From contig JAPCJR010000002.1 of NCBI GenBank assembly GCA_027886865.1, forward strand, positions 62,001-126,000: a stretch of 64,000 nt of DNA, read 5' to 3'. The number at the start of each line of letters is the position of its first letter. Within the stretch, counting starts at the first letter, position 1. The notes under the pieces were generated by a model, which saw only the letters and a list, made by a program, of their open reading frames with translations, ran no database searches and was not told where the DNA came from. The DNA is from Nitrososphaerota archaeon. GTDB lineage: Archaea; Thermoproteota; Nitrososphaeria; Nitrososphaerales; UBA183. A program made the position numbers and the translations under genes. Positions 1-64,000 of this stretch are shown piece after piece.

Positions 1-26
1 ACGCGGTTCTTCGGCTCTTTCTCCAT
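1..26 (-). CDS. start of a gene running off the left edge (partial)
   Basis: An ATG on the minus strand at 26 opens a frame (MEKEPKNR...) that is still open at the window edge. It lies 9 bp beyond the stop of the succinate-dehydrogenase-type membrane protein, on the same strand, so it is probably the next gene of that operon. In bacterial operons with the same membrane protein the next genes are the succinate dehydrogenase flavoprotein and iron-sulfur subunits. Only eight codons are visible, so the product cannot be identified. Confidence 0.3.
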
Positions 27-35
27 CCCGCTCGC

Positions 36-728
36 CTAGAAGAGCCTGTAGTCCAGCGGGAGACCCGCCTGAAGAGCCCGGAAGTAAAGGTCGGCGAAGA
101 TTATCGTAAGGAGGCTTATCCACGCGAGCGCCTCATGGCGAGAGTTCCACCAGCTCTGTATCCCGTAGACTGACCTGCGCGCGTTCCCACCGTAGGCGCA
201 CGAGTAGCAGTCGACGTTGCCTCCGACCAGGTGCCTGAAGGAGTGGCACGAGAGCGTCCAGGCCGTCAGCAGCAGCGCGTTGGCGAGGATGACAAGGCTC
301 CCTACCCGCAGCTCGAAGACGCCTGTGTAGACCAAAGAGTGGTATAGGTCATAGTAGAAGAACGGGAGAATCGCCAGCCCCACGTAGAGGAAATATCGGT
401 GATAGTTCTCCAGCTGGAAGAAGGCGTTCCTCTCCCCGGTGTACGGGAGCTTGTGCGTCTCGCCCCTGTTCGGGTTGGCGCAGCCGAGAGGGTGATTGAA
501 GAGGTGCCTGTTGTAGTCTTTCCTGTAGGCGTAGCAGGTGAGCCTGAACAGCCCCGGAAGGGGAAGTATCAGCGCCGTCGGGCTATAGAAGGGGTCGATG
601 TACCCGTTCAACTCGGCCACGGGGAAAGTTATCACCGCCGAGATTCCTACGACGATCAGCGCCAGGAAGCTCCAGAATCTCCAGTTGACCTCGATCAGTT
701 CATACGGGAAGAGGTACTTCTTGCTCAT
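36..728 (-). CDS. membrane protein of the type linked to succinate dehydrogenase/fumarate reductase
   Basis: 230 residues with about five hydrophobic membrane segments. I see residues LTCYAYRKDYNR near 64, a YTGE...FQLENYHRYFLYVGL stretch near 96-118, and LSCHSFRHLVGG near 158. This Cys/His-rich architecture matches, from memory, the membrane protein encoded just before succinate dehydrogenase genes in actinobacteria and some other bacteria, where it probably anchors the complex or carries electrons to quinone. It is transcribed away from the SUF operon, with its own TATA-like box at 767-775. The SDH subunits themselves would lie outside the window. The family match is by motif memory only; the direct role in the complex is inference. 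Confidence 0.6.
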   Translation of the reverse strand: MSKKYLFPYELIEVNWRFWSFLALIVVGISAVITFPVAELNGYIDPFYSPTALILPLPGLFRLTCYAYRKDYNRHLFNHPLGCANPNRGETHKLPYTGERNAFFQLENYHRYFLYVGLAILPFFYYDLYHSLVYTGVFELRVGSLVILANALLLTAWTLSCHSFRHLVGGNVDCYSCAYGGNARRSVYGIQSWWNSRHEALAWISLLTIIFADLYFRALQAGLPLDYRLF

Positions 729-766
729 CCGGCTGGGGACCCTTTCAAGAAGGCAGAGACGGGTCC

Positions 767-775
767 GTAATTAAG
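767..775 (-). promoter_or_regulatory. TATA-like box for the SDH-type membrane protein
   Basis: Minus-strand CTTAATTACG-like element in the 67-bp gap between sufU and the membrane protein gene. It is about 40 bp before the ATG at 728, leaving a short leader. Confidence 0.4.
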
Positions 776-795
776 CGTAGCAACGTCGCGAGGGG

Positions 796-1206
796 TCAGT
801 GGTCTACCGGGTCGTGGAAATCTGCTCCAAGATACCCATAGACCCCTACCTTCAACACCTTCATCGACAGCAAGGCGCACTTGATGCGGGCGGGCCCCAA
901 GTCGGACGTCCCAAGCATCTTGAGTATGTCTCCCTTGGACAGCTCCTTGACCCATTCGAGCGGCTTGCCCTTGGCGAGTTCCGTGAGCATGGACGCCGAC
1001 GCCTGGCTGATAGCGCACCCCTTGCCGTAGAACCGGATGTCCTCTATCTTCTTGTCCGCGGAGACCTTAATCTGAATCTCGATATCGTCTCCGCAAAGCG
1101 GGTTCGAGTCCCTCGCCTCGATGTCGTGGGGGTCGAGCTTTCCGAAGTTCCGGGGATTCCTGTAGTAGTCCAGTATCAGCTCCCTGTAGATGTCGCTGCT
1201 GCTCAT
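796..1206 (-). CDS. sufU: SufU-type iron-sulfur assembly / sulfur relay protein
   Basis: 136 residues of the NifU N-terminal/SufU family. The three conserved cysteine sites are present: NPLCGDD near 37-41, GKGCAISQAS near 61-70 and IKCALL near 108. The Cys-Gly-Asp plus two further Cys set is the zinc/sulfur-acceptor site that takes persulfide sulfur from SufS in bacteria. The ATG overlaps the sufS stop by 4 bp (ATGA), implying translational coupling and a SufS-SufU pair. It is the last gene of the SUF operon. SufU rather than scaffold IscU is chosen from the operon context. Confidence 0.9.
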   Translation of the reverse strand: MSSSDIYRELILDYYRNPRNFGKLDPHDIEARDSNPLCGDDIEIQIKVSADKKIEDIRFYGKGCAISQASASMLTELAKGKPLEWVKELSKGDILKMLGTSDLGPARIKCALLSMKVLKVGVYGYLGADFHDPVDH

Positions 1207-2444
1207 AGGCAGAAGATCCTCCGTGCTTTTGCGAGAGCGCTCATCAGCGCGTCGACCTCGTCTCTCGAGTTATAGACGTAGAAGCTTGCCCGCGTCGCCG
1301 CCGCTATCCCGAGCGACTCTATCAATGGCTGGGCACAGTGGTGACCTGACCTGACCGCCACCCCCTCCTCGTCGAGGATCGAGGCGATGTCGTGCGGGTG
1401 GACGTCGCCGAGATTGAAGGAGACCACGCCTCCACGTTCTGACGCATCCCTGGGACCGTATACCGTGATTCCTGGCGCTGTCTCCATCTGCTCGAGGGCG
1501 TAAGAGACTAGGTCCTCCTCGTGCCGTCGGACCTTGTCCATCCCCAGCGACCCGAGGTAGTCGATCGCCGCTGCAAGGCCCACCGCCCCCTCCACGTTCT
1601 GGGTCCCCGCCTCGAACTTGTAAGGAAGGTCGTTCCACCGGGCCCCCGAAGTGTGGACCTCCCTGATCATATCGCCGCCGCTCTGAAAGGGCTGCATGTC
1701 CTGTAGCTTCTCCTTTCTGCCATACAACGCCCCTATTCCCATCGGCCCGAGCATCTTGTGGCCGGAGAACGCGAGGAAGTCACAGCCGATCGCTCGGACG
1801 TCCACTGACATGTGAGGCACAGACTGGGCCGCGTCGACCACGGTGGTCGCGCCCGAGCGCTTGGCCATTGAACAAAGCTTTGCCGCGTCGTTTATCGTCC
1901 CGAGCACGTTCGAGGACTGGGTGAACGCTACGAGCGCGGGCGACTCGTCCATCAGCTCCTCAAACTGCCCCATATCCAGCTTGCCTTCCTTCGTCAGGCC
2001 GACGAACTCGATCCTCGCCTCCTTCTCCGCCGCCAGGAGCTGCCAGGGCACGATGTTGCTGTGGTGCTCCATGATCGTAAGCACTATGAGGTCACCCTTC
2101 TTCACGTGCGGGACCCCCCAGCCAAACCTGACTAGGTTCAGAGATTCCGTCGCCCCTCTGGTGAAGATGACCTCCTCGAAGGCCTCCGCGTTGATGAACT
2201 TGCCCACTTTGCGCCGGGAGTCGTCGAACGCTTCCGTCGCCTCGATGCTGAGCTGGTGCACGCCCCTGTGGGGGTTCGCGTTATGCTTGGAATAGTAGTC
2301 GCTGATCGCTTTGATGACAGAGCGGGGCTTCTGCGTGGTCGCCGCGTTGTCGAGATACACGAGCTTCTTTCCGTGGACCCGTCTCTTCAGTATCGGGAAG
2401 TCCGCCCGGATGCTCTCCACATCTAGCGACTGCGACTTCAGCAA
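1203..2444 (-). CDS. sufS: SufS-type group II cysteine desulfurase
   Basis: 413 residues, full length for the PLP-dependent SufS/CsdA family. It removes sulfur from L-cysteine as an enzyme-bound persulfide. Visible features are the N-terminal YLDNAATTQKP motif near 30, the PLP lysine in FSGHKMLGP near 226-233, and the catalytic cysteine in the RSGHHCAQP loop near 372. The start is a TTG 17 bp after the Rieske stop; the frame has strong similarity from FPILKRRVHGKKLVYLDNAA onward. The stop overlaps sufU. The operon supplies the whole sulfur-to-cluster route. Confidence 0.93.
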   Translation of the reverse strand: MLKSQSLDVESIRADFPILKRRVHGKKLVYLDNAATTQKPRSVIKAISDYYSKHNANPHRGVHQLSIEATEAFDDSRRKVGKFINAEAFEEVIFTRGATESLNLVRFGWGVPHVKKGDLIVLTIMEHHSNIVPWQLLAAEKEARIEFVGLTKEGKLDMGQFEELMDESPALVAFTQSSNVLGTINDAAKLCSMAKRSGATTVVDAAQSVPHMSVDVRAIGCDFLAFSGHKMLGPMGIGALYGRKEKLQDMQPFQSGGDMIREVHTSGARWNDLPYKFEAGTQNVEGAVGLAAAIDYLGSLGMDKVRRHEEDLVSYALEQMETAPGITVYGPRDASERGGVVSFNLGDVHPHDIASILDEEGVAVRSGHHCAQPLIESLGIAAATRASFYVYNSRDEVDALMSALAKARRIFCL

Positions 2445-2461
2445 AGGTGGCCACCCATCAG

Positions 2462-2779
2462 CTAAACCTCTACAAAAACCGTGTCTCCGTCTATTTTAAC
2501 GTTAAACACCTTCAGCGGCAGCTCGGCAGGAGGGTTGTAGACCTCACCCGTCCTAAGGTCGAACTGTGAGAGGTGCAGGGGGCAGACCACGGCGTCGTCG
2601 AGCACTATCCCATCGACCAGCTCGTACTCTTCGTGGGTGCAGATACCGCTCACCGCATGGATCTCTCCGTCGATGTTCGACAGGAGGAGTTTGGTCCCGG
2701 CCACCTCGACCCCGACCATTCCTCCCGCCGGGACCTTCGAGACGGGCACCGCGGGGAAGAACTGGGTCGCGTCGGTCAC
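2462..2779 (-). CDS. Rieske-type [2Fe-2S] ferredoxin inside the SUF operon
   Basis: 105 residues. The two halves of the Rieske cluster site are present: ICTHEE near 44-48 (Cys-x-His) and VVCPLHLSQFD near 63-71 (Cys-x-x-His). The start is a GTG whose last two bases overlap the sufD TGA stop (GTGA), a coupled start; a longer frame upstream would run into sufD. Small Rieske ferredoxins of this kind are annotated inside actinobacterial suf operons, where they may feed electrons to cluster assembly, but the role is not settled. Neighbours are sufD upstream and sufS downstream. Confidence 0.88.
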   Translation of the reverse strand: MTDATQFFPAVPVSKVPAGGMVGVEVAGTKLLLSNIDGEIHAVSGICTHEEYELVDGIVLDDAVVCPLHLSQFDLRTGEVYNPPAELPLKVFNVKIDGDTVFVEV

Positions 2780-4191
2780 GCCCTGTACTTGTAGTGCCTT
2801 TCGAAGACGTCGCTGCCGTGTTTGACCTCGACGGGCGCCTCGCCGGTTATCGCCATGAGCGTCTCTCTGTCTATCAGCCGCCTTCGTTCTCCTTTCCACT
2901 TGCCCTCGATGATGAACTTGGCGCCTTCGCGTGCCATCTCTACCGGGATGCGCGAGATCACGGGCTCGAAGAAACCGATCACGATCATCTTCTTGGCATC
3001 GTCACGGGAGAGTCCGCGCGCCATCAGGTAGAAGACCTGCTCCTCGTCCACCTGGGCGACCGACGCCGAATGGGTGGCCTTCACTTCGTTCGTGTCGATG
3101 TCCAGGCCGGGTATGCCGTCGGACCGGGCACCTTTGTCGAGGAGCATCGCGTGGTGTGCGAGGTAGGAGCTGGCGTTCTTGGCGCTGTGCGTGATCTTGA
3201 TCATCCCCTTGAATATCGACTGGGATTCGTCCTTGAGCACTCCCCGCGCGTGCAGCGCCGCGGTGGTGTCGGGCGAGTTGTGGAGCAGGTTCGACTCCAG
3301 GTCGAAGCGCTGCTTCCCGTTGCAGAAGAAGACCTCGAACCCCTCGACGTTGGCCCCGCGACCGTTGAGGTCGAAGTTCAGACGGGACCGCGTTATCTGC
3401 GAGCCGAGCAGGATGGACGTGACGATCACGTGCGAGTCCTTCGCCGCGCCCACCTCCTTGTTAGAGAGGAAGGTCGCGTTGCCGTCGAGGAGCTGCAGGC
3501 TGCTTGCGTCGACGTGTGAGGATGCGCCGGCCCTAACCTCGAGGACCGAACTCGTCAGGTACGGCTTCTCGCTGCTGCTCGTGTAGAGCTCCTCCAGGAA
3601 GTTGAGCTTCGAAGCATCCTCTGCGTGGATGATCGTCTGGTCTATGATGCTGGTCCCGGGGTTCTTGACCAGCAGGATCTTCCTCAGTGGCGAGCTAATC
3701 TCGACGCCGCGCGGGACGTGGATGAAGGTCCCGCCGTTGAAGAAGGCGTTGTTGAACGCGGCGTATTTCTCGCCGCTCGACTTGACCAGTTTATCCTGGA
3801 AGAGAGCCCGCAGTAGGTCTTCCTTCTTGGAGACCGCCTCATGGATGCTGAGGACCTCCAGCCCGCTCGACGAAAGCGTCTCGTCCAGGTCTACGTGGAT
3901 CGTCGCAGAGTTGCCCTGCAGGATGACGTTGGTCTCCTTTCCCGTCAGGTAGCCCTCGAAGTGCGAGCGCAGGTCGACCTTGTCCATGGGAGGGGCGACG
4001 GAGAATTGCGCCGGGTCGAACTGCGAGATGCCCGTGTACTTTGTGTAGAGAGGGGATATCTCTAGCGGAAGCCTGAGGAACTCATTGAGAGACTCGGTCC
4101 TGAACTTTCTGAGCCATTCGGGCTCGCCTAAGGCAGAGGATATGGCGGCGACTCTTTCCTCGGTGAACGCGCCCACTGATTGCTGGGCCAT
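2776..4191 (-). CDS. sufD: SufD-type FeS scaffold subunit
   Basis: 471 residues of the SufB/SufD beta-helix family. With SufB and the ATPase SufC it forms the SufBC2D scaffold on which clusters are built. The C-terminal third carries the family signature, including a THSASVAQVDEEQVFYLMAR stretch near 396-415 and the GFFEPV helix after it. It is assigned SufD rather than SufB because the SufB-type gene precedes it and is better conserved. The ATG is 24 bp after the sufB stop and the TGA overlaps the Rieske GTG. Nothing is truncated. Confidence 0.9.
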   Translation of the reverse strand: MAQQSVGAFTEERVAAISSALGEPEWLRKFRTESLNEFLRLPLEISPLYTKYTGISQFDPAQFSVAPPMDKVDLRSHFEGYLTGKETNVILQGNSATIHVDLDETLSSSGLEVLSIHEAVSKKEDLLRALFQDKLVKSSGEKYAAFNNAFFNGGTFIHVPRGVEISSPLRKILLVKNPGTSIIDQTIIHAEDASKLNFLEELYTSSSEKPYLTSSVLEVRAGASSHVDASSLQLLDGNATFLSNKEVGAAKDSHVIVTSILLGSQITRSRLNFDLNGRGANVEGFEVFFCNGKQRFDLESNLLHNSPDTTAALHARGVLKDESQSIFKGMIKITHSAKNASSYLAHHAMLLDKGARSDGIPGLDIDTNEVKATHSASVAQVDEEQVFYLMARGLSRDDAKKMIVIGFFEPVISRIPVEMAREGAKFIIEGKWKGERRRLIDRETLMAITGEAPVEVKHGSDVFERHYKYRA

Positions 4192-4215
4192 CGGAACACC
4201 TAGTCTCAGTGCCGC

Positions 4216-5622
4216 TTAGCCGACGGCGCCGGTCATCTCGAGCGCCATCAGACGGTTGAGCTCGATCGCGTAGGTCATGGGAAGCTCCTTGGTGAAGGGC
4301 TCCACGAACCCGTTTACTATCATGCTGAGCGCGTCCCTCTCGCTGATCCCTCTCGCCATCAGGTAGAACAGCTGGTCCTCGCCGACCTTGCCGACGCTAG
4401 CCTCATGGGTCACCGTGGCGTCTTCCGCCATCACTTCCATGTAGGGGAAGGTGGATGTCTTGGAACGCTCGTCCAGCAACAGCGCGTCGCACCTCACCGT
4501 CGACTTTACGTTGTGCGCGCCCCTCGCGATGTGCAATAGCCCACGGTAGATCGCTATGCCCCCGTCCTTGGAGACCGACTTTGAGATGATCTTCGAGGAA
4601 GTGTCGGAGGCTAGGTGCACCACCTTTCCTCCCGTATCCTGTATCTGGTTGGCACCGGCGTAGGCCATCGAGAGTATCTCAGCGCTGGCCCTCTTTCCTA
4701 GGAGATAGATCGACGGATACTTCATGTTCCTGCCAGAGCCAACCTCGCCGTTCAGCCACGTGACGCTGGCGTCCTCGTAAGCGTGGGCCCGCTTGGTGAC
4801 CAGGTTGTAGACGTTCTTGCTCCAGTTCTGGATCGTGATGTATCTGATCTTGGCGCCCTTCATCGCGGAGAGCTCGACCACCGCCGCGTGCAGCATCGAC
4901 TTTTGATACATGGCGGCGGTGCAGCCTTCGATGTAGTGGACCTCGCTGTTCGGCTCTGCCACGATGAGCGTCCTTTCGAACTGTCCCATCCCCTGGGCAT
5001 TGATCCTGAAGTAAGATTGGAGCGGCATCGCTATCTTCACCCCTTCCGGGACGTAGATGAACGGGCCGTCGCTCCAGACCGCGCTGTTGAGCGCGGCGAA
5101 CTTGTTGTCACTGGGAGGCACTATCTTGCCGAGGTGCTTCTTGATGAGGTCCGGATACTCTTTGACCGCGTTCCCGACACTCGTGAAGATGACGCCCTGC
5201 TGCTGGAGGTCCTTCTGCAGGCTGTTGTACACTTCCTGACTCTCATAGATCGCACCGACGCCCGCGAGGAACTTGCGCTCAGCCTCCGGGATGCCGAGCT
5301 TCTCGAAGGTGTTCCTGATTTCGATCGGGACGTCTTCCCACTTCTTGGCGGTCTCCTTGGCGGGCTGTGCGTAATAGTAGAAATCTTCGAAATGAATCGG
5401 CGACAGGTCGACGCCCCACGTGGGGACGGGCTTTGCCAGGAAGCTCTTCAGGGCTCTGAGCCGGAAATCCTCCATCCATGCAGGCTCATCGCGTAGGCGG
5501 GAAATCTCCTTCACGACTTCCTCGTTGATTCCCTTCACGCTCTTGTCGAGGTAGCTAGTAGAGTCAGCAAAACCATATTTGGACTTGTAATCGTCGGTTA
5601 CAATTTCAGCTGCGGAGGTCAT
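4216..5622 (-). CDS. sufB: SufB FeS scaffold subunit
   Basis: 468 residues, the usual SufB length. The C-terminal core matches SufB closely: EGCTAAMYQKSMLHAAVVEL near 235-254, the TSKIISKSVSKDGG segment, VRCDALLLD near 376 and THEASVGKVGEDQLFYLMAR near 406-425. SufB carries the persulfide tunnel and cluster ligands of the SufBC2D complex. An A/T-rich TATA-like box at 5651-5660, inside the short gap after sufC, can give sufB its own promoter in addition to read-through from sufC. Confidence 0.95.
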   Translation of the reverse strand: MTSAAEIVTDDYKSKYGFADSTSYLDKSVKGINEEVVKEISRLRDEPAWMEDFRLRALKSFLAKPVPTWGVDLSPIHFEDFYYYAQPAKETAKKWEDVPIEIRNTFEKLGIPEAERKFLAGVGAIYESQEVYNSLQKDLQQQGVIFTSVGNAVKEYPDLIKKHLGKIVPPSDNKFAALNSAVWSDGPFIYVPEGVKIAMPLQSYFRINAQGMGQFERTLIVAEPNSEVHYIEGCTAAMYQKSMLHAAVVELSAMKGAKIRYITIQNWSKNVYNLVTKRAHAYEDASVTWLNGEVGSGRNMKYPSIYLLGKRASAEILSMAYAGANQIQDTGGKVVHLASDTSSKIISKSVSKDGGIAIYRGLLHIARGAHNVKSTVRCDALLLDERSKTSTFPYMEVMAEDATVTHEASVGKVGEDQLFYLMARGISERDALSMIVNGFVEPFTKELPMTYAIELNRLMALEMTGAVG

Positions 5623-5650
5623 TATAGCTCACATTATTACTTATGTTATA

Positions 5651-5660
5651 CTATAAAAGC
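5651..5660 (-). promoter_or_regulatory. sufB: TATA box for sufB
   Basis: Minus-strand GCTTTTATAG, centred about 33 bp before the sufB ATG at 5622. It lies in the 40-bp gap between sufC and sufB and would allow sufBD-Rieske-sufSU to be transcribed independently of sufC. Confidence 0.6.
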
Positions 5661-5662
5661 CT

Positions 5663-6427
5663 TCAGGCCACGGCCCCCGTCTGCTCCTTGAGCCATCCGT
5701 AACCTTCCTTTTCGAGCTTCAGAGAGAGGTCTTCTCCGCCGGACGCGATGATCTTCCCCTCGTAGAGGACGTGGACATAGTTTGGCTTGATGTACTTCAA
5801 GATGCGCTGGTAGTGGGTGATCAACAGCACCCCGAGGTCTGACCCGGCTATCTTGCTGACCCCTTCTGCGACCGTCTTCAGTGCGTCGATGTCCAGCCCG
5901 GAATCGGTCTCGTCCAGGACGGCGAACTTGGGACGGAGCAACGCCAGCTGGAGTATCTCTGCGCGCTTCTTCTCCCCTCCCGAGAAGCCTTCGTTCAGAT
6001 AGCGGTTCATGAACGACTCGTCGACGCCGAGCAGCTTCATCTTCTCGTTCATCGCCTCCCTGAAATCGAAGAGCGTCGGCGCCTGATTCTTCTCGTCCGT
6101 GTGGACCGAGTTGTACGCAGCCCTGAGGAACGAGAACATCGTCACTCCCGGGACCGTGACCGGATACTGGAACGCAAGGAACAGCCCGGACTTCGCCCTC
6201 TTGTCGGGCGGGTAGGCCACCACACTCTGCCCGTCTATCAGGATGTCACCCTTCGTGACCTTATACTTCGGGTGTCCCAGCAGCGTGTAGGCCAGCGTGC
6301 TCTTCCCAGACCCGTTGGGGCCCATCAGAGCGTGAACCTCCCCCTGATTGATAGTGAGGTTCACTCCCTTCAAAATTTCCTTACCTTCTACCGACGCGTG
6401 AAGATCCCTAATCTCTAAGGTTGCCAT
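5663..6427 (-). CDS. sufC: SufC ABC-type ATPase of the SUF scaffold
   Basis: 254 residues from the ATG at 6427; a further in-frame ATG 18 bp upstream is less likely because the family consensus begins ATLEIRDLHASVEGKEIL. Walker A GPNGSGKST is near 37-45, the ABC signature FSGGEKKRAEILQ near 144-156 and Walker B FAVLDETDSGLDID near 163-176; the switch His is in LLITHYQRIL near 204. SufC drives conformational change of SufB-SufD. It is first in the SUF operon, unlike E. coli where it follows SufB. Confidence 0.95.
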   Translation of the reverse strand: MATLEIRDLHASVEGKEILKGVNLTINQGEVHALMGPNGSGKSTLAYTLLGHPKYKVTKGDILIDGQSVVAYPPDKRAKSGLFLAFQYPVTVPGVTMFSFLRAAYNSVHTDEKNQAPTLFDFREAMNEKMKLLGVDESFMNRYLNEGFSGGEKKRAEILQLALLRPKFAVLDETDSGLDIDALKTVAEGVSKIAGSDLGVLLITHYQRILKYIKPNYVHVLYEGKIIASGGEDLSLKLEKEGYGWLKEQTGAVA

Positions 6428-6456
6428 GTGCCGCTTCGAGCGCACGGGAGTCCGTA

Positions 6457-6466
6457 ATTATTTAAA
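6457..6466 (-). promoter_or_regulatory. sufC: TATA box for sufC and the SUF operon
   Basis: Minus-strand TTTAAATAAT about 35 bp before the sufC ATG. It lies back to back with the TATA-like TTATAAAAG at 6480-6488 that serves the divergent unknown gene, so the two promoters share about 100 bp of regulatory DNA. Confidence 0.6.
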
Positions 6467-6527
6467 CCTATAACCATAGTTATAAAAGCAGAAAAATGAA
6501 CGAAGGAATAATTTCATAGGAATAAAA

Positions 6528-6914
6528 GTGACAACACGAATTAAATATCCAGCGACTGCCGTGACCCACATGACAGGGTACACCGCTCCGAACATCCCAG
6601 CTGACGAGGTGACGCCACTACTTGTTAGAGACGAGCTGCTCAAGTGCTTCGAGAGCGCCAACAAGGAGTTCATGGAGGTACTGCACCAGCCCGCCACGGA
6701 CGCGGCGATCAAGGCTCAGGTGCAGCAGTTCGTGACCGGCGTGTTCCAGAATTGCGGCGCGAGTTTCGACAACCCGACGAAGACGGGCATCGTCACGGCG
6801 ATTGGTCAGTGCAAGACGAACGCGGAAGCGATGATGGGGCCCGCGGGTGCCAGCATAATAGGACACCACTACGCCGAGATGATCAAGCTCGTGGACAAGC
6901 TGCCTGACAGCTAG
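6528..6914 (+). CDS. conserved-looking unknown protein, divergent from the SUF operon
   Basis: 128 residues from a GTG; I do not recognise the family. The sequence is mostly helical, without signal peptide or membrane segment, and has three cysteines (about C40, C76, C95) and a His-His pair near 111. A TATA-like TTATAAAAG at 6480-6488 fits transcription starting shortly before the GTG. An ATG at 6494 gives only an eight-codon frame and is not the start. Position opposite sufC suggests a link to iron-sulfur or redox control, but nothing in the sequence proves this. Confidence 0.6.
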   Translation: MTTRIKYPATAVTHMTGYTAPNIPADEVTPLLVRDELLKCFESANKEFMEVLHQPATDAAIKAQVQQFVTGVFQNCGASFDNPTKTGIVTAIGQCKTNAEAMMGPAGASIIGHHYAEMIKLVDKLPDS

Positions 6915-6925
6915 GTAGCCACAGT

Positions 6926-7402
6926 TCAGACGCAGAACTGGGCCAACTTTGCAGCCACCGCTTCCAGGAACTCCCTGTCGAACGATGAGTGCGCGTTGAG
7001 TTCGTCGCTGTCGATGTCGATCTCTCCGACTATCTTCCCCGCGTACTGAATAGGGACGACGATCTCGGATTTCGTGTTGACGAAGCACTGAAGGTAACGC
7101 GGGTCCTTGCTCACGTCGGACACTATCTCGGTCCTGCCTGACTTGGCCGCGAACCCGCACACACCCTTCCCGATGGGTATCGTCGTGTGAATCGTAGCCG
7201 CCGGCCCCGACCATGAGTCCAGGCGCAGGTCGTTTCCTTTTACCAGATATACGCCCACCCAGGTGTAGTTGGGGACCGAATTCAGGAGCTTGACGACCTT
7301 CTGCCGCACCTCAGAAGGCTTGGGCGTGGAAGAAGCGATCGACTCAACCTGGGCCAGCAGCTCCTTGGCCTTCTCCCGGTTCATCCGCGGGGACGTGCTC
7401 AT
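6926..7402 (-). CDS. msrC: GAF-domain free methionine-(R)-sulfoxide reductase-like protein
   Basis: 158 residues starting at the ATG one base after the aquaporin stop. The GAF fold is recognisable: YTWVGVYLVKG near 49-59, IPIGKGVCGFAA near 77-88 and KSEIVVPIQY near 115-124. fRMsr enzymes (YebR/MsrC) reduce free methionine-R-sulfoxide using cysteines at the VCG position and one ahead of the SEIVVP strand; both equivalents are seen here (VCG and LQCF). This supports a repair enzyme rather than a GAF sensor. It probably shares a transcript with the aquaporin gene. Confidence 0.78.
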   Translation of the reverse strand: MSTSPRMNREKAKELLAQVESIASSTPKPSEVRQKVVKLLNSVPNYTWVGVYLVKGNDLRLDSWSGPAATIHTTIPIGKGVCGFAAKSGRTEIVSDVSKDPRYLQCFVNTKSEIVVPIQYAGKIVGEIDIDSDELNAHSSFDREFLEAVAAKLAQFCV

Positions 7403-7403
7403 C

Positions 7404-8120
7404 TCATCTCTCCCCTCTGAAGATGGCCTTGAAGAGCATTGCAGCCACCAAACCACCGAGGATGGGCCCGACCACGTACAGCCAGTACCACGATATCGGG
7501 GTCGTACTGAAGACGAGCGACACGATGGCAGGTCCGAAGCTCCTTGCCGGGTTCAGGGACGCTCCCGATATTGCTCCGAGGGACCAGATCACGGCAGCGA
7601 TCGAAAGCCCAATCGACGAAGCGCTCCAAGGCAGGTTGTTAGACTTGTCCGTCGAGCCGAGGACCGTCATGACCAGAATCATTGTACCCACGATCTCGGC
7701 AAGGAGCGAGGCGAAGACCGGAAAGGGCAGGTTGAGGTTGGGGAGCGTGCTTCCGAGGTCCGCCGACTTGGCGGCGTCTATGCCGACCATCCCGAACTGC
7801 ACGATGGCGGCGATGACGGCGCCCACGAGCTGAGCCGCGATGTACGGTGCTATCCGGCTCTTCGGGAACTTGCCCGCCGCGGAGAGCCCGATCGTGACGG
7901 CGGGGTTGAAGTGGGCCCCGGAGACCTGAGCCACTGTGGCTATCCCGATGAGAATCGCCACCCCGTGCGCGAGCCCTATGAAACCAAGACCGAGGCCGGC
8001 GCCGCCTGGAAAGAGGTTGTGATAGTTGGCAACGATCGTTATCGCCGTGGGCCCCAGAAGAGTCAGCACGAATGTGCCGTACGCCTCAGCGATAAGGGCG
8101 CTCGAAAGTGGCCGCTCCAT
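7404..8120 (-). CDS. aquaporin / MIP-family channel
   Basis: 238 residues with six membrane segments and both NPA half-helices: AHFNPAVTIG near 68-77 and ASLNPARSFGP near 190-200. These motifs form the pore of water or small-neutral-solute channels in the cell membrane. A TATA-like GCATTTAAATATC at 8151-8163 precedes the ATG. The downstream gene is a sulfoxide reductase-like protein one base away, so the pair may act in osmotic or oxidative stress; peroxide transport is a possibility but not shown. Confidence 0.92.
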   Translation of the reverse strand: MERPLSSALIAEAYGTFVLTLLGPTAITIVANYHNLFPGGAGLGLGFIGLAHGVAILIGIATVAQVSGAHFNPAVTIGLSAAGKFPKSRIAPYIAAQLVGAVIAAIVQFGMVGIDAAKSADLGSTLPNLNLPFPVFASLLAEIVGTMILVMTVLGSTDKSNNLPWSASSIGLSIAAVIWSLGAISGASLNPARSFGPAIVSLVFSTTPISWYWLYVVGPILGGLVAAMLFKAIFRGER

Positions 8121-8184
8121 GAAAATTTTCCGTGCGCCTCCGACCTCGCTCGATATTTAAATGCTGACGGGGGCCGCCATCCAC

Positions 8185-8433
8185 TCAGGGCGCAGCGGTG
8201 GCCGCGTGCTCCCCAGTTTCCGGCTTACCCCAGCGGCCGACCTTGGGCACGGACTTGGACCTGAAGAGCCTCAGGCTGTTCCTGTAGTGTTCCATCTCGA
8301 ACTCGACGTAGCGAATCTCCGTAAGGACTTCCTCGACCTGCTTCTGCGAGCCCTTCTCCGAGTTCAGCTTCTCCAACTTGGCCTTCTTCTCCTCCAGAAT
8401 CCGGCCAAGGAGCTGCTCGTACTCCGTGGTCAA
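8185..8433 (-). CDS. small coiled-coil protein of unknown function
   Basis: 82 residues from a TTG. Residues 1-55 form a charged coiled coil (EKKAKLEKLNSEKGSQKQVE), followed by a basic segment and an Ala-rich tail. No family is recognised. A TATA-like GTTTATAG at 8458-8465 is centred about 29 bp before the TTG, which supports a leaderless transcript and this start. It is divergent from the DUF371 gene. Confidence 0.55.
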   Translation of the reverse strand: MTTEYEQLLGRILEEKKAKLEKLNSEKGSQKQVEEVLTEIRYVEFEMEHYRNSLRLFRSKSVPKVGRWGKPETGEHAATAAP

Positions 8434-8457
8434 CGAATAGCCGACGTACTGCAGAGG

Positions 8458-8490
8458 CTATAAACGCATGGTCGTTCCTAGATTATTAAC
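8458..8490. promoter_or_regulatory. divergent promoter pair
   Basis: Minus-strand GTTTATAG (8458-8465) places transcription at about 8435 for the coiled-coil gene. Plus-strand GATTATTAAC (8481-8490) places it at about 8512 for the DUF371 gene. The plus box lies downstream of the ATG at 8468, which argues against that ATG and for the GTG at 8513. Confidence 0.55.
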
Positions 8491-8512
8491 GGTGGTCCCT
8501 CCGAGGCTGGTA

Positions 8513-8941
8513 GTGGCATCATACACGGACGAGGTCGAGTTCCACGGCCATCCCATGGTAAGGTCGTTGCATCGCACCACGATCGAGGTGACCAAGGACC
8601 CGCACCTGACGATCAGGGGCGACTGCATAATCGGCGTGAGCGCGGACAAGGGACTCTCTGAGCTCAGCTCAGGGGTGAGGGACTCGATAAAGAGCGAGGA
8701 ATCGAGAGTGGTCATCACGATAGAGGTCCCTCCGGACAGGTTCGTGGTCAGAGCAACAGGAGGAGCGGCACTCACCCTCGAGAGCCCGAGCGAGATGGTG
8801 ATAAGAAAGAGCACGTGGGTCTCACCGCGCACGCTCGCGTTGAATGCCGACGCCGCGGCGAAGGACGTGCCGAGGAGAATGGTAGAAAGCCTAAGGAACC
8901 CTGAATGCAGGGCCCTGCTCAAGATAGAGGTCCAGTGCTGA
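8513..8941 (+). CDS. DUF371 family protein
   Basis: 142 residues from the GTG at 8513. The DUF371 signature is clear: GHPMVRSLHRTTIEVTKDPH and RGDCIIGVSAD near 38-48, and WVSPRTLALNADAAAKDVPR near 105-124. The function of this archaeal family is unknown. An ATG at 8468 would add 15 residues, but a TATA-like box at 8481-8490 lies inside that extension, so the shorter start is preferred. The TGA overlaps the ATG of the GHMP decarboxylase-like gene (TGATG), suggesting coupled expression. Confidence 0.75.
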   Translation: MASYTDEVEFHGHPMVRSLHRTTIEVTKDPHLTIRGDCIIGVSADKGLSELSSGVRDSIKSEESRVVITIEVPPDRFVVRATGGAALTLESPSEMVIRKSTWVSPRTLALNADAAAKDVPRRMVESLRNPECRALLKIEVQC

Positions 8942-9891
8942 TGCCGTTCACGGTGGTAGCCAATACTATGCAGGCCCTGGTGAAGTACCATGGGATGAAG
9001 GACTGGAAACTGCGGATACCTTACCACGACAGCATATCCGTCAACACCACCTGTCTTTACTCCGAGGTGAAGGTGACCGAGGGGCAGCCGGCGAGGCTGC
9101 TGGTCGCTGGCGAAGAGAACGCGGACGCGCTCAGAAGGCTTCAATCGGTATCGCAGAGGCTGACCGGGAAACCCTTCGAGCAGTTGGGACTACGAATCGA
9201 CTCGAAGAACGTGCCGGGCGTCGACGGAAAGGGTCTCGGGTTCTCTTCCTCGGCAGGGGCTGCGCTGACATTCGCGATAGACCATGCAACGAACAAGGGC
9301 AATCCCGACCTCGAGGAGCTCTCCAGGGCCTCCCGGCTATTCGCGGCTTCGGCCTCGAGGACGATCGTCGGCGGATTCTCCCGGCTGTACGCCGGAAAGA
9401 GTGACGAGGACACCTACTCTGAGAAGTTCGCCGACGAGAAGGACCTGCCGCTGAGGACCGTGATAGTCCCGCTGCCATCCTCGGTCAAGACCGAGACGGC
9501 TCACGAGGAGGTGGAGAGCTCACCTTTCTTCAAGGCGAGGATCGAGTCGGCCACGAAGAGATGCGACCTGGTCGAGAAGGCCATCAAGGGGGGCGACCTC
9601 CGGATGCTTGGCGAGCTCGTCGAGCAGGACACGCTGGAGCTCCACAGCGTAACGATGACGGGAAGGAATCACATGATCGTCATGAGCCCCGATACCATCA
9701 AGGTGATCACCAAGGTGAGGGAGCTCCGCTCCAACAGCGTCGAGGCGTACTTCTCGATGCAGACCGGCCCCTCCGTCTTCATCAACACCAACGAGGAAGA
9801 CGAGGGCAAAGTGAAGAAGGCCATCTCGAAGATAGGGTATAGAACGCTCTCTTCCTCGGTAGGGAAGGGAGCTAGGCTCAAGCGAGGCTAA
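8941..9891 (+). CDS. GHMP-family mevalonate (di)phosphate decarboxylase-like protein
   Basis: 316 residues. The N-terminus ANTMQALVKYHGMKD aligns with the ANIALIKYWGKRD start of diphosphomevalonate decarboxylases, keeping the catalytic Lys. A GFSSSAGAALTFA glycine-rich stretch near 100 and SASRTIVGGF near 137 keep the catalytic Arg. The C-terminal AYFSMQTGPSVFI near 280 has Gln where the decarboxylases have the catalytic Asp (FDAGPN). Loss of this Asp is expected to abolish or change decarboxylation, as in mevalonate 3-kinases. It may act in a variant mevalonate pathway or have another substrate. It is coupled to the DUF371 gene. Confidence 0.75.
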   Translation: MPFTVVANTMQALVKYHGMKDWKLRIPYHDSISVNTTCLYSEVKVTEGQPARLLVAGEENADALRRLQSVSQRLTGKPFEQLGLRIDSKNVPGVDGKGLGFSSSAGAALTFAIDHATNKGNPDLEELSRASRLFAASASRTIVGGFSRLYAGKSDEDTYSEKFADEKDLPLRTVIVPLPSSVKTETAHEEVESSPFFKARIESATKRCDLVEKAIKGGDLRMLGELVEQDTLELHSVTMTGRNHMIVMSPDTIKVITKVRELRSNSVEAYFSMQTGPSVFINTNEEDEGKVKKAISKIGYRTLSSSVGKGARLKRG

Positions 9892-9935
9892 GGCGGTCTA
9901 CGCTTAATAGCACAGGGAGAGTCCTTCGTCAGACC

Positions 9936-10151
9936 TTGGCCCAGCACTCGAAGACCGTCGGAGAGTACCTCAAGGAACTACGCGAGACCAAGAAGGAGAA
10001 ACCCGATCAGGTGAAGGAGGCGCTCGAGATTTACATCGACCTGTGGGAGAGCGCGATAAAGAACGAGACGATAACCCGTGACGAGGAGATAGAAGATGCT
10101 CTCGTCAAGCTAGAGGCGAAGGGAGGGCTCTATCAAGCGGCGAGCGGCTGA
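9936..10151 (+). CDS. small helical protein of unknown function
   Basis: 71 residues from a TTG, highly charged and predicted all-helical (YLKELRETKKEKPDQVKEAL). No family is recognised and no membrane segment is seen. A TATA-like CGCTTAATAG near 9901-9910 places the transcript start at about 9932, so the TTG is probably leaderless. It follows the GHMP gene by 44 bp. Confidence 0.55.
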   Translation: MAQHSKTVGEYLKELRETKKEKPDQVKEALEIYIDLWESAIKNETITRDEEIEDALVKLEAKGGLYQAASG

Positions 10152-10201
10152 AGACGATCAGCGGACCGAGGTGTCGCAGACCCTTACAATCCCGAGTTTC
10201 T

Positions 10202-10711
10202 TTACGGTCTCGGCATTCTGTCCTTCGCAGTAGCGCCTACGGAGTACATCCTTAGGAACTTGAGGTTGAAGAGAGAGGCCGCGGCGGAGTTCCTCACAAG
10301 CTCGTCCTCATCCTTCAGGGCGGCCTCCAGCGTGGCCCGAGCAGACTGGTTTCCTATGGAGCCGAGGGCCGCGGCCGACTCGTGCCTGACTATCGCTTCC
10401 TTGTCGTGCTTCACCGCCTCTTCGAGCGCCGGGACCCCCGACGCGAGCCCCATCTGCCCCAGCGTGAACCCTGCTTCGTGCCGGACCAGGGGGTCAGGGT
10501 CGTTGAGGACCACATCCGACAGCGTGGGGACCGCGAGCTCTCCTCCAAGCTCGGCCAAGATCGTGACAGCGTGAACTCTGAGGACGAGGCTAGGCTCGTT
10601 TGTCAGCACATCCACAAAGAATTGCTCGTTCTTATTCTCGTATTCATCCTCCATCTGCCTCATCATCTCGAGGCAATGCTTCTCGTCATCGACGACGGTG
10701 TTCGTATACAC
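10202..10711 (-). CDS. HEAT-repeat protein with two His-Glu motifs, resembling half of deoxyhypusine hydroxylase
   Basis: 169 residues from a GTG. After a short helical N-terminus come HEAT-like repeats near 40-56, 70-92, 103-126 and 134-150. Two of them carry His-Glu pairs: LVRHEAGFTLGQMG (H78-E79) and IVRHESAAALGSIG (H110-E111), 32 residues apart. In eukaryotic deoxyhypusine hydroxylase four such HE pairs, in two halves with about 33-residue spacing, bind the diiron centre. A half-size protein could form that site as a dimer. Generic HEAT/PBS-lyase repeats also show R-H-E-A sequences, so this is a candidate only. A TATA box at 10735-10743 supports the leaderless GTG start. Confidence 0.65.
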   Translation of the reverse strand: MYTNTVVDDEKHCLEMMRQMEDEYENKNEQFFVDVLTNEPSLVLRVHAVTILAELGGELAVPTLSDVVLNDPDPLVRHEAGFTLGQMGLASGVPALEEAVKHDKEAIVRHESAAALGSIGNQSARATLEAALKDEDELVRNSAAASLFNLKFLRMYSVGATAKDRMPRP

Positions 10712-10734
10712 GCTTCACGGCTCAATCTTGGGAA

Positions 10735-10743
10735 TATTATAAC
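10735..10743 (-). promoter_or_regulatory. TATA box for the HE-motif HEAT gene
   Basis: Minus-strand GTTATAATA centred about 28 bp before the GTG at 10711. The spacing implies a leaderless mRNA and selects GTG over later Met codons. Confidence 0.55.
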
Positions 10744-10755
10744 CTAGACTGCGCC

Positions 10756-11370
10756 TCATGCAAGCGTCAGCACTGCGGCGAGGGCGCCGTTCTCCGCGTC
10801 CGCCTCCTTCGAGGAACCCGTCACGACCACCACGTCGCCCTCATGCGGCCCAACCTTCCGCAACGAGACCCAAGGCTCGCTCGGACCGTCCTTCTCGCAG
10901 TCAGCTCCTTCCCCGGGCACCGTGAACCTTCCAGATTTGAACACGGAGGTGAACGCGCCGTCAGCCCCCGCCTTTATGGCGGCGTCCCTCTGCTCTATAC
11001 CATACCGCACCCCTTTGTCGACCCCTGCGACCAAGACAGCCCAGCACCTCTCCCCGAGCTCCAGCGGTTTGGCATTCACAGGGCCCGACCACAGCAGCAA
11101 GGATGAGATCTTGGCGTACTCCTTCTCGCCCTTCTTGCTGAGCCGGCAGCCGTCCACCTCTATGACTATCAGTTGATTGTCCTTGAGCCTCTTTATGAGT
11201 GTCCTCACCTCTCCCTGTCCCAGCCCGGTGAGAGTACCCAGACGGCCTCGCCCCACCTTCCCGGACTTTCCGATGGCCACGAGCGCCTTTAGGACATCGA
11301 CCTGCGTGAAGACGGCGCGGGGCCCCCTGTAGTCGGAATCAAGGACCTCGCGCAGGCTCCGCAGAACCAT
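10756..11370 (-). CDS. DUF4443 protein with N-terminal winged helix
   Basis: 204 residues. Residues 1-90 look like a winged-helix DNA-binding domain (LGTLTGLGQGEVRTLIKRLK as recognition region, then LSKKGEKEYAKI). Residues 95-204 match the archaeal DUF4443 domain, with an RYGIEQRDAAIKAGADGAFT segment. The family is known only as uncharacterised archaeal proteins with a regulator-like N-terminus; a ligand-binding C-terminal domain is a reasonable inference. It is followed on the same strand by the HEAT gene 45 bp away, but that gene has its own promoter. Confidence 0.68.
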   Translation of the reverse strand: MVLRSLREVLDSDYRGPRAVFTQVDVLKALVAIGKSGKVGRGRLGTLTGLGQGEVRTLIKRLKDNQLIVIEVDGCRLSKKGEKEYAKISSLLLWSGPVNAKPLELGERCWAVLVAGVDKGVRYGIEQRDAAIKAGADGAFTSVFKSGRFTVPGEGADCEKDGPSEPWVSLRKVGPHEGDVVVVTGSSKEADAENGALAAVLTLA

Positions 11371-11418
11371 CTGGTGCTCTTTCAGCGCCCAGATATTTCT
11401 CCTTTTGCGTCGGACGGG

Positions 11419-11916
11419 CTAAGGCTGGTCGCAGGCGGGGGCGTAGGTCGGGGATGTCTCACAGTATGACCACCCGAAGACCGACCCCGAGGGCGCAGGG
11501 ATCTGGTCAGCGCCAGACTGAGCCAGTTGCCACGAAGAGGTGGTATTGTACGACCAGAGGAACCAAGAGTCGCTCGAATTACCCTGAACTCCGTCGATCC
11601 CGTTGATGAGGTGCTCTCCGTACTGAGGGTACCAAGTGGTGTTCATGTTTCCGTGGGTTATCTCGACGGTGGCGAGGTAGACGTTCCATCCCGGCTGGAC
11701 GACGGTGTCGTTGTACCACGTACTCGTGCCGTTGCCGAAGTCGAGGAGTATATCCGCAGTGAGCGGCGCCGACTGCTTGAGCTCCTTGAGATACAGGTTC
11801 GAGTTGGTCTGCGCTTGCTGGTACTGCAGCAGATAGTACCCGGCGAACGTGGTCGAAATCAGGAGCGCCGCTATCAGTATTATGATAATGGTGGTCAGCG
11901 TCCTCGGGTTTGGCAT
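11419..11916 (-). CDS. membrane-anchored extracellular protein, DUF4430-like
   Basis: 165 residues. An N-terminal hydrophobic segment near 7-30 (TTIIIILIAALLISTTFAGY) acts as signal anchor. The outside part has many N-x-S/T glycosylation sites (NGTS, NDT, NTT, NSS) and aromatic stretches (SWFLWSY, VFGWSYCE) with two Cys at the C-terminus. The pattern resembles DUF4430-type cell-surface domains, but the match is weak. The ATG is supported by a TATA-like GCTTAAAGA at 11941-11949. Function unknown; probably a surface glycoprotein. Confidence 0.62.
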   Translation of the reverse strand: MPNPRTLTTIIIILIAALLISTTFAGYYLLQYQQAQTNSNLYLKELKQSAPLTADILLDFGNGTSTWYNDTVVQPGWNVYLATVEITHGNMNTTWYPQYGEHLINGIDGVQGNSSDSWFLWSYNTTSSWQLAQSGADQIPAPSGSVFGWSYCETSPTYAPACDQP

Positions 11917-11959
11917 ACCAGGCTGGATTATCCAGACATGTCTTTAAGCATTTCTTGGA

Positions 11960-11967
11960 CTTAAAAC
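11960..11967 (+). promoter_or_regulatory. TATA box deciding the SET gene start
   Basis: CTTAAAAC centred about 25 bp before the GTG at 11988. An ATG at 11910 would overlap the divergent surface-protein gene and lie upstream of this box, so the GTG is chosen. Confidence 0.5.
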
Positions 11968-11987
11968 ACACCCCGCCAGAGCGGCCC

Positions 11988-12482
11988 GTGTTGGCCGAGA
12001 GTCTGAGGATAGGTGAGGCCGGAGCGAAGGGAAAGGGAGTCTTCGCGACGGAGAAATTCCAGGCCGGTGACCTCGTGATAGACTACCAGGGGAAGGAGGA
12101 ATGGATCTGGGACATCCCGGAGGAAGTTTGGGAGTTTACTTTCCAGGTCGATTACGACCGTTACATCCTTCCCGAGAAGGGCTCCTTCGGCTGGTACCTG
12201 AACCACTCTTGCGAGCCAAACTGCGTCATACTCGGCAGGACGAGGGTGGTCGCTCTGAGCCTAGTCGAGAAGGGCGAGGAGATGACCATCGACTACTCCA
12301 CCAACGTCGGATGGGACGGGTTTGCGATGGAGTGTCGCTGCGGTTCACCGCAGTGCCGAAAGATGATCAGGAGCTACAGGCATCTCGACCAGCAACTCAA
12401 GGTGAGATACGGCGCTTGCGTCTCGAGGTTCCTGCTCGAAAAAACCGCAGGCAGCGCGCGGACGGCCGACTCGTCACCATGA
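11988..12482 (+). CDS. SET-domain protein methyltransferase
   Basis: 164 residues from the GTG at 11988. SET motifs appear in order: GAKGKGVFATEKFQAGDLV near 13-31, WYLNHSCEPNC near 72-82 (SAM/lysine site), the catalytic Tyr in GEEMTIDYS near 98-106, and a post-SET CRCGSPQCR near 117-125 with three zinc-type cysteines. These enzymes methylate protein lysines using SAM. The substrate cannot be read from the sequence; chromatin proteins or ribosomal proteins are both possible. The C-terminal 25 residues are not conserved-looking. Confidence 0.82.
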   Translation: MLAESLRIGEAGAKGKGVFATEKFQAGDLVIDYQGKEEWIWDIPEEVWEFTFQVDYDRYILPEKGSFGWYLNHSCEPNCVILGRTRVVALSLVEKGEEMTIDYSTNVGWDGFAMECRCGSPQCRKMIRSYRHLDQQLKVRYGACVSRFLLEKTAGSARTADSSP

Positions 12483-12526
12483 AGACCTAGCTGACGACAT
12501 AGAAGACGCGTAGGCAGAGGACCCGG

Positions 12527-13432
12527 TCAGGAACTTCCCTTCCCATCTTGGGCTTGGCCGGACCGTCTTGAAGACTGAGTTCCCGGGATGTGAATCTGGA
12601 ACCTCTCAGCGATCAGGCACGGGATGAGAGCGTAGGCGGCCCCACCGATCAGGTCGATGAGATAATGCTGGCCGAGATAAATCGTTGAAAACAGGATTCC
12701 GACGGTGATGGGGATGGAGATCAGCGCCAGTCTTCGGTCGATCTTGATCATGAAGTAGGAGAATATGATCGCGTAGGCGCCGTGCAGGCTCGGGAAGGCG
12801 GCGAACTTGTCTACCTCCGCCAGCGAAAGGAAAGAAGTCAAACCCTGCGGGAGGACCGTCGCGCTGAAGCTCTGATAGAGATTGCTGGCGACCCCCGTAT
12901 ACCAGGGGGGCGCTGTCGGCACGAGAACGAAGGTCAAGAGCGCGGCATACGAAGTGAGGACCATGACCGTGACGTATCTGCCGAAAAGCGCCCGCTTGGC
13001 GTACCATACGATGAGACAGGTAGCGACAACGAGCGGAAAGTGCATCGAATAGAATACCGTGGCGATTGCGGTCACCAATGGGGAGGCAAACGTTGACTGG
13101 ACCCATCCCGTCAGGTTGAACCCCCAGAGCGACTTGTCCAGAGAGTACAGCGAGGCGATGCCTCTCGAGACGGCGAGCGAACCCACAACCCCCTGCAGCG
13201 CCTCATAGGAGAGCATGATCGAGAGAATCGATATCCAGTACTTGCCCATCTTCCTCGAAGAGCCTAGGACGGCCATGATGGGTATCGCGCAAAGAAAGAC
13301 GAGGACGGGCAGGTAGTCAAAGGACGCTCCATACAGGAGGTAGTAGAGCGAGATACCGACCGAATAGGCCAGGGCGGGGAGGATGTAGAAATTATCCCGC
13401 AGATTCAGGCGGGCGAGCCATAGGACCATCAT
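12527..13432 (-). CDS. PAP2-superfamily membrane phosphatase / inositolphosphotransferase-like protein
   Basis: 301 residues with about eight membrane segments. The PAP2 acid-phosphatase motifs lie in the second half: PTAPPWY near 171-177, FPSLHGAYA near 213-221 and GQHYLIDLIGG near 254-264, with the two catalytic histidines in SLHG and GQHY. The Aur1/Ipt1-type arrangement suggests a lipid phosphatase or head-group transferase in the membrane, possibly for inositol-phospholipids. The C-terminal tail is polar and cytoplasmic. The gene stands alone. Confidence 0.82.
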   Translation of the reverse strand: MMVLWLARLNLRDNFYILPALAYSVGISLYYLLYGASFDYLPVLVFLCAIPIMAVLGSSRKMGKYWISILSIMLSYEALQGVVGSLAVSRGIASLYSLDKSLWGFNLTGWVQSTFASPLVTAIATVFYSMHFPLVVATCLIVWYAKRALFGRYVTVMVLTSYAALLTFVLVPTAPPWYTGVASNLYQSFSATVLPQGLTSFLSLAEVDKFAAFPSLHGAYAIIFSYFMIKIDRRLALISIPITVGILFSTIYLGQHYLIDLIGGAAYALIPCLIAERFQIHIPGTQSSRRSGQAQDGKGSS

Positions 13433-13622
13433 CCGCTTGGAAGACCGGCGCAGACTTTGGCTCCAACTCTCGACGCTGACCAGTGCCGACCCCTTTCTCG
13501 CCCCCCGGGCTTCATACTAATAAATTCGCGAGACGCAGAGTCCATAGCCAGAGTGGTTATCGCCCATTCTCCGTCCCGCGCAAGATTATGGCCGCGCCAA
13601 GGGAATCTGAACTCGTCTTAAG

Positions 13623-14276
13623 CTAAGGGAATTGCGCCATTTTGGAACGAACATTCGGGTGCCTCGTGCCAATCTCGTCGACAAAGCGATTGAAGTTTGG
13701 ATATCCATTCACGTCAAGAAACCACCTCACCTCTGTCTTTCCGACTCTTGGATCGAAGTAGTCGTTCCTGTACATCGTGCTGGTGATGGAGAAACTATCC
13801 CATAGGAGCATCTTTACGTCACGGATAATCGTTTTGCTCTTTTGCGCTAGAGAAATCCGAGGATAGTTGCCGGACGTTGTCTTTCGAACCTTTACCGAGC
13901 CGTCTGCATCGTACAGTCCAGAAAGGAGCGCCGCAATGCTGAGCTCTCCATTCTCGATTATTCGCGCTGGGAGGTGTTTCAGGTCATCCTTGACCCCTAC
14001 CGGTAGTCCGATTTGTTCCGACTTGAATAGCACCAGTCTCTTGGACCAAACTATCGCATAAATCGAGTTATGATAATAGGAAATGGCGGGCGTCAGGCCA
14101 TACAATTTCCTGAGGAGGGGGACGATCACCAGCTCATAGTAGTCCTTCTCAGTCGTCAAGTTGCCGCTGATCGCATATCGATATTGATGTGGTAGATAAT
14201 GGGACAGGCAACCGTCGCCTATGTGCAGTCCAGTCTCGTACGCCAAGTCCGGACTGTCCAACCTCGGCGTCTTCAT
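13623..14276 (-). CDS. free-standing LAGLIDADG endonuclease-like protein behind tRNA-Lys
   Basis: 217 residues with two LAGLIDADG helices: AYETGLHIGDGCL near 13-25 and AALLSGLYDADGSV near 115-128, both with the acidic metal-binding residue. The downstream IDR-like portion (RISLAQKSKTIIRDVKMLLW) fits single-chain homing endonucleases. It lies 37 bp after tRNA-Lys on the same strand. A TATA-like CCTAAAATACT at 14295-14305 is centred 24 bp before the ATG, so it has its own promoter and is not an open reading frame inside an intron. It could be a homing enzyme, a maturase or a domesticated regulator. Confidence 0.8.
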   Translation of the reverse strand: MKTPRLDSPDLAYETGLHIGDGCLSHYLPHQYRYAISGNLTTEKDYYELVIVPLLRKLYGLTPAISYYHNSIYAIVWSKRLVLFKSEQIGLPVGVKDDLKHLPARIIENGELSIAALLSGLYDADGSVKVRKTTSGNYPRISLAQKSKTIIRDVKMLLWDSFSITSTMYRNDYFDPRVGKTEVRWFLDVNGYPNFNRFVDEIGTRHPNVRSKMAQFP

Positions 14277-14294
14277 ACGAGATTATGGGCACAC

Positions 14295-14305
14295 AGTATT
14301 TTAGG
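14295..14305 (-). promoter_or_regulatory. TATA box of the LAGLIDADG gene, in the spacer after tRNA-Lys
   Basis: Minus-strand CCTAAAATACT between the tRNA 3' end (14313) and the ATG at 14276. The 24-bp spacing implies a leaderless mRNA. Confidence 0.5.
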
Positions 14306-14335
14306 GCATATTTGGCGGGCCCGGTGGGATTTGAA

Positions 14336-14356
14336 TTCGTGGACGCTGTTGCGCCT
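14336..14356 (-). other. 21-nt noncanonical tRNA intron at 53/54
   Basis: Lies in the T arm. The flanks form a bulge-helix-bulge site: central helix CGTG/CACG, 5' bulge GGA cut after GG, 3' bulge AAT cut after AA, and an inner helix GGCGC/GCGTC closed by AACA. Cutting both bulges after the second base removes exactly 21 nt and restores a normal 7-base T loop. The outer helix is absent, as in relaxed archaeal motifs. Confidence 0.8.
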
Positions 14357-14372
14357 CCCACGACATGCTGGT

Positions 14373-14389
14373 ATCTCCCAAGAGCTAGC
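14373..14389 (-). other. 17-nt canonical tRNA intron at 37/38
   Basis: Lies in the anticodon loop after A37. The 5-bp anticodon stem is the outer helix, CTCT (32-35) pairs with GGAG of the intron as a 4-bp central helix, and the bulges are TAG and ATA. Cleavage after the second base of each bulge gives the normal loop. The intron has only a short terminal loop beyond the central helix. Confidence 0.8.
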
Positions 14390-14454
14390 TAAGAGCCAGC
14401 CGCTCTAACCTGGCTGAGCCACGGGCCCGCTGTTCGCAAACCCATGAAAGAGAC

Positions 14455-14464
14455 GCATATTTAC
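14455..14464 (-). promoter_or_regulatory. TATA box for tRNA-Lys
   Basis: Minus-strand GTAAATATGC centred about 31 bp before the first tRNA base, so transcription would start within a few bases of the mature 5' end. The diphthine synthase promoter lies back to back with it. Confidence 0.6.
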
Positions 14465-14519
14465 TTTCCACCGGGACGACTGATTATTAACAGGCGCCAG
14501 GTTCGAGGACCGTCAGCAA

Positions 14520-15560
14520 TTGGGAAAACTAACCTTCGTCGGTCTCGGCCTGGGCGACCAGGGCGTAAGCATCGCAGGGGTGAACGCCATCAAGCAGGCG
14601 GACCAGGCGTACCTTGAATACTACACGAGCCCGTACGCCCCGAGGCTGCTGCAGGAGCTCGAGGGCGCGACTTCGAAGACCATGACGATAGTCGACCGGG
14701 TCTTCGTCGAGGACGGGAAGAAGATCCTCCAGGAAGCGGCCACGAACGACGTGGTCCTCGCCGTGCAGGGGGATCCCATGATAGCCACGACTCACAGCGA
14801 CCTCCTCGTCAGGGCCGTCTCGCAGGGCATAGAGACGACGATCATCCATGGCGCTACCATCCCGACGGCGGCGGCCAGCGCGAGCGGCCTGCACTTCTAC
14901 AAGTTCGGGGCTACCGTCACCTTCACAAGGGACGCGGTGAGCTACCATCAGCAGGTGTACAAGAGGGTCCAGCAGAACCTGCTCGACGGTTCGCATACTT
15001 TACTCCTGCTGGAGTACGACACCGAGAGAGGCGAAGGCGTCACCCCGGCTGGGTTGATGTCGGGGCTGCTCGAGGCGGAGGGGAACTTCAAGAGGGAGGT
15101 GGTCAGCGAGCAGACGTTCCTCGTCCTGCTCAGCAGGGTCGGCACGCGGCAGGAGACCGTCAGGGCCGGGACGATCGCAGCCCTGAGGGACATCGACTTC
15201 GGAGAGCCGCCCCACGTCGCGATAGTGCCTGCAAGGATGCACTTCACCGAGAAGGAAGCCCTCGCAGCGGTGACGGGACTCGCGGAAGCGGAGGTGCGGG
15301 AGAACGGCGTCGAAATGAAGCGAACGGCGCAGGTACTCATACCCAGATACGCTGAAAAGGCTAAGAAGGCCCTGCAGGTCGCCAGGACCAACTTGAAGGA
15401 GGGTTACGAAGAGCTCTTCGAGAACGTCGAGCTGTACACGAAGGACGGGGAGACCTTTCTGGCCAGCGGTCAGGACGAGCTGGCGATGCTGAGCATAGGC
15501 TATGCTGAAGGCCTCTTGGATGCACTGAGATTTACCGGAAAGCTTGAGATGGAGTGGTGA
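14520..15560 (+). CDS. dphB: diphthine synthase fused to a DUF357-like helical domain
   Basis: 346 residues from a TTG (TATA-like GATTATTAAC at about 14482-14491). Residues 1-265 are the tetrapyrrole-methylase fold of DphB: LTFVGLGLGD at the start, VVLAVQGDPMIATTHSDLL near 79-97 and PTAAASASGLHFYKFG near 113-128. DphB trimethylates the EF-2 histidine intermediate during diphthamide synthesis. Residues 275-346 form a separate helical domain (ALQVARTNLKEGYEELFENV) that resembles DUF357. The usual DphB length is about 260-270, so this is a fusion. The gene is followed by ribL after 3 bp. Confidence 0.87.
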   Translation: MGKLTFVGLGLGDQGVSIAGVNAIKQADQAYLEYYTSPYAPRLLQELEGATSKTMTIVDRVFVEDGKKILQEAATNDVVLAVQGDPMIATTHSDLLVRAVSQGIETTIIHGATIPTAAASASGLHFYKFGATVTFTRDAVSYHQQVYKRVQQNLLDGSHTLLLLEYDTERGEGVTPAGLMSGLLEAEGNFKREVVSEQTFLVLLSRVGTRQETVRAGTIAALRDIDFGEPPHVAIVPARMHFTEKEALAAVTGLAEAEVRENGVEMKRTAQVLIPRYAEKAKKALQVARTNLKEGYEELFENVELYTKDGETFLASGQDELAMLSIGYAEGLLDALRFTGKLEMEW

Positions 15561-15563
15561 CCG

Positions 15564-16163
15564 GTGGAAGAACTCGATGTTCTGAGGGCGGTCTATTCGG
15601 CGAGCCTCAGGGAGGGTCGCCCCACGGTGAAGGCTGTGGCGCTGATCATGGAGGGGCCGTCGGAGGAGGTTTCGAAGAGGCTGCGTTCGGCGGCGACGGC
15701 GGGGCTGGTGCAGTTGAGCGGTCCTGGAGTGGTCCTCACCCCCAAGGGAAGGTCCAGGCTCAAGGTGGTCATGATAGGCGGGGCGTTCGAGATAATACAC
15801 CCGGGCCACCTCCACACGGTGGAACAGGCGAGAAAGCTGGGGAACACGCTGGTGGTCGTCGTGGCAGCGGACAAGACGGTCACCAAGAACAAGGGTCGGG
15901 ACCCCGTGACGTCGCAGGAGTGGAGGGTGAAGCTCGTCTCGGCGGTCAGGGGCGTGGATGTGGGGCTGCCGGGAGGGCAGGGCAGCATATATGACACCCT
16001 GGAGAAGGTCCGTCCGGATGTGGTGGCGCTGGGTTACGACCAGACGCACAATCCCAAGGACATCGAGCTGGAGGCGAGAAGCAGGGGGTTGGAACTGCGC
16101 GTGGTCAGGCTGAGCTCTCCGCTTCCCGACGTGAAGACGTCGAAGATCGTTAACGCGCTCTGA
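15564..16163 (+). CDS. ribL: RibL-type FAD synthetase with N-terminal winged helix
   Basis: 199 residues from a GTG. Residues 1-65 look like a winged helix (LRSAATAGLVQLSGPGVVLT). Residues 66-199 are a cytidylyltransferase-like nucleotidyltransferase with VVMIGGAFEIIHPGHLHTVE near 68-87 (the HxGH motif) and VALGYDQTHNP near 153-163. Archaeal RibL transfers AMP from ATP to FMN to make FAD. Known RibL proteins have about 150 residues, so the N-terminal domain is an addition. It is convergent with the CTP-dependent riboflavin kinase gene, which makes its substrate FMN. Confidence 0.83.
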   Translation: MEELDVLRAVYSASLREGRPTVKAVALIMEGPSEEVSKRLRSAATAGLVQLSGPGVVLTPKGRSRLKVVMIGGAFEIIHPGHLHTVEQARKLGNTLVVVVAADKTVTKNKGRDPVTSQEWRVKLVSAVRGVDVGLPGGQGSIYDTLEKVRPDVVALGYDQTHNPKDIELEARSRGLELRVVRLSSPLPDVKTSKIVNAL

Positions 16164-16165
16164 GG

Positions 16166-16843
16166 CTAGTCCGAGACGGTAAAGGTGACTTCGTCCCCGT
16201 TTTTTAGGCCGAGCTCCTTCCTGAAGTTGACCGGCGATATTATCTCCATCACGCTGTCGTCGTAGTGGGTGCGGTCGATGACGAGGACGGCGGCCGGATA
16301 TTTGCCGTTCACATTCCCCCGGTAGCACCTCGCTCCACCGTAGGTCCGCTTCCCATTCTCGAACCCCTCTATCTTCAACCCTTCACGGGATCGGAGCTCC
16401 CTCTTCTGTTCCATCTGGATGGGGGACTCCAGCTTCAGGTTCAGGGTGCCCGGGAACGCGTCGAACCCGAGCACCTTCGAGAACTGCCGCTTATAGCCCT
16501 CGAGGCCGATATAGTAGGCGCCTTCTCCCAGGCCCTGGAAGAGCTTCCCTCTGAACGTGACCTCGTCGCTCTTACCCTCGACCGCGGCCTTCAGCTGGGC
16601 ATACTGGGAGTTCACAATGCCGAACCCCTTCGGGGTGAGTTTGACCGCGAACCTTAGCCCCGTCCTCCTCCTCTCCACAAGCCCGAGCTTCTCGAGCTTC
16701 TGAAGATGCTGCGAAGCGGCCTGCTGGCTCTGGCCCGTCCGCGCGGCCATCTCCTCGGTGGAGATCTCGACGAAGTTGAGGTGAGCCTTGAGCTTTACGA
16801 GCTCAAACAGCTCCGACATCAGGACCGGGCTAAGCTGTTCCAT
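16166..16843 (-). CDS. ribK: CTP-dependent riboflavin kinase with N-terminal winged helix
   Basis: 225 residues. Residues 1-90 are a MarR-like winged helix (ARTGQSQQAASQHLQKLEKL). Residues 95-225 match archaeal RibK: GLGEGAYYIGLEGY near 104-117, GFDAFPGTLNLKL near 126-138, ARCYRGNVNGK near 172 and SPVNFRKELGLKNGDEV near 203-219. RibK phosphorylates riboflavin to FMN with CTP. Archaeal RibK with an attached regulator domain (RbkR) can also control riboflavin genes. A TATA-like box near 16870-16880 precedes the ATG. Confidence 0.9.
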   Translation of the reverse strand: MEQLSPVLMSELFELVKLKAHLNFVEISTEEMAARTGQSQQAASQHLQKLEKLGLVERRRTGLRFAVKLTPKGFGIVNSQYAQLKAAVEGKSDEVTFRGKLFQGLGEGAYYIGLEGYKRQFSKVLGFDAFPGTLNLKLESPIQMEQKRELRSREGLKIEGFENGKRTYGGARCYRGNVNGKYPAAVLVIDRTHYDDSVMEIISPVNFRKELGLKNGDEVTFTVSD

Positions 16844-16942
16844 GGGGACTCACCAGAGCAGAAATCCGAGCGTATATGACCGTATTTACAGATGCGCCGG
16901 CCTCGGAGCCGGCCGAAGACCCACCACGGGCAGCCTTACCCA

Positions 16943-17566
16943 TCACTTTACCCTCCGCTGAAGGCGCTCTATGGAGGAGAGCAGGACCTGCCTCCTCGTC
17001 TCTTCCGCGAGTATTCCGCGCGTGTCCTCTGTTATCATCCGGGCGACGTCGATCTTCCTTCTCACGCTGTTCACGACGTTGTCGAAGACCGCGAACGGCG
17101 AAAGCACGGCGTACAGCCTCTCCATCATCTTGAAGTATTCAGCGGTATCCTTCTTCTTGCCCGCTGTGATAGAGACGAGCAGCATCCTCTTGAGCTCGCC
17201 GACGCTGTCGAGGAGCCCGAGAAGATACGCGTCGTCGGAGACGCCTAGCGCCTCGGCATCCGGGACCGCCCGGTTCAGCACGACAGACTCGACCACGGAG
17301 GCCTCGACGAACTCGGTCTCCGGCGAGACCAGATATCTGGAGAGGCCCCCCTTGCCGTCCTTCCTCATTTCGTCGAGCAACGTCTTTGCCCTCTCTATCT
17401 CCTTCCTCGCCTCTGGCTTCTTCCGGGAGTGGAGGAAGACTATCGCCCTCGAGCTTGCTAGGATGACGTCCCTGCTCGTCTTCAGCATCCTCTCACGGCG
17501 TTCCAGGACGAGCTGAAGGTTGACCTCTATCTTCTCTAATGACTTCTCGGCTGCGCTCAGACTCAA
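16943..17566 (-). CDS. translin-family RNA/DNA-binding protein
   Basis: 207 residues, all-helical. The translin signature region is GLSRYLVSPETEFVEASVVE near 113-132 followed by LLGLLDSVGELKRML near 155-169 and the FDNVVNSVRRKIDVAR helix. Translin-family proteins form octameric shells that bind and cut RNA in archaea. The start is a TTG. The N-terminal half is Arg/Lys rich (RERMLKTSRDVILASSRAIV). The gene stands alone between ribK and a Hjc-like nuclease. Confidence 0.85.
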   Translation of the reverse strand: MSLSAAEKSLEKIEVNLQLVLERRERMLKTSRDVILASSRAIVFLHSRKKPEARKEIERAKTLLDEMRKDGKGGLSRYLVSPETEFVEASVVESVVLNRAVPDAEALGVSDDAYLLGLLDSVGELKRMLLVSITAGKKKDTAEYFKMMERLYAVLSPFAVFDNVVNSVRRKIDVARMITEDTRGILAEETRRQVLLSSIERLQRRVK

Positions 17567-17852
17567 TTGGGACGATTCGGGGAGCGCCGACCATCACATA
17601 AGCTTGCTGAGCGCGGGGTTCCGCCCGTCTGCGAATGATACTCTCTCCTGGGTCAAGCAGGGGCAGCAAACGACAAGTAGAGCTTGAACGCGCCGACTGC
17701 GGGAAGGAAATTTCCACGCAGAGTAGAGGATATCTATGCTTCTCTAAGGAGCGCATGGTGAAAGTGGAGAACCCAAGATTGCGAGCGCTCCGAGGCGGAC
17801 GGAGGCGCGGGAGATGCGACGCATGGCGTGTCGCCGGGCGAGTTGCCTAGGC

Positions 17853-18152
17853 ATGGTCAATCACGCATACAACAGGGGCCGCGCGAAAGAGTACAAGGCG
17901 ATGGAGCTTCTGAGGATCGAAGGCTGGGTCGTGGGGAGGAGCGCGGCTTCGCACAGCCCCGTGGACATCTTCGCTGCGAAGGAAGGGAGGGTGCTCCTCA
18001 TTCAGGTGAAGAGCGGCCAGGCGAGGGTGAAAAAAGAGGAACTGATGGAATTGGTTAAATGGGCAGAGGCGTTTGACGCAGACGCTGAGGTTTGGCACTT
18101 CAAGGGGAGAGGGAACCTGCAGAAGAGGCGCGTCTCGAAGGCTCGGAGTTGA
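17853..18152 (+). CDS. Hjc-like PD-(D/E)xK nuclease domain protein
   Basis: 99 residues starting at the ATG in MVNHAYNRGRAKEYKAMELL. The layout matches archaeal Holliday-junction resolvases: Glu in KEYKAMELLRIEGWVVGRSA near 12-31, Asp in SPVDIFAAKEG near 35-45 and the catalytic strand VLLIQVKSG near 47-55. The second acidic residue is Gln here (QVK rather than EVK), seen in some relatives. Length is somewhat short for Hjc. About 280 bp upstream (17567-17852) hold only short overlapping frames and no recognised gene. Confidence 0.7.
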   Translation: MVNHAYNRGRAKEYKAMELLRIEGWVVGRSAASHSPVDIFAAKEGRVLLIQVKSGQARVKKEELMELVKWAEAFDADAEVWHFKGRGNLQKRRVSKARS

Positions 18153-18156
18153 GTAG

Positions 18157-18300
18157 TTGGAACTGAAGTGCTACCTCTGCGACGAAGAGCTCGACAAGAA
18201 CGCAAAGCCGTTCAAGGTGGGGATAAAGGAAGAGATGATCTGCAGCGAGTGCTACACGAAGACCGTCAACCGCAGGAAGGCACTCGACAAGGGCGGATAA
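18157..18300 (+). CDS. 47-residue zinc-finger protein
   Basis: A short frame from a TTG just after the Hjc-like gene. It encodes CYLCDEELD near 4-12 and MICSECYTKT near 26-35, a two-knuckle CxxC zinc site, followed by a basic tail. Such small archaeal zinc proteins often bind nucleic acid or partner proteins. The 4-bp gap to the preceding gene suggests co-expression. Confidence 0.6.
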   Translation: MELKCYLCDEELDKNAKPFKVGIKEEMICSECYTKTVNRRKALDKGG

Positions 18301-18313
18301 GCGGCAGCCAGTT

Positions 18314-18670
18314 CTACGATGCGGAATAGGCGTGCCTGAGGTCGCTTATGACGCGCATGCACTCCACAATAGACTCGACGTCGTCGCTCTTCTCGTGACA
18401 TGCCAGCGCCCGTTCATACTCTCTGAGCGCCATGAGGGCGTTCGTGAGGGGCGACCCGGTCTCGGATAATGAGAACGCGCCGGCCATCTCGTACCACTCA
18501 GCCGCCTGCTCGTAGTCGCGCAGGTTCTCGAAGCAGTTCGCAATCCACTCGCAGAGCTCGACCTTCTGTTCGGACGACTGGAGCCTCTGAAACTCCTGCT
18601 TTAGGGCGTTCGCGGCCGCCTGACGGTTCCCTATGCGCGCTAGGTCGAATGCCTCTGTTACGCTGACCAC
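18314..18670 (-). CDS. small TPR-like helical protein
   Basis: 118 residues from a GTG. Two helix pairs resemble tetratricopeptide repeats (ANCFENLRDYEQAAEWYEMA near 44-63 and ALMALREYERALACHEKSDD near 78-97). No enzymatic motif. A TATA-like sequence (GCTATTAACC, about 18690-18699) places the start close to the GTG, suggesting a leaderless transcript. It is probably a protein-interaction module; partner unknown. Confidence 0.6.
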   Translation of the reverse strand: MVSVTEAFDLARIGNRQAAANALKQEFQRLQSSEQKVELCEWIANCFENLRDYEQAAEWYEMAGAFSLSETGSPLTNALMALREYERALACHEKSDDVESIVECMRVISDLRHAYSAS

Positions 18671-18726
18671 GTCAATTGACTCCCTTAGGGTGGTTAATAG
18701 CGGAATGCTCTACATTTGTTGAGCGG

Positions 18727-19230
18727 CTAATCAAGTGAAAGCTTCCTTATCTCGGTGCGCTCGACCTGGCGGATCTTCCTCCTGGTGACCGCCTCCCGGA
18801 ACCTTCGCTTCTCATCCGCCGAGGCGGGGATCACTGGAGCGACGGGCGTCGGGCGCCCCTTGTCGTCCAGCGCGACATAGGTGAGAAAGCACGAGCCAGC
18901 GTGCGTGACCTTTCCGGTGATCAGGTCCTCGGCTTCCAGCCTGACCCCTATCTCCATCGAGGTCCTTCCCACATAGTTTACGCCGGCCTTCAGGATCAGC
19001 AGGTTGCCAAGATAGACCGGGGCGAGGAAGTCCATCCTGTCGATCGATGCGGTGACCACGTTCTTCCTCGCATGACGGAAGGCGGCGACCGCGGCGATCT
19101 CGTCCATGTACTTCATGATGGAGCCGCCGAAGACGTTGCCGCGGATGTTCGCGTCGGTGGGCATCATTATCCTGACCGATGTGACGGCGGAGTCCGAGGC
19201 CAGCCTTCCGGCGCGTGGTCTTTTGGTCAT
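18727..19230 (-). CDS. hotdog-fold acyl-CoA thioesterase
   Basis: 167 residues from the ATG at 19230; a longer frame upstream overlaps the divergent epimerase gene and is rejected. The YciA/BACH-type core is clear: MMPTDANIRGNVFGGSIMKY near 22-41 and AFRHARKNVVTASIDRMDFL near 50-69, with the catalytic Asp region D-E-I-A-A-V. These enzymes hydrolyse medium- or long-chain acyl-CoA. Acyl-CoA enzymes elsewhere in the window fit fatty-acid turnover. It shares a divergent promoter with the epimerase gene. Confidence 0.87.
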   Translation of the reverse strand: MTKRPRAGRLASDSAVTSVRIMMPTDANIRGNVFGGSIMKYMDEIAAVAAFRHARKNVVTASIDRMDFLAPVYLGNLLILKAGVNYVGRTSMEIGVRLEAEDLITGKVTHAGSCFLTYVALDDKGRPTPVAPVIPASADEKRRFREAVTRRKIRQVERTEIRKLSLD

Positions 19231-19256
19231 CTGTGAGTCTGATGGGCGGGGAGAGA

Positions 19257-19268
19257 TTGATAAAGATA
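19257..19268. promoter_or_regulatory. bidirectional TATA-like element
   Basis: TTGATAAAGATA lies 33 bp before the thioesterase ATG on the minus strand and 25 bp before the epimerase ATG on the plus strand. One A/T patch appears to serve both divergent genes. Confidence 0.5.
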
Positions 19269-19287
19269 GTTTCGTGTCGAGACGACC

Positions 19288-19926
19288 ATGGACTATCTCA
19301 CGCCCGAGGAGATGCGTGAGGCCGAGGAGAGAGCCGCCCGGCGGGGCATCGATACGGCGACCCTCATGGAGAACGCGGGTAGGGCGGTCGCGTCGATAAT
19401 CGACGACAGATATCCGGCGACTAGCTCGGGCCAGCGCATCCTCGTGGTCTGTGGTACCGGCAACAACGGGGGCGACGGCCTCGTGGCCGCGAGATACCTC
19501 AAGAGACGGCGGAGCGTGCTGGTACTGCTCCTCGGGACGCCGTTCGCCATCAAGACGGCGGAGGCTCGGACGAGCTGGGGCAGAGTCGAGAATTCCGTCG
19601 TCGCTGTCGACAGCGTCGCGGCCCTTCGCAAGCACCAGAAATACTTCGACCGCGCGGACATCATCATCGACGCCATCCTGGGGACCGGCGTCCACGGCCA
19701 GCTCAGGGAGCCCGTGGCCACGGCGGTGGAGATGGTCAACAACTCGAGGGCGGTCAAGGTCGCGGTGGACGTCCCGTCTGGGCTGGACCCGCTGACCGGC
19801 GAGAGGTCCGGGTCTTCCGTGAGGGCCGACTTGACGATAGCGCTTCACATGCCGAAGGTCGGACTCCGCGGAAGGGATGAATACACAGGGGAAGTCATGG
19901 TAGCCCCGATAGGGATGGATGGATGA
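19288..19926 (+). CDS. nnrE: NAD(P)H-hydrate epimerase
   Basis: 212 residues of the YjeF N-terminal family. Motifs: LTPEEMREAEERAARRGI at the start, MENAGRAVA near 28, VVCGTGNNGGDGLVAARYL near 53-71, IIDAILGTGVHG near 127-138 and VAVDVPSGLDPLTG near 158-171. It interconverts the R and S forms of damaged NAD(P)HX. The dehydratase half (NnrD), fused in many archaea, is absent here, so it must be encoded elsewhere. The stop overlaps the MBL hydrolase start (ATGA). Confidence 0.9.
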   Translation: MDYLTPEEMREAEERAARRGIDTATLMENAGRAVASIIDDRYPATSSGQRILVVCGTGNNGGDGLVAARYLKRRRSVLVLLLGTPFAIKTAEARTSWGRVENSVVAVDSVAALRKHQKYFDRADIIIDAILGTGVHGQLREPVATAVEMVNNSRAVKVAVDVPSGLDPLTGERSGSSVRADLTIALHMPKVGLRGRDEYTGEVMVAPIGMDG

Positions 19927-20537
19927 ACAGGATGATCGTCAGGCAGATCCCCGTCGGGCCGATGCAGAACTTCGACTACCTGCTCATGGACGAGGAGAGC
20001 AGGGACGCGATGGCCATCGACTCCGGGTGGGAGACGGGGCCGGTGGTCGCGGCGGCCGAGAAGGAGGGCATGAAAGTCAGGTACGTGGTCGCCACCCACG
20101 GTCACTTCGACCACGTGGAGACCCTGCGCGACCTCGCACGGCAGCTCGGAGCGAAGCTTGTGGCCCACGAAGCATCGCAACTCGAGGTGGACGTCCGCGT
20201 GAAGGACGGCGACACCCTCGTCCTCGGGAAGGTTCCGGTGCGGGTGATCCACACCCCGGGCCATACACCGGACAGCATCTGCCTGTTCGACGGTGAGGAC
20301 GTCTTCACCGGAGACACCCTCTTCATCGGGAACTGCGGAAGGACGGACCTTCCCGGGGGCTCGACCGCGCAGCTCTTCCACAGCCTCCACGACGTGTTGA
20401 TGGCGCTGCCACCCGGGACGATGGTGTACCCAGGGCACGACTATGGGGAAGTACCGAGCAGGAGACTTGGGGAGGAGGCGAAGGTCAACCCCACGCTGCT
20501 GGCGAAGAGCCTGAAAGAGTTCTCCGGCGTCGAGTAG
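19923..20537 (+). CDS. metallo-beta-lactamase-fold hydrolase, persulfide dioxygenase/glyoxalase II-like
   Basis: 204 residues. Metal ligands: THGHFDHV near 59-66, HTPGHTPDS near 116-124, FTGDTLFIGNCGRTDLPGG near 134-152 and YPGHDYG near 173-179. The GNCGRTDLPGG loop is typical of ETHE1-type persulfide dioxygenases and some glyoxalase II-like proteins. The reaction would be oxidation of glutathione-like persulfide or hydrolysis of a thioester; archaea usually lack glutathione, so the substrate is open. It is translationally coupled to the epimerase. Confidence 0.8.
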   Translation: MNRMIVRQIPVGPMQNFDYLLMDEESRDAMAIDSGWETGPVVAAAEKEGMKVRYVVATHGHFDHVETLRDLARQLGAKLVAHEASQLEVDVRVKDGDTLVLGKVPVRVIHTPGHTPDSICLFDGEDVFTGDTLFIGNCGRTDLPGGSTAQLFHSLHDVLMALPPGTMVYPGHDYGEVPSRRLGEEAKVNPTLLAKSLKEFSGVE

Positions 20538-20538
20538 G

Positions 20539-21564
20539 CTACCCGAACCATTTTTCCAGCGTGTCGGTCCGCGAGCTCTCGGCCTTGAGGATGCGTTTCG
20601 ATGCTGCGTCGACCCTCTCCGCCGAGAAGGAGTGTTCATCGACCAGGAACGCCTCCACGGCGTCCTGCTTGAAGTCCTTCCAGACCGGTTTCACACCTCG
20701 GTCTGCGGGAGGCGTTAGGAAGATCTTCCTTATCGCAGGGTAGTTCAGCTTTGAAAGCTCCTCCTTCAGGGGTTCGACCTTCTCGAGCGAGCCGTAGGTC
20801 TTGATGAACTTGAGAGCGCGCGCCGGGCCTATCCCCTTGAAACCGTCGGGGTTGAAATCGGTGCCCAGCAGTATCCCGAGGTCGACCAGCTGCTCACGGG
20901 TGATCTGCAGGCTCTGCAACGTCTCCGGGAGCGAAATCGTCTCAGGCTCGACCTCTATGAAGATGTTCTTGCTGGGCAGCCTCCTCCGCCCTGAGATCGT
21001 GATGTTCCTCGCCAGGAGCGGGGCCCCGAACAGGAGCGAGTCGTGGTCCTGCGAAGCGACCGCGTCCACGGTGCCTTCGGCGGCCATCACCGAAGCCTGA
21101 GCCTCTCCCTCTGAGGGGGCGTCGTACCAAGGGATACCCATGGCGTCCAGGAGCTTCTTCGCCTCGACGACCATGTCGTTCCTGAGCGAGGTCGAGGCTT
21201 CGGCGTACTTCTTGGCGCTCGCCATGTCGCCGACCGCCACAGCCTCGTGGTAGTGCCGGGTCGCCTCCTGCTTGACCTGACGCCTCCGCTGGATCTCCTC
21301 CGATTTCAGTTCAGGGGGCGCGCCGTCGAAGACATAGACGAGCTTGATGTTCAGCTCCATGAGGTTGATGTTCCTGTAGAAGAGGCCGCTCAGGTGGCTC
21401 GTCACGCGCCCTTGAGAATCCTTCAGATGTTCCCCGCCCACACCCCTGATTATCGCGAGGAACTGGTAGAGCGCGTTGTATGCGTCCACCGCCATCTTCT
21501 TGTTAGAAAGGGCAGAAAGTTCCACCTTGCGCCTGGGAATGATATCCCCTAGGTCGATGCCCAT
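20539..21564 (-). CDS. fen: flap endonuclease 1
   Basis: 341 residues from the ATG in MGIDLGDIIPRRKVEL. N and I nuclease domains are present: VDAYNALYQFL near 27-37, VYVFDGAPPELK near 77-88, APSEGEAQASVMAA near 146-159 and ASQDHDSLLFGAP near 167-179, then the helix-hairpin region GTDFNPDGFKGIGPARALK near 224-242. The C-terminus TDTLEKWFG is a PIP-box-like PCNA tail. FEN1 cuts 5' flaps during lagging-strand maturation. A TATA-like GGTTAATTATTCG just upstream makes the ATG leaderless. Confidence 0.93.
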   Translation of the reverse strand: MGIDLGDIIPRRKVELSALSNKKMAVDAYNALYQFLAIIRGVGGEHLKDSQGRVTSHLSGLFYRNINLMELNIKLVYVFDGAPPELKSEEIQRRRQVKQEATRHYHEAVAVGDMASAKKYAEASTSLRNDMVVEAKKLLDAMGIPWYDAPSEGEAQASVMAAEGTVDAVASQDHDSLLFGAPLLARNITISGRRRLPSKNIFIEVEPETISLPETLQSLQITREQLVDLGILLGTDFNPDGFKGIGPARALKFIKTYGSLEKVEPLKEELSKLNYPAIRKIFLTPPADRGVKPVWKDFKQDAVEAFLVDEHSFSAERVDAASKRILKAESSRTDTLEKWFG

Positions 21565-21590
21565 GGGGGCCCGACTGGGCGGTCGAATAA

Positions 21591-21830
21591 TTAACCTTCG
21601 CCGTACATCGTGGGCTCTAGAGGCGTCTCGACGAACTCGACCCGCCTCTTCTCCTTGGCGGCCCATCTGATGCTGATCGCCCCGAGGATCTCGAGGTCCA
21701 TCAGGCACTTGTTCAGCTCGTGGACGGAATAGCTGTCTCCCTTGTTGATGAACTCAAGAATGTCCTCGTCTGTGGCTGCCTTCTTGTCCTTGATGTACTC
21801 AAAGACGCGATAACGGAGCGGAGGTTTCAT
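21591..21830 (-). CDS. small winged-helix-like protein
   Basis: 79 residues. A compact helix-turn-helix layout (RVFEYIKDKKAATDEDILEF, then HELNKCLMDLEILGAISIRW) suggests a winged-helix fold with a C-terminal strand. No ligand domain. It lies upstream of FEN1 on the same strand, 26 bp away; the FEN1 promoter overlaps its 3' end. Function not known; DNA binding is inferred from the fold pattern. Confidence 0.6.
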   Translation of the reverse strand: MKPPLRYRVFEYIKDKKAATDEDILEFINKGDSYSVHELNKCLMDLEILGAISIRWAAKEKRRVEFVETPLEPTMYGEG

Positions 21831-21900
21831 CTAGATCATCCAGTTCGGAGGAACGAACACCGGATATCCTTCCTCTATAAAAGCAAAGCTAAAGCTTCAA

Positions 21901-22185
21901 TCAGACCTTCAGGGTGCTCGACATTCTGCTCACTGCGGTCAGCTCGTACTGCTGCACGTCTGCGGCCGTAGAGACAGCTTTCTCGACCTTGTCGACCATG
22001 CCTTCTACCTCGGGTGCGACCACGTCGATTATCAGCGCGTAGAGCCCGAACGCTATAGGCTCCTCCCTCGACGCCCTGATGGACATCTCAGCGCTGAGGT
22101 TGCCCTTGATCGCCTCGAGCAGGGTCTGCCATGGCACTTCAGGGCCGGAAGGGAGAACTTTGATCCTGATGACGTACGAACCCAT
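21901..22185 (-). CDS. ef1b: translation elongation factor aEF1-beta
   Basis: 94 residues, full length for the archaeal factor. The ferredoxin-like fold shows YVIRIKVLPSGPEVPWQTLL near 4-23, EEPIAFGLYALIIDVVAPEV near 41-60 and QYELTAVSRMS near the end. It exchanges GDP for GTP on aEF1A. A zinc-ribbon protein gene lies 9 bp upstream on the same strand; this zinc ribbon-EF1-beta pairing is a common archaeal arrangement. Confidence 0.92.
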   Translation of the reverse strand: MGSYVIRIKVLPSGPEVPWQTLLEAIKGNLSAEMSIRASREEPIAFGLYALIIDVVAPEVEGMVDKVEKAVSTAADVQQYELTAVSRMSSTLKV

Positions 22186-22194
22186 CTGGCTTCA

Positions 22195-22377
22195 CTAGGG
22201 TCCTTCGAAGCCGCAGTTGATACATTTGTATTTCCTGGAGAACTTCCTGCACCTCTCGCATCTCCAGATGAAGACTTGGTGGCAATTGGGACAGTAGAAC
22301 CGCGAAGCCTCCTCGCGGGGCATGATTGGCCTGTTGCATGAGGTACAGGTCGGGAGTGTGATGCTCTTCTGCGACAA
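22195..22377 (-). CDS. zinc-ribbon protein paired with aEF1-beta
   Basis: 60 residues from a TTG. Four CxxC knuckles are visible: CTSCNRPI near 11-18, YCPNCHQ near 28-34, CERCRKF near 40-46 and CINCGFEG near 52-59, forming two zinc sites. It matches the archaeal DUF1610-type RNA-binding zinc ribbon encoded before EF1-beta. A TATA-like GGTATATGAG near 22400-22409 supports a leaderless TTG. Confidence 0.82.
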   Translation of the reverse strand: MSQKSITLPTCTSCNRPIMPREEASRFYCPNCHQVFIWRCERCRKFSRKYKCINCGFEGP

Positions 22378-22428
22378 ACTCGCGAGGCCTCTCCGGGGCT
22401 ATCTCATATACCTTGCTAGGTGGGCCGG

Positions 22429-23589
22429 TCACTGGACGAGCGACGAGAGCGCTTGCTTAGCCTCTGCGGAGAACAGCAGGCCCGCCAGCTGGAGAGTGCC
22501 CTTGACGCCGAGCGCCGATAGGAACGCCGTCGCATGGAAGTCGAAGTCGGTGGAGGCCAGCTTCTCGGAGACCCTCTTCGACGAGAGGGCGAAGACTATC
22601 CTCTCCAGGTCGTCGTTCGAGAGCCCCTCGAACATGCGCCTCAGCCGCTTCATCGTCTTGAACTCGGCCCCGAACCGTTTCTCCCACTCTTTCTGGTAGT
22701 TCCCCAGCAGCGCAGGGTCCTTGGCGCCGATCGACTCCGACACCCATTTGGCCGCGATTATGCCTCCGGCAACCGACCCGAGTATCCCGCCCGCAGTCGT
22801 GGGTTTGACCTGTCCGGCCGACTCTCCGACGAGCACAGTCCGCCCGGAGACGAACTCCTGCACCGGCCCGCCGACGTAGATCGGCGCGGCGACCTTGGTC
22901 AAGACCTCGCACTCCCTGCCGGAGAGGAACGCCCCGAGAGTCCTGAAGCTGTTGATCCCGAACCCGGCGACCCCCACCTTCGCGATCCCGTCGCCGCGCG
23001 GGATGACCCAGGCGAAGAATCCAGGGTACTTGTCCTGGTCAAGGTGGACCTCCACCTCCCCGTCCTTGAACCAGGTACCGCGGACCTCGTACTTCGCCGC
23101 CGGAATTAGACCCACCCGGTTCCGCCTGACGACGCCCGCGGGTCCAGTAGCGTCCACGTAGTATGAACAGCGGTATTCTTCTTGGCCTGCTCCAACCCTG
23201 ACGCCGTCTACATCCTCCTCAGTCCCGGTGACCCTCGCAGACGTGAGGACCTCCGCGCCCTTGGAGATGGCGTAGTCGGCGAGCTGCTTCTCGTAGGCGC
23301 TCCTATCGATGACTATGACCTCGAGCCTCGAGGCGTCCAGGGAAGCTGAAGCACCGGAGGGCGAGAAGACCGTGCCCCTCTTTACCCGGCTCTGGATGCA
23401 CGGCTCGGAGGGTGGGATGTATGCCCCCATGGCCTTGAGGGAGACCAGCCCGTCGCACTTCTCCGGCTCGCCGACCTCGCGGTCCTCCTCCAGCACGAGC
23501 ACCTTGAGTCCCCTCGACGCGGCCTCGGCTGCGAAGCTCAAGCCTCCGACGCTACCTCCCGCCACAACCACGTCGTAGGTCGAACTCAA
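22429..23589 (-). CDS. geranylgeranyl reductase family flavoprotein
   Basis: 386 residues from a TTG. FAD motifs: VVVAGGSVGGLSFAAEAASR near 7-26, EVGEPEKCDGLVS near 41-53 and FVSGRTVLVGESAGQVKPTT near 264-283. The family reduces the isoprenoid chains of archaeal lipids (digeranylgeranylglycerophospholipid reductase). Related enzymes act on prenyl quinones or chlorophyll precursors, so the exact substrate is inferred. The divergent TATA GGTATTAACC at 23616-23625 is shared with pth2. Confidence 0.85.
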   Translation of the reverse strand: MSSTYDVVVAGGSVGGLSFAAEAASRGLKVLVLEEDREVGEPEKCDGLVSLKAMGAYIPPSEPCIQSRVKRGTVFSPSGASASLDASRLEVIVIDRSAYEKQLADYAISKGAEVLTSARVTGTEEDVDGVRVGAGQEEYRCSYYVDATGPAGVVRRNRVGLIPAAKYEVRGTWFKDGEVEVHLDQDKYPGFFAWVIPRGDGIAKVGVAGFGINSFRTLGAFLSGRECEVLTKVAAPIYVGGPVQEFVSGRTVLVGESAGQVKPTTAGGILGSVAGGIIAAKWVSESIGAKDPALLGNYQKEWEKRFGAEFKTMKRLRRMFEGLSNDDLERIVFALSSKRVSEKLASTDFDFHATAFLSALGVKGTLQLAGLLFSAEAKQALSSLVQ

Positions 23590-23615
23590 TTGGGGAGTAA
23601 ACCCTTAACCCGTTT

Positions 23616-23625
23616 GGTATTAACC
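23616..23625. promoter_or_regulatory. bidirectional TATA-like element
   Basis: GGTATTAACC is centred about 32 bp before the TTG of the geranylgeranyl reductase gene and 27 bp before the pth2 ATG. Confidence 0.5.
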
Positions 23626-23647
23626 CTTGACCCGAATCGGGTAAGAG

Positions 23648-24004
23648 ATGACGGAACTAAAGCAGGTTATCGTGGCGCGCACAGACCTTGGCATGGGCAA
23701 GGGGAAGCTTGCGGCCCAGGTGGCGCACGCCTCTCTGGCCGCGGCAGAGGAGAGCATGAGCGGAAGGCGCGAATGGTACAACGAGTGGAAAGAACAGGGG
23801 CAGGCAAAGATCGTGGTCAAGGCGGGGAGCGAGTCCGAACTTCGGGACCTGATGAAGGCCGCCAAGAGCATGGGCCTGCCGTGCGCGCTGATACAGGACG
23901 CGGGGCGCACGCAGCTCGAACCGGGTACCGCAACCTGTCTCGGGATAGGGCCAGCGCCCGTCTCGATGGTCGACAAGGTCACGGGGCAGCTAAAGCTTCT
24001 ATGA
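23648..24004 (+). CDS. pth2: peptidyl-tRNA hydrolase Pth2
   Basis: 118 residues. Pth2 core motifs: KQVIVARTDLGMGKGKLAAQ near 5-24, VAHASLAA near 25-32, CALIQDAGRTQLEPGTATCL near 78-97 and the GPAPVSMVDKVTGQLKLL C-terminus. It releases peptides from stalled peptidyl-tRNA. The stop overlaps the truD ATG (ATGA), a translation and tRNA-modification pair. Confidence 0.93.
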   Translation: MTELKQVIVARTDLGMGKGKLAAQVAHASLAAAEESMSGRREWYNEWKEQGQAKIVVKAGSESELRDLMKAAKSMGLPCALIQDAGRTQLEPGTATCLGIGPAPVSMVDKVTGQLKLL

Positions 24005-25266
24005 CCCTTGACCCTCCAGCCGTAGACCGCGCGGCTGGCATGACCGTCTATGCCACTCCAGGGGACAGGCATGCCGGAAAGCTCAGGGCAACCAAGGAGG
24101 ACTTCCTCGTCAGCGAGATCTTCGACCTCGGACAGGTCGAGCAAGAGAGGAAGGAAGGCTACGTTCCGCTCTACTCTCTCAAGAAGCACGGGGTGGACAC
24201 GCCACACGCCGCCAAGGAGCTGGGTGATGCGCTGAAGAGCAACGTGAATTTCGCGGGACTCAAGGACAGCGACGCCATCACGACCCAGTACGCGAGCGCT
24301 CGGAGCAGCCGCGCTGAGGACCCGCAGAGCGTGAAGGGTAGGGGGTTCGAGGCAGAACGCGTCGGCTACCTGCCGAGGCCGATTACGAGAGGGATGATAG
24401 CGGGAAACGGTTTCAGGATCGTGGTGCGGACCGACGAGGACATAATGGACGCAATCGAGACGGCGTACAGGTCGTGCTCGGCGAGGAAACTTCCCAACTT
24501 CTTCGGATATCAAAGGTTCGGCCTGAAGAGCATGGTCAACCCCCGGGTCGGGAAGGCGGTCCTGACGCGCGACTTCAAGGGAGCGCTGGAGCTGCTGCTC
24601 GCCGAGCCGCGGAGGGGAGAGCGGCCAGAAGGGGAGGAAGCGAGAAGAATGGTCCGCGAGGGACGCTATCGGGAAGCACAGAGGCTCTTCTCGCCGAGGC
24701 AGGACATCGAAAGGCGGGTCGCCGGGCACCTCGCGGAGAAGCCTGACGACTACCTGGGAGCGTTCAGGAAGGTCCCGATACTCCCGAGAAGATTGTTCCT
24801 CCAGTCGTACCAGGCTTACCTCTTCAACCTGACCCTCAGCCGGGCCATCTCCAACGGGCTGGACCTTTCGGCCGCCGAGAAGGGAGACAACTGGACCGAG
24901 CTGGCCGCCGACGGCCTGCGCATCGGCAAGACACATGGGGTCAAGGAGCCGATCCCCGGGATGGCGCTGCCGCTGATACAGCTCGTCGGGTACGCGTTCA
25001 GGGACTATGGCTCCAGGTTCGACCGCGTGATAGTCCCGATACTCGAAGAAGAGGGGATAAGGCCCGGGCAGTTCTATCTGAAAGAGGCTGAGGAGGTCAG
25101 CAACGAAGGCGGATTCAGACAGGCGCCGTTGCTCGCGACGGGCATGGGGAGCGAGAAACTTGAGGGAGGCTTCTCTCTGGGTTTCAGCCTCGGGAGAGGA
25201 GAGTACGCCACGACGCTGCTGAGAGAGGTGCTGAAGCCGGAGGACCCGATGGCCTCGGGGTTCTGA
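24001..25266 (+). CDS. truD: tRNA pseudouridine synthase TruD
   Basis: 421 residues from the ATG that overlaps pth2; the frame is open far upstream but lacks similarity there. Catalytic motif NFAGLKDSDAITTQYAS near 82-98 contains the nucleophilic Asp. Further family motifs are NFFGYQRFG near 168-176 and ILPRRLFLQSYQAYLFNLTL near 261-280. TruD (Pus7 family) isomerises U13 of tRNA. Length fits archaeal TruD with its insertion domain. Confidence 0.92.
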   Translation: MTLDPPAVDRAAGMTVYATPGDRHAGKLRATKEDFLVSEIFDLGQVEQERKEGYVPLYSLKKHGVDTPHAAKELGDALKSNVNFAGLKDSDAITTQYASARSSRAEDPQSVKGRGFEAERVGYLPRPITRGMIAGNGFRIVVRTDEDIMDAIETAYRSCSARKLPNFFGYQRFGLKSMVNPRVGKAVLTRDFKGALELLLAEPRRGERPEGEEARRMVREGRYREAQRLFSPRQDIERRVAGHLAEKPDDYLGAFRKVPILPRRLFLQSYQAYLFNLTLSRAISNGLDLSAAEKGDNWTELAADGLRIGKTHGVKEPIPGMALPLIQLVGYAFRDYGSRFDRVIVPILEEEGIRPGQFYLKEAEEVSNEGGFRQAPLLATGMGSEKLEGGFSLGFSLGRGEYATTLLREVLKPEDPMASGF

Positions 25267-25276
25267 GACTCAATTC

Positions 25277-25285
25277 GTATATATC
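25277..25285 (+). promoter_or_regulatory. TATA box for the ferredoxin-NADP reductase gene
   Basis: GTATATATC about 35 bp before the TTG at 25316, in the 49-bp gap after truD. Confidence 0.6.
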
Positions 25286-25315
25286 ACACGGAAACGGCCC
25301 TGAAACCGGCGACGT

Positions 25316-26317
25316 TTGTCAGAAAGGGACGTCTACGACATCACCATAATCGGCGGCGGCCCGACTGGGCTCTTCGCATCGTTCTACGCTGGCCTCAGAC
25401 AGATGAGGACCAAGCTGGTCGACGCGCTCGAGGAGCTCGGCGGCCAGGTCGCGGTCCTCTACCCGGAGAAGTACATCTACGATGTTGGCGGATTCCCGAA
25501 AGTGACGGGGAAGGACCTCGTCAAGGGGATGGTCGACCAAGCTCTCAAGTTCAACCCGACCGTGGTCCTCGGAGAACGGATTACGAAGATTGAGCGGCTG
25601 GAAGACGGCACCATCCGTCTCGACTCAGCCAGCGGCCGACAGCACTTCTCGAAGACCGTGCTCATCGCCGCGGGGGTTGGAGCGTTCTCCCCAAACAGGA
25701 CGGACGCCGTCAACGCCGGCCAGTATGAGGGGCACGGCGTCTACTACTTCCTCAAGGACAAGAGCGTCATGAAGGGGAAGAGGATATTGATAGTCGGAGG
25801 AGGAGACTCTGCCGTCGATTGGGCGCTCAACCTGCACCAGTGGTGCAGCGACATCAAGCTGGTGCACAGGCGCGACGTCTTCAGGGCCCACGAGGAGAGC
25901 GTGGCGGAGATGATGCGATCGTGTATCGACATGAAGCTGTTCTACGAGCTCAAGGAGGTCATCGGTGATGGACAGAAGGTGAGCGGCGCCGTGATCTACG
26001 ACAACAGGAGCAAGGTCGAGACCAGGATCGAGATCGACGCCATACTGGTCAACATCGGCTTCCGGGCCGACCTGGGTCCGATCAAGGACTGGGGACTCCG
26101 GATCACAGGACGCGAGATAAGTGCTACTGGGCGTATGGAGACCAACATACCGGGCGTCTTCGTCGCCGGGGACGTCGCGACGGCCGAGGGGACGGTAAAG
26201 ATGAACCTGATAGTCACAGGGTTCGCACAGGCTGCTATCGCGGTGAACGTGGCTAAGAAGCACATAGACCCGAGCGCGAGGATATTCCCGGGCCACAGCA
26301 GCGAAATGAGTATCTAG
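25316..26317 (+). CDS. thioredoxin reductase-like ferredoxin-NADP(+) reductase
   Basis: 333 residues from a TTG. FAD motif ITIIGGGPTGLFASFYAG near 9-26, substrate-domain motif ELGGQVAVLYPEKYIYDVGG near 40-59, NADP motif ILIVGGGDSAVDWALNL near 156-172 and the FVAGDVATAEGTVKMNLIVT C-terminal FAD loop. There is no CxxC redox pair, so it is the FNR2 (YumC-type) rather than thioredoxin reductase. It passes electrons between ferredoxin and NADPH; the zinc ferredoxin at 58.9 kb is a plausible partner. Confidence 0.87.
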   Translation: MSERDVYDITIIGGGPTGLFASFYAGLRQMRTKLVDALEELGGQVAVLYPEKYIYDVGGFPKVTGKDLVKGMVDQALKFNPTVVLGERITKIERLEDGTIRLDSASGRQHFSKTVLIAAGVGAFSPNRTDAVNAGQYEGHGVYYFLKDKSVMKGKRILIVGGGDSAVDWALNLHQWCSDIKLVHRRDVFRAHEESVAEMMRSCIDMKLFYELKEVIGDGQKVSGAVIYDNRSKVETRIEIDAILVNIGFRADLGPIKDWGLRITGREISATGRMETNIPGVFVAGDVATAEGTVKMNLIVTGFAQAAIAVNVAKKHIDPSARIFPGHSSEMSI

Positions 26318-26318
26318 T

Positions 26319-26771
26319 TCAGTTCAGACCCAGGACGCGTCTGTAGTTGTAGTCGCTCGATATCGACGGGTTCAGTGGGTCGATGAGGATGCATTCATAC
26401 CACGAGTGCTTTCCGTCCTGCCACAAGATGTAGGACCCCAGGAGCCTCAGGTTCGGGAATTTCTCTCCCACCCTTCTCTCTGCCACGCCCTGAACGGGCT
26501 CATCCGACTTCATCCGGAGGACACCGAGGTGCTTCGGCCTCCTTCCTGAGGTGGGCCGCTGCCTGCGCATGCCGCCCCTTCTGAGGCGGATTCTTACCAC
26601 AACTACCCCTTCCTTCGCCTTGTAGCCGAGCATCCTTGCTCGGTCGAGTCGGGAGGGTTTCTCTAACCTCATTATTGTCGGGTCCTTTCGCAGCAATACG
26701 GCCCTCGACAATATGTCGCCCTCTTTCTCATGGAAGACCTTGTGCCAGGTCTTGCCGATCTCGGAATACAA
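26319..26771 (-). CDS. rpl15e: large-subunit ribosomal protein eL15
   Basis: 150 residues from a TTG. Typical eL15 sequence: SRLDRARMLGYKAKEGVVVV near 40-59, RIRLRRGGMRRQRPTSGRRP near 60-79 and LLGSYILWQDGKHSWYECIL near 109-128. It binds 23S rRNA. A TATA-like GATTTATC near 26798-26806 lies 27-35 bp upstream. It is convergent with the ferredoxin reductase gene, the stops 1 bp apart. Confidence 0.94.
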   Translation of the reverse strand: MYSEIGKTWHKVFHEKEGDILSRAVLLRKDPTIMRLEKPSRLDRARMLGYKAKEGVVVVRIRLRRGGMRRQRPTSGRRPKHLGVLRMKSDEPVQGVAERRVGEKFPNLRLLGSYILWQDGKHSWYECILIDPLNPSISSDYNYRRVLGLN

Positions 26772-26828
26772 AACGAACAGGTGCCCGGTCAGAGAGGAGC
26801 AGATAAATCTTGCTTATTCTGGAACTGC

Positions 26829-27113
26829 TTAATCAAAGGCTCTCGTCCCTCTATTAAGTCGAGGCTCTTTTCGTTTCTTCTTACTTGGTTGGGGTTTGCT
26901 GAACGATGCTTTTGGGCTCGTCGAGCTAGGCGACAAGTTCAAGAGACCCCACTGAAACCCGCAACTGTCGCACTCTAAGGCTCGCCGTTCTTGCGACCCA
27001 CTCGCAGAATCCTTGCGCGCCGGGGAGACGCCGCTTGCGTACGCCGGACGCATCATACCTCTGCCGCATTTCTGACAAATGTCGCCCGTTTTCGTGGGGG
27101 TTGGTAGACTCAA
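26829..27113 (-). CDS. zinc-ribbon protein with basic tail
   Basis: 94 residues from a TTG. One zinc ribbon is made by ICQKCGRGMMRP near 12-23 and LECDSCGFQWG near 46-56; the C-terminal 38 residues are Ser/Pro/Lys rich (KPQPSKKKRKEPRLNRGTRA). It resembles small archaeal RNA- or ribosome-associated zinc proteins, but I do not recognise the family. It sits between the DEAD helicase and eL15 genes on the same strand. Confidence 0.55.
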   Translation of the reverse strand: MSLPTPTKTGDICQKCGRGMMRPAYASGVSPARKDSASGSQERRALECDSCGFQWGLLNLSPSSTSPKASFSKPQPSKKKRKEPRLNRGTRAFD

Positions 27114-27161
27114 TCTCTCTTGGGCTCGTCAGGGGCGATCTGTAAGACTAGGCAACATTCT

Positions 27162-28409
27162 TCATCGATAGCGCTTCTGGCCGGGCTGGTTGCTCGGCCC
27201 TTGACGACGCTGGCGATAGTTGTTCTGCCTCCGACCTCCACCACCACGACGGCTGATAGCCTGGCTGCTCAATTGGCTCGGGTCGAACGTGTGCAGCTTG
27301 TCCTCTGGCCTCATCGCCACTATCGGCGCCTTGGTCATCCTGAGGATCCGGGCGAAGTCGCCTGATTCCTCCTTGGAGACGAAGGAGAACGCCTTCCCCT
27401 GCCTCCCGGCTCTGGCCGTCCTTCCCACCCTGTGGAAGTAGATCAGTGGGTCGAGGGGGACGTCGTAGTTCACGACGCAGGCAACCTGTGATACGTCTAT
27501 GCCCCTGCTTGCGATGTCCGTGGCCACGAGGATATCGGCGCGCCCGTTCCTGAAGGCGCTCATGTAGTTGTCCCTCTGGTTCTGCGAAAGGTTCCCGTGG
27601 AGCGGCACGACCTCGTATCCCTGTCTGTGTAGGTCCATCGCTAGCTTGTCGGCCCCGCGCTTGGTCCTTCGGAAGATGATCGTGCTGGCGGGGCGCTCCT
27701 TCTGCAGCAGGTCGGTGAGGAACTGGAGCTTCTCGTCGTGCTTCATAACTGCGTAATACTGGTCGAGCGTCTCCACGGAGGGTTCGTCTGAGTCGACCAG
27801 TATCTTCTCCGGGTCGTTCATGTACTTCCTGGAGAGGTCCGTGATCTTCCCCGGCATGGTAGCGGAGAAGATGCAGACCTGCTTCTTCCCCGGGATGTTT
27901 CCAAGGATAAAATCGACGTCGTCTATGAAGCCCATGTCCAGCATGGTGTCCGCTTCGTCAAGCACGACGAACTTGACCGACCTCAGGTCCAGCCATCTGC
28001 GCTCTATGTGGTCCATGACCCGTCCGGTGGTGCCGACGACGACCTGGGCGCCTCGCCGCAGCTCGTCTCTCTGGCCGCCGATCGATTGGCCGCCGTATAT
28101 TGTAACCATCCTGACGCCCTTGTAGGCGCCGACCTTCCTCATCTCCTCCGTTATCTGGACCGCGAGCTCCCGAGTAGGTGCCAAGACGAGGGCCTGAACT
28201 CTGGGATTCCTCGCATCCACGGACTGCAACAAAGGCAATGCGAAGGCGACGGTCTTTCCGGAACCGGTCTTAGCCTGACCTATCACGTCCCTGCCCTTCA
28301 TCAGCAGGCCTATCGCCCGCTCCTGGATGGGGGTGGGTGTCTTGAAACCCATTTTCTGGACTCCCCTCAATAGCGCGGGGTCGAGTCCCATTTCTTCGAA
28401 AGTACTCAA
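27162..28409 (-). CDS. DEAD-box RNA helicase
   Basis: 415 residues from a TTG. Motifs in order: Q motif GFKTPTPIQERAIG near 21-34, GQAKTGSGKT near 44-53, APTRELA near 76-82, VLDEADTMLDMGF near 147-159, FSATM near 178, then HRVGRTARAGRQGKAFSF near 329-346. The C-terminal 40 residues are Arg/Gly/Gln rich (GGGGRRQNNYRQRR), typical of an RNA-binding tail. A TATA-like sequence near 28513-28522 on the minus strand would leave a leader of about 80 nt, long for this genome and possibly regulatory. Confidence 0.94.
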   Translation of the reverse strand: MSTFEEMGLDPALLRGVQKMGFKTPTPIQERAIGLLMKGRDVIGQAKTGSGKTVAFALPLLQSVDARNPRVQALVLAPTRELAVQITEEMRKVGAYKGVRMVTIYGGQSIGGQRDELRRGAQVVVGTTGRVMDHIERRWLDLRSVKFVVLDEADTMLDMGFIDDVDFILGNIPGKKQVCIFSATMPGKITDLSRKYMNDPEKILVDSDEPSVETLDQYYAVMKHDEKLQFLTDLLQKERPASTIIFRRTKRGADKLAMDLHRQGYEVVPLHGNLSQNQRDNYMSAFRNGRADILVATDIASRGIDVSQVACVVNYDVPLDPLIYFHRVGRTARAGRQGKAFSFVSKEESGDFARILRMTKAPIVAMRPEDKLHTFDPSQLSSQAISRRGGGGRRQNNYRQRRQGPSNQPGQKRYR

Positions 28410-28605
28410 TCTTTTTTTGCTTCTACAGGAAAATCCTTGTCAGAGAATCAGAATCCTAGAACGCTCCGAGTCGTCGAACCGAGGCTTGCCTGCAAGATGA
28501 TTATCTGCGGCCTGCGTATTTAACTCTGACGCTGCCCGTTCTCTCCCGTAGTGGGATGGCATCGGCGAGAGATGCACGTCCGTCTTCCACCAGCTCGCGA
28601 GCGAC

Positions 28606-29523
28606 TCATTCTCTGCGCTGGAAGAACTGGACGAGCTTCGCCCCGGTCACGGTTATGGCCATCCTCTGCGCGTCCGATGTCTGGCCGCCGATGTGCGGGG
28701 TCGCTATCAGGTTAGGGGCGCCCAGTATTTCGGGTCCCGGAGGCTCCTTCTCGAACACGTCGAGCGCCGCTCCGGCTATCGTTCCGTCCCTGAGAGCTTG
28801 GGCGAGTGCCACTTCGTCTATGACCTCCCCTCGAGACGTGTTCACTATGAAGGACCCCTTCTTCATCAGCGCGAGGCGCCGCGAGTCTACAAGGTGCCTG
28901 GTCTCGGGCGACAGCGGCACGTGCAGGGTGATGAAATCGGAGGAGGAGAAGAGCGTGTCGAGGTCCACCATCGTGCAGCCGATGGACGAGAGGACGTCCT
29001 TGCTGATCTCTATGATGTCGTAGCCCAGCACGGACATGCCGAGGACCTTCGCTATCTCCCCCACCCGCCTTCCTATCCGACCCATGCCCGCAATTCCGAT
29101 GGTCTTTCCCTTCAGCTCCAGACCTACGAACCTTTCCTTCTGCCATTGGCCGGACCGCGTGGAAGAGTCAGCTGCTGGGATGCCACGGGCGAGTGCCAGC
29201 ATGAGCGCCAGGACGTGCTCCGAGACGGCCTCGACGAGCGCCTCCGGGCTGTTGACCACTTCGATCCCGCGGTCGTTGGCCGCCTTGAGGTCGATGTTGT
29301 CAAGCCCGGTCCCTGGCCTCGCGATGATCTTGAGCTTCGACGCCTTGTCGATGACTCCTGCGTCGATCTTCGTCCTGCTCCGTACGACGACCGCCTCGAA
29401 GTCTGGGACCTTGAGAAGCAGCTCCTCCGGAGTGATCTTTGGTGAGTATTCGACTTCGAAGTCTTCGGGTAGTGCGAGCGCCTTCACGTCAACGGTGTCG
29501 CAGATGAGTACCTTGTGCTTCAA
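28606..29523 (-). CDS. serA: D-3-phosphoglycerate dehydrogenase-like 2-hydroxyacid dehydrogenase
   Basis: 305 residues from a TTG. NAD motif GIAGMGRIGRRVGEIAK near 143-159, catalytic Arg in VNTSRGEVIDE near 228-238, Glu in DVFEKEPPG near 257-265 and His in ATPHIGGQTSDA near 274-285. It lacks the C-terminal ACT domain of longer SerA proteins. It oxidises 3-phosphoglycerate in serine synthesis or a related 2-hydroxyacid. The aminotransferase at 50.5 kb could use its glyoxylate or hydroxypyruvate-type products. It overlaps the upstream oxidoreductase gene by 35 bp. Confidence 0.85.
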   Translation of the reverse strand: MKHKVLICDTVDVKALALPEDFEVEYSPKITPEELLLKVPDFEAVVVRSRTKIDAGVIDKASKLKIIARPGTGLDNIDLKAANDRGIEVVNSPEALVEAVSEHVLALMLALARGIPAADSSTRSGQWQKERFVGLELKGKTIGIAGMGRIGRRVGEIAKVLGMSVLGYDIIEISKDVLSSIGCTMVDLDTLFSSSDFITLHVPLSPETRHLVDSRRLALMKKGSFIVNTSRGEVIDEVALAQALRDGTIAGAALDVFEKEPPGPEILGAPNLIATPHIGGQTSDAQRMAITVTGAKLVQFFQRRE

Positions 29524-30829
29524 TGCTTTGTTCTTGAACGTGCGCGAGGGCTTTGCCTGCTGTTAAGGATATTGGAGATTTGTCCTTGTTAAAATTCGGC
29601 AGATATGGAGATTCGTGATACGCCAGGTCCTCGAGCACCGCCCCCGATGAGACCGCCAGCGAGGCGTACTCGGAGAGCGAAAGGGCGCCCGGACCGGCCA
29701 TCTGTATGCCGAGGACCCTGCGGGTGGACCGGCCGTAGACGATGGAGGTGCAGACGTCGGAGGTGCAGACGTCTCCGCCGCCGAACAGGCCATCTCTCCT
29801 CTCGTCTTCGGAATCGACCCTTGCCACATCGAGGCCCGCGCGCACCCCTTCCTCCACGTCTATGCCGGCCGTGCAGACCTCCACCCCGAACAGGTCGAGC
29901 GACATCGAACGGGCCAAGTTGGCTCGGACCGCGCCGCCCGCTGCGTTGAGGCCGGCTACCTCGCCCATCACCCTGGAGGAGGAGTGGAGTCTGGATGGGA
30001 GCGATGTGGACCCCAGCCTGAGCTCGGTGCAGTCGCCGGCGGCGAATATGTCCTTCGAGGAGGTGCGCATCGACCGGTCGACCAGCACCCCTCCGTGGTC
30101 TCCCACCAGGCAGTCGACCTGGGGCAGGAGGGGCGAGCTCCCGGGGAGCACCACGGCTCCGTCGCACGGGTGCACCCCTCCGGCGGATATCACCGCCTCC
30201 ACGCGCCCGGTCCCGACCATCGCATCGATGTCGGCGTTCAATAGCTCCACCCCGCGGGCCGAAGCGGCTTGGGCTACCATCCGTTCGACCCCGGGCGAGA
30301 ACCGACGGAGGCCCCGCGCCCCGAGGAAGACCTGGGCTTTGGAGCATCGCGTCAGGGCCTGCGCCACGATCAAAGAGAGAGGAGCAGAACCCATTATCGC
30401 TATGTGCGATAGGCCGTCTCTGGACCTTGAGAGCGCAAGATAATCGTCCAGCGACCTCATGAGAAACACCCCCTGCTTGGACATGCCTTTCACCCTGTCG
30501 CCGAGATAGCGGGAGCCGGTCGCGAGGACGAGGGAGTCGAAGCTGAGGCGGCCGTCTCCAGTGCGAGCTGTATGCGACTGCGGGTCGACGCTCAAGACCC
30601 GCTCGTTGAGCCTCACCTCGACCCCGAAGTCTTTCGAAAGGCCGGATGCGTCAGCTAGATGTAGCATCTCAGGCGGGCACTGACCAGAGAGGACGTACGG
30701 GAACATTGCCTGGTTCAGCCCGAGGCTGCCCGACCCCTCCACGAGGGTGACATCCACACCGGACCTGCTCGCCGCGGCCGCAGCAGCAGCGACCCCTCCT
30801 ACACCTCCCCCCACCACCACGACCCGCAT
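29489..30829 (-). CDS. FAD/NAD(P) disulfide-oxidoreductase-like protein without the CoA-reductase cysteine
   Basis: 446 residues. FAD motif VVVVGGGVGGVAAAAAAASR near 3-22, NAD-binding domain near 140-200, IFAAGDCTELRLGS near 263-276 and a C-terminal dimer domain. The overall plan matches coenzyme A disulfide reductase/NADH oxidase. Those enzymes have a catalytic Cys in an NCGLPY motif near residue 43; here the segment reads LNQAMFPYVLSG with no Cys. A tandem DVCTSDVCTS near 355 adds two other cysteines. Substrate unknown. Confidence 0.7.
   Translation of the reverse strand: MRVVVVGGGVGGVAAAAAAASRSGVDVTLVEGSGSLGLNQAMFPYVLSGQCPPEMLHLADASGLSKDFGVEVRLNERVLSVDPQSHTARTGDGRLSFDSLVLATGSRYLGDRVKGMSKQGVFLMRSLDDYLALSRSRDGLSHIAIMGSAPLSLIVAQALTRCSKAQVFLGARGLRRFSPGVERMVAQAASARGVELLNADIDAMVGTGRVEAVISAGGVHPCDGAVVLPGSSPLLPQVDCLVGDHGGVLVDRSMRTSSKDIFAAGDCTELRLGSTSLPSRLHSSSRVMGEVAGLNAAGGAVRANLARSMSLDLFGVEVCTAGIDVEEGVRAGLDVARVDSEDERRDGLFGGGDVCTSDVCTSIVYGRSTRRVLGIQMAGPGALSLSEYASLAVSSGAVLEDLAYHESPYLPNFNKDKSPISLTAGKALAHVQEQSIEAQGTHLRHR
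29744..29773. repeat. perfect 15-bp tandem duplication inside the oxidoreductase gene
   Basis: GGAGGTGCAGACGTC occurs twice, head to tail (29744-29758, 29759-29773). It is in frame and encodes DVCTS twice, adding five residues and one cysteine. It looks like a recent slippage duplication. Confidence 0.85.
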
Positions 30830-30949
30830 GAGACCGGCTGAACCGCTGGTCGATTTAGGGGCTTCCTACTCAGGGAGGGGCGCGATGAGGGGAGAGGTTA
30901 CTGAAACTGAAAGCGCGAAGGTTGGCATGTCTGCGGAGGGGAGAACACC

Positions 30950-30957
30950 GTTATAAC
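30950..30957 (+). promoter_or_regulatory. TATA box for the YchF-type GTPase gene
   Basis: GTTATAAC centred 27 bp before the TTG at 30981. This confirms TTG as the leaderless start. Confidence 0.55.
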
Positions 30958-30980
30958 ATGCCGCTCGGTCCGGGTCCACA

Positions 30981-32183
30981 TTGCTAGTCGGAATCGTCGG
31001 TAAGCCGAACGTCGGCAAATCGACCTTCTTCTCGGCGGCGACCCTGAAGAACGTGCCCGTCGCCGACTATCCCTTCACGACGATAACGCCGAACGTCGGA
31101 ATGGGTTACCTCAGGACAAAGTGCGTCTGCGGAGAGATGGGCGTCACGGACTCTCCGCGAAATTCGGTCTGCAAGGACGGCACAAGATTGATCCCGGTCA
31201 AGCTGGTGGACGTGGCTGGCCTCGTCGCCGGCGCATCAGAGGGGAGGGGAAGAGGGAACCAGTTCCTCGACGAGATAAGGCAGGCAGACGCCCTAATCCA
31301 CGTGGTGGACGCGTCGGGCGGCACTGACGAGGAGGGGAGGAAGGTCGAGGTGGGCAGCCACGACCCCGTATCCGACGTAAGGATGATCGAGAACGAGCTC
31401 GACCTGTGGATCCTGGGAATAATCAAGAAGGACTGGGAGAAGTCTGCGCGACTGTCCGAGCAGGTCAGGTCGAGCATCGCCGCACACATCGCTCAGAGGC
31501 TGAGCGGCCTCGGGATCGACCAGGAGAGCGTCGAGGCGACCCTGATGCATCTGCACATGAGAGCGGAGAAGCCGACGAGCTGGACGGACGACGAGCTCAT
31601 GTCACTGGTGAGGGCGCTCCGCGAGCGCAACAAGCCCAGCCTATTGGCCGCGAACAAGGCTGACCTTCCGGGCGCGCGGGCCGGCGTGGAGAAGCTCAAG
31701 GAGACGGGCAGGGTCGTCATCCCGGCGGCATCGGAGGCGGAGCTGCTCCTGAGGCGGGCGTCCGAGCACGGGGTAATCAGGTACACCCCCGGTGACGGGA
31801 GCTTCGAAGTCATCGCTGGCAAGGCTACTCCTCAGCAGGAGAGGGCGCTGCAGCTCGTCAAGGAGAAGGTCCTCGACCCGTTCGGGTCCACGGGAGTGCA
31901 GCAGGCTATCGACCAGGCGTACTTCGGGCTCCTCAAGGCTATCGTGGTCTATCCGGTCGAGGACGAGACGAAGCTGTCCGACAAGAACGGGAACGTGCTG
32001 CCCGACGCGTATGTCATGGCAGGCGGCTCCACCGCGTTGGACCTGGCTAAAAAGGTGCACAGCGACCTCGCACAGGGTTTCCTCTATGCGATAGATGCGA
32101 GGACGGGGATGAGGCTCGGCGGAGAGCACGTCCTCAAGGACCGAGATATCCTGAAGATAGTCTCAAGCGGCCGGCGCGGCTAG
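30981..32183 (+). CDS. ychF: YchF/OLA1-type translation-associated GTPase/ATPase
   Basis: 400 residues from a TTG. G1 GIVGKPNVGKSTFFSA near 4-19, G2/G3 region YPFTTITPNVGMGY and VKLVDVAGLVAGASEGRGRG near 73-92, base-recognition motif AANKADLPG near 219-227, and a C-terminal TGS-like domain ending with GGEHVLKDRDILKIVSSG. The family binds ribosomes and hydrolyses ATP or GTP. A CxC-type segment TKCVCGEMG near 47-55 is the archaeal variant. Its 3' end overlaps the convergent eS1 gene by 21 bp. Confidence 0.88.
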   Translation: MLVGIVGKPNVGKSTFFSAATLKNVPVADYPFTTITPNVGMGYLRTKCVCGEMGVTDSPRNSVCKDGTRLIPVKLVDVAGLVAGASEGRGRGNQFLDEIRQADALIHVVDASGGTDEEGRKVEVGSHDPVSDVRMIENELDLWILGIIKKDWEKSARLSEQVRSSIAAHIAQRLSGLGIDQESVEATLMHLHMRAEKPTSWTDDELMSLVRALRERNKPSLLAANKADLPGARAGVEKLKETGRVVIPAASEAELLLRRASEHGVIRYTPGDGSFEVIAGKATPQQERALQLVKEKVLDPFGSTGVQQAIDQAYFGLLKAIVVYPVEDETKLSDKNGNVLPDAYVMAGGSTALDLAKKVHSDLAQGFLYAIDARTGMRLGGEHVLKDRDILKIVSSGRRG

Positions 32184-32801
32184 GACTTCGGGTGCGGCCG
32201 GGACGCTCTCGAGCGCCGGCCTATTGATCAGCTTGATCTTCCTCACGCCGACGTGCCTCAGCCTCGTGACCTTCTTCGCTTCGTTGTAGACGTCAGAGGC
32301 GACCTTCTGGAGGACCGTCTCCTGCACGAATTGGTCGTATGTGAGAGAAGCCGCGCGCTCTGCGATGGTCCGGTCCATCACGGCCCTTATCGCACTCTTC
32401 TTGGACGAGTTCATCCTCCCCTGTGATAGCGCTATGCAGTAGACGCGCACGATGTAGCCGTCCTTGGTTGTGTAGTCCTTGATGAAGTCTGACATCGAAG
32501 ACCCCCGCCTCATGAGGCTCCTCAGATACTCCCTCGAGTACTCGTGCCCCTTCAAGACCGTGTAGGCCGTCTCACCGTCAACCCTGTCGATCTGGAAGTA
32601 GAGCTTGAAGCTGTAATGCTGTGGGTCCTGCTTGAGGATATCGTAGAGCGTGGTCTCGACCACCCTTCCCTGGGGCTTCTCAATGTCCGTGAGTGGGACT
32701 CTCCCTATGGGGGCGTTGCCAAAAGACGGCGAGGCCAGGACAGTGACCCATTGCTTTGCCTTCCACTTGTCCTTCACCTTGCCCGTTGCTTTCTTGACCA
32801 A
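32163..32801 (-). CDS. rps3ae: small-subunit ribosomal protein eS1 (S3Ae)
   Basis: 212 residues from a TTG. It matches S3Ae: VKDKWKAKQWVTVLASPSFG near 8-27, GRVVETTLYDILKQDPQHYS near 45-64 and GYIVRVYCIALSQGRMNSSK near 114-133. It helps bind mRNA at the 30S platform. A TATA-like GTTTTTAAGG near 32828-32837 precedes it. It is the last gene of the minus-strand translation/KEOPS block. Confidence 0.92.
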   Translation of the reverse strand: MVKKATGKVKDKWKAKQWVTVLASPSFGNAPIGRVPLTDIEKPQGRVVETTLYDILKQDPQHYSFKLYFQIDRVDGETAYTVLKGHEYSREYLRSLMRRGSSMSDFIKDYTTKDGYIVRVYCIALSQGRMNSSKKSAIRAVMDRTIAERAASLTYDQFVQETVLQKVASDVYNEAKKVTRLRHVGVRKIKLINRPALESVPAAPEVLAAPAA

Positions 32802-32849
32802 GCTAGGAAACGCCCCCCATTTATCCCGCCTTAAAAACCCAGCCTTACG

Positions 32850-34124
32850 TCAGCCTATCTTCAGCCTTCCGCCCATGTAAGGCACGAGCGGCGAGGGTAT
32901 CCGGACGGAACCGTCGGCCTGCTGGAAGTTCTCCACTATCGCCACGAGCGCCCTCGTCGTCACTGCGGTGGAGTTCAGTGTGTGGACGAGACGCGGGTCT
33001 TCGCTAGGCTTGTCGCGGTACCGGATCATGAGCCTCCGAGCCTGGTAGTCGGTGACGTTGCTGCAGGATACCATCTCCCTGAATTTCTGCTGGACCGGCA
33101 TCCAGGCTTCCAGGTCGTACTTCTTCGCCGGGACCGTGCCCATATCGCCTGTGCAGACGTTCACGACCCTGTAGTGCAGACCGAGGCTCTGGAAGATGGC
33201 CTCCGCATTGGCTATCAGCTCTTCGTGGATGCGCCAGCTGTCCTCGGGTTTCGCAAGGACGACCTGCTCCACTTTGTAAAACTGATGAGTCCTGAATATC
33301 CCCTTGGTGTCCTTTCCGTGAGCGCCAGCCTCAACCCTGAAGCAGGGGCTGAAGCCGCAGTACCTTATCGGCAGCGAGGTTCCTTCCAGAATCTCGTCCA
33401 TGTGCATCGCGGTGAGCGGGTGCTCGGAAGTGGCGATCATGTAGAGGTCGTCCCGCTCTATCTTGTAGATGACCGGGCCGAAATCGTTCAGGTCGACCAC
33501 TCCTTGGTAGGCCTCCTTCCGCATCATCGCCGGTGGGCTGACTGGAACGAAACCCCTCTGCGAGAGCACGTCGAGGGCGTACCTCATGATAGATTGCTCC
33601 AGTATCATGGCGTCGCCCTTGAGGAAGAAGAACCGGGCGCCGGAGATCTTGGCGGCGCGCTCCATGTCCACCATACCCAGGTTAGCCAGGACGTCGATGT
33701 GGTCGCGCAGAGCGAAGTCGAAGGTCGGAGGGGTGCCGAAGGTCCGGATGGCGACGTTGCCGCTGTCGTCAGGACCGACGGGGACGGATTCGTGGAGGAT
33801 GTTCGGGAGCCCCATGAGTATCTCGCGCACCCGCTTCTGGGAGGCGTCGGCGGCGAGTTCGAGCTCCTTGATTCTCTGAGGGATTCCTCTGACCTCGTTC
33901 AGCTTCTCCTCTATGGGCTCGCCCGCGCGCTTCATCCCGGCTATCTCGTCGGTAAGCTGGTTCTGCCGGTGTCTCAGGTCGTCGACCTGCTTCTTCAGCT
34001 CCCTCCACTTCTTGTCGAGCTGGATGGCCTCGTCCACCAAGGGGAGCTTGTCGCTCCACTCCCTCCGGCGCAGGTCGTTCCGGATGACGTCCGGGCTTTC
34101 TCTTAGCAGCTTGACGTCGAGCAT
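32850..34124 (-). CDS. serS: seryl-tRNA synthetase
   Basis: 424 residues. An N-terminal coiled-coil arm (KKWRELKKQVDDLRHRQNQL near 33-52), then the class II core: motif 2 LPIRYCGFSPCFRVEAGAHG near 251-270 with GIFRTHQFYKVEQV, and motif 3 LNSTAVTTRALVAIVENFQQ near 385-404. The bacterial-like SerS form is typical of most archaea except methanogens. The ATG is 25-30 bp after a TATA-like CATGATTATC. Confidence 0.95.
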   Translation of the reverse strand: MLDVKLLRESPDVIRNDLRRREWSDKLPLVDEAIQLDKKWRELKKQVDDLRHRQNQLTDEIAGMKRAGEPIEEKLNEVRGIPQRIKELELAADASQKRVREILMGLPNILHESVPVGPDDSGNVAIRTFGTPPTFDFALRDHIDVLANLGMVDMERAAKISGARFFFLKGDAMILEQSIMRYALDVLSQRGFVPVSPPAMMRKEAYQGVVDLNDFGPVIYKIERDDLYMIATSEHPLTAMHMDEILEGTSLPIRYCGFSPCFRVEAGAHGKDTKGIFRTHQFYKVEQVVLAKPEDSWRIHEELIANAEAIFQSLGLHYRVVNVCTGDMGTVPAKKYDLEAWMPVQQKFREMVSCSNVTDYQARRLMIRYRDKPSEDPRLVHTLNSTAVTTRALVAIVENFQQADGSVRIPSPLVPYMGGRLKIG

Positions 34125-34158
34125 GTTATGCCAACCCCCAGTGGCCTCGGAAAGATAA

Positions 34159-34401
34159 TCATGCCGTTAGCGCCCAAACCTCTTGGAACAGCCGGGCGTC
34201 GGCGAGTATCCCTACGGCGGACGATATGCAGCTTGACGCCCGGGGGGAGCCTACCCTGAATCGCAGGCTGCGGCCTTCGAGCTCCGAAGAGAACGTCTGA
34301 TCCTTGGGGACCGACTTGTTGTCCGGTGAGAGCGCCGCCTCGAGCGAGCGAGCCTCCTTGTCAGAGGCGCAGACGAAGACCAGTTCCAGGGTCAGGTTCA
34401 T
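34159..34401 (-). CDS. pcc1: KEOPS subunit Pcc1
   Basis: 80 residues from the ATG that overlaps the DHH nuclease stop by 4 bp. The small Pcc1 fold is visible: LTLELVFVCASDKEARSLEA near 3-22, SLRFRVGSPRASSCISSAVG near 45-64 and a C-terminal helix. Pcc1 dimerises Kae1 and binds tRNA in the complex that makes threonylcarbamoyl-A37. Kae1 and Bud32 are 3 kb upstream on the same strand. Confidence 0.75.
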   Translation of the reverse strand: MNLTLELVFVCASDKEARSLEAALSPDNKSVPKDQTFSSELEGRSLRFRVGSPRASSCISSAVGILADARLFQEVWALTA

Positions 34402-35801
34402 CCGGAGACCTTCCCGAGCACGACCGCCGTGAACTCGTCCCTCTTTGCGACGGGGATCTTGGCTCCGGCCGCCATGCTGTGACCGCCGCCCACCCCGCCC
34501 ACCGACTCCGCGGCTTCCTTGAGGATGAGGCCGAGGTTCACGTCCTTCGCGAACGAGTCGCCGAGCCGTGACGAGAACTTGAGCTCTGTCTCCCCCGACC
34601 GGGTCCTGACGAGGACCATCTTGTCCTTGTATTTGTCGGAAGAGGCCAGCAGGGACGAGATCGAGCCGGTCATCCTCTCCTCGATGAAGTCGTCGCCGAT
34701 GACGACCATCACGTTGCCGTGCACCGTCATCTTGTCGCCTGACTGCAGCGTCTGGATGGCCTTGTTTAGCTTGCCCCGGTACTCGCCCATCAGCCTCATG
34801 GCTCCGGAGAGGGCCTGGTCCCTGTCTCCGAGCGAGATTGCTATCCCGACATCCGTCGCGTCCATCCGGCCGCACGCGTTGAGGAGAGTGGCGAACTCCC
34901 GTCCGTCGTGGAGCGGGGTGAGCGGGTCCTCGAGACGCAGCGAATAGACCTCGCCTATCAGTTCCGACACGACCGCCGACCCGCCGCCGTTAGACCCGAT
35001 GTACGCCGTCAGGACCTCGAGAAGCTTCTGCTTCTCCTCCGTGGAGAGCTCGGCCAGGTTCCTCCACCTACCGCGGTCCTTGAGCGAGAGCCCCGCACCA
35101 GAGAGGGCGGCAAGCGTGGAATCCTTGGCCCCAGAAAGCCCGGGGATGAAAGGGGTGTAGGTCATGGCTATCGCCTCATGGACCGGCCTCGTCTCCCGTC
35201 CGTGGAAGAGGAAGTCCTTGGATACCTCCATGAAGCCTCCTTCGACCGCGTCCTCCAGCGCCTTCCTGTTCAGCCCGGTGAGCGAGCGCCCCTCGCCCGC
35301 ATCCTGACGGTCACCGAGCGCGCCGATTATCGCCAGCGGGGAGAGGTCCCTGTTCTTCTCGTCGATGGCGACGGCGAGCATGTACGCCATCGTGGACGAG
35401 CAAGCCTCCACTCCTCCGTCGTATCCGAAGCCCCACGCGTTCAGGATGTTGGGGAGCATCGCCTGCTCCGGGGGTAGTTGATGGTGGTCGACCACGAGGA
35501 ACGCTTCTCCGAACGCTTCCGTCAGCTCGCGTATCAGGCCCGAGCCGAGGTCGGTGAAGAGATAGAAATCGAAATTGTCGGCCTTCAGGGAGCCCAGCGC
35601 CCTCATGTCGAGGTCGGGTATGGCCCGGATGGAGGCGATCGCGCCGCTCCTTGCGAGGGCGTGGAAGGCGACCGAACCGCTCGAGAGGCCGTCCGCATCT
35701 ATGTGCGTGACTACGAGTATCCGTTTCCTCTCTCGTCTTAGCTGGACGAGAAGTCTTGATGCGTCAGACGCCCGTGCCATGAGTGCAGCCAGGTCCGCCA
35801 T
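34398..35801 (-). CDS. DHH-family phosphoesterase / RecJ-like nuclease (GAN-type)
   Basis: 467 residues. DHH motifs: VVTHIDADGLSSGSVAF near 30-46, the DLGSGL metal motif near 84-89, VVDHHQLPPEQ near 102-112 and GALGDRQDAGEG near 160-171. The C-terminal DHHA1-type glycine motif GGVGGGHSMAAGAKIP is near 437-452. Archaeal homologues bind the GINS/CMG replisome or degrade ssDNA and RNA. The uS15-DHH-Pcc1-eS1 order is a conserved archaeal arrangement. Confidence 0.87.
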   Translation of the reverse strand: MADLAALMARASDASRLLVQLRRERKRILVVTHIDADGLSSGSVAFHALARSGAIASIRAIPDLDMRALGSLKADNFDFYLFTDLGSGLIRELTEAFGEAFLVVDHHQLPPEQAMLPNILNAWGFGYDGGVEACSSTMAYMLAVAIDEKNRDLSPLAIIGALGDRQDAGEGRSLTGLNRKALEDAVEGGFMEVSKDFLFHGRETRPVHEAIAMTYTPFIPGLSGAKDSTLAALSGAGLSLKDRGRWRNLAELSTEEKQKLLEVLTAYIGSNGGGSAVVSELIGEVYSLRLEDPLTPLHDGREFATLLNACGRMDATDVGIAISLGDRDQALSGAMRLMGEYRGKLNKAIQTLQSGDKMTVHGNVMVVIGDDFIEERMTGSISSLLASSDKYKDKMVLVRTRSGETELKFSSRLGDSFAKDVNLGLILKEAAESVGGVGGGHSMAAGAKIPVAKRDEFTAVVLGKVSG

Positions 35802-35821
35802 GGCAGACTTCTGGCCTCCTA

Positions 35822-36271
35822 CTAGGTCAGTTGAGCTACCACGGCAGCGTACTTGAAGTCCTTCGGGATGAGCCCTACCTTCTTGTAGTGTTTGGATAAG
35901 CGGTAGATCTTGGCCTCGATGAGCTCGAGTGAGCGGACGTTCCTTGCGTCAGATTTGAACGTCTCAAGGTGGGACTGCACCCTCTTCGCCCTCAGAAGCA
36001 GGTTCTGCAGGTCCTCGGGGAGCGCCGGAGCAAGCTTGTTCTCGCGCAGGAGCTGTGCGATGGACTTGCCGATGATCGGCTTTACCAGCGGGATGCCGTA
36101 GTCGTCCCTCAGCCTCACGCCTATCTCGCTCGGCGTGATGCCTTCCTTGCCGAGCTTTATCGTCAGTGAGCTAACCTCATCGGCGGTATATGTCAACCAG
36201 CTCGGAGGCCTCTTGCTTGTGGGCCTGGTCTGGTGGCTCTTTCCGTGCCGATGGGAATGTATCCTCGCCAA
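35822..36271 (-). CDS. rps15: small-subunit ribosomal protein uS15
   Basis: 149 residues, archaeal/eukaryal type (S13e-like N-terminal extension RIHSHRHGKSHQTRPTSKRP). The core GKEGITPSEIGVRLRDDYGI near 41-60 and KIYRLSKHYKKVGLIPKDFK near 121-140 is typical. It binds the central domain of 16S rRNA. A TATA-like GTTTTAAACG at about 36301-36310 places the start near the ATG, giving this gene its own promoter inside the block. Confidence 0.95.
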   Translation of the reverse strand: MARIHSHRHGKSHQTRPTSKRPPSWLTYTADEVSSLTIKLGKEGITPSEIGVRLRDDYGIPLVKPIIGKSIAQLLRENKLAPALPEDLQNLLLRAKRVQSHLETFKSDARNVRSLELIEAKIYRLSKHYKKVGLIPKDFKYAAVVAQLT

Positions 36272-36322
36272 TCTGAAACAGCAACGACCCGATGCCGGGT
36301 CGTTTAAAACCGTTGCCCACCG

Positions 36323-36889
36323 CTACGGTCGCGAGTACCAGGCTGCGAACTTTCTCATCGCCTCGCCCCTGTGCGAGATCGCACACTTCTCCTCGAGGGT
36401 GAGCTCGCCCATGCTCTTCCGACTGCCGGTCGGGAGGAAGACGGGGTCGAACCCGAAGCCGTTCCTTCCCTTCGGGGAACGGGTTATGCGCCCGCGCACC
36501 TCCCCCTCGAACACATGCGGCTCGCCGTCGGGCGCACAGTAAGCGACGGCGCTCCTGAACGCCGCACTCCTTGATTTCTCCCGTTCGAGCAGGGCGAGGA
36601 GGCCCTCTATGCCGATGGTCTTGAAGACGTAAGCGGAGAACGGGCCGGGGAACCCGTCCAACGCCTCGACGAAGAGACCCGCATCCTCGACCATGACCGC
36701 ACGTCCATACTTGCGCGCAGCTTCCCGAGCGGAGTAAGAAGCGACGTCGGTGGTGTCCGCTTGTATCTCCGCTCCCTTGCCGCTGAATGGCCTCACTCTC
36801 AGACCGAAGGGCTTGAATATTATCCGGGCTTCGAGGACCTTCCCCCTGTTGGAGGTCGCAAACGAGACCGCCTTACTCGACCCGGGCAT
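36323..36889 (-). CDS. XTP/dITP diphosphatase (RdgB/HAM1)
   Basis: 188 residues. Family motifs: SFATSNRGKVLEARIIF near 9-25, AVMVEDAGLFVEALDGFPGP near 64-83 and GRNGFGFDPVFLPTGSRKSM near 141-160. It removes non-canonical purine triphosphates such as dITP and XTP. The start overlaps the bud32 stop by 17 bp, so it belongs to the kae1-bud32 operon. Confidence 0.92.
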   Translation of the reverse strand: MPGSSKAVSFATSNRGKVLEARIIFKPFGLRVRPFSGKGAEIQADTTDVASYSAREAARKYGRAVMVEDAGLFVEALDGFPGPFSAYVFKTIGIEGLLALLEREKSRSAAFRSAVAYCAPDGEPHVFEGEVRGRITRSPKGRNGFGFDPVFLPTGSRKSMGELTLEEKCAISHRGEAMRKFAAWYSRP

Positions 36890-37502
36890 AGCGACCCCTC
36901 CTCTCTATCTCCTGAAGCTTCCTGGTGACCTCCTTCGTCCTCTTCTCTCCAACGACTAGAGCGTAGCCGGTGAGGAAGGAGCTCATCACGCTGGAGGATA
37001 CGTCCGAGTGGGCCCCTATCAGCGTCTCTTTGATCAGCCTGAGGTCGACGGCGTGGTCCTCTACTTTCAGGGAGTGCGTCGCTAGGCCGAAGTCGATGAG
37101 ATACACGCCTTCGTCCCCGACAATCACGTTGGACGTGGTCAGGTCGCCGTGCATGATGCCAGCGCGATGGAGCTTCCCTACCGCCGTCCCGAACTCCTTC
37201 GAGACCCTGCCGTTGTCGCTTTCGGCGGACTGCAGGAAGGACTTCAACCTGGGTCCGTCGATGTGCTGCATCACGAGGAGCGACTCGCGTGGTGAAGTGT
37301 AGTAGAGGTACGGGACCCTTACCCCGGCGGACCTTGCGTCTCGGATTATCTGGGCTTCATGGATAGTCCTCTGTCCCCTGATCTCATCGTCGAGCTCTGG
37401 CAACCGATATGGGAGAGGCTTTCGGAACTTGAAGACGGCTTCCTCGCCGGCCCAGTCTCCGATCAGCAGGTCCGCCTCTGCGCCCCGATAGAGCAGCTTC
37501 AC
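36873..37502 (-). CDS. bud32: KEOPS kinase/ATPase Bud32
   Basis: 209 residues from a GTG that overlaps the kae1 TGA (GTGA); the family consensus begins VKLLYRGAEADLL, so the longer frame into kae1 is rejected. Kinase features: AVFKFRKPLPYRLPELDDEI near 21-40 with the ATP-binding Lys, HRAGIMHGDLTTSNVIV near 118-134 as catalytic loop and LIDFGLA near 141-147 as metal motif. Bud32 supports Kae1 in tRNA t6A synthesis. In many archaea Kae1 and Bud32 are fused; here they are separate but coupled. Confidence 0.92.
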   Translation of the reverse strand: MKLLYRGAEADLLIGDWAGEEAVFKFRKPLPYRLPELDDEIRGQRTIHEAQIIRDARSAGVRVPYLYYTSPRESLLVMQHIDGPRLKSFLQSAESDNGRVSKEFGTAVGKLHRAGIMHGDLTTSNVIVGDEGVYLIDFGLATHSLKVEDHAVDLRLIKETLIGAHSDVSSSVMSSFLTGYALVVGEKRTKEVTRKLQEIERRGRYARVE

Positions 37503-38503
37503 GCGCCTCCCCTCCAGGGTAGTTGTACCGTGTCCAGACGCCAGGACTGCCTGATGACGCTCTTCTCGATTGGGATGGACAGGCCAGACCGGTAGGCGAG
37601 GAGACCGGTCCACGCGATCTGGGCACCGCAGTCCCCGCTGTACCGCAGAGGCACCACGTAAAAGGTCGCAGAGTGTCTGCCGACCATCAGGCCCAGCATC
37701 TCCGCCAGCCTCTTGTTCGCGGCCACGCCCCCCACCACCATGAGCTCGTGGTTCCCGGTGAAGGCAAGCGCCCGCTCAGTTACCTCCACGGCGGTGGCGA
37801 AGGCGGTCTCCTGAACGGAGAAGCAGACGTCGTCGAAGGGTTCGCCCGCGTCGATGAGCCGCTTGGCGGCGGTCAGGATGCCCGAGAATGACACGTCGTT
37901 GCCCTTCACCGTGTATGGTAGCTTGAGATACCTGTGAGAACGCGATGCTGCCTCCTCTATCCGCCTGCCGCAGGGCGACGCGTAGCCCACATATCGGCCG
38001 AGCTGGTCCAAGAGCTGACCCAGCGTCAGGTCGAGCGTCTCACCCAAGACCCGCCACATTCCCGAAGAGTACGAAACGACCATCGTGTGGCCCCCAGAGA
38101 TGAGCAGCACGAGGGGCGAGACCGCGCCCGTGAGCTTGCACCCGAGCTCGATGTGCCCCACGGCATGGTTGACGGCGACGAGCGGCTTTTGGAGGGAGAG
38201 GGCGAGGGTCCTTGCCGTCACGGCTCCCACTCTGAGGCACGGCCCCAGCCCGGGGCCCATCGCGTAGGCTACGGCGTCAATGTCCTTCCATCGGACGCCT
38301 GACGTCGCCATGGCCTCCTTGACGACCCTCGATGCAGCCGCCGCGTGATGGATCGAGGCTTCCGTCGGGTGGATCCCGCTGCCTTCCGGGGGAGCGTAGA
38401 CGTCTCTCACGTCGCAGAGGAGACCCTTCTTCTCAGAGACGACCGCGGCCGAGAACGTGTGAGCGGTGCTCTCAATCCCGAGGACTCGGAGGTCTCCTTT
38501 CAA
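37499..38503 (-). CDS. kae1: tRNA threonylcarbamoyltransferase Kae1
   Basis: 334 residues from a TTG. ASKHA motifs: LRVLGIESTAHTFSAAVV near 5-22, the iron site NHAVGHIELG near 105-114 (two His), LLISGGHTMVV near 128-138 and GGVAANKRLAEML near 257-269, then GDCGAQIAWTGLLAY near 293. It transfers the carbamoyl-threonine to A37. A TATA-like GAATAACTTTATC near 38531-38543 fits the TTG. It heads the KEOPS/translation block. Confidence 0.94.
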   Translation of the reverse strand: MKGDLRVLGIESTAHTFSAAVVSEKKGLLCDVRDVYAPPEGSGIHPTEASIHHAAAASRVVKEAMATSGVRWKDIDAVAYAMGPGLGPCLRVGAVTARTLALSLQKPLVAVNHAVGHIELGCKLTGAVSPLVLLISGGHTMVVSYSSGMWRVLGETLDLTLGQLLDQLGRYVGYASPCGRRIEEAASRSHRYLKLPYTVKGNDVSFSGILTAAKRLIDAGEPFDDVCFSVQETAFATAVEVTERALAFTGNHELMVVGGVAANKRLAEMLGLMVGRHSATFYVVPLRYSGDCGAQIAWTGLLAYRSGLSIPIEKSVIRQSWRLDTVQLPWRGGA

Positions 38504-38621
38504 ATCGCTCTCGGTTCGGCCCCGCGACTCCTGATAAAGTTATTCGACGCGCACCGGCCACGCGTGGACCGCACCCAACTCAGGGATGGGCATTTCTGAC
38601 TCCCTGAGCGGCCTTCAGAAC

Positions 38622-38630
38622 GTTTTAATC
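38622..38630 (+). promoter_or_regulatory. TATA box deciding the FAH-family start
   Basis: GTTTTAATC centred 29 bp before the TTG at 38655. An in-frame ATG at 38586 lies upstream of it and is not used. Confidence 0.5.
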
Positions 38631-38654
38631 ACCGCGTCGTCTCTTTCGTGGTCA

Positions 38655-39527
38655 TTGAAGCTCTGCAGGTTTCAATCAACGGACCGGGTCTGCTTCGGAG
38701 TCCTCAGGGATGGCTGGCTCCATGACCTGACCTCCGTCGACCAGGACGGCTTCCGGGACCTCAACAGCGCTTACTCGAAGGCCGGCGCCGATGGTCCGGC
38801 GATGGTCTCGCTCCTCGAAGACGGCATTAAGAAGGCCAGGAAGATACGGTTCGAGGAAGGTCTCCTCAAGATCCCGTTGGAGGGCATGGAGATCTGGGCG
38901 GCAGGCGTGACCTATCTCCGGAGCAGGAACGCCCGGGAGACGGAGACGAAATCAAAGGGCATCTACGATTACATCTATGCCGCCGAAAGGCCAGAGCTCT
39001 TCATCAAAGACACGGGGATCCGCTGCAGAGGGCCCGGTGAAGAAGTCTGTGTGAGGAGCGACAGCAAGTGGTCGGTCCCCGAACCGGAGCTCACGGTGGT
39101 CTTCGACGAAGCAGCCAACGTCGTCGGATACACGGTAGGCAATGACGTGTCGTCGCGCGATATAGAGGGGGAAAACCCGCTCTATCTGCCTCAGGCCAAG
39201 GTATACCGCGGCTCATCCGCCATCGGACCCGTCATAGTCACCCCCGACGAGATACGGGACCCGCGCGCTCTCGGGATAAGCATGAAAATCATCCGAGAGG
39301 GCAGGCCTACCTTCGAAGGCGCAGTGAGCACGTCCCAGATGAAGAGGTCCGTCCCCGAGCTGACAGCGTATCTCAAGCGGGACAACACCCTTAGGAGGTT
39401 CACGCTGCTGATGACTGGCACGTCCATCGTCCCGCCGGACGACTTCACCCTAAAGGAGGGAGACGTCGTCGAGATCGAGATAGAGGGCATCGGTCTCCTG
39501 AGGAACCGCGTGACGCAGCTGCGCTAG
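38655..39527 (+). CDS. fumarylacetoacetate hydrolase-family enzyme, probable 2-keto-3-deoxypentonate dehydratase
   Basis: 290 residues from the TTG at 38655. FAH-fold metal residues lie in the conserved SVPEPELTVVF near 140-150, VGYTVGNDVSSRDIEGENPL near 157-176 and YLPQAKVYRGSSAIGPVIVT near 177-196. The IEGENPLYLPQAKVY sequence is characteristic of the sugar-acid branch (2-keto-3-deoxy-D-arabinonate dehydratase, KdaD). The convergent neighbour is an aldehyde dehydrogenase of the type acting next in that pathway. The exact substrate is inferred. Confidence 0.75.
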   Translation: MKLCRFQSTDRVCFGVLRDGWLHDLTSVDQDGFRDLNSAYSKAGADGPAMVSLLEDGIKKARKIRFEEGLLKIPLEGMEIWAAGVTYLRSRNARETETKSKGIYDYIYAAERPELFIKDTGIRCRGPGEEVCVRSDSKWSVPEPELTVVFDEAANVVGYTVGNDVSSRDIEGENPLYLPQAKVYRGSSAIGPVIVTPDEIRDPRALGISMKIIREGRPTFEGAVSTSQMKRSVPELTAYLKRDNTLRRFTLLMTGTSIVPPDDFTLKEGDVVEIEIEGIGLLRNRVTQLR

Positions 39528-40990
39528 TACCCCATGTAGACCGTCTTTATCCGCGTGTAGAAGTCGATGCCCTCTTCCCCCTGTTCCTTGAAGCTGTCTG
39601 AGCTGGATTTCTTGATCCCGCCGAAGGGGACCTGAAGCTCGAGCCCTACCGTTGGCCGGTTGATCTTGACTATGCCCGCCTGGACCCTGTCTGCGAAATC
39701 CAGGGCGCTGCCCAAGTTGCTCGTGCAGATGCAGGCGGTCAACCCGAACTCCGACTTGTTGGCGAGCTCCACAGCCTCGTCGACGCTCTTCACTTCGAAG
39801 ACGGATAGGACCGGGCCGAAGATCTCCTCCTTCGCTATCTTCATGTCGGCGAAGACGTTGTCGAATATCGTGGGCTGCATGAAATATCCCGTCGACGTCG
39901 TGGTGGACGGTCTCCCGCCTCCCGCGATGAGGTTCGCCCCCTCTCCCTTTCCTATCTCGACGTACCTGAGGTCCTTCTCAAGCTCCGACCGTGAGACCGC
40001 CGGGCCCATCTCGACGCCCTGCTCCAGACCGTTCCCTACCCGGAAAGACCTTGCCCGGTCCACCAACATGGCCGTGAACCGCTCCTTCACGGATTCGTGT
40101 ACCATCACCCTACTGGTAGCGGTGCACGCTTGGCCAGTGAGGCCGAACGCACTCTTGGCCACGACCTCGACCGCGTCTTCGAGCTTCGCGTCGGGCAAGA
40201 CTATCGTCGGGTTCTTGCCGCCCATCTCGAGCTGTATCCTGGCCATCTTACCGGAGTTCGCCCTCGCCCTCTGAATCCCGTCCCCGACCTCGTACGAACC
40301 CGTGAACGATATCGCATCCACTTCTCTGTTCAGCGCTAGTTCCTCCCCCACGGTGGAACCGGGACCGGTGACCAGGTTGAGGACCCCGGGCGGGACCCCG
40401 GCCTGCTCCAACGCCGAGACCAACTTGGTCGCTATCCCGGGGGTGAGCGACGCGGGCTTGAACACGACGGAGTTGCCGGAGACGAGTGCAGGGGCCATCT
40501 TCCAGGCTGGAATCGCGATCGGAAAGTTCCACGGGGTCATCAGCACGACGACCCCCACCGGCTCCCTGACTGAATACAGGAAGGTCTTCGGGAAGCTCGA
40601 CGGGTAGGTCTTGCCGTCCAGCCTGCTGCCCTGTCCACCGTAAAACCTGAAGAGGTCGACCGCCCTCCTTACCTCGCCTAGGGAATCGGCGAGCGTCTTG
40701 CCTTCCTCCGTGGTGAGAGTCCTTGCGAACTCGTCGACCTTGGACTCGATTATCTCAGCCGCCTTGTAAAGCACCTTCCCCCTCAGGGGCGCGGGGGTGC
40801 TCCTCCAAGAGGCGTGTGCCGCCCGCGCTGACTCCACCGCAGTCTTCGCGTCCTCCCTGGTGGAAAGCTGGAATTCGCCCAGGTCCTGAGCCGGGTCGGC
40901 CGGGTTGGTGACCCTGAACGTCGCTCCATCCTCCGACGGGACCCACTTGCCGCCGATGAAATTCAGGTGCGCCTGCGGCATTTTAATCAC
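39524..40990 (-). CDS. aldehyde dehydrogenase, probable 2,5-dioxopentanoate (2-oxoglutarate semialdehyde) dehydrogenase
   Basis: 488 residues from a GTG; an ATG nine bases later is possible, but a TATA at 41011-41019 is spaced for the GTG. Motifs: MTPWNFPIAIPAWKMAPALV near 151-170, catalytic Glu in QLEMGGKNP near 254-262, catalytic Cys in GLTGQACTATSRVMV near 282-296 and INRPTVGLELQVPFGG near 448-463. The last is typical of 2-oxoglutarate semialdehyde dehydrogenases. It would oxidise the KdaD product to 2-oxoglutarate. Succinate semialdehyde is an alternative substrate. Confidence 0.8.
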   Translation of the reverse strand: MIKMPQAHLNFIGGKWVPSEDGATFRVTNPADPAQDLGEFQLSTREDAKTAVESARAAHASWRSTPAPLRGKVLYKAAEIIESKVDEFARTLTTEEGKTLADSLGEVRRAVDLFRFYGGQGSRLDGKTYPSSFPKTFLYSVREPVGVVVLMTPWNFPIAIPAWKMAPALVSGNSVVFKPASLTPGIATKLVSALEQAGVPPGVLNLVTGPGSTVGEELALNREVDAISFTGSYEVGDGIQRARANSGKMARIQLEMGGKNPTIVLPDAKLEDAVEVVAKSAFGLTGQACTATSRVMVHESVKERFTAMLVDRARSFRVGNGLEQGVEMGPAVSRSELEKDLRYVEIGKGEGANLIAGGGRPSTTTSTGYFMQPTIFDNVFADMKIAKEEIFGPVLSVFEVKSVDEAVELANKSEFGLTACICTSNLGSALDFADRVQAGIVKINRPTVGLELQVPFGGIKKSSSDSFKEQGEEGIDFYTRIKTVYMGY

Positions 40991-41010
40991 GAACCTCGAC
41001 CAAGGGGTCC

Positions 41011-41019
41011 GATATATGC
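41011..41019 (-). promoter_or_regulatory. TATA box of the aldehyde dehydrogenase gene
   Basis: Minus-strand GCATATATC centred 25 bp before the GTG at 40990, making that GTG leaderless. Confidence 0.6.
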
Positions 41020-41124
41020 TTCAATCCAATCGCATGGACCAGCATTCACACGCACGTCCCAGCGTGGGCGGTCTATTGCCGCGGGTCAAGGTTATCAGTG
41101 TGGATTCCCGACGGGAGCGCAACC

Positions 41125-41565
41125 GTGGCACAGCGAGAGATCCAGTCCGTCGAGGTATCGTGTTTTGTGCACGCCACCGAGGACGATGCTAAGGTGAAGA
41201 AGTCGATCAGGGGGCTTCTGGCGACAGAAGAAGAGCCTACCGAGGAGGTGCTGGAGGGCCACTACGGGAACAAGATCATCCATGCCACCTGGCATCTCAC
41301 GGGGGACGACGCCTGGACGGCATTCCGGAGCGTGGCGGAAGCTCTGGGGAAGGAAGGGAGGGAAGAATTGCTCAGGAACCTCTCTGCGCACACGGACGAA
41401 CACGGAGCCCTATATCTCAGGATCAATAAGCAGACGCTCATCCGGGGCACCGCCATGCTCGCTTCGAGCGACCCCGTGAGGGTGAGGGTCAAGCCCCGCG
41501 GCTTCATGATGAAGGGCAGCCCGGAGCAGTTCTATGGCAGGCTGATGGGGTCGATAGCCGGGTGA
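41125..41565 (+). CDS. RNA-binding protein of the DUF54 / exosome-linked family
   Basis: 146 residues from a GTG. The family pattern is seen in SVEVSCFVHATEDDAKVKKS near 7-26, EGHYGNKIIHATWHL near 44-58 and LYLRINKQTLIRGTAML near 93-109, ending in VRVRVKPRGFMMKG. DUF54 proteins are encoded with exosome and RNase P genes in archaea and probably bind RNA. Upstream starts exist (GTG at 41098), but similarity begins at about residue 5. It overlaps the next gene by 4 bp. Confidence 0.72.
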   Translation: MAQREIQSVEVSCFVHATEDDAKVKKSIRGLLATEEEPTEEVLEGHYGNKIIHATWHLTGDDAWTAFRSVAEALGKEGREELLRNLSAHTDEHGALYLRINKQTLIRGTAMLASSDPVRVRVKPRGFMMKGSPEQFYGRLMGSIAG

Positions 41566-41846
41566 CGCACCCACAGAAACGGAAGCGATACCTCCTGCTC
41601 TCCTCAGACAAGGAGATCGGGCCGTCCGGGCAGAAGGAAGCAGTCAGGCTGCTGTTCGAGAGGTATCCGGACCTCGACCCGAAGAAGATGGTGTGGGTGG
41701 GCAGCTCGCTTATCTTCCGGACGGACCAGCTGAGGCTGCCTGAGATGAAGCTCAGCCTCATCATACGGGTCGGAGAGGCAACGCTAGTCCCCAAGAGCGC
41801 GTCCGGATCAATCAGCAAGCTCAAAAGAGCCGCGAAGCCCCGGTAG
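41562..41846 (+). CDS. putative RNase P protein component 2 (Pop5), divergent and short
   Basis: 94 residues from a GTG overlapping the DUF54 stop. It has an N-terminal KRKRYLLLSS strand and a C-terminal SASGSISKLKRAAKPR that resemble the ends of archaeal Pop5 (RYL... and SGTIKK...). The middle is shorter than usual. The DUF54-RNase P component order is common in archaea and supports the call, but the sequence match is weak. Another small RNA-binding protein is possible. Confidence 0.45.
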   Translation: MTHPQKRKRYLLLSSDKEIGPSGQKEAVRLLFERYPDLDPKKMVWVGSSLIFRTDQLRLPEMKLSLIIRVGEATLVPKSASGSISKLKRAAKPR

Positions 41847-41854
41847 CGGCGGGC

Positions 41855-42232
41855 ATGGTAAAGTACTTCACCGAGGAATACTTCAAGGACGTCGAGAACA
41901 AGCTAGTCGCGGACCCCAAGTGGCTGGAAGATACCAAGGGCGTCAAGACGACGATTCTCCTCGGCGCAACGGACCAGGGCGCGGCCTTTCTGCTCAAGGT
42001 CGAGGACGGGGTAACCAGCATCTCGAAGGCCGAGGCCGGAACGGCCGCCGAGTTCACTTTCGAGGGGAGCTATGACACCTGGACTAAGGTCGCAAAGGGC
42101 GAGGTCGACCTCCAGTCCGCCGTGCTCAAGGGCTTGCTCAAGTTCAGGGGTTCGATAACCAAGATCCTGTTCTACAAGAACCGCTTCGTCAGGATAGCCG
42201 AGGTCATCCGGGCCGTGCCCGTGGATTTCTAG
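41855..42232 (+). CDS. SCP2 sterol-carrier-like domain protein
   Basis: 125 residues, a single SCP2 domain: GVKTTILLGATDQGAAFLLK near 29-48, AEFTFEGSYDTWTKVAKGEV near 64-83 and LQSAVLKGLLKFRGSITKIL near 86-105. SCP2 domains bind hydrophobic ligands such as acyl-CoA. It faces a DUF35-thiolase pair and shares its stop region (CTAG) with the DUF35 gene. A role in lipid or acyl-CoA handling is likely. Confidence 0.82.
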   Translation: MVKYFTEEYFKDVENKLVADPKWLEDTKGVKTTILLGATDQGAAFLLKVEDGVTSISKAEAGTAAEFTFEGSYDTWTKVAKGEVDLQSAVLKGLLKFRGSITKILFYKNRFVRIAEVIRAVPVDF

Positions 42233-42672
42233 GACGCGACCACGAAGACGTAGTACGGCGAGCCTTGAGCGGTCTTCCGGGCCTCGAGCCTCAGCTTCAT
42301 GCCTGGCGCGAGCTTCTCGATGCTCGAGCCCTCGACCCATGCGAGTATCTTCAGCCCTTCGTTCAGCCTCCCGATCGCCACGATGTAAGGGTCGCTCTCC
42401 ACGAAGCTCGTGGGGGTCACGATGACGTAGGTGAACGTCAGGAGTTCCGCGTCAGTCCCCATGCTTATCCATTCCGCGTCGCCGCTCATGCACCTCGGAC
42501 AGTCGGTCTGCGGTGGGAAGCTGACCTCGCCGCAGGCCTTGCATCGGGTCGTGACGAACTTCCCCTCCTTTAGCGAGTCCCAGAATTGATGCGTCTTGGA
42601 GATGGGCAGGTTGAACGTGAGGTTCAGAGTCCTTCGGGAGTGCAGGGTCGGAGGCTCGGCGTCCACGGTCAT
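42229..42672 (-). CDS. DUF35 zinc-ribbon/OB-fold acyl-CoA-binding protein
   Basis: 147 residues. A rubredoxin-like zinc ribbon TTRCKACGEVSFPPQTDCPR near 41-60 precedes an OB fold (AELLTFTYVIVTPTSFVESD near 74-93). DUF35 proteins partner thiolases and HMG-CoA synthase in archaea, bridging acyl-CoA transfer in the acetoacetyl-CoA/HMG-CoA complex. The ATG overlaps the thiolase stop by 4 bp. No HMG-CoA synthase is in the window. Confidence 0.86.
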   Translation of the reverse strand: MTVDAEPPTLHSRRTLNLTFNLPISKTHQFWDSLKEGKFVTTRCKACGEVSFPPQTDCPRCMSGDAEWISMGTDAELLTFTYVIVTPTSFVESDPYIVAIGRLNEGLKILAWVEGSSIEKLAPGMKLRLEARKTAQGSPYYVFVVAS

Positions 42673-43832
42673 GCGCTCCTCGACAGGACGGTCACATAGC
42701 AGTAGTGGCCCGTGCCCCCCACGTTGTGCACGAGCCCGTTCCCCTTCTTCAATGGGACCTGTCTCTTCCCGGCTTCGCCCCTCAGCTGCTTGGAGACCTC
42801 GACCATCATAGACACCCCTGTCGCGCCCACGGGATGGCCCTTTGCCTTCAGGCCCCCATCGACGTTCACTGGGATCCTTCCGCCTATCTCCGTCTGTCCG
42901 TCGCGGATCATCTTGGCACCTTCGCCCTTGGCGCAGAAGCCCAGGTCTTCGTATGCCATGAGCTCGGCTATGGTGAAGCAGTCGTGGCAGGTCGCAACGT
43001 CCATGTCCTGGGGGGTCATCCTGGATGCGGCGTACGCCTTCCGTGCGGCGTCCACCGTTGCCGCCAGGCCGACGTAGTCGTCCCTCTTGCTGAGGTTCGC
43101 CGAATCCGAAGAGACCCCCATGCCCTTGATCCAGACCGGCGTGTCGGTGAGCCTCCTCGCCGTCTCCTCGCTCGCCAAGATGACGGTCGCCGACCCGTCC
43201 GTGATAGGGCAGGCGTCATACAGCTTGAGCGGCCAGGATACCATCTGCGAGCCCATAGCTTTCTCCAGGGTAATCTCCTTCTGGAACTGAGCGAGCGGGT
43301 TCATCGAAGCGTAGTGGTGGGCCTTGACGGCCACCCTCGCCAGGTCTTCCTGCGTCGTTCCGAAGCGGTTCATGTGCGCGACGGCGTACAGGGCATAGTA
43401 GGCGGGGAAGGTCATCCCGTAGTTCTCGAACTCCCAGAGATACGAACCGGCCCTACCCATCAGCTCCACCGACGTGAGCGTGTCGACTTCGGTCATCTTC
43501 TCGAGGCCGACCGCCATCGAGATCTCGGACTCGCCGCTGGCCACGCTCAGGTATGCGTTCTTCACGGCTGCGCTCCCGCTCGCGCAAGCGGCCTCGACCC
43601 GCATCGTAGGAACATTATGGAATCCGGCGTATTCATTGACGACCACCGCCGGCAGAGACTCCTCGTACCAACCGCCTGCGCTGCCCAAAGTGACGCTCTC
43701 TATCTGCTTCTTTTCGACGCCTGCGTCCTCCATGGCACCCTTTATCGACTCGAAGGCAAGCTCCGCAATGTCGACGTCCGTCCTCCTGCCGAATTTGGAG
43801 TGTCCGATGCCGACGATGGCGACCTTTCTCAT
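42669..43832 (-). CDS. SCP2-type thiolase (acetyl-CoA C-acyltransferase)
   Basis: 387 residues. Nucleophilic Cys in RVEAACASGSAAVKNAYLS near 78-96; catalytic His and Gly motif in VNVDGGLKAKGHPVGATGVS near 323-342; ATCHDCFTIAELMAYEDLGF near 285-304. This class either condenses acetyl-CoA to acetoacetyl-CoA (mevalonate route, with DUF35) or cleaves 3-ketoacyl-CoA in beta-oxidation. Neighbouring acyl-CoA dehydrogenase and hydroxyacyl-CoA dehydrogenase genes favour a beta-oxidation link; both roles are possible. Confidence 0.9.
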   Translation of the reverse strand: MRKVAIVGIGHSKFGRRTDVDIAELAFESIKGAMEDAGVEKKQIESVTLGSAGGWYEESLPAVVVNEYAGFHNVPTMRVEAACASGSAAVKNAYLSVASGESEISMAVGLEKMTEVDTLTSVELMGRAGSYLWEFENYGMTFPAYYALYAVAHMNRFGTTQEDLARVAVKAHHYASMNPLAQFQKEITLEKAMGSQMVSWPLKLYDACPITDGSATVILASEETARRLTDTPVWIKGMGVSSDSANLSKRDDYVGLAATVDAARKAYAASRMTPQDMDVATCHDCFTIAELMAYEDLGFCAKGEGAKMIRDGQTEIGGRIPVNVDGGLKAKGHPVGATGVSMMVEVSKQLRGEAGKRQVPLKKGNGLVHNVGGTGHYCYVTVLSRSA

Positions 43833-43885
43833 TGCGGAATCATCCGAATAGGGGTTTTCCTCTATTTCAACGATGCTGTGGCTGG

Positions 43886-45085
43886 TCAGGACCGGCCGAT
43901 GACGCCCATCTCTTTTGCTATCTCTTTCATTATGGTCAACCTCTGGATGTCGTTGGTGCCCTCGTACGTCTTGATTACCTGGGAGTCCCGGAGTATCCTC
44001 TCGACCTGCATGTCGGCTGAAACTCCGTATGCGCCCATGATGAGCATCGCCTTGTGGGCGTTCGTCTCGGCCGCCTCGGTGGCCACTATCTTCGCGATCG
44101 AGGATGCCTTGATGAATTCCTTGCCCTTCTTGGTCAGCGTCGCCGCCCAGTACGTGAGCAGACGCGCCGTCTGCACCGCTACCGCCATCTCAGCTATCTT
44201 GAACTGGACCTGCTGGTAGGTGAGAAGGTATTCGCCGAAGGTCTGTCTCTGCGTCGAGTAGTTGAGCGCAGCTTCCAGGGCGGCCTGCGCCAGTCCCGTG
44301 CCCTGAGCGGCCACACCGACCCTCCCGTAGTCGTATGTCGTCAGTGCGACGTTCACGCCGCGCCCGACCTCTCCGACGACGTTCTCCTCCGGGACCTCTA
44401 GGTTCTCGAAGACCAGCTCGACGGGCTGGTCTCCCCTGAGCCCCATCGTGTCTATCCTCTGACCGACACGCAGCCCCGCCGCTCCCTTCTCGGTGATGAA
44501 GGCGGTCACCCCTCTGTGCCTCTTGGCTTCTTCGGGGGGGCTCGTTCGGGCGAATATCAGGTAGATGTCCGCTTTGTCTCCGTTGGTGATGAACACCTTC
44601 TTGCCGTTTATCATGTACTTCCCTCCTTCCCTTTTCGCCGTGGTGCTGATGCCCGCCACGTCGGACCCCGCCCCGGGTTCGGTCATCGCGTGCGCCGCTA
44701 TCTTCTCGCCGCGCGCTATCGGAGTCAGGAACCTCCGCTTCTGCTCCGGCGTCCCGAAGCGGAAGAGCGGGACCGAGACCAGGTAGTTAGCGCCCACAAC
44801 GGCCGAGAACGCGGCAGAGAAGCGAGCGAGCTCCTCCGTGGCCAGCACCAACGACAGGTCGTCGCCGCCGCTGCCTCCATACTCTTCCGGGAAGGGCACC
44901 CCGAAGAGGCCCAGCCGACCTGCCTTCCTGACCAGCTCCATGTCCATCTCGTTCTCCCTGTCTATCTTCGGAGCTTGGGGCGCGAGCTCCTTCTCGGCGA
45001 ACTCCCTGACCACCTTGCGGAAGGCTTCGTGCTCCTCCGAGACCTCAATGACATAGTCCAGCGAACTCGGCGAGAGGGTGCTCAA
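43886..45085 (-). CDS. acyl-CoA dehydrogenase
   Basis: 399 residues from a TTG. FAD/substrate motifs: AHAMTEPGAGSDVAGISTTA near 131-150, KVFITNGDKADIYLIF near 163-178 and the C-terminal YEGTNDIQRLTIMKEIAKEM near 373-392, whose Glu is the expected catalytic base. It introduces the 2,3 double bond into acyl-CoA, passing electrons to an electron-transfer flavoprotein not seen here. It is between the thiolase and the hydroxyacyl-CoA dehydrogenase fusion on the same strand. Confidence 0.93.
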   Translation of the reverse strand: MSTLSPSSLDYVIEVSEEHEAFRKVVREFAEKELAPQAPKIDRENEMDMELVRKAGRLGLFGVPFPEEYGGSGGDDLSLVLATEELARFSAAFSAVVGANYLVSVPLFRFGTPEQKRRFLTPIARGEKIAAHAMTEPGAGSDVAGISTTAKREGGKYMINGKKVFITNGDKADIYLIFARTSPPEEAKRHRGVTAFITEKGAAGLRVGQRIDTMGLRGDQPVELVFENLEVPEENVVGEVGRGVNVALTTYDYGRVGVAAQGTGLAQAALEAALNYSTQRQTFGEYLLTYQQVQFKIAEMAVAVQTARLLTYWAATLTKKGKEFIKASSIAKIVATEAAETNAHKAMLIMGAYGVSADMQVERILRDSQVIKTYEGTNDIQRLTIMKEIAKEMGVIGRS

Positions 45086-45185
45086 TGAGCCGACCCCTCA
45101 TCGGTCAAGGGAAGCGCAGAACCCGTTGCGACCGTCAAGCGTATTTCGGCTCTTGACCAAGAGGCCAAACCTGATAACAGTTTCC

Positions 45186-47159
45186 CTACTCTCCCTTGAA
45201 CTCGGGCTCCTTCTTGGAGAGGAACGAGGTTATCCCTTCGTTCGCATCCTGCGTCGAAAGCAACAAAGCAAAGCTGCTCGCCTCGAAGTATTGCCCGAGG
45301 TCTGTCGGGACCTGTGTGGCGAGGTTGAGCGCTTGCTTCGCGAACTTGAGCGAAAGAGGCGCGCGCTTGGAGAGGTTCCTTGCAAACTCGTCGACCCGTT
45401 GCTGAAACTCCTCGTTTGCAAAGACGCGGTCGACCAGGCCCGCCTGAAGAGCTTCGTCAGCGGGGAGCCGGGTCCCGAAATAGATCATCTCTCTGGCCTT
45501 CGCCAGGCCCACCAGTTTGATGAGACGCTGCGTCCCCCCGGCACCTGGGATTATCCCGAGGTTGGTCTCTGTCAGGCCTATTTGGCTCGATTTCGACGCC
45601 AGCCTGAAGTCGCACGCCAGAGCGAGCTCGCAACCGCCTCCAAAGGCGTATCCGTTGATTGCCGCTATCACGGGCTTGGGCAGCCTCTCGAAGGCGCTGA
45701 AGACCTCAAACATCCTTCGGGAAGCGTCGAACGCCTTCGATGGCGCGCCGAACCCGAAGCTCGTAATGTCGGCCCCCGCGCTGAAGGCCTTGCCTCCCTC
45801 CCCGCTCAAGACGAGCACCCTGACCGAGTCGTCAGCTGCGACCTCCCTCGCAACCGCTTCGAGCTCCTCGGTCATCTTTGGCGTGATCGTGTTAAGCCTG
45901 TGCGGCCTGTTGAGGGTTACCCACGCAATCGGCGGTGTCTTCTTTAGGACGACCTCCTCGAACCTCTTCTCGGAGCTCGAGTACTCGTAGAAGCCGCGGC
46001 CGGAAGAGACGCCGAGCTCGCCCTTCTTCACCATCTCCTCAAGCATCTGGTCGGGGGCGTAATCGCGTCCGTACATATCCTGCTTGGCCTTGAGGAAGAC
46101 AACGACCCTGTCTATCCCCCATCGGTCGGCCATCTGGAGTATCCCCTCGGGGAAGCCGAGGCCTAGCTTGACTGAGAGGTCGAGGTCCTCCCTGCTGCAG
46201 ACCTGGTTCCTGAGCAGCCAGGCGGCGGCGTTTACGGCCACCGAGAGGAACGAGAGGGGGTCTAACCTCTCTCCCGCTTCCTTGCCTATCTTCGGCCTGG
46301 AGGACCCCGCGTAGACATAGAAGCCCTCCCCGCTCTTCTTGCCCAGCTTCCCCTCTTCGAACTTCTCCTTGAAGAGCGGAGCGCCGAGTATGCTGCTGGG
46401 CTCGCGCGACTTCACGGCCTCGGCCGCTTTGTAGAGCACGTCTATCCCGGTGTAGTCCGCCAGCTCGAAGAGCCCCATCGGCAGCCCCGCCTTGTAGACG
46501 GCGGCGGAGTCTATCTCGGCGACCGTCGCCTCGTCCCTCGTGACCATCCAGGCGGCCTCGTTCAGCAGAGGTCCCAGTATCCTGTTGACGATGAAGCCGG
46601 GCACGTCCTTGTTGCACATGACGACCTGCTTGCCGAGCTGTCTCGCGAATCCCAAGGCGGCGTCGACGGTCTCCTGAGAGGTACCGCTGCCCCTGGTCAC
46701 CTCGACGAGAGGCATCATCACCGGAGGATTGAAGAAGTGCAGCCCCACGAACCTTTCCGGCTTCCGCACGGAGGCCGCTATCTCGGTTATCGGAATCGTG
46801 CTCGTGTTCGAGGCAAAGGTCCCCTTCTTGTTTATCTGGTCGAGCTGATAGAACAGGGCTTCCTTCGTGGCCAGCTCCTCCGGGACCGCCTCAATCACCA
46901 GTTCGGCCCCCGCGAGCTCGTTCAGGTCGAGCGTCGGCCGTATCCGGCCCATGACCTCTGCGCCCTTCTCCTTGGTTATCGCCCCCTTCTCCACAAGCTT
47001 GGAGACGCTCCATCTGATCTTCTCCACGCCAGCATCGAGAAACGACTGCTTGACGTCGTACAGCAACACGTCAAAGCCGGCAAGCCCCGCAACCTCTGCG
47101 ATGCCGTGCCCCATCGTACCGGCACCCAGCACGCCTACACTCCGAACCTTGCTTGTCAA
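45186..47159 (-). CDS. 3-hydroxyacyl-CoA dehydrogenase / enoyl-CoA hydratase fusion
   Basis: 657 residues from the TTG just before SVGVLGAGTMGHG. Residues 5-290 are the NAD domain (GVLGAGTMGHGIAEVAG near 8-24, VGLHFFNPPVMMPLVEVTRG near 137-156); 290-390 carries the dehydrogenase C-terminal domains. Residues 400-657 are crotonase, with FSAGADITSFGFG near 461-473 and NGYAFGGGCELALACDFRLA near 505-524. It hydrates crotonyl-CoA-type substrates and oxidises the product. The order dehydrogenase-crotonase matches crenarchaeal fusions of the hydroxypropionate-hydroxybutyrate cycle and beta-oxidation. Confidence 0.92.
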   Translation of the reverse strand: MTSKVRSVGVLGAGTMGHGIAEVAGLAGFDVLLYDVKQSFLDAGVEKIRWSVSKLVEKGAITKEKGAEVMGRIRPTLDLNELAGAELVIEAVPEELATKEALFYQLDQINKKGTFASNTSTIPITEIAASVRKPERFVGLHFFNPPVMMPLVEVTRGSGTSQETVDAALGFARQLGKQVVMCNKDVPGFIVNRILGPLLNEAAWMVTRDEATVAEIDSAAVYKAGLPMGLFELADYTGIDVLYKAAEAVKSREPSSILGAPLFKEKFEEGKLGKKSGEGFYVYAGSSRPKIGKEAGERLDPLSFLSVAVNAAAWLLRNQVCSREDLDLSVKLGLGFPEGILQMADRWGIDRVVVFLKAKQDMYGRDYAPDQMLEEMVKKGELGVSSGRGFYEYSSSEKRFEEVVLKKTPPIAWVTLNRPHRLNTITPKMTEELEAVAREVAADDSVRVLVLSGEGGKAFSAGADITSFGFGAPSKAFDASRRMFEVFSAFERLPKPVIAAINGYAFGGGCELALACDFRLASKSSQIGLTETNLGIIPGAGGTQRLIKLVGLAKAREMIYFGTRLPADEALQAGLVDRVFANEEFQQRVDEFARNLSKRAPLSLKFAKQALNLATQVPTDLGQYFEASSFALLLSTQDANEGITSFLSKKEPEFKGE

Positions 47160-47249
47160 TCTGAGACCCCACTTCGAGGGCCTCGGGGTTTGTAAAGATG
47201 ACCTATGCGACTGATACGGGAAAGTTCCCTTCGAGAGATAGCGCGGCAC

Positions 47250-47689
47250 GATGTATATGGCCGCGCATAAAGCCTAAAAGAAGCAAGAATTCAATGACGA
47301 AAGACGATGAGGTTAACGCCGTCCCAGTCTTAGCCCTGGATAGCTCCAAGGGCAGATGAAGAACTCGCGACGATACTGAGTCAAATAAAACAAGCAGAGC
47401 CGAGTTGGGCATCCTTCTCGGCGCTCAGCTTGTAAGACTTGCATGTCCTGGTAAATCAGACAGACGCCTCTTCCGGCATTTCTCACCCTGCTTGCTCTGC
47501 GCTCCGGATTCCTTGGAGTTCCCTTGCACAGTTCCTTCGCTTCTCTCACAATGGACGCATTCCGAAGCCTGGCAGGGACTTCGAAAGCGGAGAAGGCTTC
47601 ACAGAAATCCTCGGCGAGATTACATTCCCTCCGCTCGACAGAGTCGATAATCCGAAAGTATTCAAGCGACCGCGCAGACGACCACAAGA
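47250..47689. other. gene-poor stretch with traces of a decayed zinc-ribbon frame
   Basis: No convincing gene covers these 440 bp. On the minus strand one frame contains SPCQASECVHCERSEGT near 47540-47590, and a shifted frame further on reads RTCKSYKLSAEKDAQLGS (about 47410-47465), separated by stops. Together they resemble a broken CxxC zinc-ribbon gene. A 124-residue frame overlapping them (47313-47687) has no recognisable features. No tRNA or known structural RNA was found by eye. Confidence 0.3.
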
Positions 47690-47878
47690 ATGCTCGTAAT
47701 CAAGGACGTCAAGGTCCACGATGACACCCACAAAGTATTGAAGCTGCTCAAGGCTCAGAACCGCAGCAAGAGCATGGACGAGGTGATCAGGGAGCTGGTC
47801 AAGAAGGGCACGGGCAAGAGCATCGAGCAGTATTCATCCCAGAAGAAGAACTCGAAACTGACCGCGTTCTTGAAGTAG
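47690..47878 (+). CDS. VapB-like ribbon-helix-helix small protein
   Basis: 62 residues. The N-terminus has a strand and two helices (KDVKVHDDTHKVLKLLKAQN near 5-24, SKSMDEVIRELVKKG near 26-40), as in ribbon-helix-helix antitoxins of the VapB type. The C-terminal tail is polar. No PIN or RelE toxin lies next to it, so it may be an orphan antitoxin or a stand-alone regulator. Confidence 0.6.
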   Translation: MLVIKDVKVHDDTHKVLKLLKAQNRSKSMDEVIRELVKKGTGKSIEQYSSQKKNSKLTAFLK

Positions 47879-47887
47879 TCGCAAGAC

Positions 47888-47897
47888 AAAAATACAA
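47888..47897 (+). promoter_or_regulatory. TATA-like box for the 48-residue protein
   Basis: AAAAATACAA centred 27 bp before the ATG at 47920, consistent with a leaderless small transcript. Confidence 0.45.
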
Positions 47898-47919
47898 AGA
47901 ATCGGGGCCATCCAACCCG

Positions 47920-48066
47920 ATGGCCAAATTCGACAGCATCGTCGAGAAGAAACTGCTCACCGTCACCGAGAAAGAAACCGAGATCACTTTGGTCTTCGAG
48001 GACAACAGGTTCCTCTTCGTCTCCGTCAAGGACGGAAAGCTGGTCTGCGAGAGCGTACCAGAGTAG
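47920..48066 (+). CDS. 48-residue protein of unknown function
   Basis: A short frame starting MAKFDSIVEKKLLTVTEK and ending KLVCESVPE. It is predicted as helix plus beta hairpin (ITLVFEDNRFLFVSVKDGKL). The promoter spacing and codon pattern support a real gene, but the family is not recognised. It follows the RHH protein gene by 41 bp. Confidence 0.5.
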   Translation: MAKFDSIVEKKLLTVTEKETEITLVFEDNRFLFVSVKDGKLVCESVPE

Positions 48067-48151
48067 ACCGAAAGCAAGACGTCGGTCCTTCGCGCGGACC
48101 TATCCGCTCGGGGAATCGCGAGCTTGTCTGATTGGAATTCTTGTGCGTGCC

Positions 48152-48757
48152 TTACTGCTGCATGTCGATTCCGTCTTCCTTGATCCCGGACTTGTCGATC
48201 GTGAGTATGTCTATGCCGTTTCCGCTCATAGAGTCGCGAGCGATCGCGGCGCGTATTGATGCGATGAGCAGCTCCCTCGCGTCCTTCGCCGAGAGCGATG
48301 GCGTGAAGCCTTCCTCAAGCACGCCGATGGCCATCTCTGAGCCCGTCCCGATGGCAGCGTACTCGTCGGCGATCAGGCTGCCGAGAGGGTCCAGGACCCA
48401 CACCTTCGGCTTTCCGTCCAAGCCTCCCAGTATCACCTGGGTGATGAACGGGGCGTACCGCGCTTCGAACATCATGACCGAGGTGAGCTTGGCCACGGCT
48501 CCCGGTCTCAGGCTCCGCTTTACCTCCAGCTCCTTGAGCTTCGTGTAGACAGCCACCTGCCTTACAAGGTTCTGCATGTCGGCGACCATGCCCGCGCAGA
48601 CCGCCCCGGTATTGTCGGTGACCTTGAAGACCTTCCTGCCGCTCTTGCTCAGGACGTAATTTCCTAGTGTAATCCTCCTCTCGGCCCCCAGTATCACTCC
48701 GTCCTTGTACGTGATACCCACCGCGGTGGCCCCTGGCATGTAAGCGTCGTAGGACAA
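48152..48757 (-). CDS. psmB: proteasome beta-type subunit lacking the Thr1 nucleophile
   Basis: 201 residues from a TTG. The Ntn fold is clear: GVILGAERRITLGNYVLSKS near 20-39, GGLDGKPKVWVLDPLGSLIA near 111-130 and IGTGSEMAIGVLEEGF near 136-151. Aligned with active subunits (GTTTVG...), the N-terminal motif reads PGATAVGITYKDG, giving Ala at Thr1 and Glu at Asp17; Lys33 is kept. It is therefore probably a structural beta subunit that co-assembles with the active one at 53.6 kb, as in two-beta archaeal proteasomes. Confidence 0.87.
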   Translation of the reverse strand: MSYDAYMPGATAVGITYKDGVILGAERRITLGNYVLSKSGRKVFKVTDNTGAVCAGMVADMQNLVRQVAVYTKLKELEVKRSLRPGAVAKLTSVMMFEARYAPFITQVILGGLDGKPKVWVLDPLGSLIADEYAAIGTGSEMAIGVLEEGFTPSLSAKDARELLIASIRAAIARDSMSGNGIDILTIDKSGIKEDGIDMQQ

Positions 48758-48793
48758 TCTAATCTGCGGAACCCCAGCCGCCCCGGCACCTTA

Positions 48794-49840
48794 TTAGCTA
48801 TTTTGCTGTGGAGGCCTGACGGATATCAGGTAGGTCCCATCCCGAGCCTCGGTCGAATACTCCGCGGGGATGAACTGCCTCGCCACATGGAGACTGGTCC
48901 GGAGATGTCCGCTTATCTCCGGAGTCAGGAGGGCGGAGGGTCCGTCCGCGAGGAAGAGGAGCGGGGAGAGCATGTCTGCCAGGTGCGGGTCGACGCAGGC
49001 CTTTGTGTTGTAGCCCCTTGCGAACCTCAGCCCCGCCTCGGAGCCGACACGGAGGGCTGGTTTGCCGCGAGCCCCTATGGAATCGGCACCCATGAAGCAG
49101 GAACTGTCAACGGCGCTCACTAGGATGGAGCTCCCGGGCGAAGACGACTCCTCCACCCGCACCGACTTGACCGTCGGATAGAGCCCGTTCCGCTCGAGCT
49201 GCGACACCGCCGACGTCAGCTGCTGCTCGGCGACCCTTTCGGGCAGCATCCCAGCTCTGCTGACCACCGAGATGGGAGGGTCCTCTTTTCGGGAGTCCAA
49301 ACGAACGGCGGCTACCTTCTTGCAGGACTCGATGTGGACCCTGACCTTCCCTCCGCCGCTCGGATAGTAGCCCCTGCGGAGGACGTCCAGCGTGAAGACC
49401 ACGCCGAGCCGCCTTAGGCTCTCGGAGAATACCACCGAGAAATAGTCGCAGGTCGGGCTCCAGGGAACGTCGGTGCCCCCTATGAGCTCGAGGTCGAGAG
49501 ACGAGCCGGACAGGGAGATCGCAGGGACGATCGCCTGGAGCGCCAAGGTTACGCTCGCGGCGGTGCCCATGTCGACCGACATCGACCTGCTCTCAGGCTT
49601 CCCCGGGGAGAACGTGAACTCGGTCGAGCCGATCTCGCCACCCGTGAGAGTCCCTCCGCATATCTCCCTGAGAATCCTGAGGGTCGTTGCGTGTTGCGGT
49701 CTCAGCCCCGGTATCCTCCTCCCGGCCCTGACACGGGTGACCCGGATCGGACGGTCGAGGATTACCGCGAAGGAGGTCGCTATCCTGATTGTTTGGCCCC
49801 CTCCCTCGCCGAATGAGCCGTCTATCTCAAGAAACGACAA
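48794..49840 (-). CDS. rtcA: RNA 3'-terminal phosphate cyclase
   Basis: 348 residues from a TTG. RtcA motifs: LEIDGSFGEGGGQTIRIATS near 4-23, RAGRRIPGLRPQHATTLRIL near 39-58 and the C-terminal DPHLADMLSPLLFLADGPSA near 281-300 with the His that takes the AMP. The enzyme makes 2',3'-cyclic phosphate ends on RNA. Length and motifs indicate a complete enzyme. The divergent NMNAT gene starts 81 bp away. Confidence 0.93.
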   Translation of the reverse strand: MSFLEIDGSFGEGGGQTIRIATSFAVILDRPIRVTRVRAGRRIPGLRPQHATTLRILREICGGTLTGGEIGSTEFTFSPGKPESRSMSVDMGTAASVTLALQAIVPAISLSGSSLDLELIGGTDVPWSPTCDYFSVVFSESLRRLGVVFTLDVLRRGYYPSGGGKVRVHIESCKKVAAVRLDSRKEDPPISVVSRAGMLPERVAEQQLTSAVSQLERNGLYPTVKSVRVEESSSPGSSILVSAVDSSCFMGADSIGARGKPALRVGSEAGLRFARGYNTKACVDPHLADMLSPLLFLADGPSALLTPEISGHLRTSLHVARQFIPAEYSTEARDGTYLISVRPPQQNS

Positions 49841-49888
49841 TTCTAGACCTCAAAAGCAAACGCTGTGAGCCGCACCAGCCCGAATACG

Positions 49889-49898
49889 GCTTAAATAC
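49889..49898 (+). promoter_or_regulatory. TATA box of the NMNAT gene
   Basis: GCTTAAATAC centred 28 bp before the ATG at 49922. This spacing prefers the ATG to a GTG nine bases upstream. Confidence 0.5.
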
Positions 49899-49921
49899 TC
49901 AACGAAAGCCGCGTGAATTTG

Positions 49922-50458
49922 ATGCCGAAGAAAGGGGTCGGACTGTTCGTAGGTAGGTTTCAACCATTCCACAGCGGCCACCTCGCGGCCGTCAAGTACG
50001 CCTTGAAACGGGTCGACTACCTCTACATCGTGGTGGGCAGCGCGCAGCGGAGCCACGAGCGCGACAACCCCTTCACGGCTGGGGAGAGGATAATGATGAT
50101 CAAGGCGGCCCTCGACGAGGCCAAGGTCGATGGGCGTCGCTGGATGCTCATCCCCGTGCACGACGCAGAGTCGCACTCTGTTTGGACCGCGACGCTGAGG
50201 TCCACCGTGCCTAAGTTCGACATTGTGTTCTCCAACGACACGCTGACGATAAGGTTGCTGAAGGAGGAGGGCATAGACGTGGTACCAATCCCATACCTGA
50301 ACCGGAGCGAGTACTCCGCGACAAACGTCCGGACAAGGATACTCGAGAGGAGGGATTGGGAGAAGCTCGTCCCGCCGGCGGTTGCGAGACTGGTCAAGGA
50401 CCTTGACGGGGTGGGCAGGGTCAGAAGCATGATAAACAAGGATACGGAGGCGGCGTAA
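49922..50458 (+). CDS. nicotinamide-nucleotide adenylyltransferase
   Basis: 178 residues. Archaeal NMNAT motifs: GLFVGRFQPFHSGHLAAVKY near 6-25 (HxGH), VVGSAQRSHERDNPFTAGER near 37-56 and the C-terminal SEYSATNVRTRI near 130-141 (ISxTxxR-like). It joins NMN and ATP to form NAD. It is 2 bp before an aminotransferase gene, probably one transcript. Confidence 0.92.
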   Translation: MPKKGVGLFVGRFQPFHSGHLAAVKYALKRVDYLYIVVGSAQRSHERDNPFTAGERIMMIKAALDEAKVDGRRWMLIPVHDAESHSVWTATLRSTVPKFDIVFSNDTLTIRLLKEEGIDVVPIPYLNRSEYSATNVRTRILERRDWEKLVPPAVARLVKDLDGVGRVRSMINKDTEAA

Positions 50459-50460
50459 GA

Positions 50461-51606
50461 ATGGACTATCCACCGAGCAAGCTGCTGATGCTGCCGGGCC
50501 CGACGAACGTGCCCGACAGGGTCAACCACGCGATGATAAGGTCGATGATTAACCACAGAGGCGAGACGTTCACGCGCGTGCTCAAGGGAGTGACGGAGAA
50601 ATCCCGGGCGCTATTCCAGACGGAGGGCGACCCGATAATTCTTACAGCCTCAGGGACGGGCGGAGTCGAGGCGGCGGTCTGGAACATCGTCCGTCCCGGG
50701 GACAAGGTGGTCATCCCCGTTTGCGGCGAGTTCGGGAGCAGACTCGCGGAGGTGATCGAGCTGGCTGGCGGAGAGACGGTCAGGGTGACGTCCGAGCCGG
50801 GCACCGTGCCCTCGATAGAGGCGGTCGAGGAGGCGGTGCGGAAGACGCCCAACCTGAAGGCGGTCTACACAGTACACAACGAGACCAGCGGAGGCACCGC
50901 CATCCCGTACGTAGAACGGCTGGCGAAGGTGACCGCAGACGCGGGCGCGTTCTTCGTCGTTGATGCAATATCGAGCCTCGGCGGCTACGCGCTGCCGGTC
51001 GACCGGTGGGGGATAGACATCTGCGTGACCGGCAGCCAGAAGTGCCTCGCCGCCCCTCCGGGGCTCGCGCTTCTCTCGGTAAGCAAGAAGGCCGCCGATT
51101 TCGTGAGGAAGAGCCCTCCGAAGGTTAGGTATTTCGACCTCGGCAGGCAGATGGATTTCCTCGCGCACGGGGAGACGCCGTTCACTCCTGCGGTGTCCCT
51201 CTACTACGCCCTCGACGAGGCGCTCAACTGGCTCATTGAGGAGGGACTGGATAAGAGGGTCGAGCGGCACGCCCTCCACGCCCGGACGCTCTATTCACTG
51301 CTGGGAGCGATGGGCCTGAAGGGTCTCGCAGAGGAGAAGGTCAGGTCCAATACGGTCGTCGCCGGGTTCTACCCCCCGGGGATCGACGACAAGGTCTTCA
51401 GGAAAAAGCTCAGCGACGAGCACGACCTGGTCATCGGGGCGGGGGTGGGCGGCATGAAGGGGAAGGTGTTCAGAATAGGGAGCATGGGAAACGTGAGCTC
51501 TGCCCACGTGAACAGGACCGCCACAGCGATGGCGCTAACATTCCAGAAGATGGGCTATCCGGTCGACCTGGGAAGGATAGCTTCCGTGCTTGGGACGGCC
51601 AGTTAA
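50461..51606 (+). CDS. class V aminotransferase, serine/alanine-glyoxylate type
   Basis: 381 residues. N-terminal LMLPGPTNVPDRVNHAMIRS near 9-28, PLP-binding SLGGYALPVDRWGIDICVTG near 173-192 with the Schiff-base Lys in GSQKCLAAPPG near 192-202. The family moves amino groups between serine or alanine and glyoxylate, or works in serine synthesis. The PGDH-like enzyme at 28.6 kb could provide a related substrate. It is one of the larger genes in the NMNAT transcript. Confidence 0.87.
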   Translation: MDYPPSKLLMLPGPTNVPDRVNHAMIRSMINHRGETFTRVLKGVTEKSRALFQTEGDPIILTASGTGGVEAAVWNIVRPGDKVVIPVCGEFGSRLAEVIELAGGETVRVTSEPGTVPSIEAVEEAVRKTPNLKAVYTVHNETSGGTAIPYVERLAKVTADAGAFFVVDAISSLGGYALPVDRWGIDICVTGSQKCLAAPPGLALLSVSKKAADFVRKSPPKVRYFDLGRQMDFLAHGETPFTPAVSLYYALDEALNWLIEEGLDKRVERHALHARTLYSLLGAMGLKGLAEEKVRSNTVVAGFYPPGIDDKVFRKKLSDEHDLVIGAGVGGMKGKVFRIGSMGNVSSAHVNRTATAMALTFQKMGYPVDLGRIASVLGTAS

Positions 51607-51648
51607 GCATTTAAAGGAAGACGGAACCCCGGTCGCGCTCCACAACAA

Positions 51649-52440
51649 ATGTCGTTCGAGAAAGGCACCCTGATTTACGTGAACTATACGGCCAAGGTGA
51701 AGGACACCGGAGAGGCCATCGAGAGTACCGTCGAGGAAGAGGCAAAGAAGCTCAACATCTACGACCCCGAAAGGAGATATGAAGCAAGGCTCGTCTCCGT
51801 GGGAGAGGACTGGGTGCTGAAGGGGCTCGACGAGGAGATCGCCAAGATGGGCACGGGCGAGCGCAAGACAGTGGAGCTGATCCCGGAGAAGGCGTGGGGT
51901 GAAAGAGACCCGACCTTGCTCAGAATGATCCCAATCAGAAAGTTCGGCGAGAAGGGCGACGAGATGAGGGTGGGGGACGTCGTCGAAGTCGACAATCGCC
52001 TGGGCGTGGTGAGGTTCATCGGTTCGGGCAGAGCGCAGGTTGATTTCAACCACCGCCTGGCGGGGAAGACCCTCGTCTACGACGTCGAAGTCATCAGCGA
52101 GGTCGAGACCGAAGAGCAGAAAATCCGCTCGCTCATCAAGAGAAGGTTCCCGGGCGAGATCGGCGACAAGGTCGAGTTCACTCACAAGACAGGAGACGTG
52201 ACCATCGAGATTCCAGAGGAGGCGTTCATGGCGGAGGGTCTGCAGGTGATCAAGCGCGGCGTCTCCAACGACGTTACGCACTTCCTACCGACAGTGAAGA
52301 AGGTCACGTTCAAGGAGGTCTACGCCAAGAAGGACGCGGCGAAGACCGCCGAGAAGGCAGCCGAGCCCGTAGAAGAAGGGAAGGAAGAGCAGGCCAAGGA
52401 AGAAGCGTCCATGCCAGAAGAGCCAGAGCAGAAAGCCTAG
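51649..52440 (+). CDS. FKBP-type peptidyl-prolyl isomerase, SlyD-like
   Basis: 263 residues. The FKBP domain with inserted IF/chaperone domain is visible: TLIYVNYTAKVKDTGEAIES near 5-24, GEDWVLKGLDEEIAKMGTGE near 46-65, and KTLVYDVEVISEVETEEQKI near 138-157. A C-terminal domain near 160-225 is typical of long archaeal FKBPs. The tail is acidic and Lys/Ala rich (EEGKEEQAKEEASMPEEPEQ). It helps proline isomerisation and folding in the cytoplasm. A TATA-like GCATTTAAAG precedes it by about 40 bp. Confidence 0.9.
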   Translation: MSFEKGTLIYVNYTAKVKDTGEAIESTVEEEAKKLNIYDPERRYEARLVSVGEDWVLKGLDEEIAKMGTGERKTVELIPEKAWGERDPTLLRMIPIRKFGEKGDEMRVGDVVEVDNRLGVVRFIGSGRAQVDFNHRLAGKTLVYDVEVISEVETEEQKIRSLIKRRFPGEIGDKVEFTHKTGDVTIEIPEEAFMAEGLQVIKRGVSNDVTHFLPTVKKVTFKEVYAKKDAAKTAEKAAEPVEEGKEEQAKEEASMPEEPEQKA

Positions 52441-53474
52441 ATCACGCCGGTCTCTTCGGCCAGTTCTCTGGCCTTCGTGACGTCCAGGTTCGCTTCCGAG
52501 AGGATGGTGTACCTGTCGGGTCGTATGGAGGCTGCCTCCACCAGCGCTTCCACCACCTGGTCGTCCGTCACTTCAATCTCCTTGGCCTTTGTGGGGGCCC
52601 TGACGTCCTTGAGGGCCTTCCTGACCGCCTGCCAGTCGAGGCCCTGCATCTTGGCGGAGAGTATCGTCCCGATTCCGCACTTCTCTCCATGCAGCCCCCT
52701 CCCCGGGGCGATGACGTCCAGGGCGTGGCTGAATAGATGCTCGGAGCCGCTGCAGGGGCGGCTCGTCCCGGCGATCCCGGCGGCGACGCCGGTGCTTATG
52801 AGCGCCTCCACGAGGTCCCTTACGGCAGACTTGTCCGCCCGACCCATCCTCCTGGAGTTGTCGATTACCATCCGGGCGCTCATCATGGCGAGGCTCGCCG
52901 CGTACTCCCCGTAGTACTCGCCGGTGGCGTCGTGACTGAGCTGCCAGTCCCTGACGGCGGTCAGCTTCGCCACAAGGTCCCCGCAGCCGGCAGCGAAGAG
53001 CCTGGGAGGAGCGGCGGCGATGACGTCAACGTCCGCCAGGATCCCCACGGGCGGTTTGGCCTTTATGGAATAATGCTTCGTCGTGCCGCGAATCGAGGCG
53101 AACGGGCTCGCGATACCATCATGGGAGGCACTGGTGGGGACCGAGAAGAAGGGTACCTTGAGCTTCGAGGCGGCGAGCTTCCCGACGTCGACGCTCTTGC
53201 CACCTCCGAGCCCGATTATGCAGCGTGCGTCCCGGGAGACCTTCATCACCGAGTGGACGTTCTTCATGTCCGAAGAGACCACGTCGACCCAGCCCACGCG
53301 CCCGGTCACGGAAGAGGCCACCATCTCGCGGACCCTCTCCTGCACGTTGGTCCCCGATGCGACGATTATCTTGGCGGTCTTGGGCATCTCGATGAAGGCG
53401 CCCAGCCTGCCGATGACGTCGTCCCCGATCAGGATCCTCTGGGGCAACTCCATCAGGTGGAAACGGGAGGGCAC
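52437..53474 (-). CDS. egsA: sn-glycerol-1-phosphate dehydrogenase
   Basis: 345 residues from a GTG. NAD and zinc motifs: IIGLGGGKSVDVGKLAASKL near 87-106, PTSASHDGIASPFAS near 113-127, SGSEHLFSHALD near 242-253 and LHGEKCGIGTIL near 260-271 with metal His residues. It reduces dihydroxyacetone phosphate to the G1P backbone of archaeal membrane lipids, the clearest archaeal marker here. The TATA at 53497-53505 fits a leaderless GTG. Confidence 0.95.
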   Translation of the reverse strand: MPSRFHLMELPQRILIGDDVIGRLGAFIEMPKTAKIIVASGTNVQERVREMVASSVTGRVGWVDVVSSDMKNVHSVMKVSRDARCIIGLGGGKSVDVGKLAASKLKVPFFSVPTSASHDGIASPFASIRGTTKHYSIKAKPPVGILADVDVIAAAPPRLFAAGCGDLVAKLTAVRDWQLSHDATGEYYGEYAASLAMMSARMVIDNSRRMGRADKSAVRDLVEALISTGVAAGIAGTSRPCSGSEHLFSHALDVIAPGRGLHGEKCGIGTILSAKMQGLDWQAVRKALKDVRAPTKAKEIEVTDDQVVEALVEAASIRPDRYTILSEANLDVTKARELAEETGVI

Positions 53475-53496
53475 GCGTCGGCGCGCTGGGTCTTGA

Positions 53497-53505
53497 GATA
53501 TAAGC
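53497..53505 (-). promoter_or_regulatory. egsA: TATA box of the glycerol-1-phosphate dehydrogenase gene
   Basis: Minus-strand GCTTATATC centred 27 bp before the GTG at 53474. Confidence 0.6.
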
Positions 53506-53621
53506 TTCGTTCGGGCTGACTTGGACGCGAATCAATGAAAAGGTTAATTAAGCGACCTGCGTCCAGGAGTTTCGTTCCTTCGGGGACGACCTGCCGGATT
53601 ATAGTGCGAACGTGAATCAAA

Positions 53622-54278
53622 ATGGAATTGGACCAAAAAATGCAGAACAAAGCGGAATACCACGGTACGACCACTGTGGGCCTTGTCTGCTCGGATGGAG
53701 TCATCCTAGCGACTGACACGAGGGTCACCGCGGGAGGGTTCATCGCGCACAAGAGGGGCAAGAAGCTCCTGCAGGTGGACGAGAACATCGCAGTCACAAT
53801 CTCAGGGGGCGTCGCCGACGCGCAGAACGTGGTCGACACGCTGAAGTATTACGCAAGGTCCTACAGGGTCGAGAGGGGGGTCCCCCTTCCCGTAAAGTCT
53901 GCCGCAAGGATCGTCTCCAACATCCTCTTCTCGTCTCGCTACTACCCATTCATCGCCTCGGTGCTAATCGGCGGGTACGACAGGGCCGGCGCTTCGCTAT
54001 ACAACCTTGATTTCTTCGGGTCCATACTGCCGCAGAAGGTTACTGCAACGGGTAGCGGCTCTCCCGTGGCGCTGGGAGTGCTCGAGGTCGGTTATCAGGA
54101 GGGCATGAGCGTCGCAAAGGCAACCCCGGTGGCGGCGAACGCGATCATCGCGGCCATGAGGAGAAACGTATTCACGGGCGATCACTTCGACATCGCCATC
54201 ATTGACAAGTCCGGGTTCAGAGAAGTCTCAGAGCAGGATAAGGAGAAGCTCCTAGCTCAGTTTTCGGGTCGCAGTTAG
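53622..54278 (+). CDS. psmB: catalytic proteasome beta subunit
   Basis: 218 residues. A short propeptide ending in EYHG is cleaved before Thr1 of TTTVGLVCSDGVILATDTRV; Thr1, Asp17 (ATD) and Lys33 (GKK) are all present. The rest (GGYDRAGASLYNLDFFGSIL near 118-137, TGSGSPVALGVLE) is typical. It is the active protease subunit of the 20S core. A TATA-like GATTATAG at 53597-53604 is closer to this ATG than usual, so the ATG at 53640 (six residues shorter) is also possible. The aCPSF1 gene follows by 3 bp, a conserved pairing. Confidence 0.93.
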   Translation: MELDQKMQNKAEYHGTTTVGLVCSDGVILATDTRVTAGGFIAHKRGKKLLQVDENIAVTISGGVADAQNVVDTLKYYARSYRVERGVPLPVKSAARIVSNILFSSRYYPFIASVLIGGYDRAGASLYNLDFFGSILPQKVTATGSGSPVALGVLEVGYQEGMSVAKATPVAANAIIAAMRRNVFTGDHFDIAIIDKSGFREVSEQDKEKLLAQFSGRS

Positions 54279-54281
54279 TCT

Positions 54282-56195
54282 TTGGCGCAAAAGGCAAGTC
54301 AAGTCAGTCTGATGAGCACGATACTGAAAAGCATCCCAGCGGAGGCTCAGATCACCAGGATCGAGTACGAGGGGCCCAGGATCGCGCTGTACACGAAGAA
54401 CCCCAGGTATCTCCACCAGAACAACTACATCATCTCCGAGATAGTCAACACGGTAAAGAAGAGGGTGGTCACCCGCACGGAGAAGTCGATCAGGAAGCAG
54501 GAGCAGGAAGTGAGGGCCATCCTCGACAAGACGATCCCCGTGGAGGCAGGGGCGTCCTACTACTTCTTCGATGACGCCACAGGAGAGATAACGGTGGAGG
54601 CGAACGTACCGCGGCTCCTCGCCTCCGAGAACGGGTTCGACATCGCGGGCCTGATGGAGCAGACGGGATGGAAGGTGAAGGTGAGGAAGGCGCCGCACAT
54701 CGCCTCGAGCGCCATCCAGAGCATCTACTACGCCCTCAAGACGGGGGCCGACGAGCGCGAGCGCTTCTACAGGTCGCTGGGGGAGACGATATTCAGGCCG
54801 AGGTTCACGACGGCGGAGCAGATCACGGTCAAGGTACTGGGCGCAGGGCAGGAGGTCGGGAGGTCCTCGTTGCTCGTGGAGACCTCCGAGAGCAAGGTGC
54901 TGCTCGACGCCGGGATACATCCGGGCTCGAAGAACAACTGGGACGCGTACCCGAGGCTCGACTGGGCCGACATCAACCTCAACGAGCTCGACGCGGTGAT
55001 AATCAGCCACGGCCACCTCGACCACATGGGGTTCCTCCCAGCGCTGTTCAAGTTCGGGTACGAGGGCCCCGTATACTGCACCGAGCCGACGCTCCCTCTG
55101 ATGACGCTCCTCCAGAGCGACTACATCAAGATCGCACAGATCGAGGGAGGGAGGATACTATACGACCAGAAGGACATCAGGGACATGATCCAGCACACCG
55201 TGACGCTGCAGTACGGGACCGTGACCGACGTCAGCCCCGACATCAAGCTGGTCTTCAACAACGCCGGCCACATACTCGGCTCCGCGACGGTCCACCTTCA
55301 CATAGGCGAGGGTGTGCACAACATCGTCTACACGGGCGACTACAAGTACGGCCGGACGCAGCTCTTCGATTCGGCCAGCTGGAACTACCCGAGGGTAGAG
55401 ACGCTCATCACCGAGGGCACCTACGGGAACAAGGAGGACATCATGCCGCCTCGCGAAGAGGTGGAGATGAACTTCGTGAACGCCATCAACAGGACGCTCT
55501 CGGAAGGCGGCAAGGTAATCATACCGATCCCGGCGGTGGGAAGGGCGCAGGAGATCATCCTGGTCCTTGACCACTACATGCGCAACAAGGTCCTCACCGA
55601 GGCGCCGGTCTTCCTGGAGGGGATGATCTCTGAAGCCACGGCCATACACGTATCCTATGCGGACTACCTTTCCAGGGAGCTCAGGAGCAAGATACTGGAG
55701 CAGGGGATCAACCCGTTCGTCTCGGAGTACTTCACGTCCATCGAGCACCCGTCCGGCAGGGACGAGGCGCTAAGGGAAGGGCCGGCGGTCATCATGGCGA
55801 CCTCGGGCATGCTCGAGGGAGGCCCGGTACTGCAGTACTTCGAGCACGTCGCCCCCTCGGACAAGAATAAGATACTCTTCGTCTCATACCAAGTGCAGGG
55901 CACGCTTGGCAGGAGGGTGCTCGACGGCGCCCATCAGGCCAGCATGCTCGGCGACAACGGGAAGATCAAGATAATCGACGTCAACTGCCAGGTGCAGAAG
56001 GTCGACGGGTTCAGCGGCCACAGCGACTACAACCAGATAATCCGTTTCATCGGCAAGATGAGACCGAAGCTCCAGCAGGTCATCGTCGTGCACGGAGACA
56101 AGCGTAAGCTCGAGAACCTTGCCTACGTGATCCAGAGGATATACAGGGTACCGACCCTGAGACCGGCAGTGCAGGAAGCTATCAGAGTCTACTAG
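54282..56195 (+). CDS. beta-CASP ribonuclease aCPSF1
   Basis: 637 residues from a TTG; an ATG 30 bases later is possible. Residues 1-170 are KH domains (ILDKTIPVEAGASYYFFDDA near 79-98). The metallo-beta-lactamase/beta-CASP part has IISHGHLDHMGFLP near 239-252, FNNAGHILGSATVHLHIGEG near 325-344, TGDYKYG near 350-356 and GFSGHSDYNQI near 581-591. aCPSF1 cuts RNA 3' ends and terminates archaeal transcription. It lies directly behind the catalytic proteasome beta gene. Confidence 0.95.
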   Translation: MAQKASQVSLMSTILKSIPAEAQITRIEYEGPRIALYTKNPRYLHQNNYIISEIVNTVKKRVVTRTEKSIRKQEQEVRAILDKTIPVEAGASYYFFDDATGEITVEANVPRLLASENGFDIAGLMEQTGWKVKVRKAPHIASSAIQSIYYALKTGADERERFYRSLGETIFRPRFTTAEQITVKVLGAGQEVGRSSLLVETSESKVLLDAGIHPGSKNNWDAYPRLDWADINLNELDAVIISHGHLDHMGFLPALFKFGYEGPVYCTEPTLPLMTLLQSDYIKIAQIEGGRILYDQKDIRDMIQHTVTLQYGTVTDVSPDIKLVFNNAGHILGSATVHLHIGEGVHNIVYTGDYKYGRTQLFDSASWNYPRVETLITEGTYGNKEDIMPPREEVEMNFVNAINRTLSEGGKVIIPIPAVGRAQEIILVLDHYMRNKVLTEAPVFLEGMISEATAIHVSYADYLSRELRSKILEQGINPFVSEYFTSIEHPSGRDEALREGPAVIMATSGMLEGGPVLQYFEHVAPSDKNKILFVSYQVQGTLGRRVLDGAHQASMLGDNGKIKIIDVNCQVQKVDGFSGHSDYNQIIRFIGKMRPKLQQVIVVHGDKRKLENLAYVIQRIYRVPTLRPAVQEAIRVY

Positions 56196-56206
56196 ACTAA
56201 ACTAGA

Positions 56207-56515
56207 TCAGGTCTCGGAGAGAGCGCCTCTCCAGATCCTGACGCCCGGAGGCGTTATCACGACCCGCTCCTCGCCTAGTCTGGCGATGTCTCCGCCTATG
56301 GAAGTCGCGAACTCGTAGAGCTGCTCCACCGCTCCCTTAAGCTCCTCAATGTTCTTCTGCGCAAGCGGGGTCACCCTCAGTATCACTATGACGCGGTTCG
56401 CCACGTCTTCCTGAATCTTAGGAATGTCATCCATGCTCTTCAACTGAAGCGCCTTCAGGAGGATGTCGCTCCCCTTCTGCTGGGAGTCCGTCTCTTCGCT
56501 CAACCCGGTTTCCAA
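56207..56515 (-). CDS. sepF: archaeal SepF-like cell-division protein
   Basis: 102 residues from a TTG. The single SepF domain is recognised by VANRVIVILRVTPLAQKNIE near 38-57 and FATSIGGDIARLGEERVVIT near 68-87, ending in PPGVRIWRGAL. SepF anchors FtsZ to the membrane in archaea. A membrane-targeting helix would lie at the N-terminus, which here is polar, so the start may be incomplete or anchoring may differ. A TATA-like GTTTAAAAGG near 56551-56561 is upstream. Confidence 0.75.
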   Translation of the reverse strand: METGLSEETDSQQKGSDILLKALQLKSMDDIPKIQEDVANRVIVILRVTPLAQKNIEELKGAVEQLYEFATSIGGDIARLGEERVVITPPGVRIWRGALSET

Positions 56516-56578
56516 CTACTTGTTACACTGTGAAGCAATCCATTCCCCCTTTTAAACATAGATGAATCAATTGTCCAC

Positions 56579-57061
56579 TCAGATCTTCTTGAACGATTCC
56601 CAAGCGCGGTCCCCGGCGTGGTGCAGGTTCTTCACGCAGTTCCCCTTGGTCATCCCGGCCATCTCGGAGCTCGGAACCAGGGACCGCCCCACCGCCAGGC
56701 CGCGCTCCTTTCCCAGGTCCCTTATCACCAGGAGCTTCTCCTTGTCCCCCCACTCGTCGAACTTCGATATCCCGGGCCGCATGACGTCGGCCCCCTTGAG
56801 GATGTATTTCACCGCCCCCTCGTCGATGTAGATGGACGGCAGCAGCCCTATCAGCGCCTTCGACCCCACGAACGGGAGGATGGTCTCTCCAAGCTGGACG
56901 AAGGTGAACCTCCCATCCACGACCAGGAACCTGACCCCTTCGTCGGGCTCGATTATCTCGACCTGCGCGGACCTGGGAACGTCGAGGGTGAGTCCGCACG
57001 ACGTCTGGACCTTTTCGATGTAGTCCCGCGAGTCGTGCTTCGATGCAAAGTGTCTCTTCAA
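56579..57061 (-). CDS. PUA-domain RNA-binding protein, MCT-1-like
   Basis: 160 residues. N-terminal DUF1947-type domain (VPRSAQVEIIEPDEGVRFLV near 28-47), then a PUA domain: SIYIDEGAVKYILKGADVMR near 76-95, PGISKFDEWGDKEKLLVI near 96-113 and LAVGRSLVPSSEMAGMTKGN near 121-140. The layout matches archaeal MCTS1-like translation proteins. A TATA-like GGCTTTATTAAAC at about 57083-57095 makes the ATG nearly leaderless. It is divergent from the Sm gene. Confidence 0.82.
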   Translation of the reverse strand: MKRHFASKHDSRDYIEKVQTSCGLTLDVPRSAQVEIIEPDEGVRFLVVDGRFTFVQLGETILPFVGSKALIGLLPSIYIDEGAVKYILKGADVMRPGISKFDEWGDKEKLLVIRDLGKERGLAVGRSLVPSSEMAGMTKGNCVKNLHHAGDRAWESFKKI

Positions 57062-57131
57062 TCTCGAGTTAGAGCACCCATCAGTTTAATAAAGCCACTC
57101 TCACATCCCCACCAAACACCAGTGATTCTTG

Positions 57132-57362
57132 ATGTCCGTCGACATGGCAATCAAGGTACTAGACCAGAGCCTCGGGAAGATAGTCCTCATCAAGCTCAAG
57201 GGGAGCAAGGTGATACGAGGCTCGCTTCAGGGCTTCGACCAGCACATGAACCTCTCGCTAGAGAACGCTGAAGAGGTATCCGAGGACGGCAAGTCGACGA
57301 CGCTGGGTACGCTCATCGTAAGGGGAGACAACATCATAATGATCTCTCCGCCTCCCAACTAA
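57132..57362 (+). CDS. Sm-like archaeal protein (LSm)
   Basis: 76 residues. Sm1 motif GKIVLIKLKGSKVIRGSLQG near 14-33 and FDQHMNLSLENAEEV near 34-48, Sm2 motif GTLIVRGDNIIMISPP near 60-75. It forms a ring that binds U-rich RNA. The ATG is used; a TTG three bases before it is also in frame. It precedes the coiled-coil membrane protein and rpiA. Confidence 0.92.
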   Translation: MSVDMAIKVLDQSLGKIVLIKLKGSKVIRGSLQGFDQHMNLSLENAEEVSEDGKSTTLGTLIVRGDNIIMISPPPN

Positions 57363-57421
57363 CTGAGCTGAGCTCCTAACCTTATATGCCCATTCGGGCG
57401 ATATTGATAGCGCCGGCTACC

Positions 57422-58135
57422 TTGTCACTCGATCCAACCACGCTCGCCCTGGGGGTAGCAGGGGGCGCTGCAGTGGGAATCGCGGTTTCATATTTCGTGT
57501 TCTTCAACAGGGCGGGAAAGACCAAGGTCCAGGTCGTCCAGAGGGACTCCTCAGGCCAGCTGCGCAAGAAGACCATCACCACAGACGAGTTGGACGCCTC
57601 GAAGAGGGAGATGCGGACGCTAATCCTAGAAAGAGACCTCCTCTCGTCCGCCCTCACCAAGGTCTACGAGGCGGAGAGCGACGGCCAGATAACCAGGGAG
57701 GAGAGGGAGATGATCGCGCGCAGGTACAGCTCGCAGATCAGGGAGTTCGAGGCGAAGCTCAGGGACAAGGAGCTCGTCGTCGAGGTCGGAGAGCTCGAGC
57801 GGCTGAGGGACGAGCTCGTTTCGCTATTCAGGGAGAAGATACAGAACATCGAGTCGCGCCTCGACCAGTCGAGAGAAAGACTCCAGCCTATGCGCCAGGA
57901 GCTCAGGCCCGAGCCGCCGAGGACCGCCCGAACAGCCGCACCCACCCCGACCAGTTCGGCCGTCTCCGCGATGACCCCGACCGACGACCTCGAGAGGGCC
58001 ATCGAGAGGAAGGCACCGGCCAAGAGGGACGAGAGCGACGGGGAGAAGAGGGTCAAGGCGCTGCGGGACGAGGTCATGGACGCGCTAGCCAAGCTCGAGC
58101 AGATAGACACAAGGAAAGAGAACGACCAAGCTTGA
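57422..58135 (+). CDS. membrane-anchored coiled-coil protein of unknown function
   Basis: 237 residues from the TTG at 57422. One membrane segment near 8-28 (LGVAGGAAVGIAVSYFVFFN) precedes a long coiled coil near 50-165 with many Glu/Arg/Lys, then a Pro/Ala/Thr linker and a C-terminal helix. An ATG at 57386 is in frame, but it overlaps the TATA-like TTATATG at 57382-57388, so the later TTG is preferred; confidence in the exact start is low. It may be a surface or envelope-linked scaffold. It overlaps rpiA by 4 bp. Confidence 0.6.
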   Translation: MSLDPTTLALGVAGGAAVGIAVSYFVFFNRAGKTKVQVVQRDSSGQLRKKTITTDELDASKREMRTLILERDLLSSALTKVYEAESDGQITREEREMIARRYSSQIREFEAKLRDKELVVEVGELERLRDELVSLFREKIQNIESRLDQSRERLQPMRQELRPEPPRTARTAAPTPTSSAVSAMTPTDDLERAIERKAPAKRDESDGEKRVKALRDEVMDALAKLEQIDTRKENDQA

Positions 58136-58833
58136 AGGACGGCAGAGCGGCTAGCCTCGAGAAGGTCGGCATCGCCATAGCCGAGAGGATGAGGGACGGG
58201 TCCTTGGTCGGTCTTGGCAGCGGGACCACGATGGCCAGCCTCCTACCCACGATATCCAAGCGGCTCAAGAAGCGCGGGGTCAGGGTCAGATGGGTCCCGA
58301 CCTCGCTGCAGATAGCACTCGTCGCCCAATCGATGCGCGAAGAGACATCGATCATGGACAAGCCCGCTCTCGACCTCGTCGTCGACGGGGCCGACCAGGT
58401 GGACGCGAGCCTGAACCTGATCAAGGGCGGCGGCGGGGCGCTCTTCCGCGAGAAGGTGCTGATCAGCAACACCAAGAGGACGTTCATTGTGGTCGACGAG
58501 AAGAAGCTCGCGATGAAGCTCTGTGAGGGCGGGGTACGCGTCCCCGTTGAGGCGCACCCGTTCGCAAGGGTGCCCGTCGCCGAGGGCCTCCAGTCGCTCG
58601 GCGGGGAGCCGAGGCTCAGGCTGGGCGATAGGGGCTTTCCGTACTATACGGAGAACGGCAACCTGGTCTTCGACACGCTCTTCAAACCGACCGCCAACCC
58701 CGCCACCCTCGAGAGGGAGATCAAGTCGCTCGCGGGGGTGATCGAGTCGGGGATATTCACTCCCAGGCCCATCGAGGTCTTCGTGCTCAAGGAGGACGGA
58801 AGCTACGGGTCGAAGAAGAACTCCCGCGACTGA
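58132..58833 (+). CDS. rpiA: ribose-5-phosphate isomerase A
   Basis: 233 residues from a TTG overlapping the previous stop. RpiA motifs: SLVGLGSGTTMASLLP near 24-39, LVVDGADQVDASLNLIKGGG near 82-101, GALFREKVL near 102-110 and the C-terminal VIESGIFTPRPIEVFV near 203-218. It interconverts ribose-5-phosphate and ribulose-5-phosphate in the pentose pathway. Complete in length. Confidence 0.94.
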   Translation: MKDGRAASLEKVGIAIAERMRDGSLVGLGSGTTMASLLPTISKRLKKRGVRVRWVPTSLQIALVAQSMREETSIMDKPALDLVVDGADQVDASLNLIKGGGGALFREKVLISNTKRTFIVVDEKKLAMKLCEGGVRVPVEAHPFARVPVAEGLQSLGGEPRLRLGDRGFPYYTENGNLVFDTLFKPTANPATLEREIKSLAGVIESGIFTPRPIEVFVLKEDGSYGSKKNSRD

Positions 58834-58839
58834 GGACAA

Positions 58840-58848
58840 ATTTATATC
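58840..58848 (+). promoter_or_regulatory. TATA box of the zinc ferredoxin gene
   Basis: ATTTATATC centred about 37 bp before the ATG at 58881. Confidence 0.55.
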
Positions 58849-58880
58849 AGGGATGACGAAGGTGCTCAAAGAACACTGAA

Positions 58881-59309
58881 ATGGTTCATGAAGTCGACTA
58901 CAAGACCAAGGCCATAGACCCTAATTTCATGCAGAAGCCGGAGGAGTTTCCCCAGACCGGCGAGCACGTCGCTCACAAGGTATTCGCCTATGGAAAGGAT
59001 AGGCTCGACGCCGACGGAAAGCCATACCCGACCAAGCACGGCATCCACGGGTCGTTGGTGGCGGTCGACTTCGAGGCGTGTATAGCGGACGGTGTGTGCA
59101 TGGACGTCTGCCCGGTCTTCGTGTTCGAGTGGCTGCTCAACCCAGGACAGTCCGGTACGGGCAAGGAGAAGCAGGTAGCGCCAGGGACGCCCGAATGGGA
59201 CCAGTACAGGACGGACAAGTCCGACCCGACACGCGAGGCGGACTGCATATTCTGCATGGCGTGTGAAACCAGCTGCCCGACACAGGCCATCAAGATAACT
59301 CAGCCTTAG
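58881..59309 (+). CDS. zinc-type ferredoxin with [3Fe-4S] and [4Fe-4S] sites
   Basis: 142 residues. An N-terminal extension of about 55 residues with His residues (GEHVAHK, KHGIHG) resembles the zinc-binding extension of Sulfolobus/Thermoplasma ferredoxins. Cluster I is CIADGVCMDVCP near 67-78, with Asp in place of the second Cys, typical of [3Fe-4S]. Cluster II is CIFCMACETSCP near 122-133, four Cys. It carries low-potential electrons for oxidoreductases and could serve the FNR at 25.3 kb. Confidence 0.9.
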   Translation: MVHEVDYKTKAIDPNFMQKPEEFPQTGEHVAHKVFAYGKDRLDADGKPYPTKHGIHGSLVAVDFEACIADGVCMDVCPVFVFEWLLNPGQSGTGKEKQVAPGTPEWDQYRTDKSDPTREADCIFCMACETSCPTQAIKITQP

Positions 59310-59319
59310 AATAGCAAGC

Positions 59320-60372
59320 TTAGTGATGTGCGAGAAAGTCTGTTTCTGCCTGGCTCGTGCACTGAGAGACCTGTTCATCAAAGGATTTCCTTAGACTCGC
59401 TGCAGCGTCCTCTACTTTCCCCCAGAGTTCGCCTTTAGTGACCGATAGCATAAGCTGCTTGGTTTGCACTTTTTCCTCGTGGCGGAGCGGAAGCCGCTGA
59501 AGGAGTGATTGTGCCTCGTCGAATCTCGACACCAAGACCCTCCAATACGCTTTCCGCATGACTATGTGAAAGCCTTTCGAGACGTATCCGGGCTCTTTGT
59601 CGAGATATGGCTTGAGCGGTTTGCATCCGAGTTTTGCCAGGCATTGATATGCGAACTCGATGAGGTCAAGGTCTGTGTTGTGGATCGCCACCCACAGCAG
59701 AGTCGTCTTTCCGTGATTGGGATAGACTCGGATGTTGCCTTCAGCGTCAACCAGCCCTGCCAAGTAGGCGAGCATGGTGCTCTCCTCGTCCATCACCCAT
59801 TTTCTACACACATCACGAGCGTCAATGAGAAATGCGAAGCTTTTGTCTAGTATCGCTTGGAGATTCCACTCGTATGTTTTTGTGTCCTTCTTGTATCGCG
59901 GATTCTTGTAGACATGACCGTATGGGCTGAACAAGTCTGTGAAGAGATTGATTAGGGCAGGGTGCGTGGTGCTTGTCGATACGCGAGTAACGTCGCCGAA
60001 GGGGGTACAGGCAGAAAAGTCTCCATGTTTCAGTCCCAACAGGTAGGCCTTGTCCTGGTTCGTACCATTGAAGGGCCGCCGTTCATATTTGCGAACCTTC
60101 TTGTGAATCCCGGCTAGACGAGCTTCCTCAAAATCTCTCGGTCGAATCCCGACCTGCCGGGCTAGCCAGCTCGTGTACCCTGAAGTCTTGTTTCCGATGA
60201 GCTTGGCCATGTCACTGAGTGACATTCCCTTCTCGATATGGTTCCGCCTGATGAATCCGCGTATCCACTCCTTGGTCTCCTCGTCCAGGTACTTGATGCT
60301 CAGGCCGGGCGTACGGAGCAGCTCTATGATGCTGTCGTCGTCCACCGCCGTGTCCTCGGGCTGCTCCGACAT
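59320..60372 (-). CDS. free-standing LAGLIDADG-type protein with an N-terminal helix-turn-helix
   Basis: 350 residues from the ATG at 60372. The ATG at 60396 overlaps the TATA and is not chosen. Residues 1-80 hold a helix-turn-helix-like region (EKGMSLSDMAKLIGNKTSGY). A degenerate first motif, AYLLGLKHGDFSAC near 108-121, and a better second one, LAYLAGLVDAEGNIRV near 197-212, mark the LAGLIDADG core. It is not in an intron that I can see. It may be a homing endonuclease or a regulator derived from one. Confidence 0.75.
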   Translation of the reverse strand: MSEQPEDTAVDDDSIIELLRTPGLSIKYLDEETKEWIRGFIRRNHIEKGMSLSDMAKLIGNKTSGYTSWLARQVGIRPRDFEEARLAGIHKKVRKYERRPFNGTNQDKAYLLGLKHGDFSACTPFGDVTRVSTSTTHPALINLFTDLFSPYGHVYKNPRYKKDTKTYEWNLQAILDKSFAFLIDARDVCRKWVMDEESTMLAYLAGLVDAEGNIRVYPNHGKTTLLWVAIHNTDLDLIEFAYQCLAKLGCKPLKPYLDKEPGYVSKGFHIVMRKAYWRVLVSRFDEAQSLLQRLPLRHEEKVQTKQLMLSVTKGELWGKVEDAAASLRKSFDEQVSQCTSQAETDFLAHH

Positions 60373-60392
60373 CTCAGAATCAAGCCCTTGCG

Positions 60393-60402
60393 CCATATAA
60401 GC
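60393..60402 (-). promoter_or_regulatory. TATA box of the HTH-LAGLIDADG gene
   Basis: Minus-strand GCTTATATGG centred 26 bp before the ATG at 60372; it overlaps an upstream in-frame ATG. Confidence 0.55.
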
Positions 60403-60430
60403 GCCAACCGGCGACGCTAAGAATCATAAT

Positions 60431-60483
60431 GATTATATACCCTAAGTATTAGGCCGCCTAATGATTAGTGTTCCTAATGATTA
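60431..60483 (+). promoter_or_regulatory. TATA box and MarR operator
   Basis: GATTATATAC at 60431-60440 is followed by an inverted repeat ATTAGG-CCG-CCTAAT at 60448-60462 around the likely transcription start. The 11-mer CCTAATGATTA occurs at 60457-60467 and 60473-60483, a 16-bp direct repeat that reaches the start codon. This layout suggests the MarR protein represses its own gene and the transporter. Confidence 0.7.
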
Positions 60484-60962
60484 CGACATCTGGCGACGGA
60501 CAGAACCGACTTTCCTCGGATGCCGAACAGCTCGCCGAGTCGATACAGGACGTCATCCTGTCCGTGCTCCGTCACATACAACCGATGGTGGAGGCCGAGG
60601 GGATCTCGAAGCCTCAGTTCCTGACCATGCACGTGCTGTCCAGTCTGGAACCGGCGTCCGTCAGCACCGTCGCGAGGCACCTTGCGGTCAAAGCACCCAC
60701 GGCGTGCGTGACGGTCGACCAACTGGAGGCGGCCGGGCTCGTCAAGCGACAGCGTTCCGAGCGCGACCATCGCACCGTGGAGTTGTCCCTCACGCCCAAG
60801 GGTCGCAGGGTAGAAGCCCGCGTCTGGTCCCAGATAGGACAGAGGGTGGCCCATGCAGCACGCGGCCTTCCGCACGAGGATGTCGCCGCGACGGTCCGTG
60901 TCGTCCGCGAGCTGAACCACAGGCTCCAGCCTATTGCGGTCTCCAGGGGAGTAAAGGCATGA
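60477..60962 (+). CDS. MarR-family regulator of the adjacent transporter
   Basis: 161 residues from an ATG; a GTG nine bases upstream is also in frame. The winged helix is seen in VSTVARHLAVKAPTACVTVD near 63-82 and LVKRQRSERDHRTVELSLTP near 90-109. MarR proteins usually repress and are released by drugs or aromatic acids. The stop overlaps the transporter ATG (ATGA). An operator-like repeat overlaps the start, so autoregulation is likely. Confidence 0.9.
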   Translation: MITTSGDGQNRLSSDAEQLAESIQDVILSVLRHIQPMVEAEGISKPQFLTMHVLSSLEPASVSTVARHLAVKAPTACVTVDQLEAAGLVKRQRSERDHRTVELSLTPKGRRVEARVWSQIGQRVAHAARGLPHEDVAATVRVVRELNHRLQPIAVSRGVKA

Positions 60963-62587
60963 GCGCTCCTGCCACGCCCGCAGCGCCGTCTCTAGCCGCG
61001 CCGCGGCAGTACGACGCCAAGTACGGGAGGACGGTCCTCCTCATCCTGGCGGGCATGGCCGTGATGGTCACCTACGTCGAGACGATGGTGCTGCCCGCGT
61101 TCAGCAACTTCGAGTCGTTCTTCCACGTCACCGAGGCGAGCACGATCGCGTGGATCCTCTCGGCCTACCTTCTCGTAGGCGTCGTCGTCACGCCGATCTT
61201 CGGCAAGCTCGGGGACATCTACGGCAAGAAGCGCATGCTGCTGGTCGCGATGGGTGTCTACGCCGTCGCCGTCAGCCTCGCTGGGTTCACCCCCAACATC
61301 GGCGCCTTCCTCGGACTCAGCCGGCCCGACCAGATCTACGGCCTGATTGCGATCCGGGCGGTGCAGGGGGTCGGGATGGCGATGTTCCCCCTCGGCTTCG
61401 CCATGCTGCCCGAGGTCTTCCCTCCAGCGCGCGTCGGCCAGGCCCAAGGCCTCCTCTCGGGGATGTTCGCAGCGGGCGCCGCGGCGGGGCTGGTCGGTGG
61501 AGGATACATCGCGGAGACCTTCGGCTGGCAGGACACATATCACACGGTCATCCCGATCGCGATTCTCGTGTTCGTGCTCGCCTTTGTGTTCATCCACGAG
61601 TCCCAGATCCGTCACGCCCGTAAGATCGATTTCCCGGGGGTCATCAGCCTCGGCCTCGGGCTCACGCTCCTGATGCTCGGCATCACGGAGGGGGCGTACT
61701 GGGGGTGGACCAACTTCTCCTCGGTCTCGTTCGGAGGCGTCCCGTGGGGGGTCCCGGAGTTCCTACTCCTGGCGCTGGTCTCATTTGCGTTCTTCCTCTA
61801 CTGGGAGCCCCGGGCGCCGAGCCCGGTCGTGTCGTTCCAGTCGCTCAAGGAGAGGAACATACTGGTTTCCAACATCAACGGCGTGTTCGTGGGCATGGCG
61901 ATGTTCCTGCTCTTCACCATCCTCATCATCCTCGGCGAGTATCCGTCCCCAGGCTTCGGGCTCAGCGAGCTGAATGCAGGCCTCATCCTGGTCCCCGCCG
62001 TCATCAGCATGCTCGTGACCGGACCGTTCCTCGGACGGGCGATCAGCAAGTACGGGCCGAAACCAATCATGATCCTGGGCTTCATCCTGATAACCCTGGG
62101 GGCGTTCGGGCTCGCCGAGTTCAACCGCACGACGTACGAGGTCGGGATAATCGCCGTCCCGATGATGGTGGGTAACGTCGCCGTGCTCATCTCGATGTCG
62201 AACGTCATCGTCCTCTCGGTCGACCCGAAGACGATGGGGATCCAGACCGGCATGAACCAGACGTTCAGGAACCTCGGCTCGGCGCTGGGTCCCGTGCTCG
62301 TCACATCTATCCTGGCGAGCTATGCGTTCACCGATGCGTTCCCCGGCTTCACGCTGCAGAACTACACGGTACTCGGCTACCAGGTCGTCTTCGCGCTGAT
62401 CGGAGTGATCGGCGTCGCCGGCCTCCTGTTCGCGCTCGCGCTCCGCAACTTCCGGTTCCTGGCGGACGGAACCAGATCTGGGCAGGCTAGCGGGGCGCCG
62501 GCGGCAGAGCCGGGACCTCGTGAAGCGCCAGCCGGAGACCCCCAGAAGACCGGCACGGGCGGGGTCCAGCAACGGCCCGCTGGCTGA
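60959..62587 (+). CDS. major facilitator superfamily transporter, DHA2 (14-TM) type
   Basis: 542 residues from the ATG that overlaps the MarR stop; the longer in-frame ORF upstream runs inside marR in another frame and is rejected. About 14 membrane segments; motif GKLGDIYGKKRMLLV near 81-95 is the MFS A-like loop, followed by IRAVQGVGMAMFPLGFAMLP near 130-149. The C-terminal tail is Pro/Gly/Ala rich. It is probably a drug or organic-solute exporter under MarR control. Confidence 0.92.
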   Translation: MSAPATPAAPSLAAPRQYDAKYGRTVLLILAGMAVMVTYVETMVLPAFSNFESFFHVTEASTIAWILSAYLLVGVVVTPIFGKLGDIYGKKRMLLVAMGVYAVAVSLAGFTPNIGAFLGLSRPDQIYGLIAIRAVQGVGMAMFPLGFAMLPEVFPPARVGQAQGLLSGMFAAGAAAGLVGGGYIAETFGWQDTYHTVIPIAILVFVLAFVFIHESQIRHARKIDFPGVISLGLGLTLLMLGITEGAYWGWTNFSSVSFGGVPWGVPEFLLLALVSFAFFLYWEPRAPSPVVSFQSLKERNILVSNINGVFVGMAMFLLFTILIILGEYPSPGFGLSELNAGLILVPAVISMLVTGPFLGRAISKYGPKPIMILGFILITLGAFGLAEFNRTTYEVGIIAVPMMVGNVAVLISMSNVIVLSVDPKTMGIQTGMNQTFRNLGSALGPVLVTSILASYAFTDAFPGFTLQNYTVLGYQVVFALIGVIGVAGLLFALALRNFRFLADGTRSGQASGAPAAEPGPREAPAGDPQKTGTGGVQQRPAG

Positions 62588-62626
62588 GACTCTGAGAGAC
62601 GGCGCAGTCTGGTTGAAGGCAAGCGC

Positions 62627-63316
62627 CTAGGCAGAAGCGACAGTGAAGTGGAGCACGGCGACCTGTCCCCACTCGGTCGCGCTGATGACCGTGTAGACCC
62701 CCTGCTTGAACGAAGCGAAGGTACTCTGAGAACCACCGCTCGAGGTCCACGACCCGCCGTAGGCTGAGCTGGATGTCGCGGGGGCCTGATTGCAGAACCC
62801 TCCGCTCTCGCAGGAGCTCATGAGATAGCTGTCCGGTTGGAAGACGAAGTAGCTGTAGTCGAGGATCGCCGGACAGTTGTACAGGCCCGGACTGTAGAGC
62901 GCCATCGGAGTGGCTGAGGAGGCGTTGGCGGCCGTGTAAAAGCCCTGGGCGATGAGGAAGCCGAAGGGCTCATTCAGGTCTCCACAGGGGCCTAGGCTCA
63001 CCTGGGGGAGGCCGGTCGGCGTGCCCTGGTCGGCGGTGACGTTTTTGGGAGACGAGAGGGTATTGATCAATGACATGTTGATGTCGACCTCCTGACCTGG
63101 CGACAACTGGGAGGCGTTGAGCGAGAGCAAGAGTTCCAGGCCCGCGCCTGCAGTAGAGGTCGAGAGGGGCGAGTCCAGGCTTGTGACCGTCGTCGTGGAG
63201 GTCACGGTCTTGCCCGCGCCAGAGACGGCTACGAAGACACTCGCCGATATCAGCACCCCCGCTATGACGATAGCGATCGCCATGGCCCTGTGGCTACGCA
63301 TGGGCTGGTCGCTCAT
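62627..63316 (-). CDS. membrane-anchored extracellular protein of unknown function
   Basis: 229 residues from the ATG at 63316. A hydrophobic anchor near 12-32 (AIAIVIAGVLISASVFVAVS) is followed by a Ser/Thr-rich stretch and a beta-rich outer domain with four Cys, several glycosylation sites (NAS, NMS, NVT) and a C-terminal GVYTVISATEWGQVAVLHF. It looks like an Ig-like surface protein. A TTG nine bases upstream is in frame, but a TATA-like CCTAAAAAAG at 63333-63342 fits the ATG. Confidence 0.65.
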   Translation of the reverse strand: MSDQPMRSHRAMAIAIVIAGVLISASVFVAVSGAGKTVTSTTTVTSLDSPLSTSTAGAGLELLLSLNASQLSPGQEVDINMSLINTLSSPKNVTADQGTPTGLPQVSLGPCGDLNEPFGFLIAQGFYTAANASSATPMALYSPGLYNCPAILDYSYFVFQPDSYLMSSCESGGFCNQAPATSSSAYGGSWTSSGGSQSTFASFKQGVYTVISATEWGQVAVLHFTVASA

Positions 63317-63351
63317 TGAAGCCAAGCCTCTGCTTTTTTAGGTCCGATTAT

Positions 63352-63359
63352 GATTAATA
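63352..63359 (+). promoter_or_regulatory. TATA box of the 65-residue zinc-ribbon gene
   Basis: GATTAATA centred 24 bp before the ATG at 63379. The A/T patch lies between this gene and the divergent surface protein. Confidence 0.45.
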
Positions 63360-63378
63360 GTTTTGCCCGAATAGGCGG

Positions 63379-63576
63379 ATGGCGCCTCGAGTGGTGAAAA
63401 GCAACGGTGTGGAGACCGTGGACGGCAACTGCATCAAGTGCAACAAGAGGACGCGCCATGCGATACGGGTCGGCCCTCATGGTTCCGAGTATTTCGAGTG
63501 CGTGATATGCGGGAACAAGGTCGACCTCAAAGCCTTCGTCTTCGACGACCTTGACGCGCTATCTGGAGACGGCTGA
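63379..63576 (+). CDS. small zinc-ribbon protein
   Basis: 65 residues. Two CxxC knuckles, NCIKCNKRTRH near 17-27 and FECVICGNKVD near 39-49, form one zinc site. The rest is short and basic to acidic. No family recognised; similar small archaeal proteins bind RNA or partners. Confidence 0.65.
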   Translation: MAPRVVKSNGVETVDGNCIKCNKRTRHAIRVGPHGSEYFECVICGNKVDLKAFVFDDLDALSGDG

Positions 63577-63600
63577 GGGCCGCGCCCAGCCGAGGCTCGA

Positions 63601-63816
63601 CTAGCCTCGCGACGCGTAGCTCATCGAGGTCAGTGACCCTCCCTCAGCGAGCTCTATCCCGCACTCGGGACAGACCGGTTTTTTGAAGAGCCATCCCACT
63701 TTCTTCCTGCAGCAGTTCTCGCAGTACAGGTTCCGGCAGCGGTGGCGCTGCCAGGGCGTGGGATTCCTGAACCCGCCGACCGCCCTCCTGCATCTGATGC
63801 AGTAGCCGCGTATCAA
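63601..63816 (-). CDS. small protein with multiple zinc knuckles
   Basis: 71 residues. Cysteines in YCIRCRRAVGG near 5-15, RCRNLYCENCCRKK near 26-39 and VCPECGIELAEGG near 48-60 can form two zinc sites. The first half is Arg rich. It looks nucleic-acid-binding, but the family is not recognised. It is convergent with the other zinc-ribbon gene. Confidence 0.6.
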   Translation of the reverse strand: MIRGYCIRCRRAVGGFRNPTPWQRHRCRNLYCENCCRKKVGWLFKKPVCPECGIELAEGGSLTSMSYASRG

Positions 63817-63837
63817 CGGTCACGCATCCCGTAGGCT

Positions 63838-63846
63838 GGTATAAGC
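63838..63846 (+). promoter_or_regulatory. TATA box of the gene at the right edge
   Basis: GGTATAAGC centred about 24 bp before the TTG at 63866, supporting the start of the truncated gene. Confidence 0.45.
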
Positions 63847-63865
63847 TGCCACCCCCGTTCTTCGT

Positions 63866-64000
63866 TTGGCTCGCGGTCCGGAGAAGGTCAGAAAGGGATT
63901 TAACTGCAAGCTCGAGGCGCTACTTTCGATCTTGGAAGAGGACGCTGAGCTCAGCCGCATAAACGCCCGGAGGATGGCAGAGCTGAAGAGGCGCATCGAG
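63866..64000 (+). CDS. unknown protein, truncated by the right edge
   Basis: 45 codons from a TTG, open at the window end. The visible part (KLEALLSILEEDAELSRINA) is helical and charged; the family is not recognisable from this fragment. A TATA-like box precedes the TTG at leaderless spacing. Confidence 0.45.
   Translation, partial: MARGPEKVRKGFNCKLEALLSILEEDAELSRINARRMAELKRRIE

Follow-up and report, generated by a model that had tools for sequence, protein, structure and literature searches.

A predicted LAGLIDADG homing endonuclease gene adjoins a two-intron tRNA-Lys(CTT) gene in a Nitrososphaerota archaeon

Introduction

Archaeal tRNA genes can carry bulge-helix-bulge (BHB) introns at noncanonical sites. 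The available portions of two accounts list position 53/54 as one such site (PMC4090602), report up to three introns per tRNA gene, with a broad substrate range tied to the alpha2-beta2 splicing endonuclease, and place the Thaumarchaeota among the clades with many tRNA introns (PMC4090602, PMC8450103). The mechanism of tRNA intron transposition is there called still unknown (PMC4090602).

In Caldiarchaeum subterraneum, as given in the available part of the description, a 5′ fragment of tRNA-Thr(GGU) (positions 1-27), a same-strand ORF and an intact tRNA with an extra 24/25 intron stand together (Sugahara 2012, PMC3293823). The extra intron was proposed to be protective, SVMProt classed the ORF as a putative recombinase, and the event was modelled on a pNOB8-type integrase (PMC3293823). 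Fungal mitochondrial genomes hold mORFs that bring a substitute gene end, in atp6, cox2, nad3 and atp9 of Glomus and atp6 of Allomyces. In the portion of that report available, their layout is gene core, inserted end, endonuclease ORF (mostly LAGLIDADG) and displaced native end, and in one case, cox2, a group I intron lies just before the inserted end (PMC3630166).

Here we describe a tRNA-Lys(CTT) gene with two introns in a 64,000-nucleotide stretch of a Nitrososphaerota archaeon genome (hereafter, the window). Since the 53/54 site and multi-intron tRNA genes are already known, its introns alone are ordinary. What sets it apart is the homing endonuclease gene predicted beside it: the available portions of the intron accounts describe no such partner (PMC4090602, PMC8450103), and among the openly licensed papers listed in our searches, at the level of titles and first abstract lines, we found no report of a homing endonuclease beside archaeal tRNA genes or paired with archaeal tRNA introns. 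This neighbor, absent from the initial annotation of the locus, changes what the 53/54 intron means.

Results

A tRNA-Lys(CTT) gene with two introns

The initial annotation had proposed a tRNA-Lys(CTT) interrupted by 17 nt after A37 and by 21 nt between positions 53 and 54, and we find the gene exactly so, on the minus strand (Table 1). Removing both introns restores a standard tRNA-Lys(CTT) with perfectly paired acceptor (7 bp), D (4), anticodon (5) and T (5) stems and the T loop TTCAAAT, also as first read. We regard the predicted two-intron anatomy as confirmed, with very little room for doubt. The Rfam tRNA model finds the gene when the region is scanned alone (37.3 bits at 14316-14428; cut-off 29); ARAGORN misses it. 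The Rfam run over the whole window at the gathering cut-off also missed it, so automatic annotation may lose such genes. With lengths of only 17 and 21 nt, the introns do not qualify as group I or group II introns; Rfam gave no intron-family match around the gene and, at gathering, none of any family in the window. As regards a possible second tRNA-Lys(CTT) copy, in the genome with the most similar tRNA (G401, 95%) the motif CTGGCTCTTA is present once, at tRNA-Lys, a count that a copy with a different anticodon stem would escape.

Table 1. Positions of features at the tRNA-Lys locus of the window
Feature	Position	Strand	Remarks
Candidate T-loop remnant, decayed, from a displaced tRNA-Lys: GTTCAGATTCC	13602..13612	minus	weak: 9 of 11 letters
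Free-standing LAGLIDADG homing endonuclease (predicted), 217 aa	13623..14276	minus	two LAGLIDADG-type motifs; Pfam PF14528, 2.2e-13
tRNA-Lys(CTT) gene, two introns	14313..14428	minus	encoded CCA at 14315-14313; minus-strand reading and Rfam tRNA match
tRNA-Lys(CTT) exons and introns	exon 14428-14390, intron 14389-14373, exon 14372-14357, intron 14356-14336, exon 14335-14313	minus	
53/54 intron, 21 nt	14336..14356	minus	precisely missing in 17 of 41 family genomes
37/38 intron (canonical site), 17 nt	14373..14389	minus	missing in relatives such as G350, G403 and G147
dph5 (diphthine synthase), synteny anchor	14520..15560	plus	conserved neighbor

The dph5 gene served as synteny anchor. A scan of genome contigs with dph5 gave a single locus, and the nearest relatives of the window's gene are 71% identical in a 400-genome sample of the class and 74% identical in G403, within the family. 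Among the seven homologues listed with a named organism, six are from Nitrososphaerota/Nitrososphaerales and one is labelled Spirochaetia. An archaeal-type dph5 also occurs in a record titled 'bacterium' (L001), a label that is probably wrong. The dph5 of the window (14520-15560) has a C-terminal DUF357 domain (PF04010).

Intron states change repeatedly within one archaeal family

We compared the locus across 46 genomes of one archaeal family (that of G372, which we infer to belong to Nitrososphaeria). A complete tRNA-Lys is found in 41 of them; in G399 the gene is divided between contig ends, and G312, G215, G397 and G332 yield none. The same fetched stretch contains dph5 in 38 of the 41. The comparison with relatives' tRNA-Lys genes, proposed at the outset, bears out the 53/54 intron: an insert of 21-22 nt is present in 24 of the 41 genomes and precisely missing in the other 17. 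Some loci are identical letter for letter (G147 and G407; G223 and G409; G201, G202, G411 and G413) and therefore come from close kin or shared contigs; with identical loci removed and the window included, the insert is found in 21 of 37.

Over the 41 genomes and the window (n = 42), 25 genes have an intron at 53/54, 12 at 15/16, 27 in the D stem (22-25) and 31 at 37/38; the D-stem sites 22/23 and 24/25 are sometimes inseparable because of an AG repeat. Genomes range from no intron (G164) through a D-stem intron only (G350) to three introns (G372 and others). An insert at 43/44 occurs among family genomes in G316 only, whose tRNA-Lys (L070:1723-1833) has 23 extra nucleotides at about this position, beside an upstream endonuclease.

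On a tree of dph5 only, the gene adjoining the tRNA (40 rows, 39 used), the minimum number of state changes is 11 for the 53/54 intron, nine for 37/38, seven for 15/16 and six for the D stem; for the endonuclease genes described below it is nine upstream and four downstream. Sister rows differ in their intron sets, as in window/G403, G170/G147 and G406/G408. The two introns had been put forward as a useful lineage marker, and this we reject, because intron states flip between close relatives (at least 11 changes for 53/54 and at least nine for 37/38).

In G412 a second 3′ part of tRNA-Lys with both introns lies at a contig end (L223, G412:C40), with the full gene on C55. In G164 a short contig (L066, G164:C42) holds two intronless tRNA-Lys copies about 3.2 kb apart (53-125 and 3348-3420), the second with an acceptor mismatch; the arrangement resembles an element with a tRNA copy at either end.

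The 53/54 intron fits a bulge-helix-bulge

The BHB first outlined for the 53/54 intron (CGTG/CACG central helix, GGA and AAT bulges, GGCGC/GCGTC inner helix) agrees with the window letter for letter. Its central helix, made of intron and exon letters, pairs 14362-14359 with 14341-14338, and a 4-bp helix with two 3-nt bulges at the splice sites can be read from the sequence. By eye the 37/38 intron fits a BHB as well (C32-U35 with GGAG); its inner helix is weak.

We assessed the 53/54 structure over 21 distinct T-arm sequences, including two for which the gene is incomplete (the fragment in G321 and the contig end in G399). It is paired in 96.8% of cells, and in 100% for the central helix. None of 500 shuffles reached its covariation score or its paired percentage, and slid controls are only 20-56% paired. 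The inner helix is kept while the sequence of the insert differs among genomes, although its innermost pair is broken in six of the 21 sequences. The central helix is nearly invariant (three of four pairs never vary), and pairs changed on both sides number three, a count that 36 of 500 shuffles reach too. Judged by these alignments, the predicted structure is more than chance. Thermodynamic folds favor the T stem and the inner hairpin over the BHB central helix, and a fold of the pre-tRNA-Lys alone contains no BHB.

Matches to the splicing endonuclease EndA number two in 24 of the 46 genomes, one in 15, three in one and none in six. In G401 there are two separate genes, of 181 and 185 aa, and by reading only one of them keeps the catalytic histidine.

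A LAGLIDADG endonuclease gene adjoins tRNA-Lys

On the same strand as tRNA-Lys, with 36 nt between the encoded CCA and the start codon, lies an intact ORF whose product is, by profile and fold, a predicted LAGLIDADG homing endonuclease. The AlphaFold2 model (pLDDT 95.6, pTM 0.92) has its best fold matches in PI-PfuI (1dq3; E = 1.6e-12) and I-DmoI, with which it has the two-motif fold in common. Those enzymes are intein- or intron-encoded according to their PDB titles, whereas the window's is free-standing beside an intact tRNA gene. We found 67 homologues, and in an alignment of 53 of them with the window's sequence (54 in all) neither motif acid, D21 or D125, varies. Five of the 67 have a longest contig equal in length to that of one of the 120 dph5 homologues listed. 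Virus contigs gave no match to the tRNA cassette pattern; distant LAGLIDADG proteins occur there at 51 loci (22-39% identity).

Matches to the endonuclease occur in 20 of the 46 family genomes, many adjoining tRNA-Lys. Using start-codon ORFs with the tRNA masked (E ≤ 1e-4) and fetched flanks of up to about 3.5 kb on each side, we find an endonuclease, whole or decayed, adjoining tRNA-Lys in 13 of 41 genomes and the window, always on the same strand and 27-45 nt away by match edges. It is downstream in the window, G304, G333 and, decayed, G170 (27-39 nt), and upstream in G097, G147, G219, G316, G321, G344, G403, G404, G407 and G408 (29-45 nt); the upstream genes of G147, G407, G403 and G404 look broken. 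The other 28 of the 42 loci have no match beside tRNA-Lys at this threshold and within these flanks. G219 also has a decayed downstream piece with a stop, yet no 53/54 intron.

By simple association, with P-values that ignore kinship and are followed by the value after removal of identical loci, the 53/54 intron accompanies a downstream endonuclease in four of four cases (one decayed) vs. 21 of 38 elsewhere (P = 0.11, 0.09), whereas with an upstream endonuclease it is rarer (one of 10 vs. 24 of 32; P = 0.0004, 0.002) and the D-stem intron (10 of 10 vs. 17 of 32; P = 0.006, 0.016) and the 15/16 intron (seven of 10 vs. five of 32; P = 0.002, 0.011) are more frequent. Sign tests that respect kinship, on independent pairs, give median P-values of 0.0625 for upstream endonuclease and 15/16, 0.0625 for upstream endonuclease and 53/54, and 0.375 for 15/16 and 53/54.

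One alternative would be an ordinary archaeal tRNA gene with two BHB introns, its endonuclease neighbor being coincidental or making use of a neutral flank. Both 53/54 introns and genes with up to three introns are on record, 21 of the 25 genes with a 53/54 intron now have no downstream endonuclease, and neither the thermodynamic folds nor the window's own flank adds support for anything more elaborate. Against this, the same neighborhood and strand recur at 14 loci of one tRNA gene, EndA genes used as a control lie near a tRNA at none of 30 loci (within 300 nt; these loci are syntenic, so not independent), and G304 and G333 keep intronless displaced tRNA pieces right behind the endonuclease. 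We consider this account unlikely.

Displaced pieces of older tRNA-Lys genes

With the intact tRNA masked, we searched the family loci for further tRNA-Lys sequence (E ≤ 0.05). In G304 an exact 27-nt piece, CGTGGGTTCGAATCCCACCGGGCCCGC, starts 7 nt past the endonuclease stop; the piece in G333 is 23 nt long, belongs to a different allele type and begins 6 nt past the stop. Each represents the 3′ end of an older tRNA-Lys that lacked the 53/54 intron. The T-stem and acceptor letters of the G333 piece resemble those of G321 and not those of its own intact gene, and the intact gene of G333 is therefore a replacement. G404 has, in order, a 45-nt old 5′ piece, the endonuclease, the intact tRNA-Lys and a 17-nt T-arm piece (E = 1e-3), and the 5′ piece carries a D-stem intron that is different from, and missing in, the intact gene. 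An 80-nt 3′ piece in G321, with 37/38 and 53/54 introns, lies 50 nt behind an intact gene without 53/54. G302 holds a 99-nt 3′ piece 1253 nt behind the tRNA, with a 37/38 intron missing in the intact gene, yet it has no endonuclease match beside tRNA-Lys. G401 has a decayed 53-nt piece 102 nt upstream, and the two copies of G164, 3.2 kb apart, and the contig ends of G399 also match. Every piece at a locus with an intact tRNA is on the same strand as the tRNA; the remaining loci gave no displaced piece in this masked search at E ≤ 0.05.

In the window, the 11-nt piece GTTCAGATTCC lies 10 nt past the endonuclease stop, close to the site of the clear pieces in G304 and G333. In a position-bound test, devised after the piece had been noticed, it matches in nine of 11 letters, and three of 3232 control positions are as good. 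A free search for a displaced piece in the window gave a score of 12 against a shuffled mean of 11.1, and 191 of 500 shuffles scored as high. A displaced native end behind the endonuclease, as in mORFs, is thus clear in G304 and G333 and a weak match in the window.

In G304 the order of core, inserted 3′ end with intron, endonuclease and native intronless 3′ end is that of the fungal mORFs in the available part of their description (PMC3630166). The mORFs there concern protein genes in mitochondria, with a group I intron at the junction, whereas here an archaeal tRNA gene has a BHB intron that is predicted to be spliced by protein. What is new is that a tRNA gene has a BHB intron at this junction, and we read the intron as a block to re-cutting. 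The likeness to the tRNA-Thr of Caldiarchaeum, as far as the available portion of that report goes, consists in a tRNA fragment, an adjoining same-strand ORF and an intact tRNA with an extra intron; its ORF is set apart by its published description, whereas the ORF of this family is a predicted LAGLIDADG endonuclease that also occurs in the mirror-image downstream form, with a displaced piece without the 53/54 intron (PMC3293823).

The displaced older tRNA pieces beside the endonuclease suggest that the 53/54 intron is the endonuclease gene's own protection tag. In the reading that we favor, and hold to be reasonably probable, the window would present one allele of a mobile cassette, in which a homing endonuclease cuts a tRNA gene and supplies its replacement, and the intron of the new copy prevents a second cut. 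What we observe is the anatomy of the gene, where introns are present or missing, the linkage, and remnants of older alleles that lack the intron; the cutting and its target, the immunity, the splicing and the order of events would fit together as follows. The endonuclease would cut a recipient tRNA-Lys gene in its T arm, where this gene has no intron, and donor-templated repair would bring in the 3′ part of tRNA-Lys, or the whole gene, together with the endonuclease. The gene would stay whole, and the recipient's native 3′ end would become a defunct remnant behind the endonuclease. The incoming 53/54 intron would split the recognition site, so that the new gene escapes re-cutting, and removal of the intron from the pre-tRNA by a heteromeric splicing endonuclease would leave the carrier unharmed. 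The endonuclease would later decay while the intron persists. An upstream version of the cassette would use D-arm introns likewise. The 37/38 intron is not accounted for by this cycle. With a defined enzyme, target and immune allele, the gain of introns at unusual positions in archaeal tRNA genes would become a question for the test tube, and the disruption of tRNA genes would be tied to ordinary homing.

Two other explanations bear on the same pieces. On the Caldiarchaeum model, an integrase-driven element would use the tRNA as attB and bring in an intron-bearing att site, the endonuclease being a passenger or leftover; the tRNA-Thr case does combine a fragment, an ORF and an intact tRNA bearing an additional intron in this same way. 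In G304 and G333, however, only about 0.7 kb, with the endonuclease ORF, separates the tRNA from the displaced piece, and Pfam finds no integrase in 10 of the other ORFs of at least 150 aa in their 7.1-kb stretches, a set that left out four overlapping or antisense ORFs and the dph5 of G333. An integrase-driven origin seems improbable to us. We think it similarly doubtful that the introns originated in the host gene, or were favored there by selection, as a defence that spoils the site of the endonuclease (or of an integrase), and were not carried in. This would suit the many intron-bearing genes without an endonuclease and the presence of introns at several sites of one gene, but the pieces in G333, G321 and G302 differ from the intact gene in the acceptor or T stem, and the allele therefore came from elsewhere.

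Endonucleases near other tRNA genes

We also followed the endonuclease beyond tRNA-Lys. Of ten inspected relatives with short frames away from it, seven have a tRNA within 190 nt (L254-L260), a count that is biased because at five of the seven loci the tRNA was known before the locus was chosen; of the other three, L244 and L248 have no tRNA and L235 is an rRNA locus. ARAGORN names the seven tRNAs Pro, Ser, Ser, Lys, Val, Ala and Phe, and by eye the fourth is Thr(CGT) and the fifth Phe. The fourth (L257:1446-1538, G333:C66), Lys(TTT) in the ARAGORN call, has a D-arm intron when read by eye as tRNA-Thr(CGT). Its upstream neighbor, 48 nt away on the same strand, is an endonuclease gene, which recalls the tRNA-Thr case of Caldiarchaeum. 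Among 15 further matches to this first family, an Rfam scan finds a tRNA at L158 and L172 and rRNA at L169, and L163 has a tRNA by eye and ARAGORN. The other 11 show no tRNA in the Rfam scan, and seven of them are long open frames, probably inteins. The tRNA link of the first family beyond tRNA-Lys is thus mixed.

A second family (HTH and LAGLIDADG, about 270 aa) has a tRNA within 300 nt at 18 of the 30 loci fetched from 42 matches listed (L265-L294), 16 of them tail-to-tail; by ARAGORN alone, 16 of the 30 are near a tRNA. The tail-to-tail tRNAs are Pro, Ser, Cys, Thr, Ala, Ile, Asn and Met by ARAGORN, and four of the seven tRNA-adjoining short-frame loci are also among these 30. In the EndA control, read with ARAGORN, the corresponding count is zero of 30, for loci that are largely syntenic and not independent. 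At seven second-family loci a search for displaced pieces gave one weak antisense match.

Because the second family is near a tRNA at 18 of 30 loci, and tail-to-tail at 16, its tRNA link supports a wider reading, which we advance tentatively and at somewhat less than even chances. The free-standing LAGLIDADG endonucleases of this archaeal class may be tRNA-gene specialists, each with a substitute tRNA whose BHB intron at the cut site would act as a self-immunity tag. Noncanonical archaeal tRNA introns, multi-intron tRNAs included, would then largely be scars of homing waves.

Near two relatives of the second family we also noted SRP RNA genes, at L272 (908-1222) and L281 (2439-2751).
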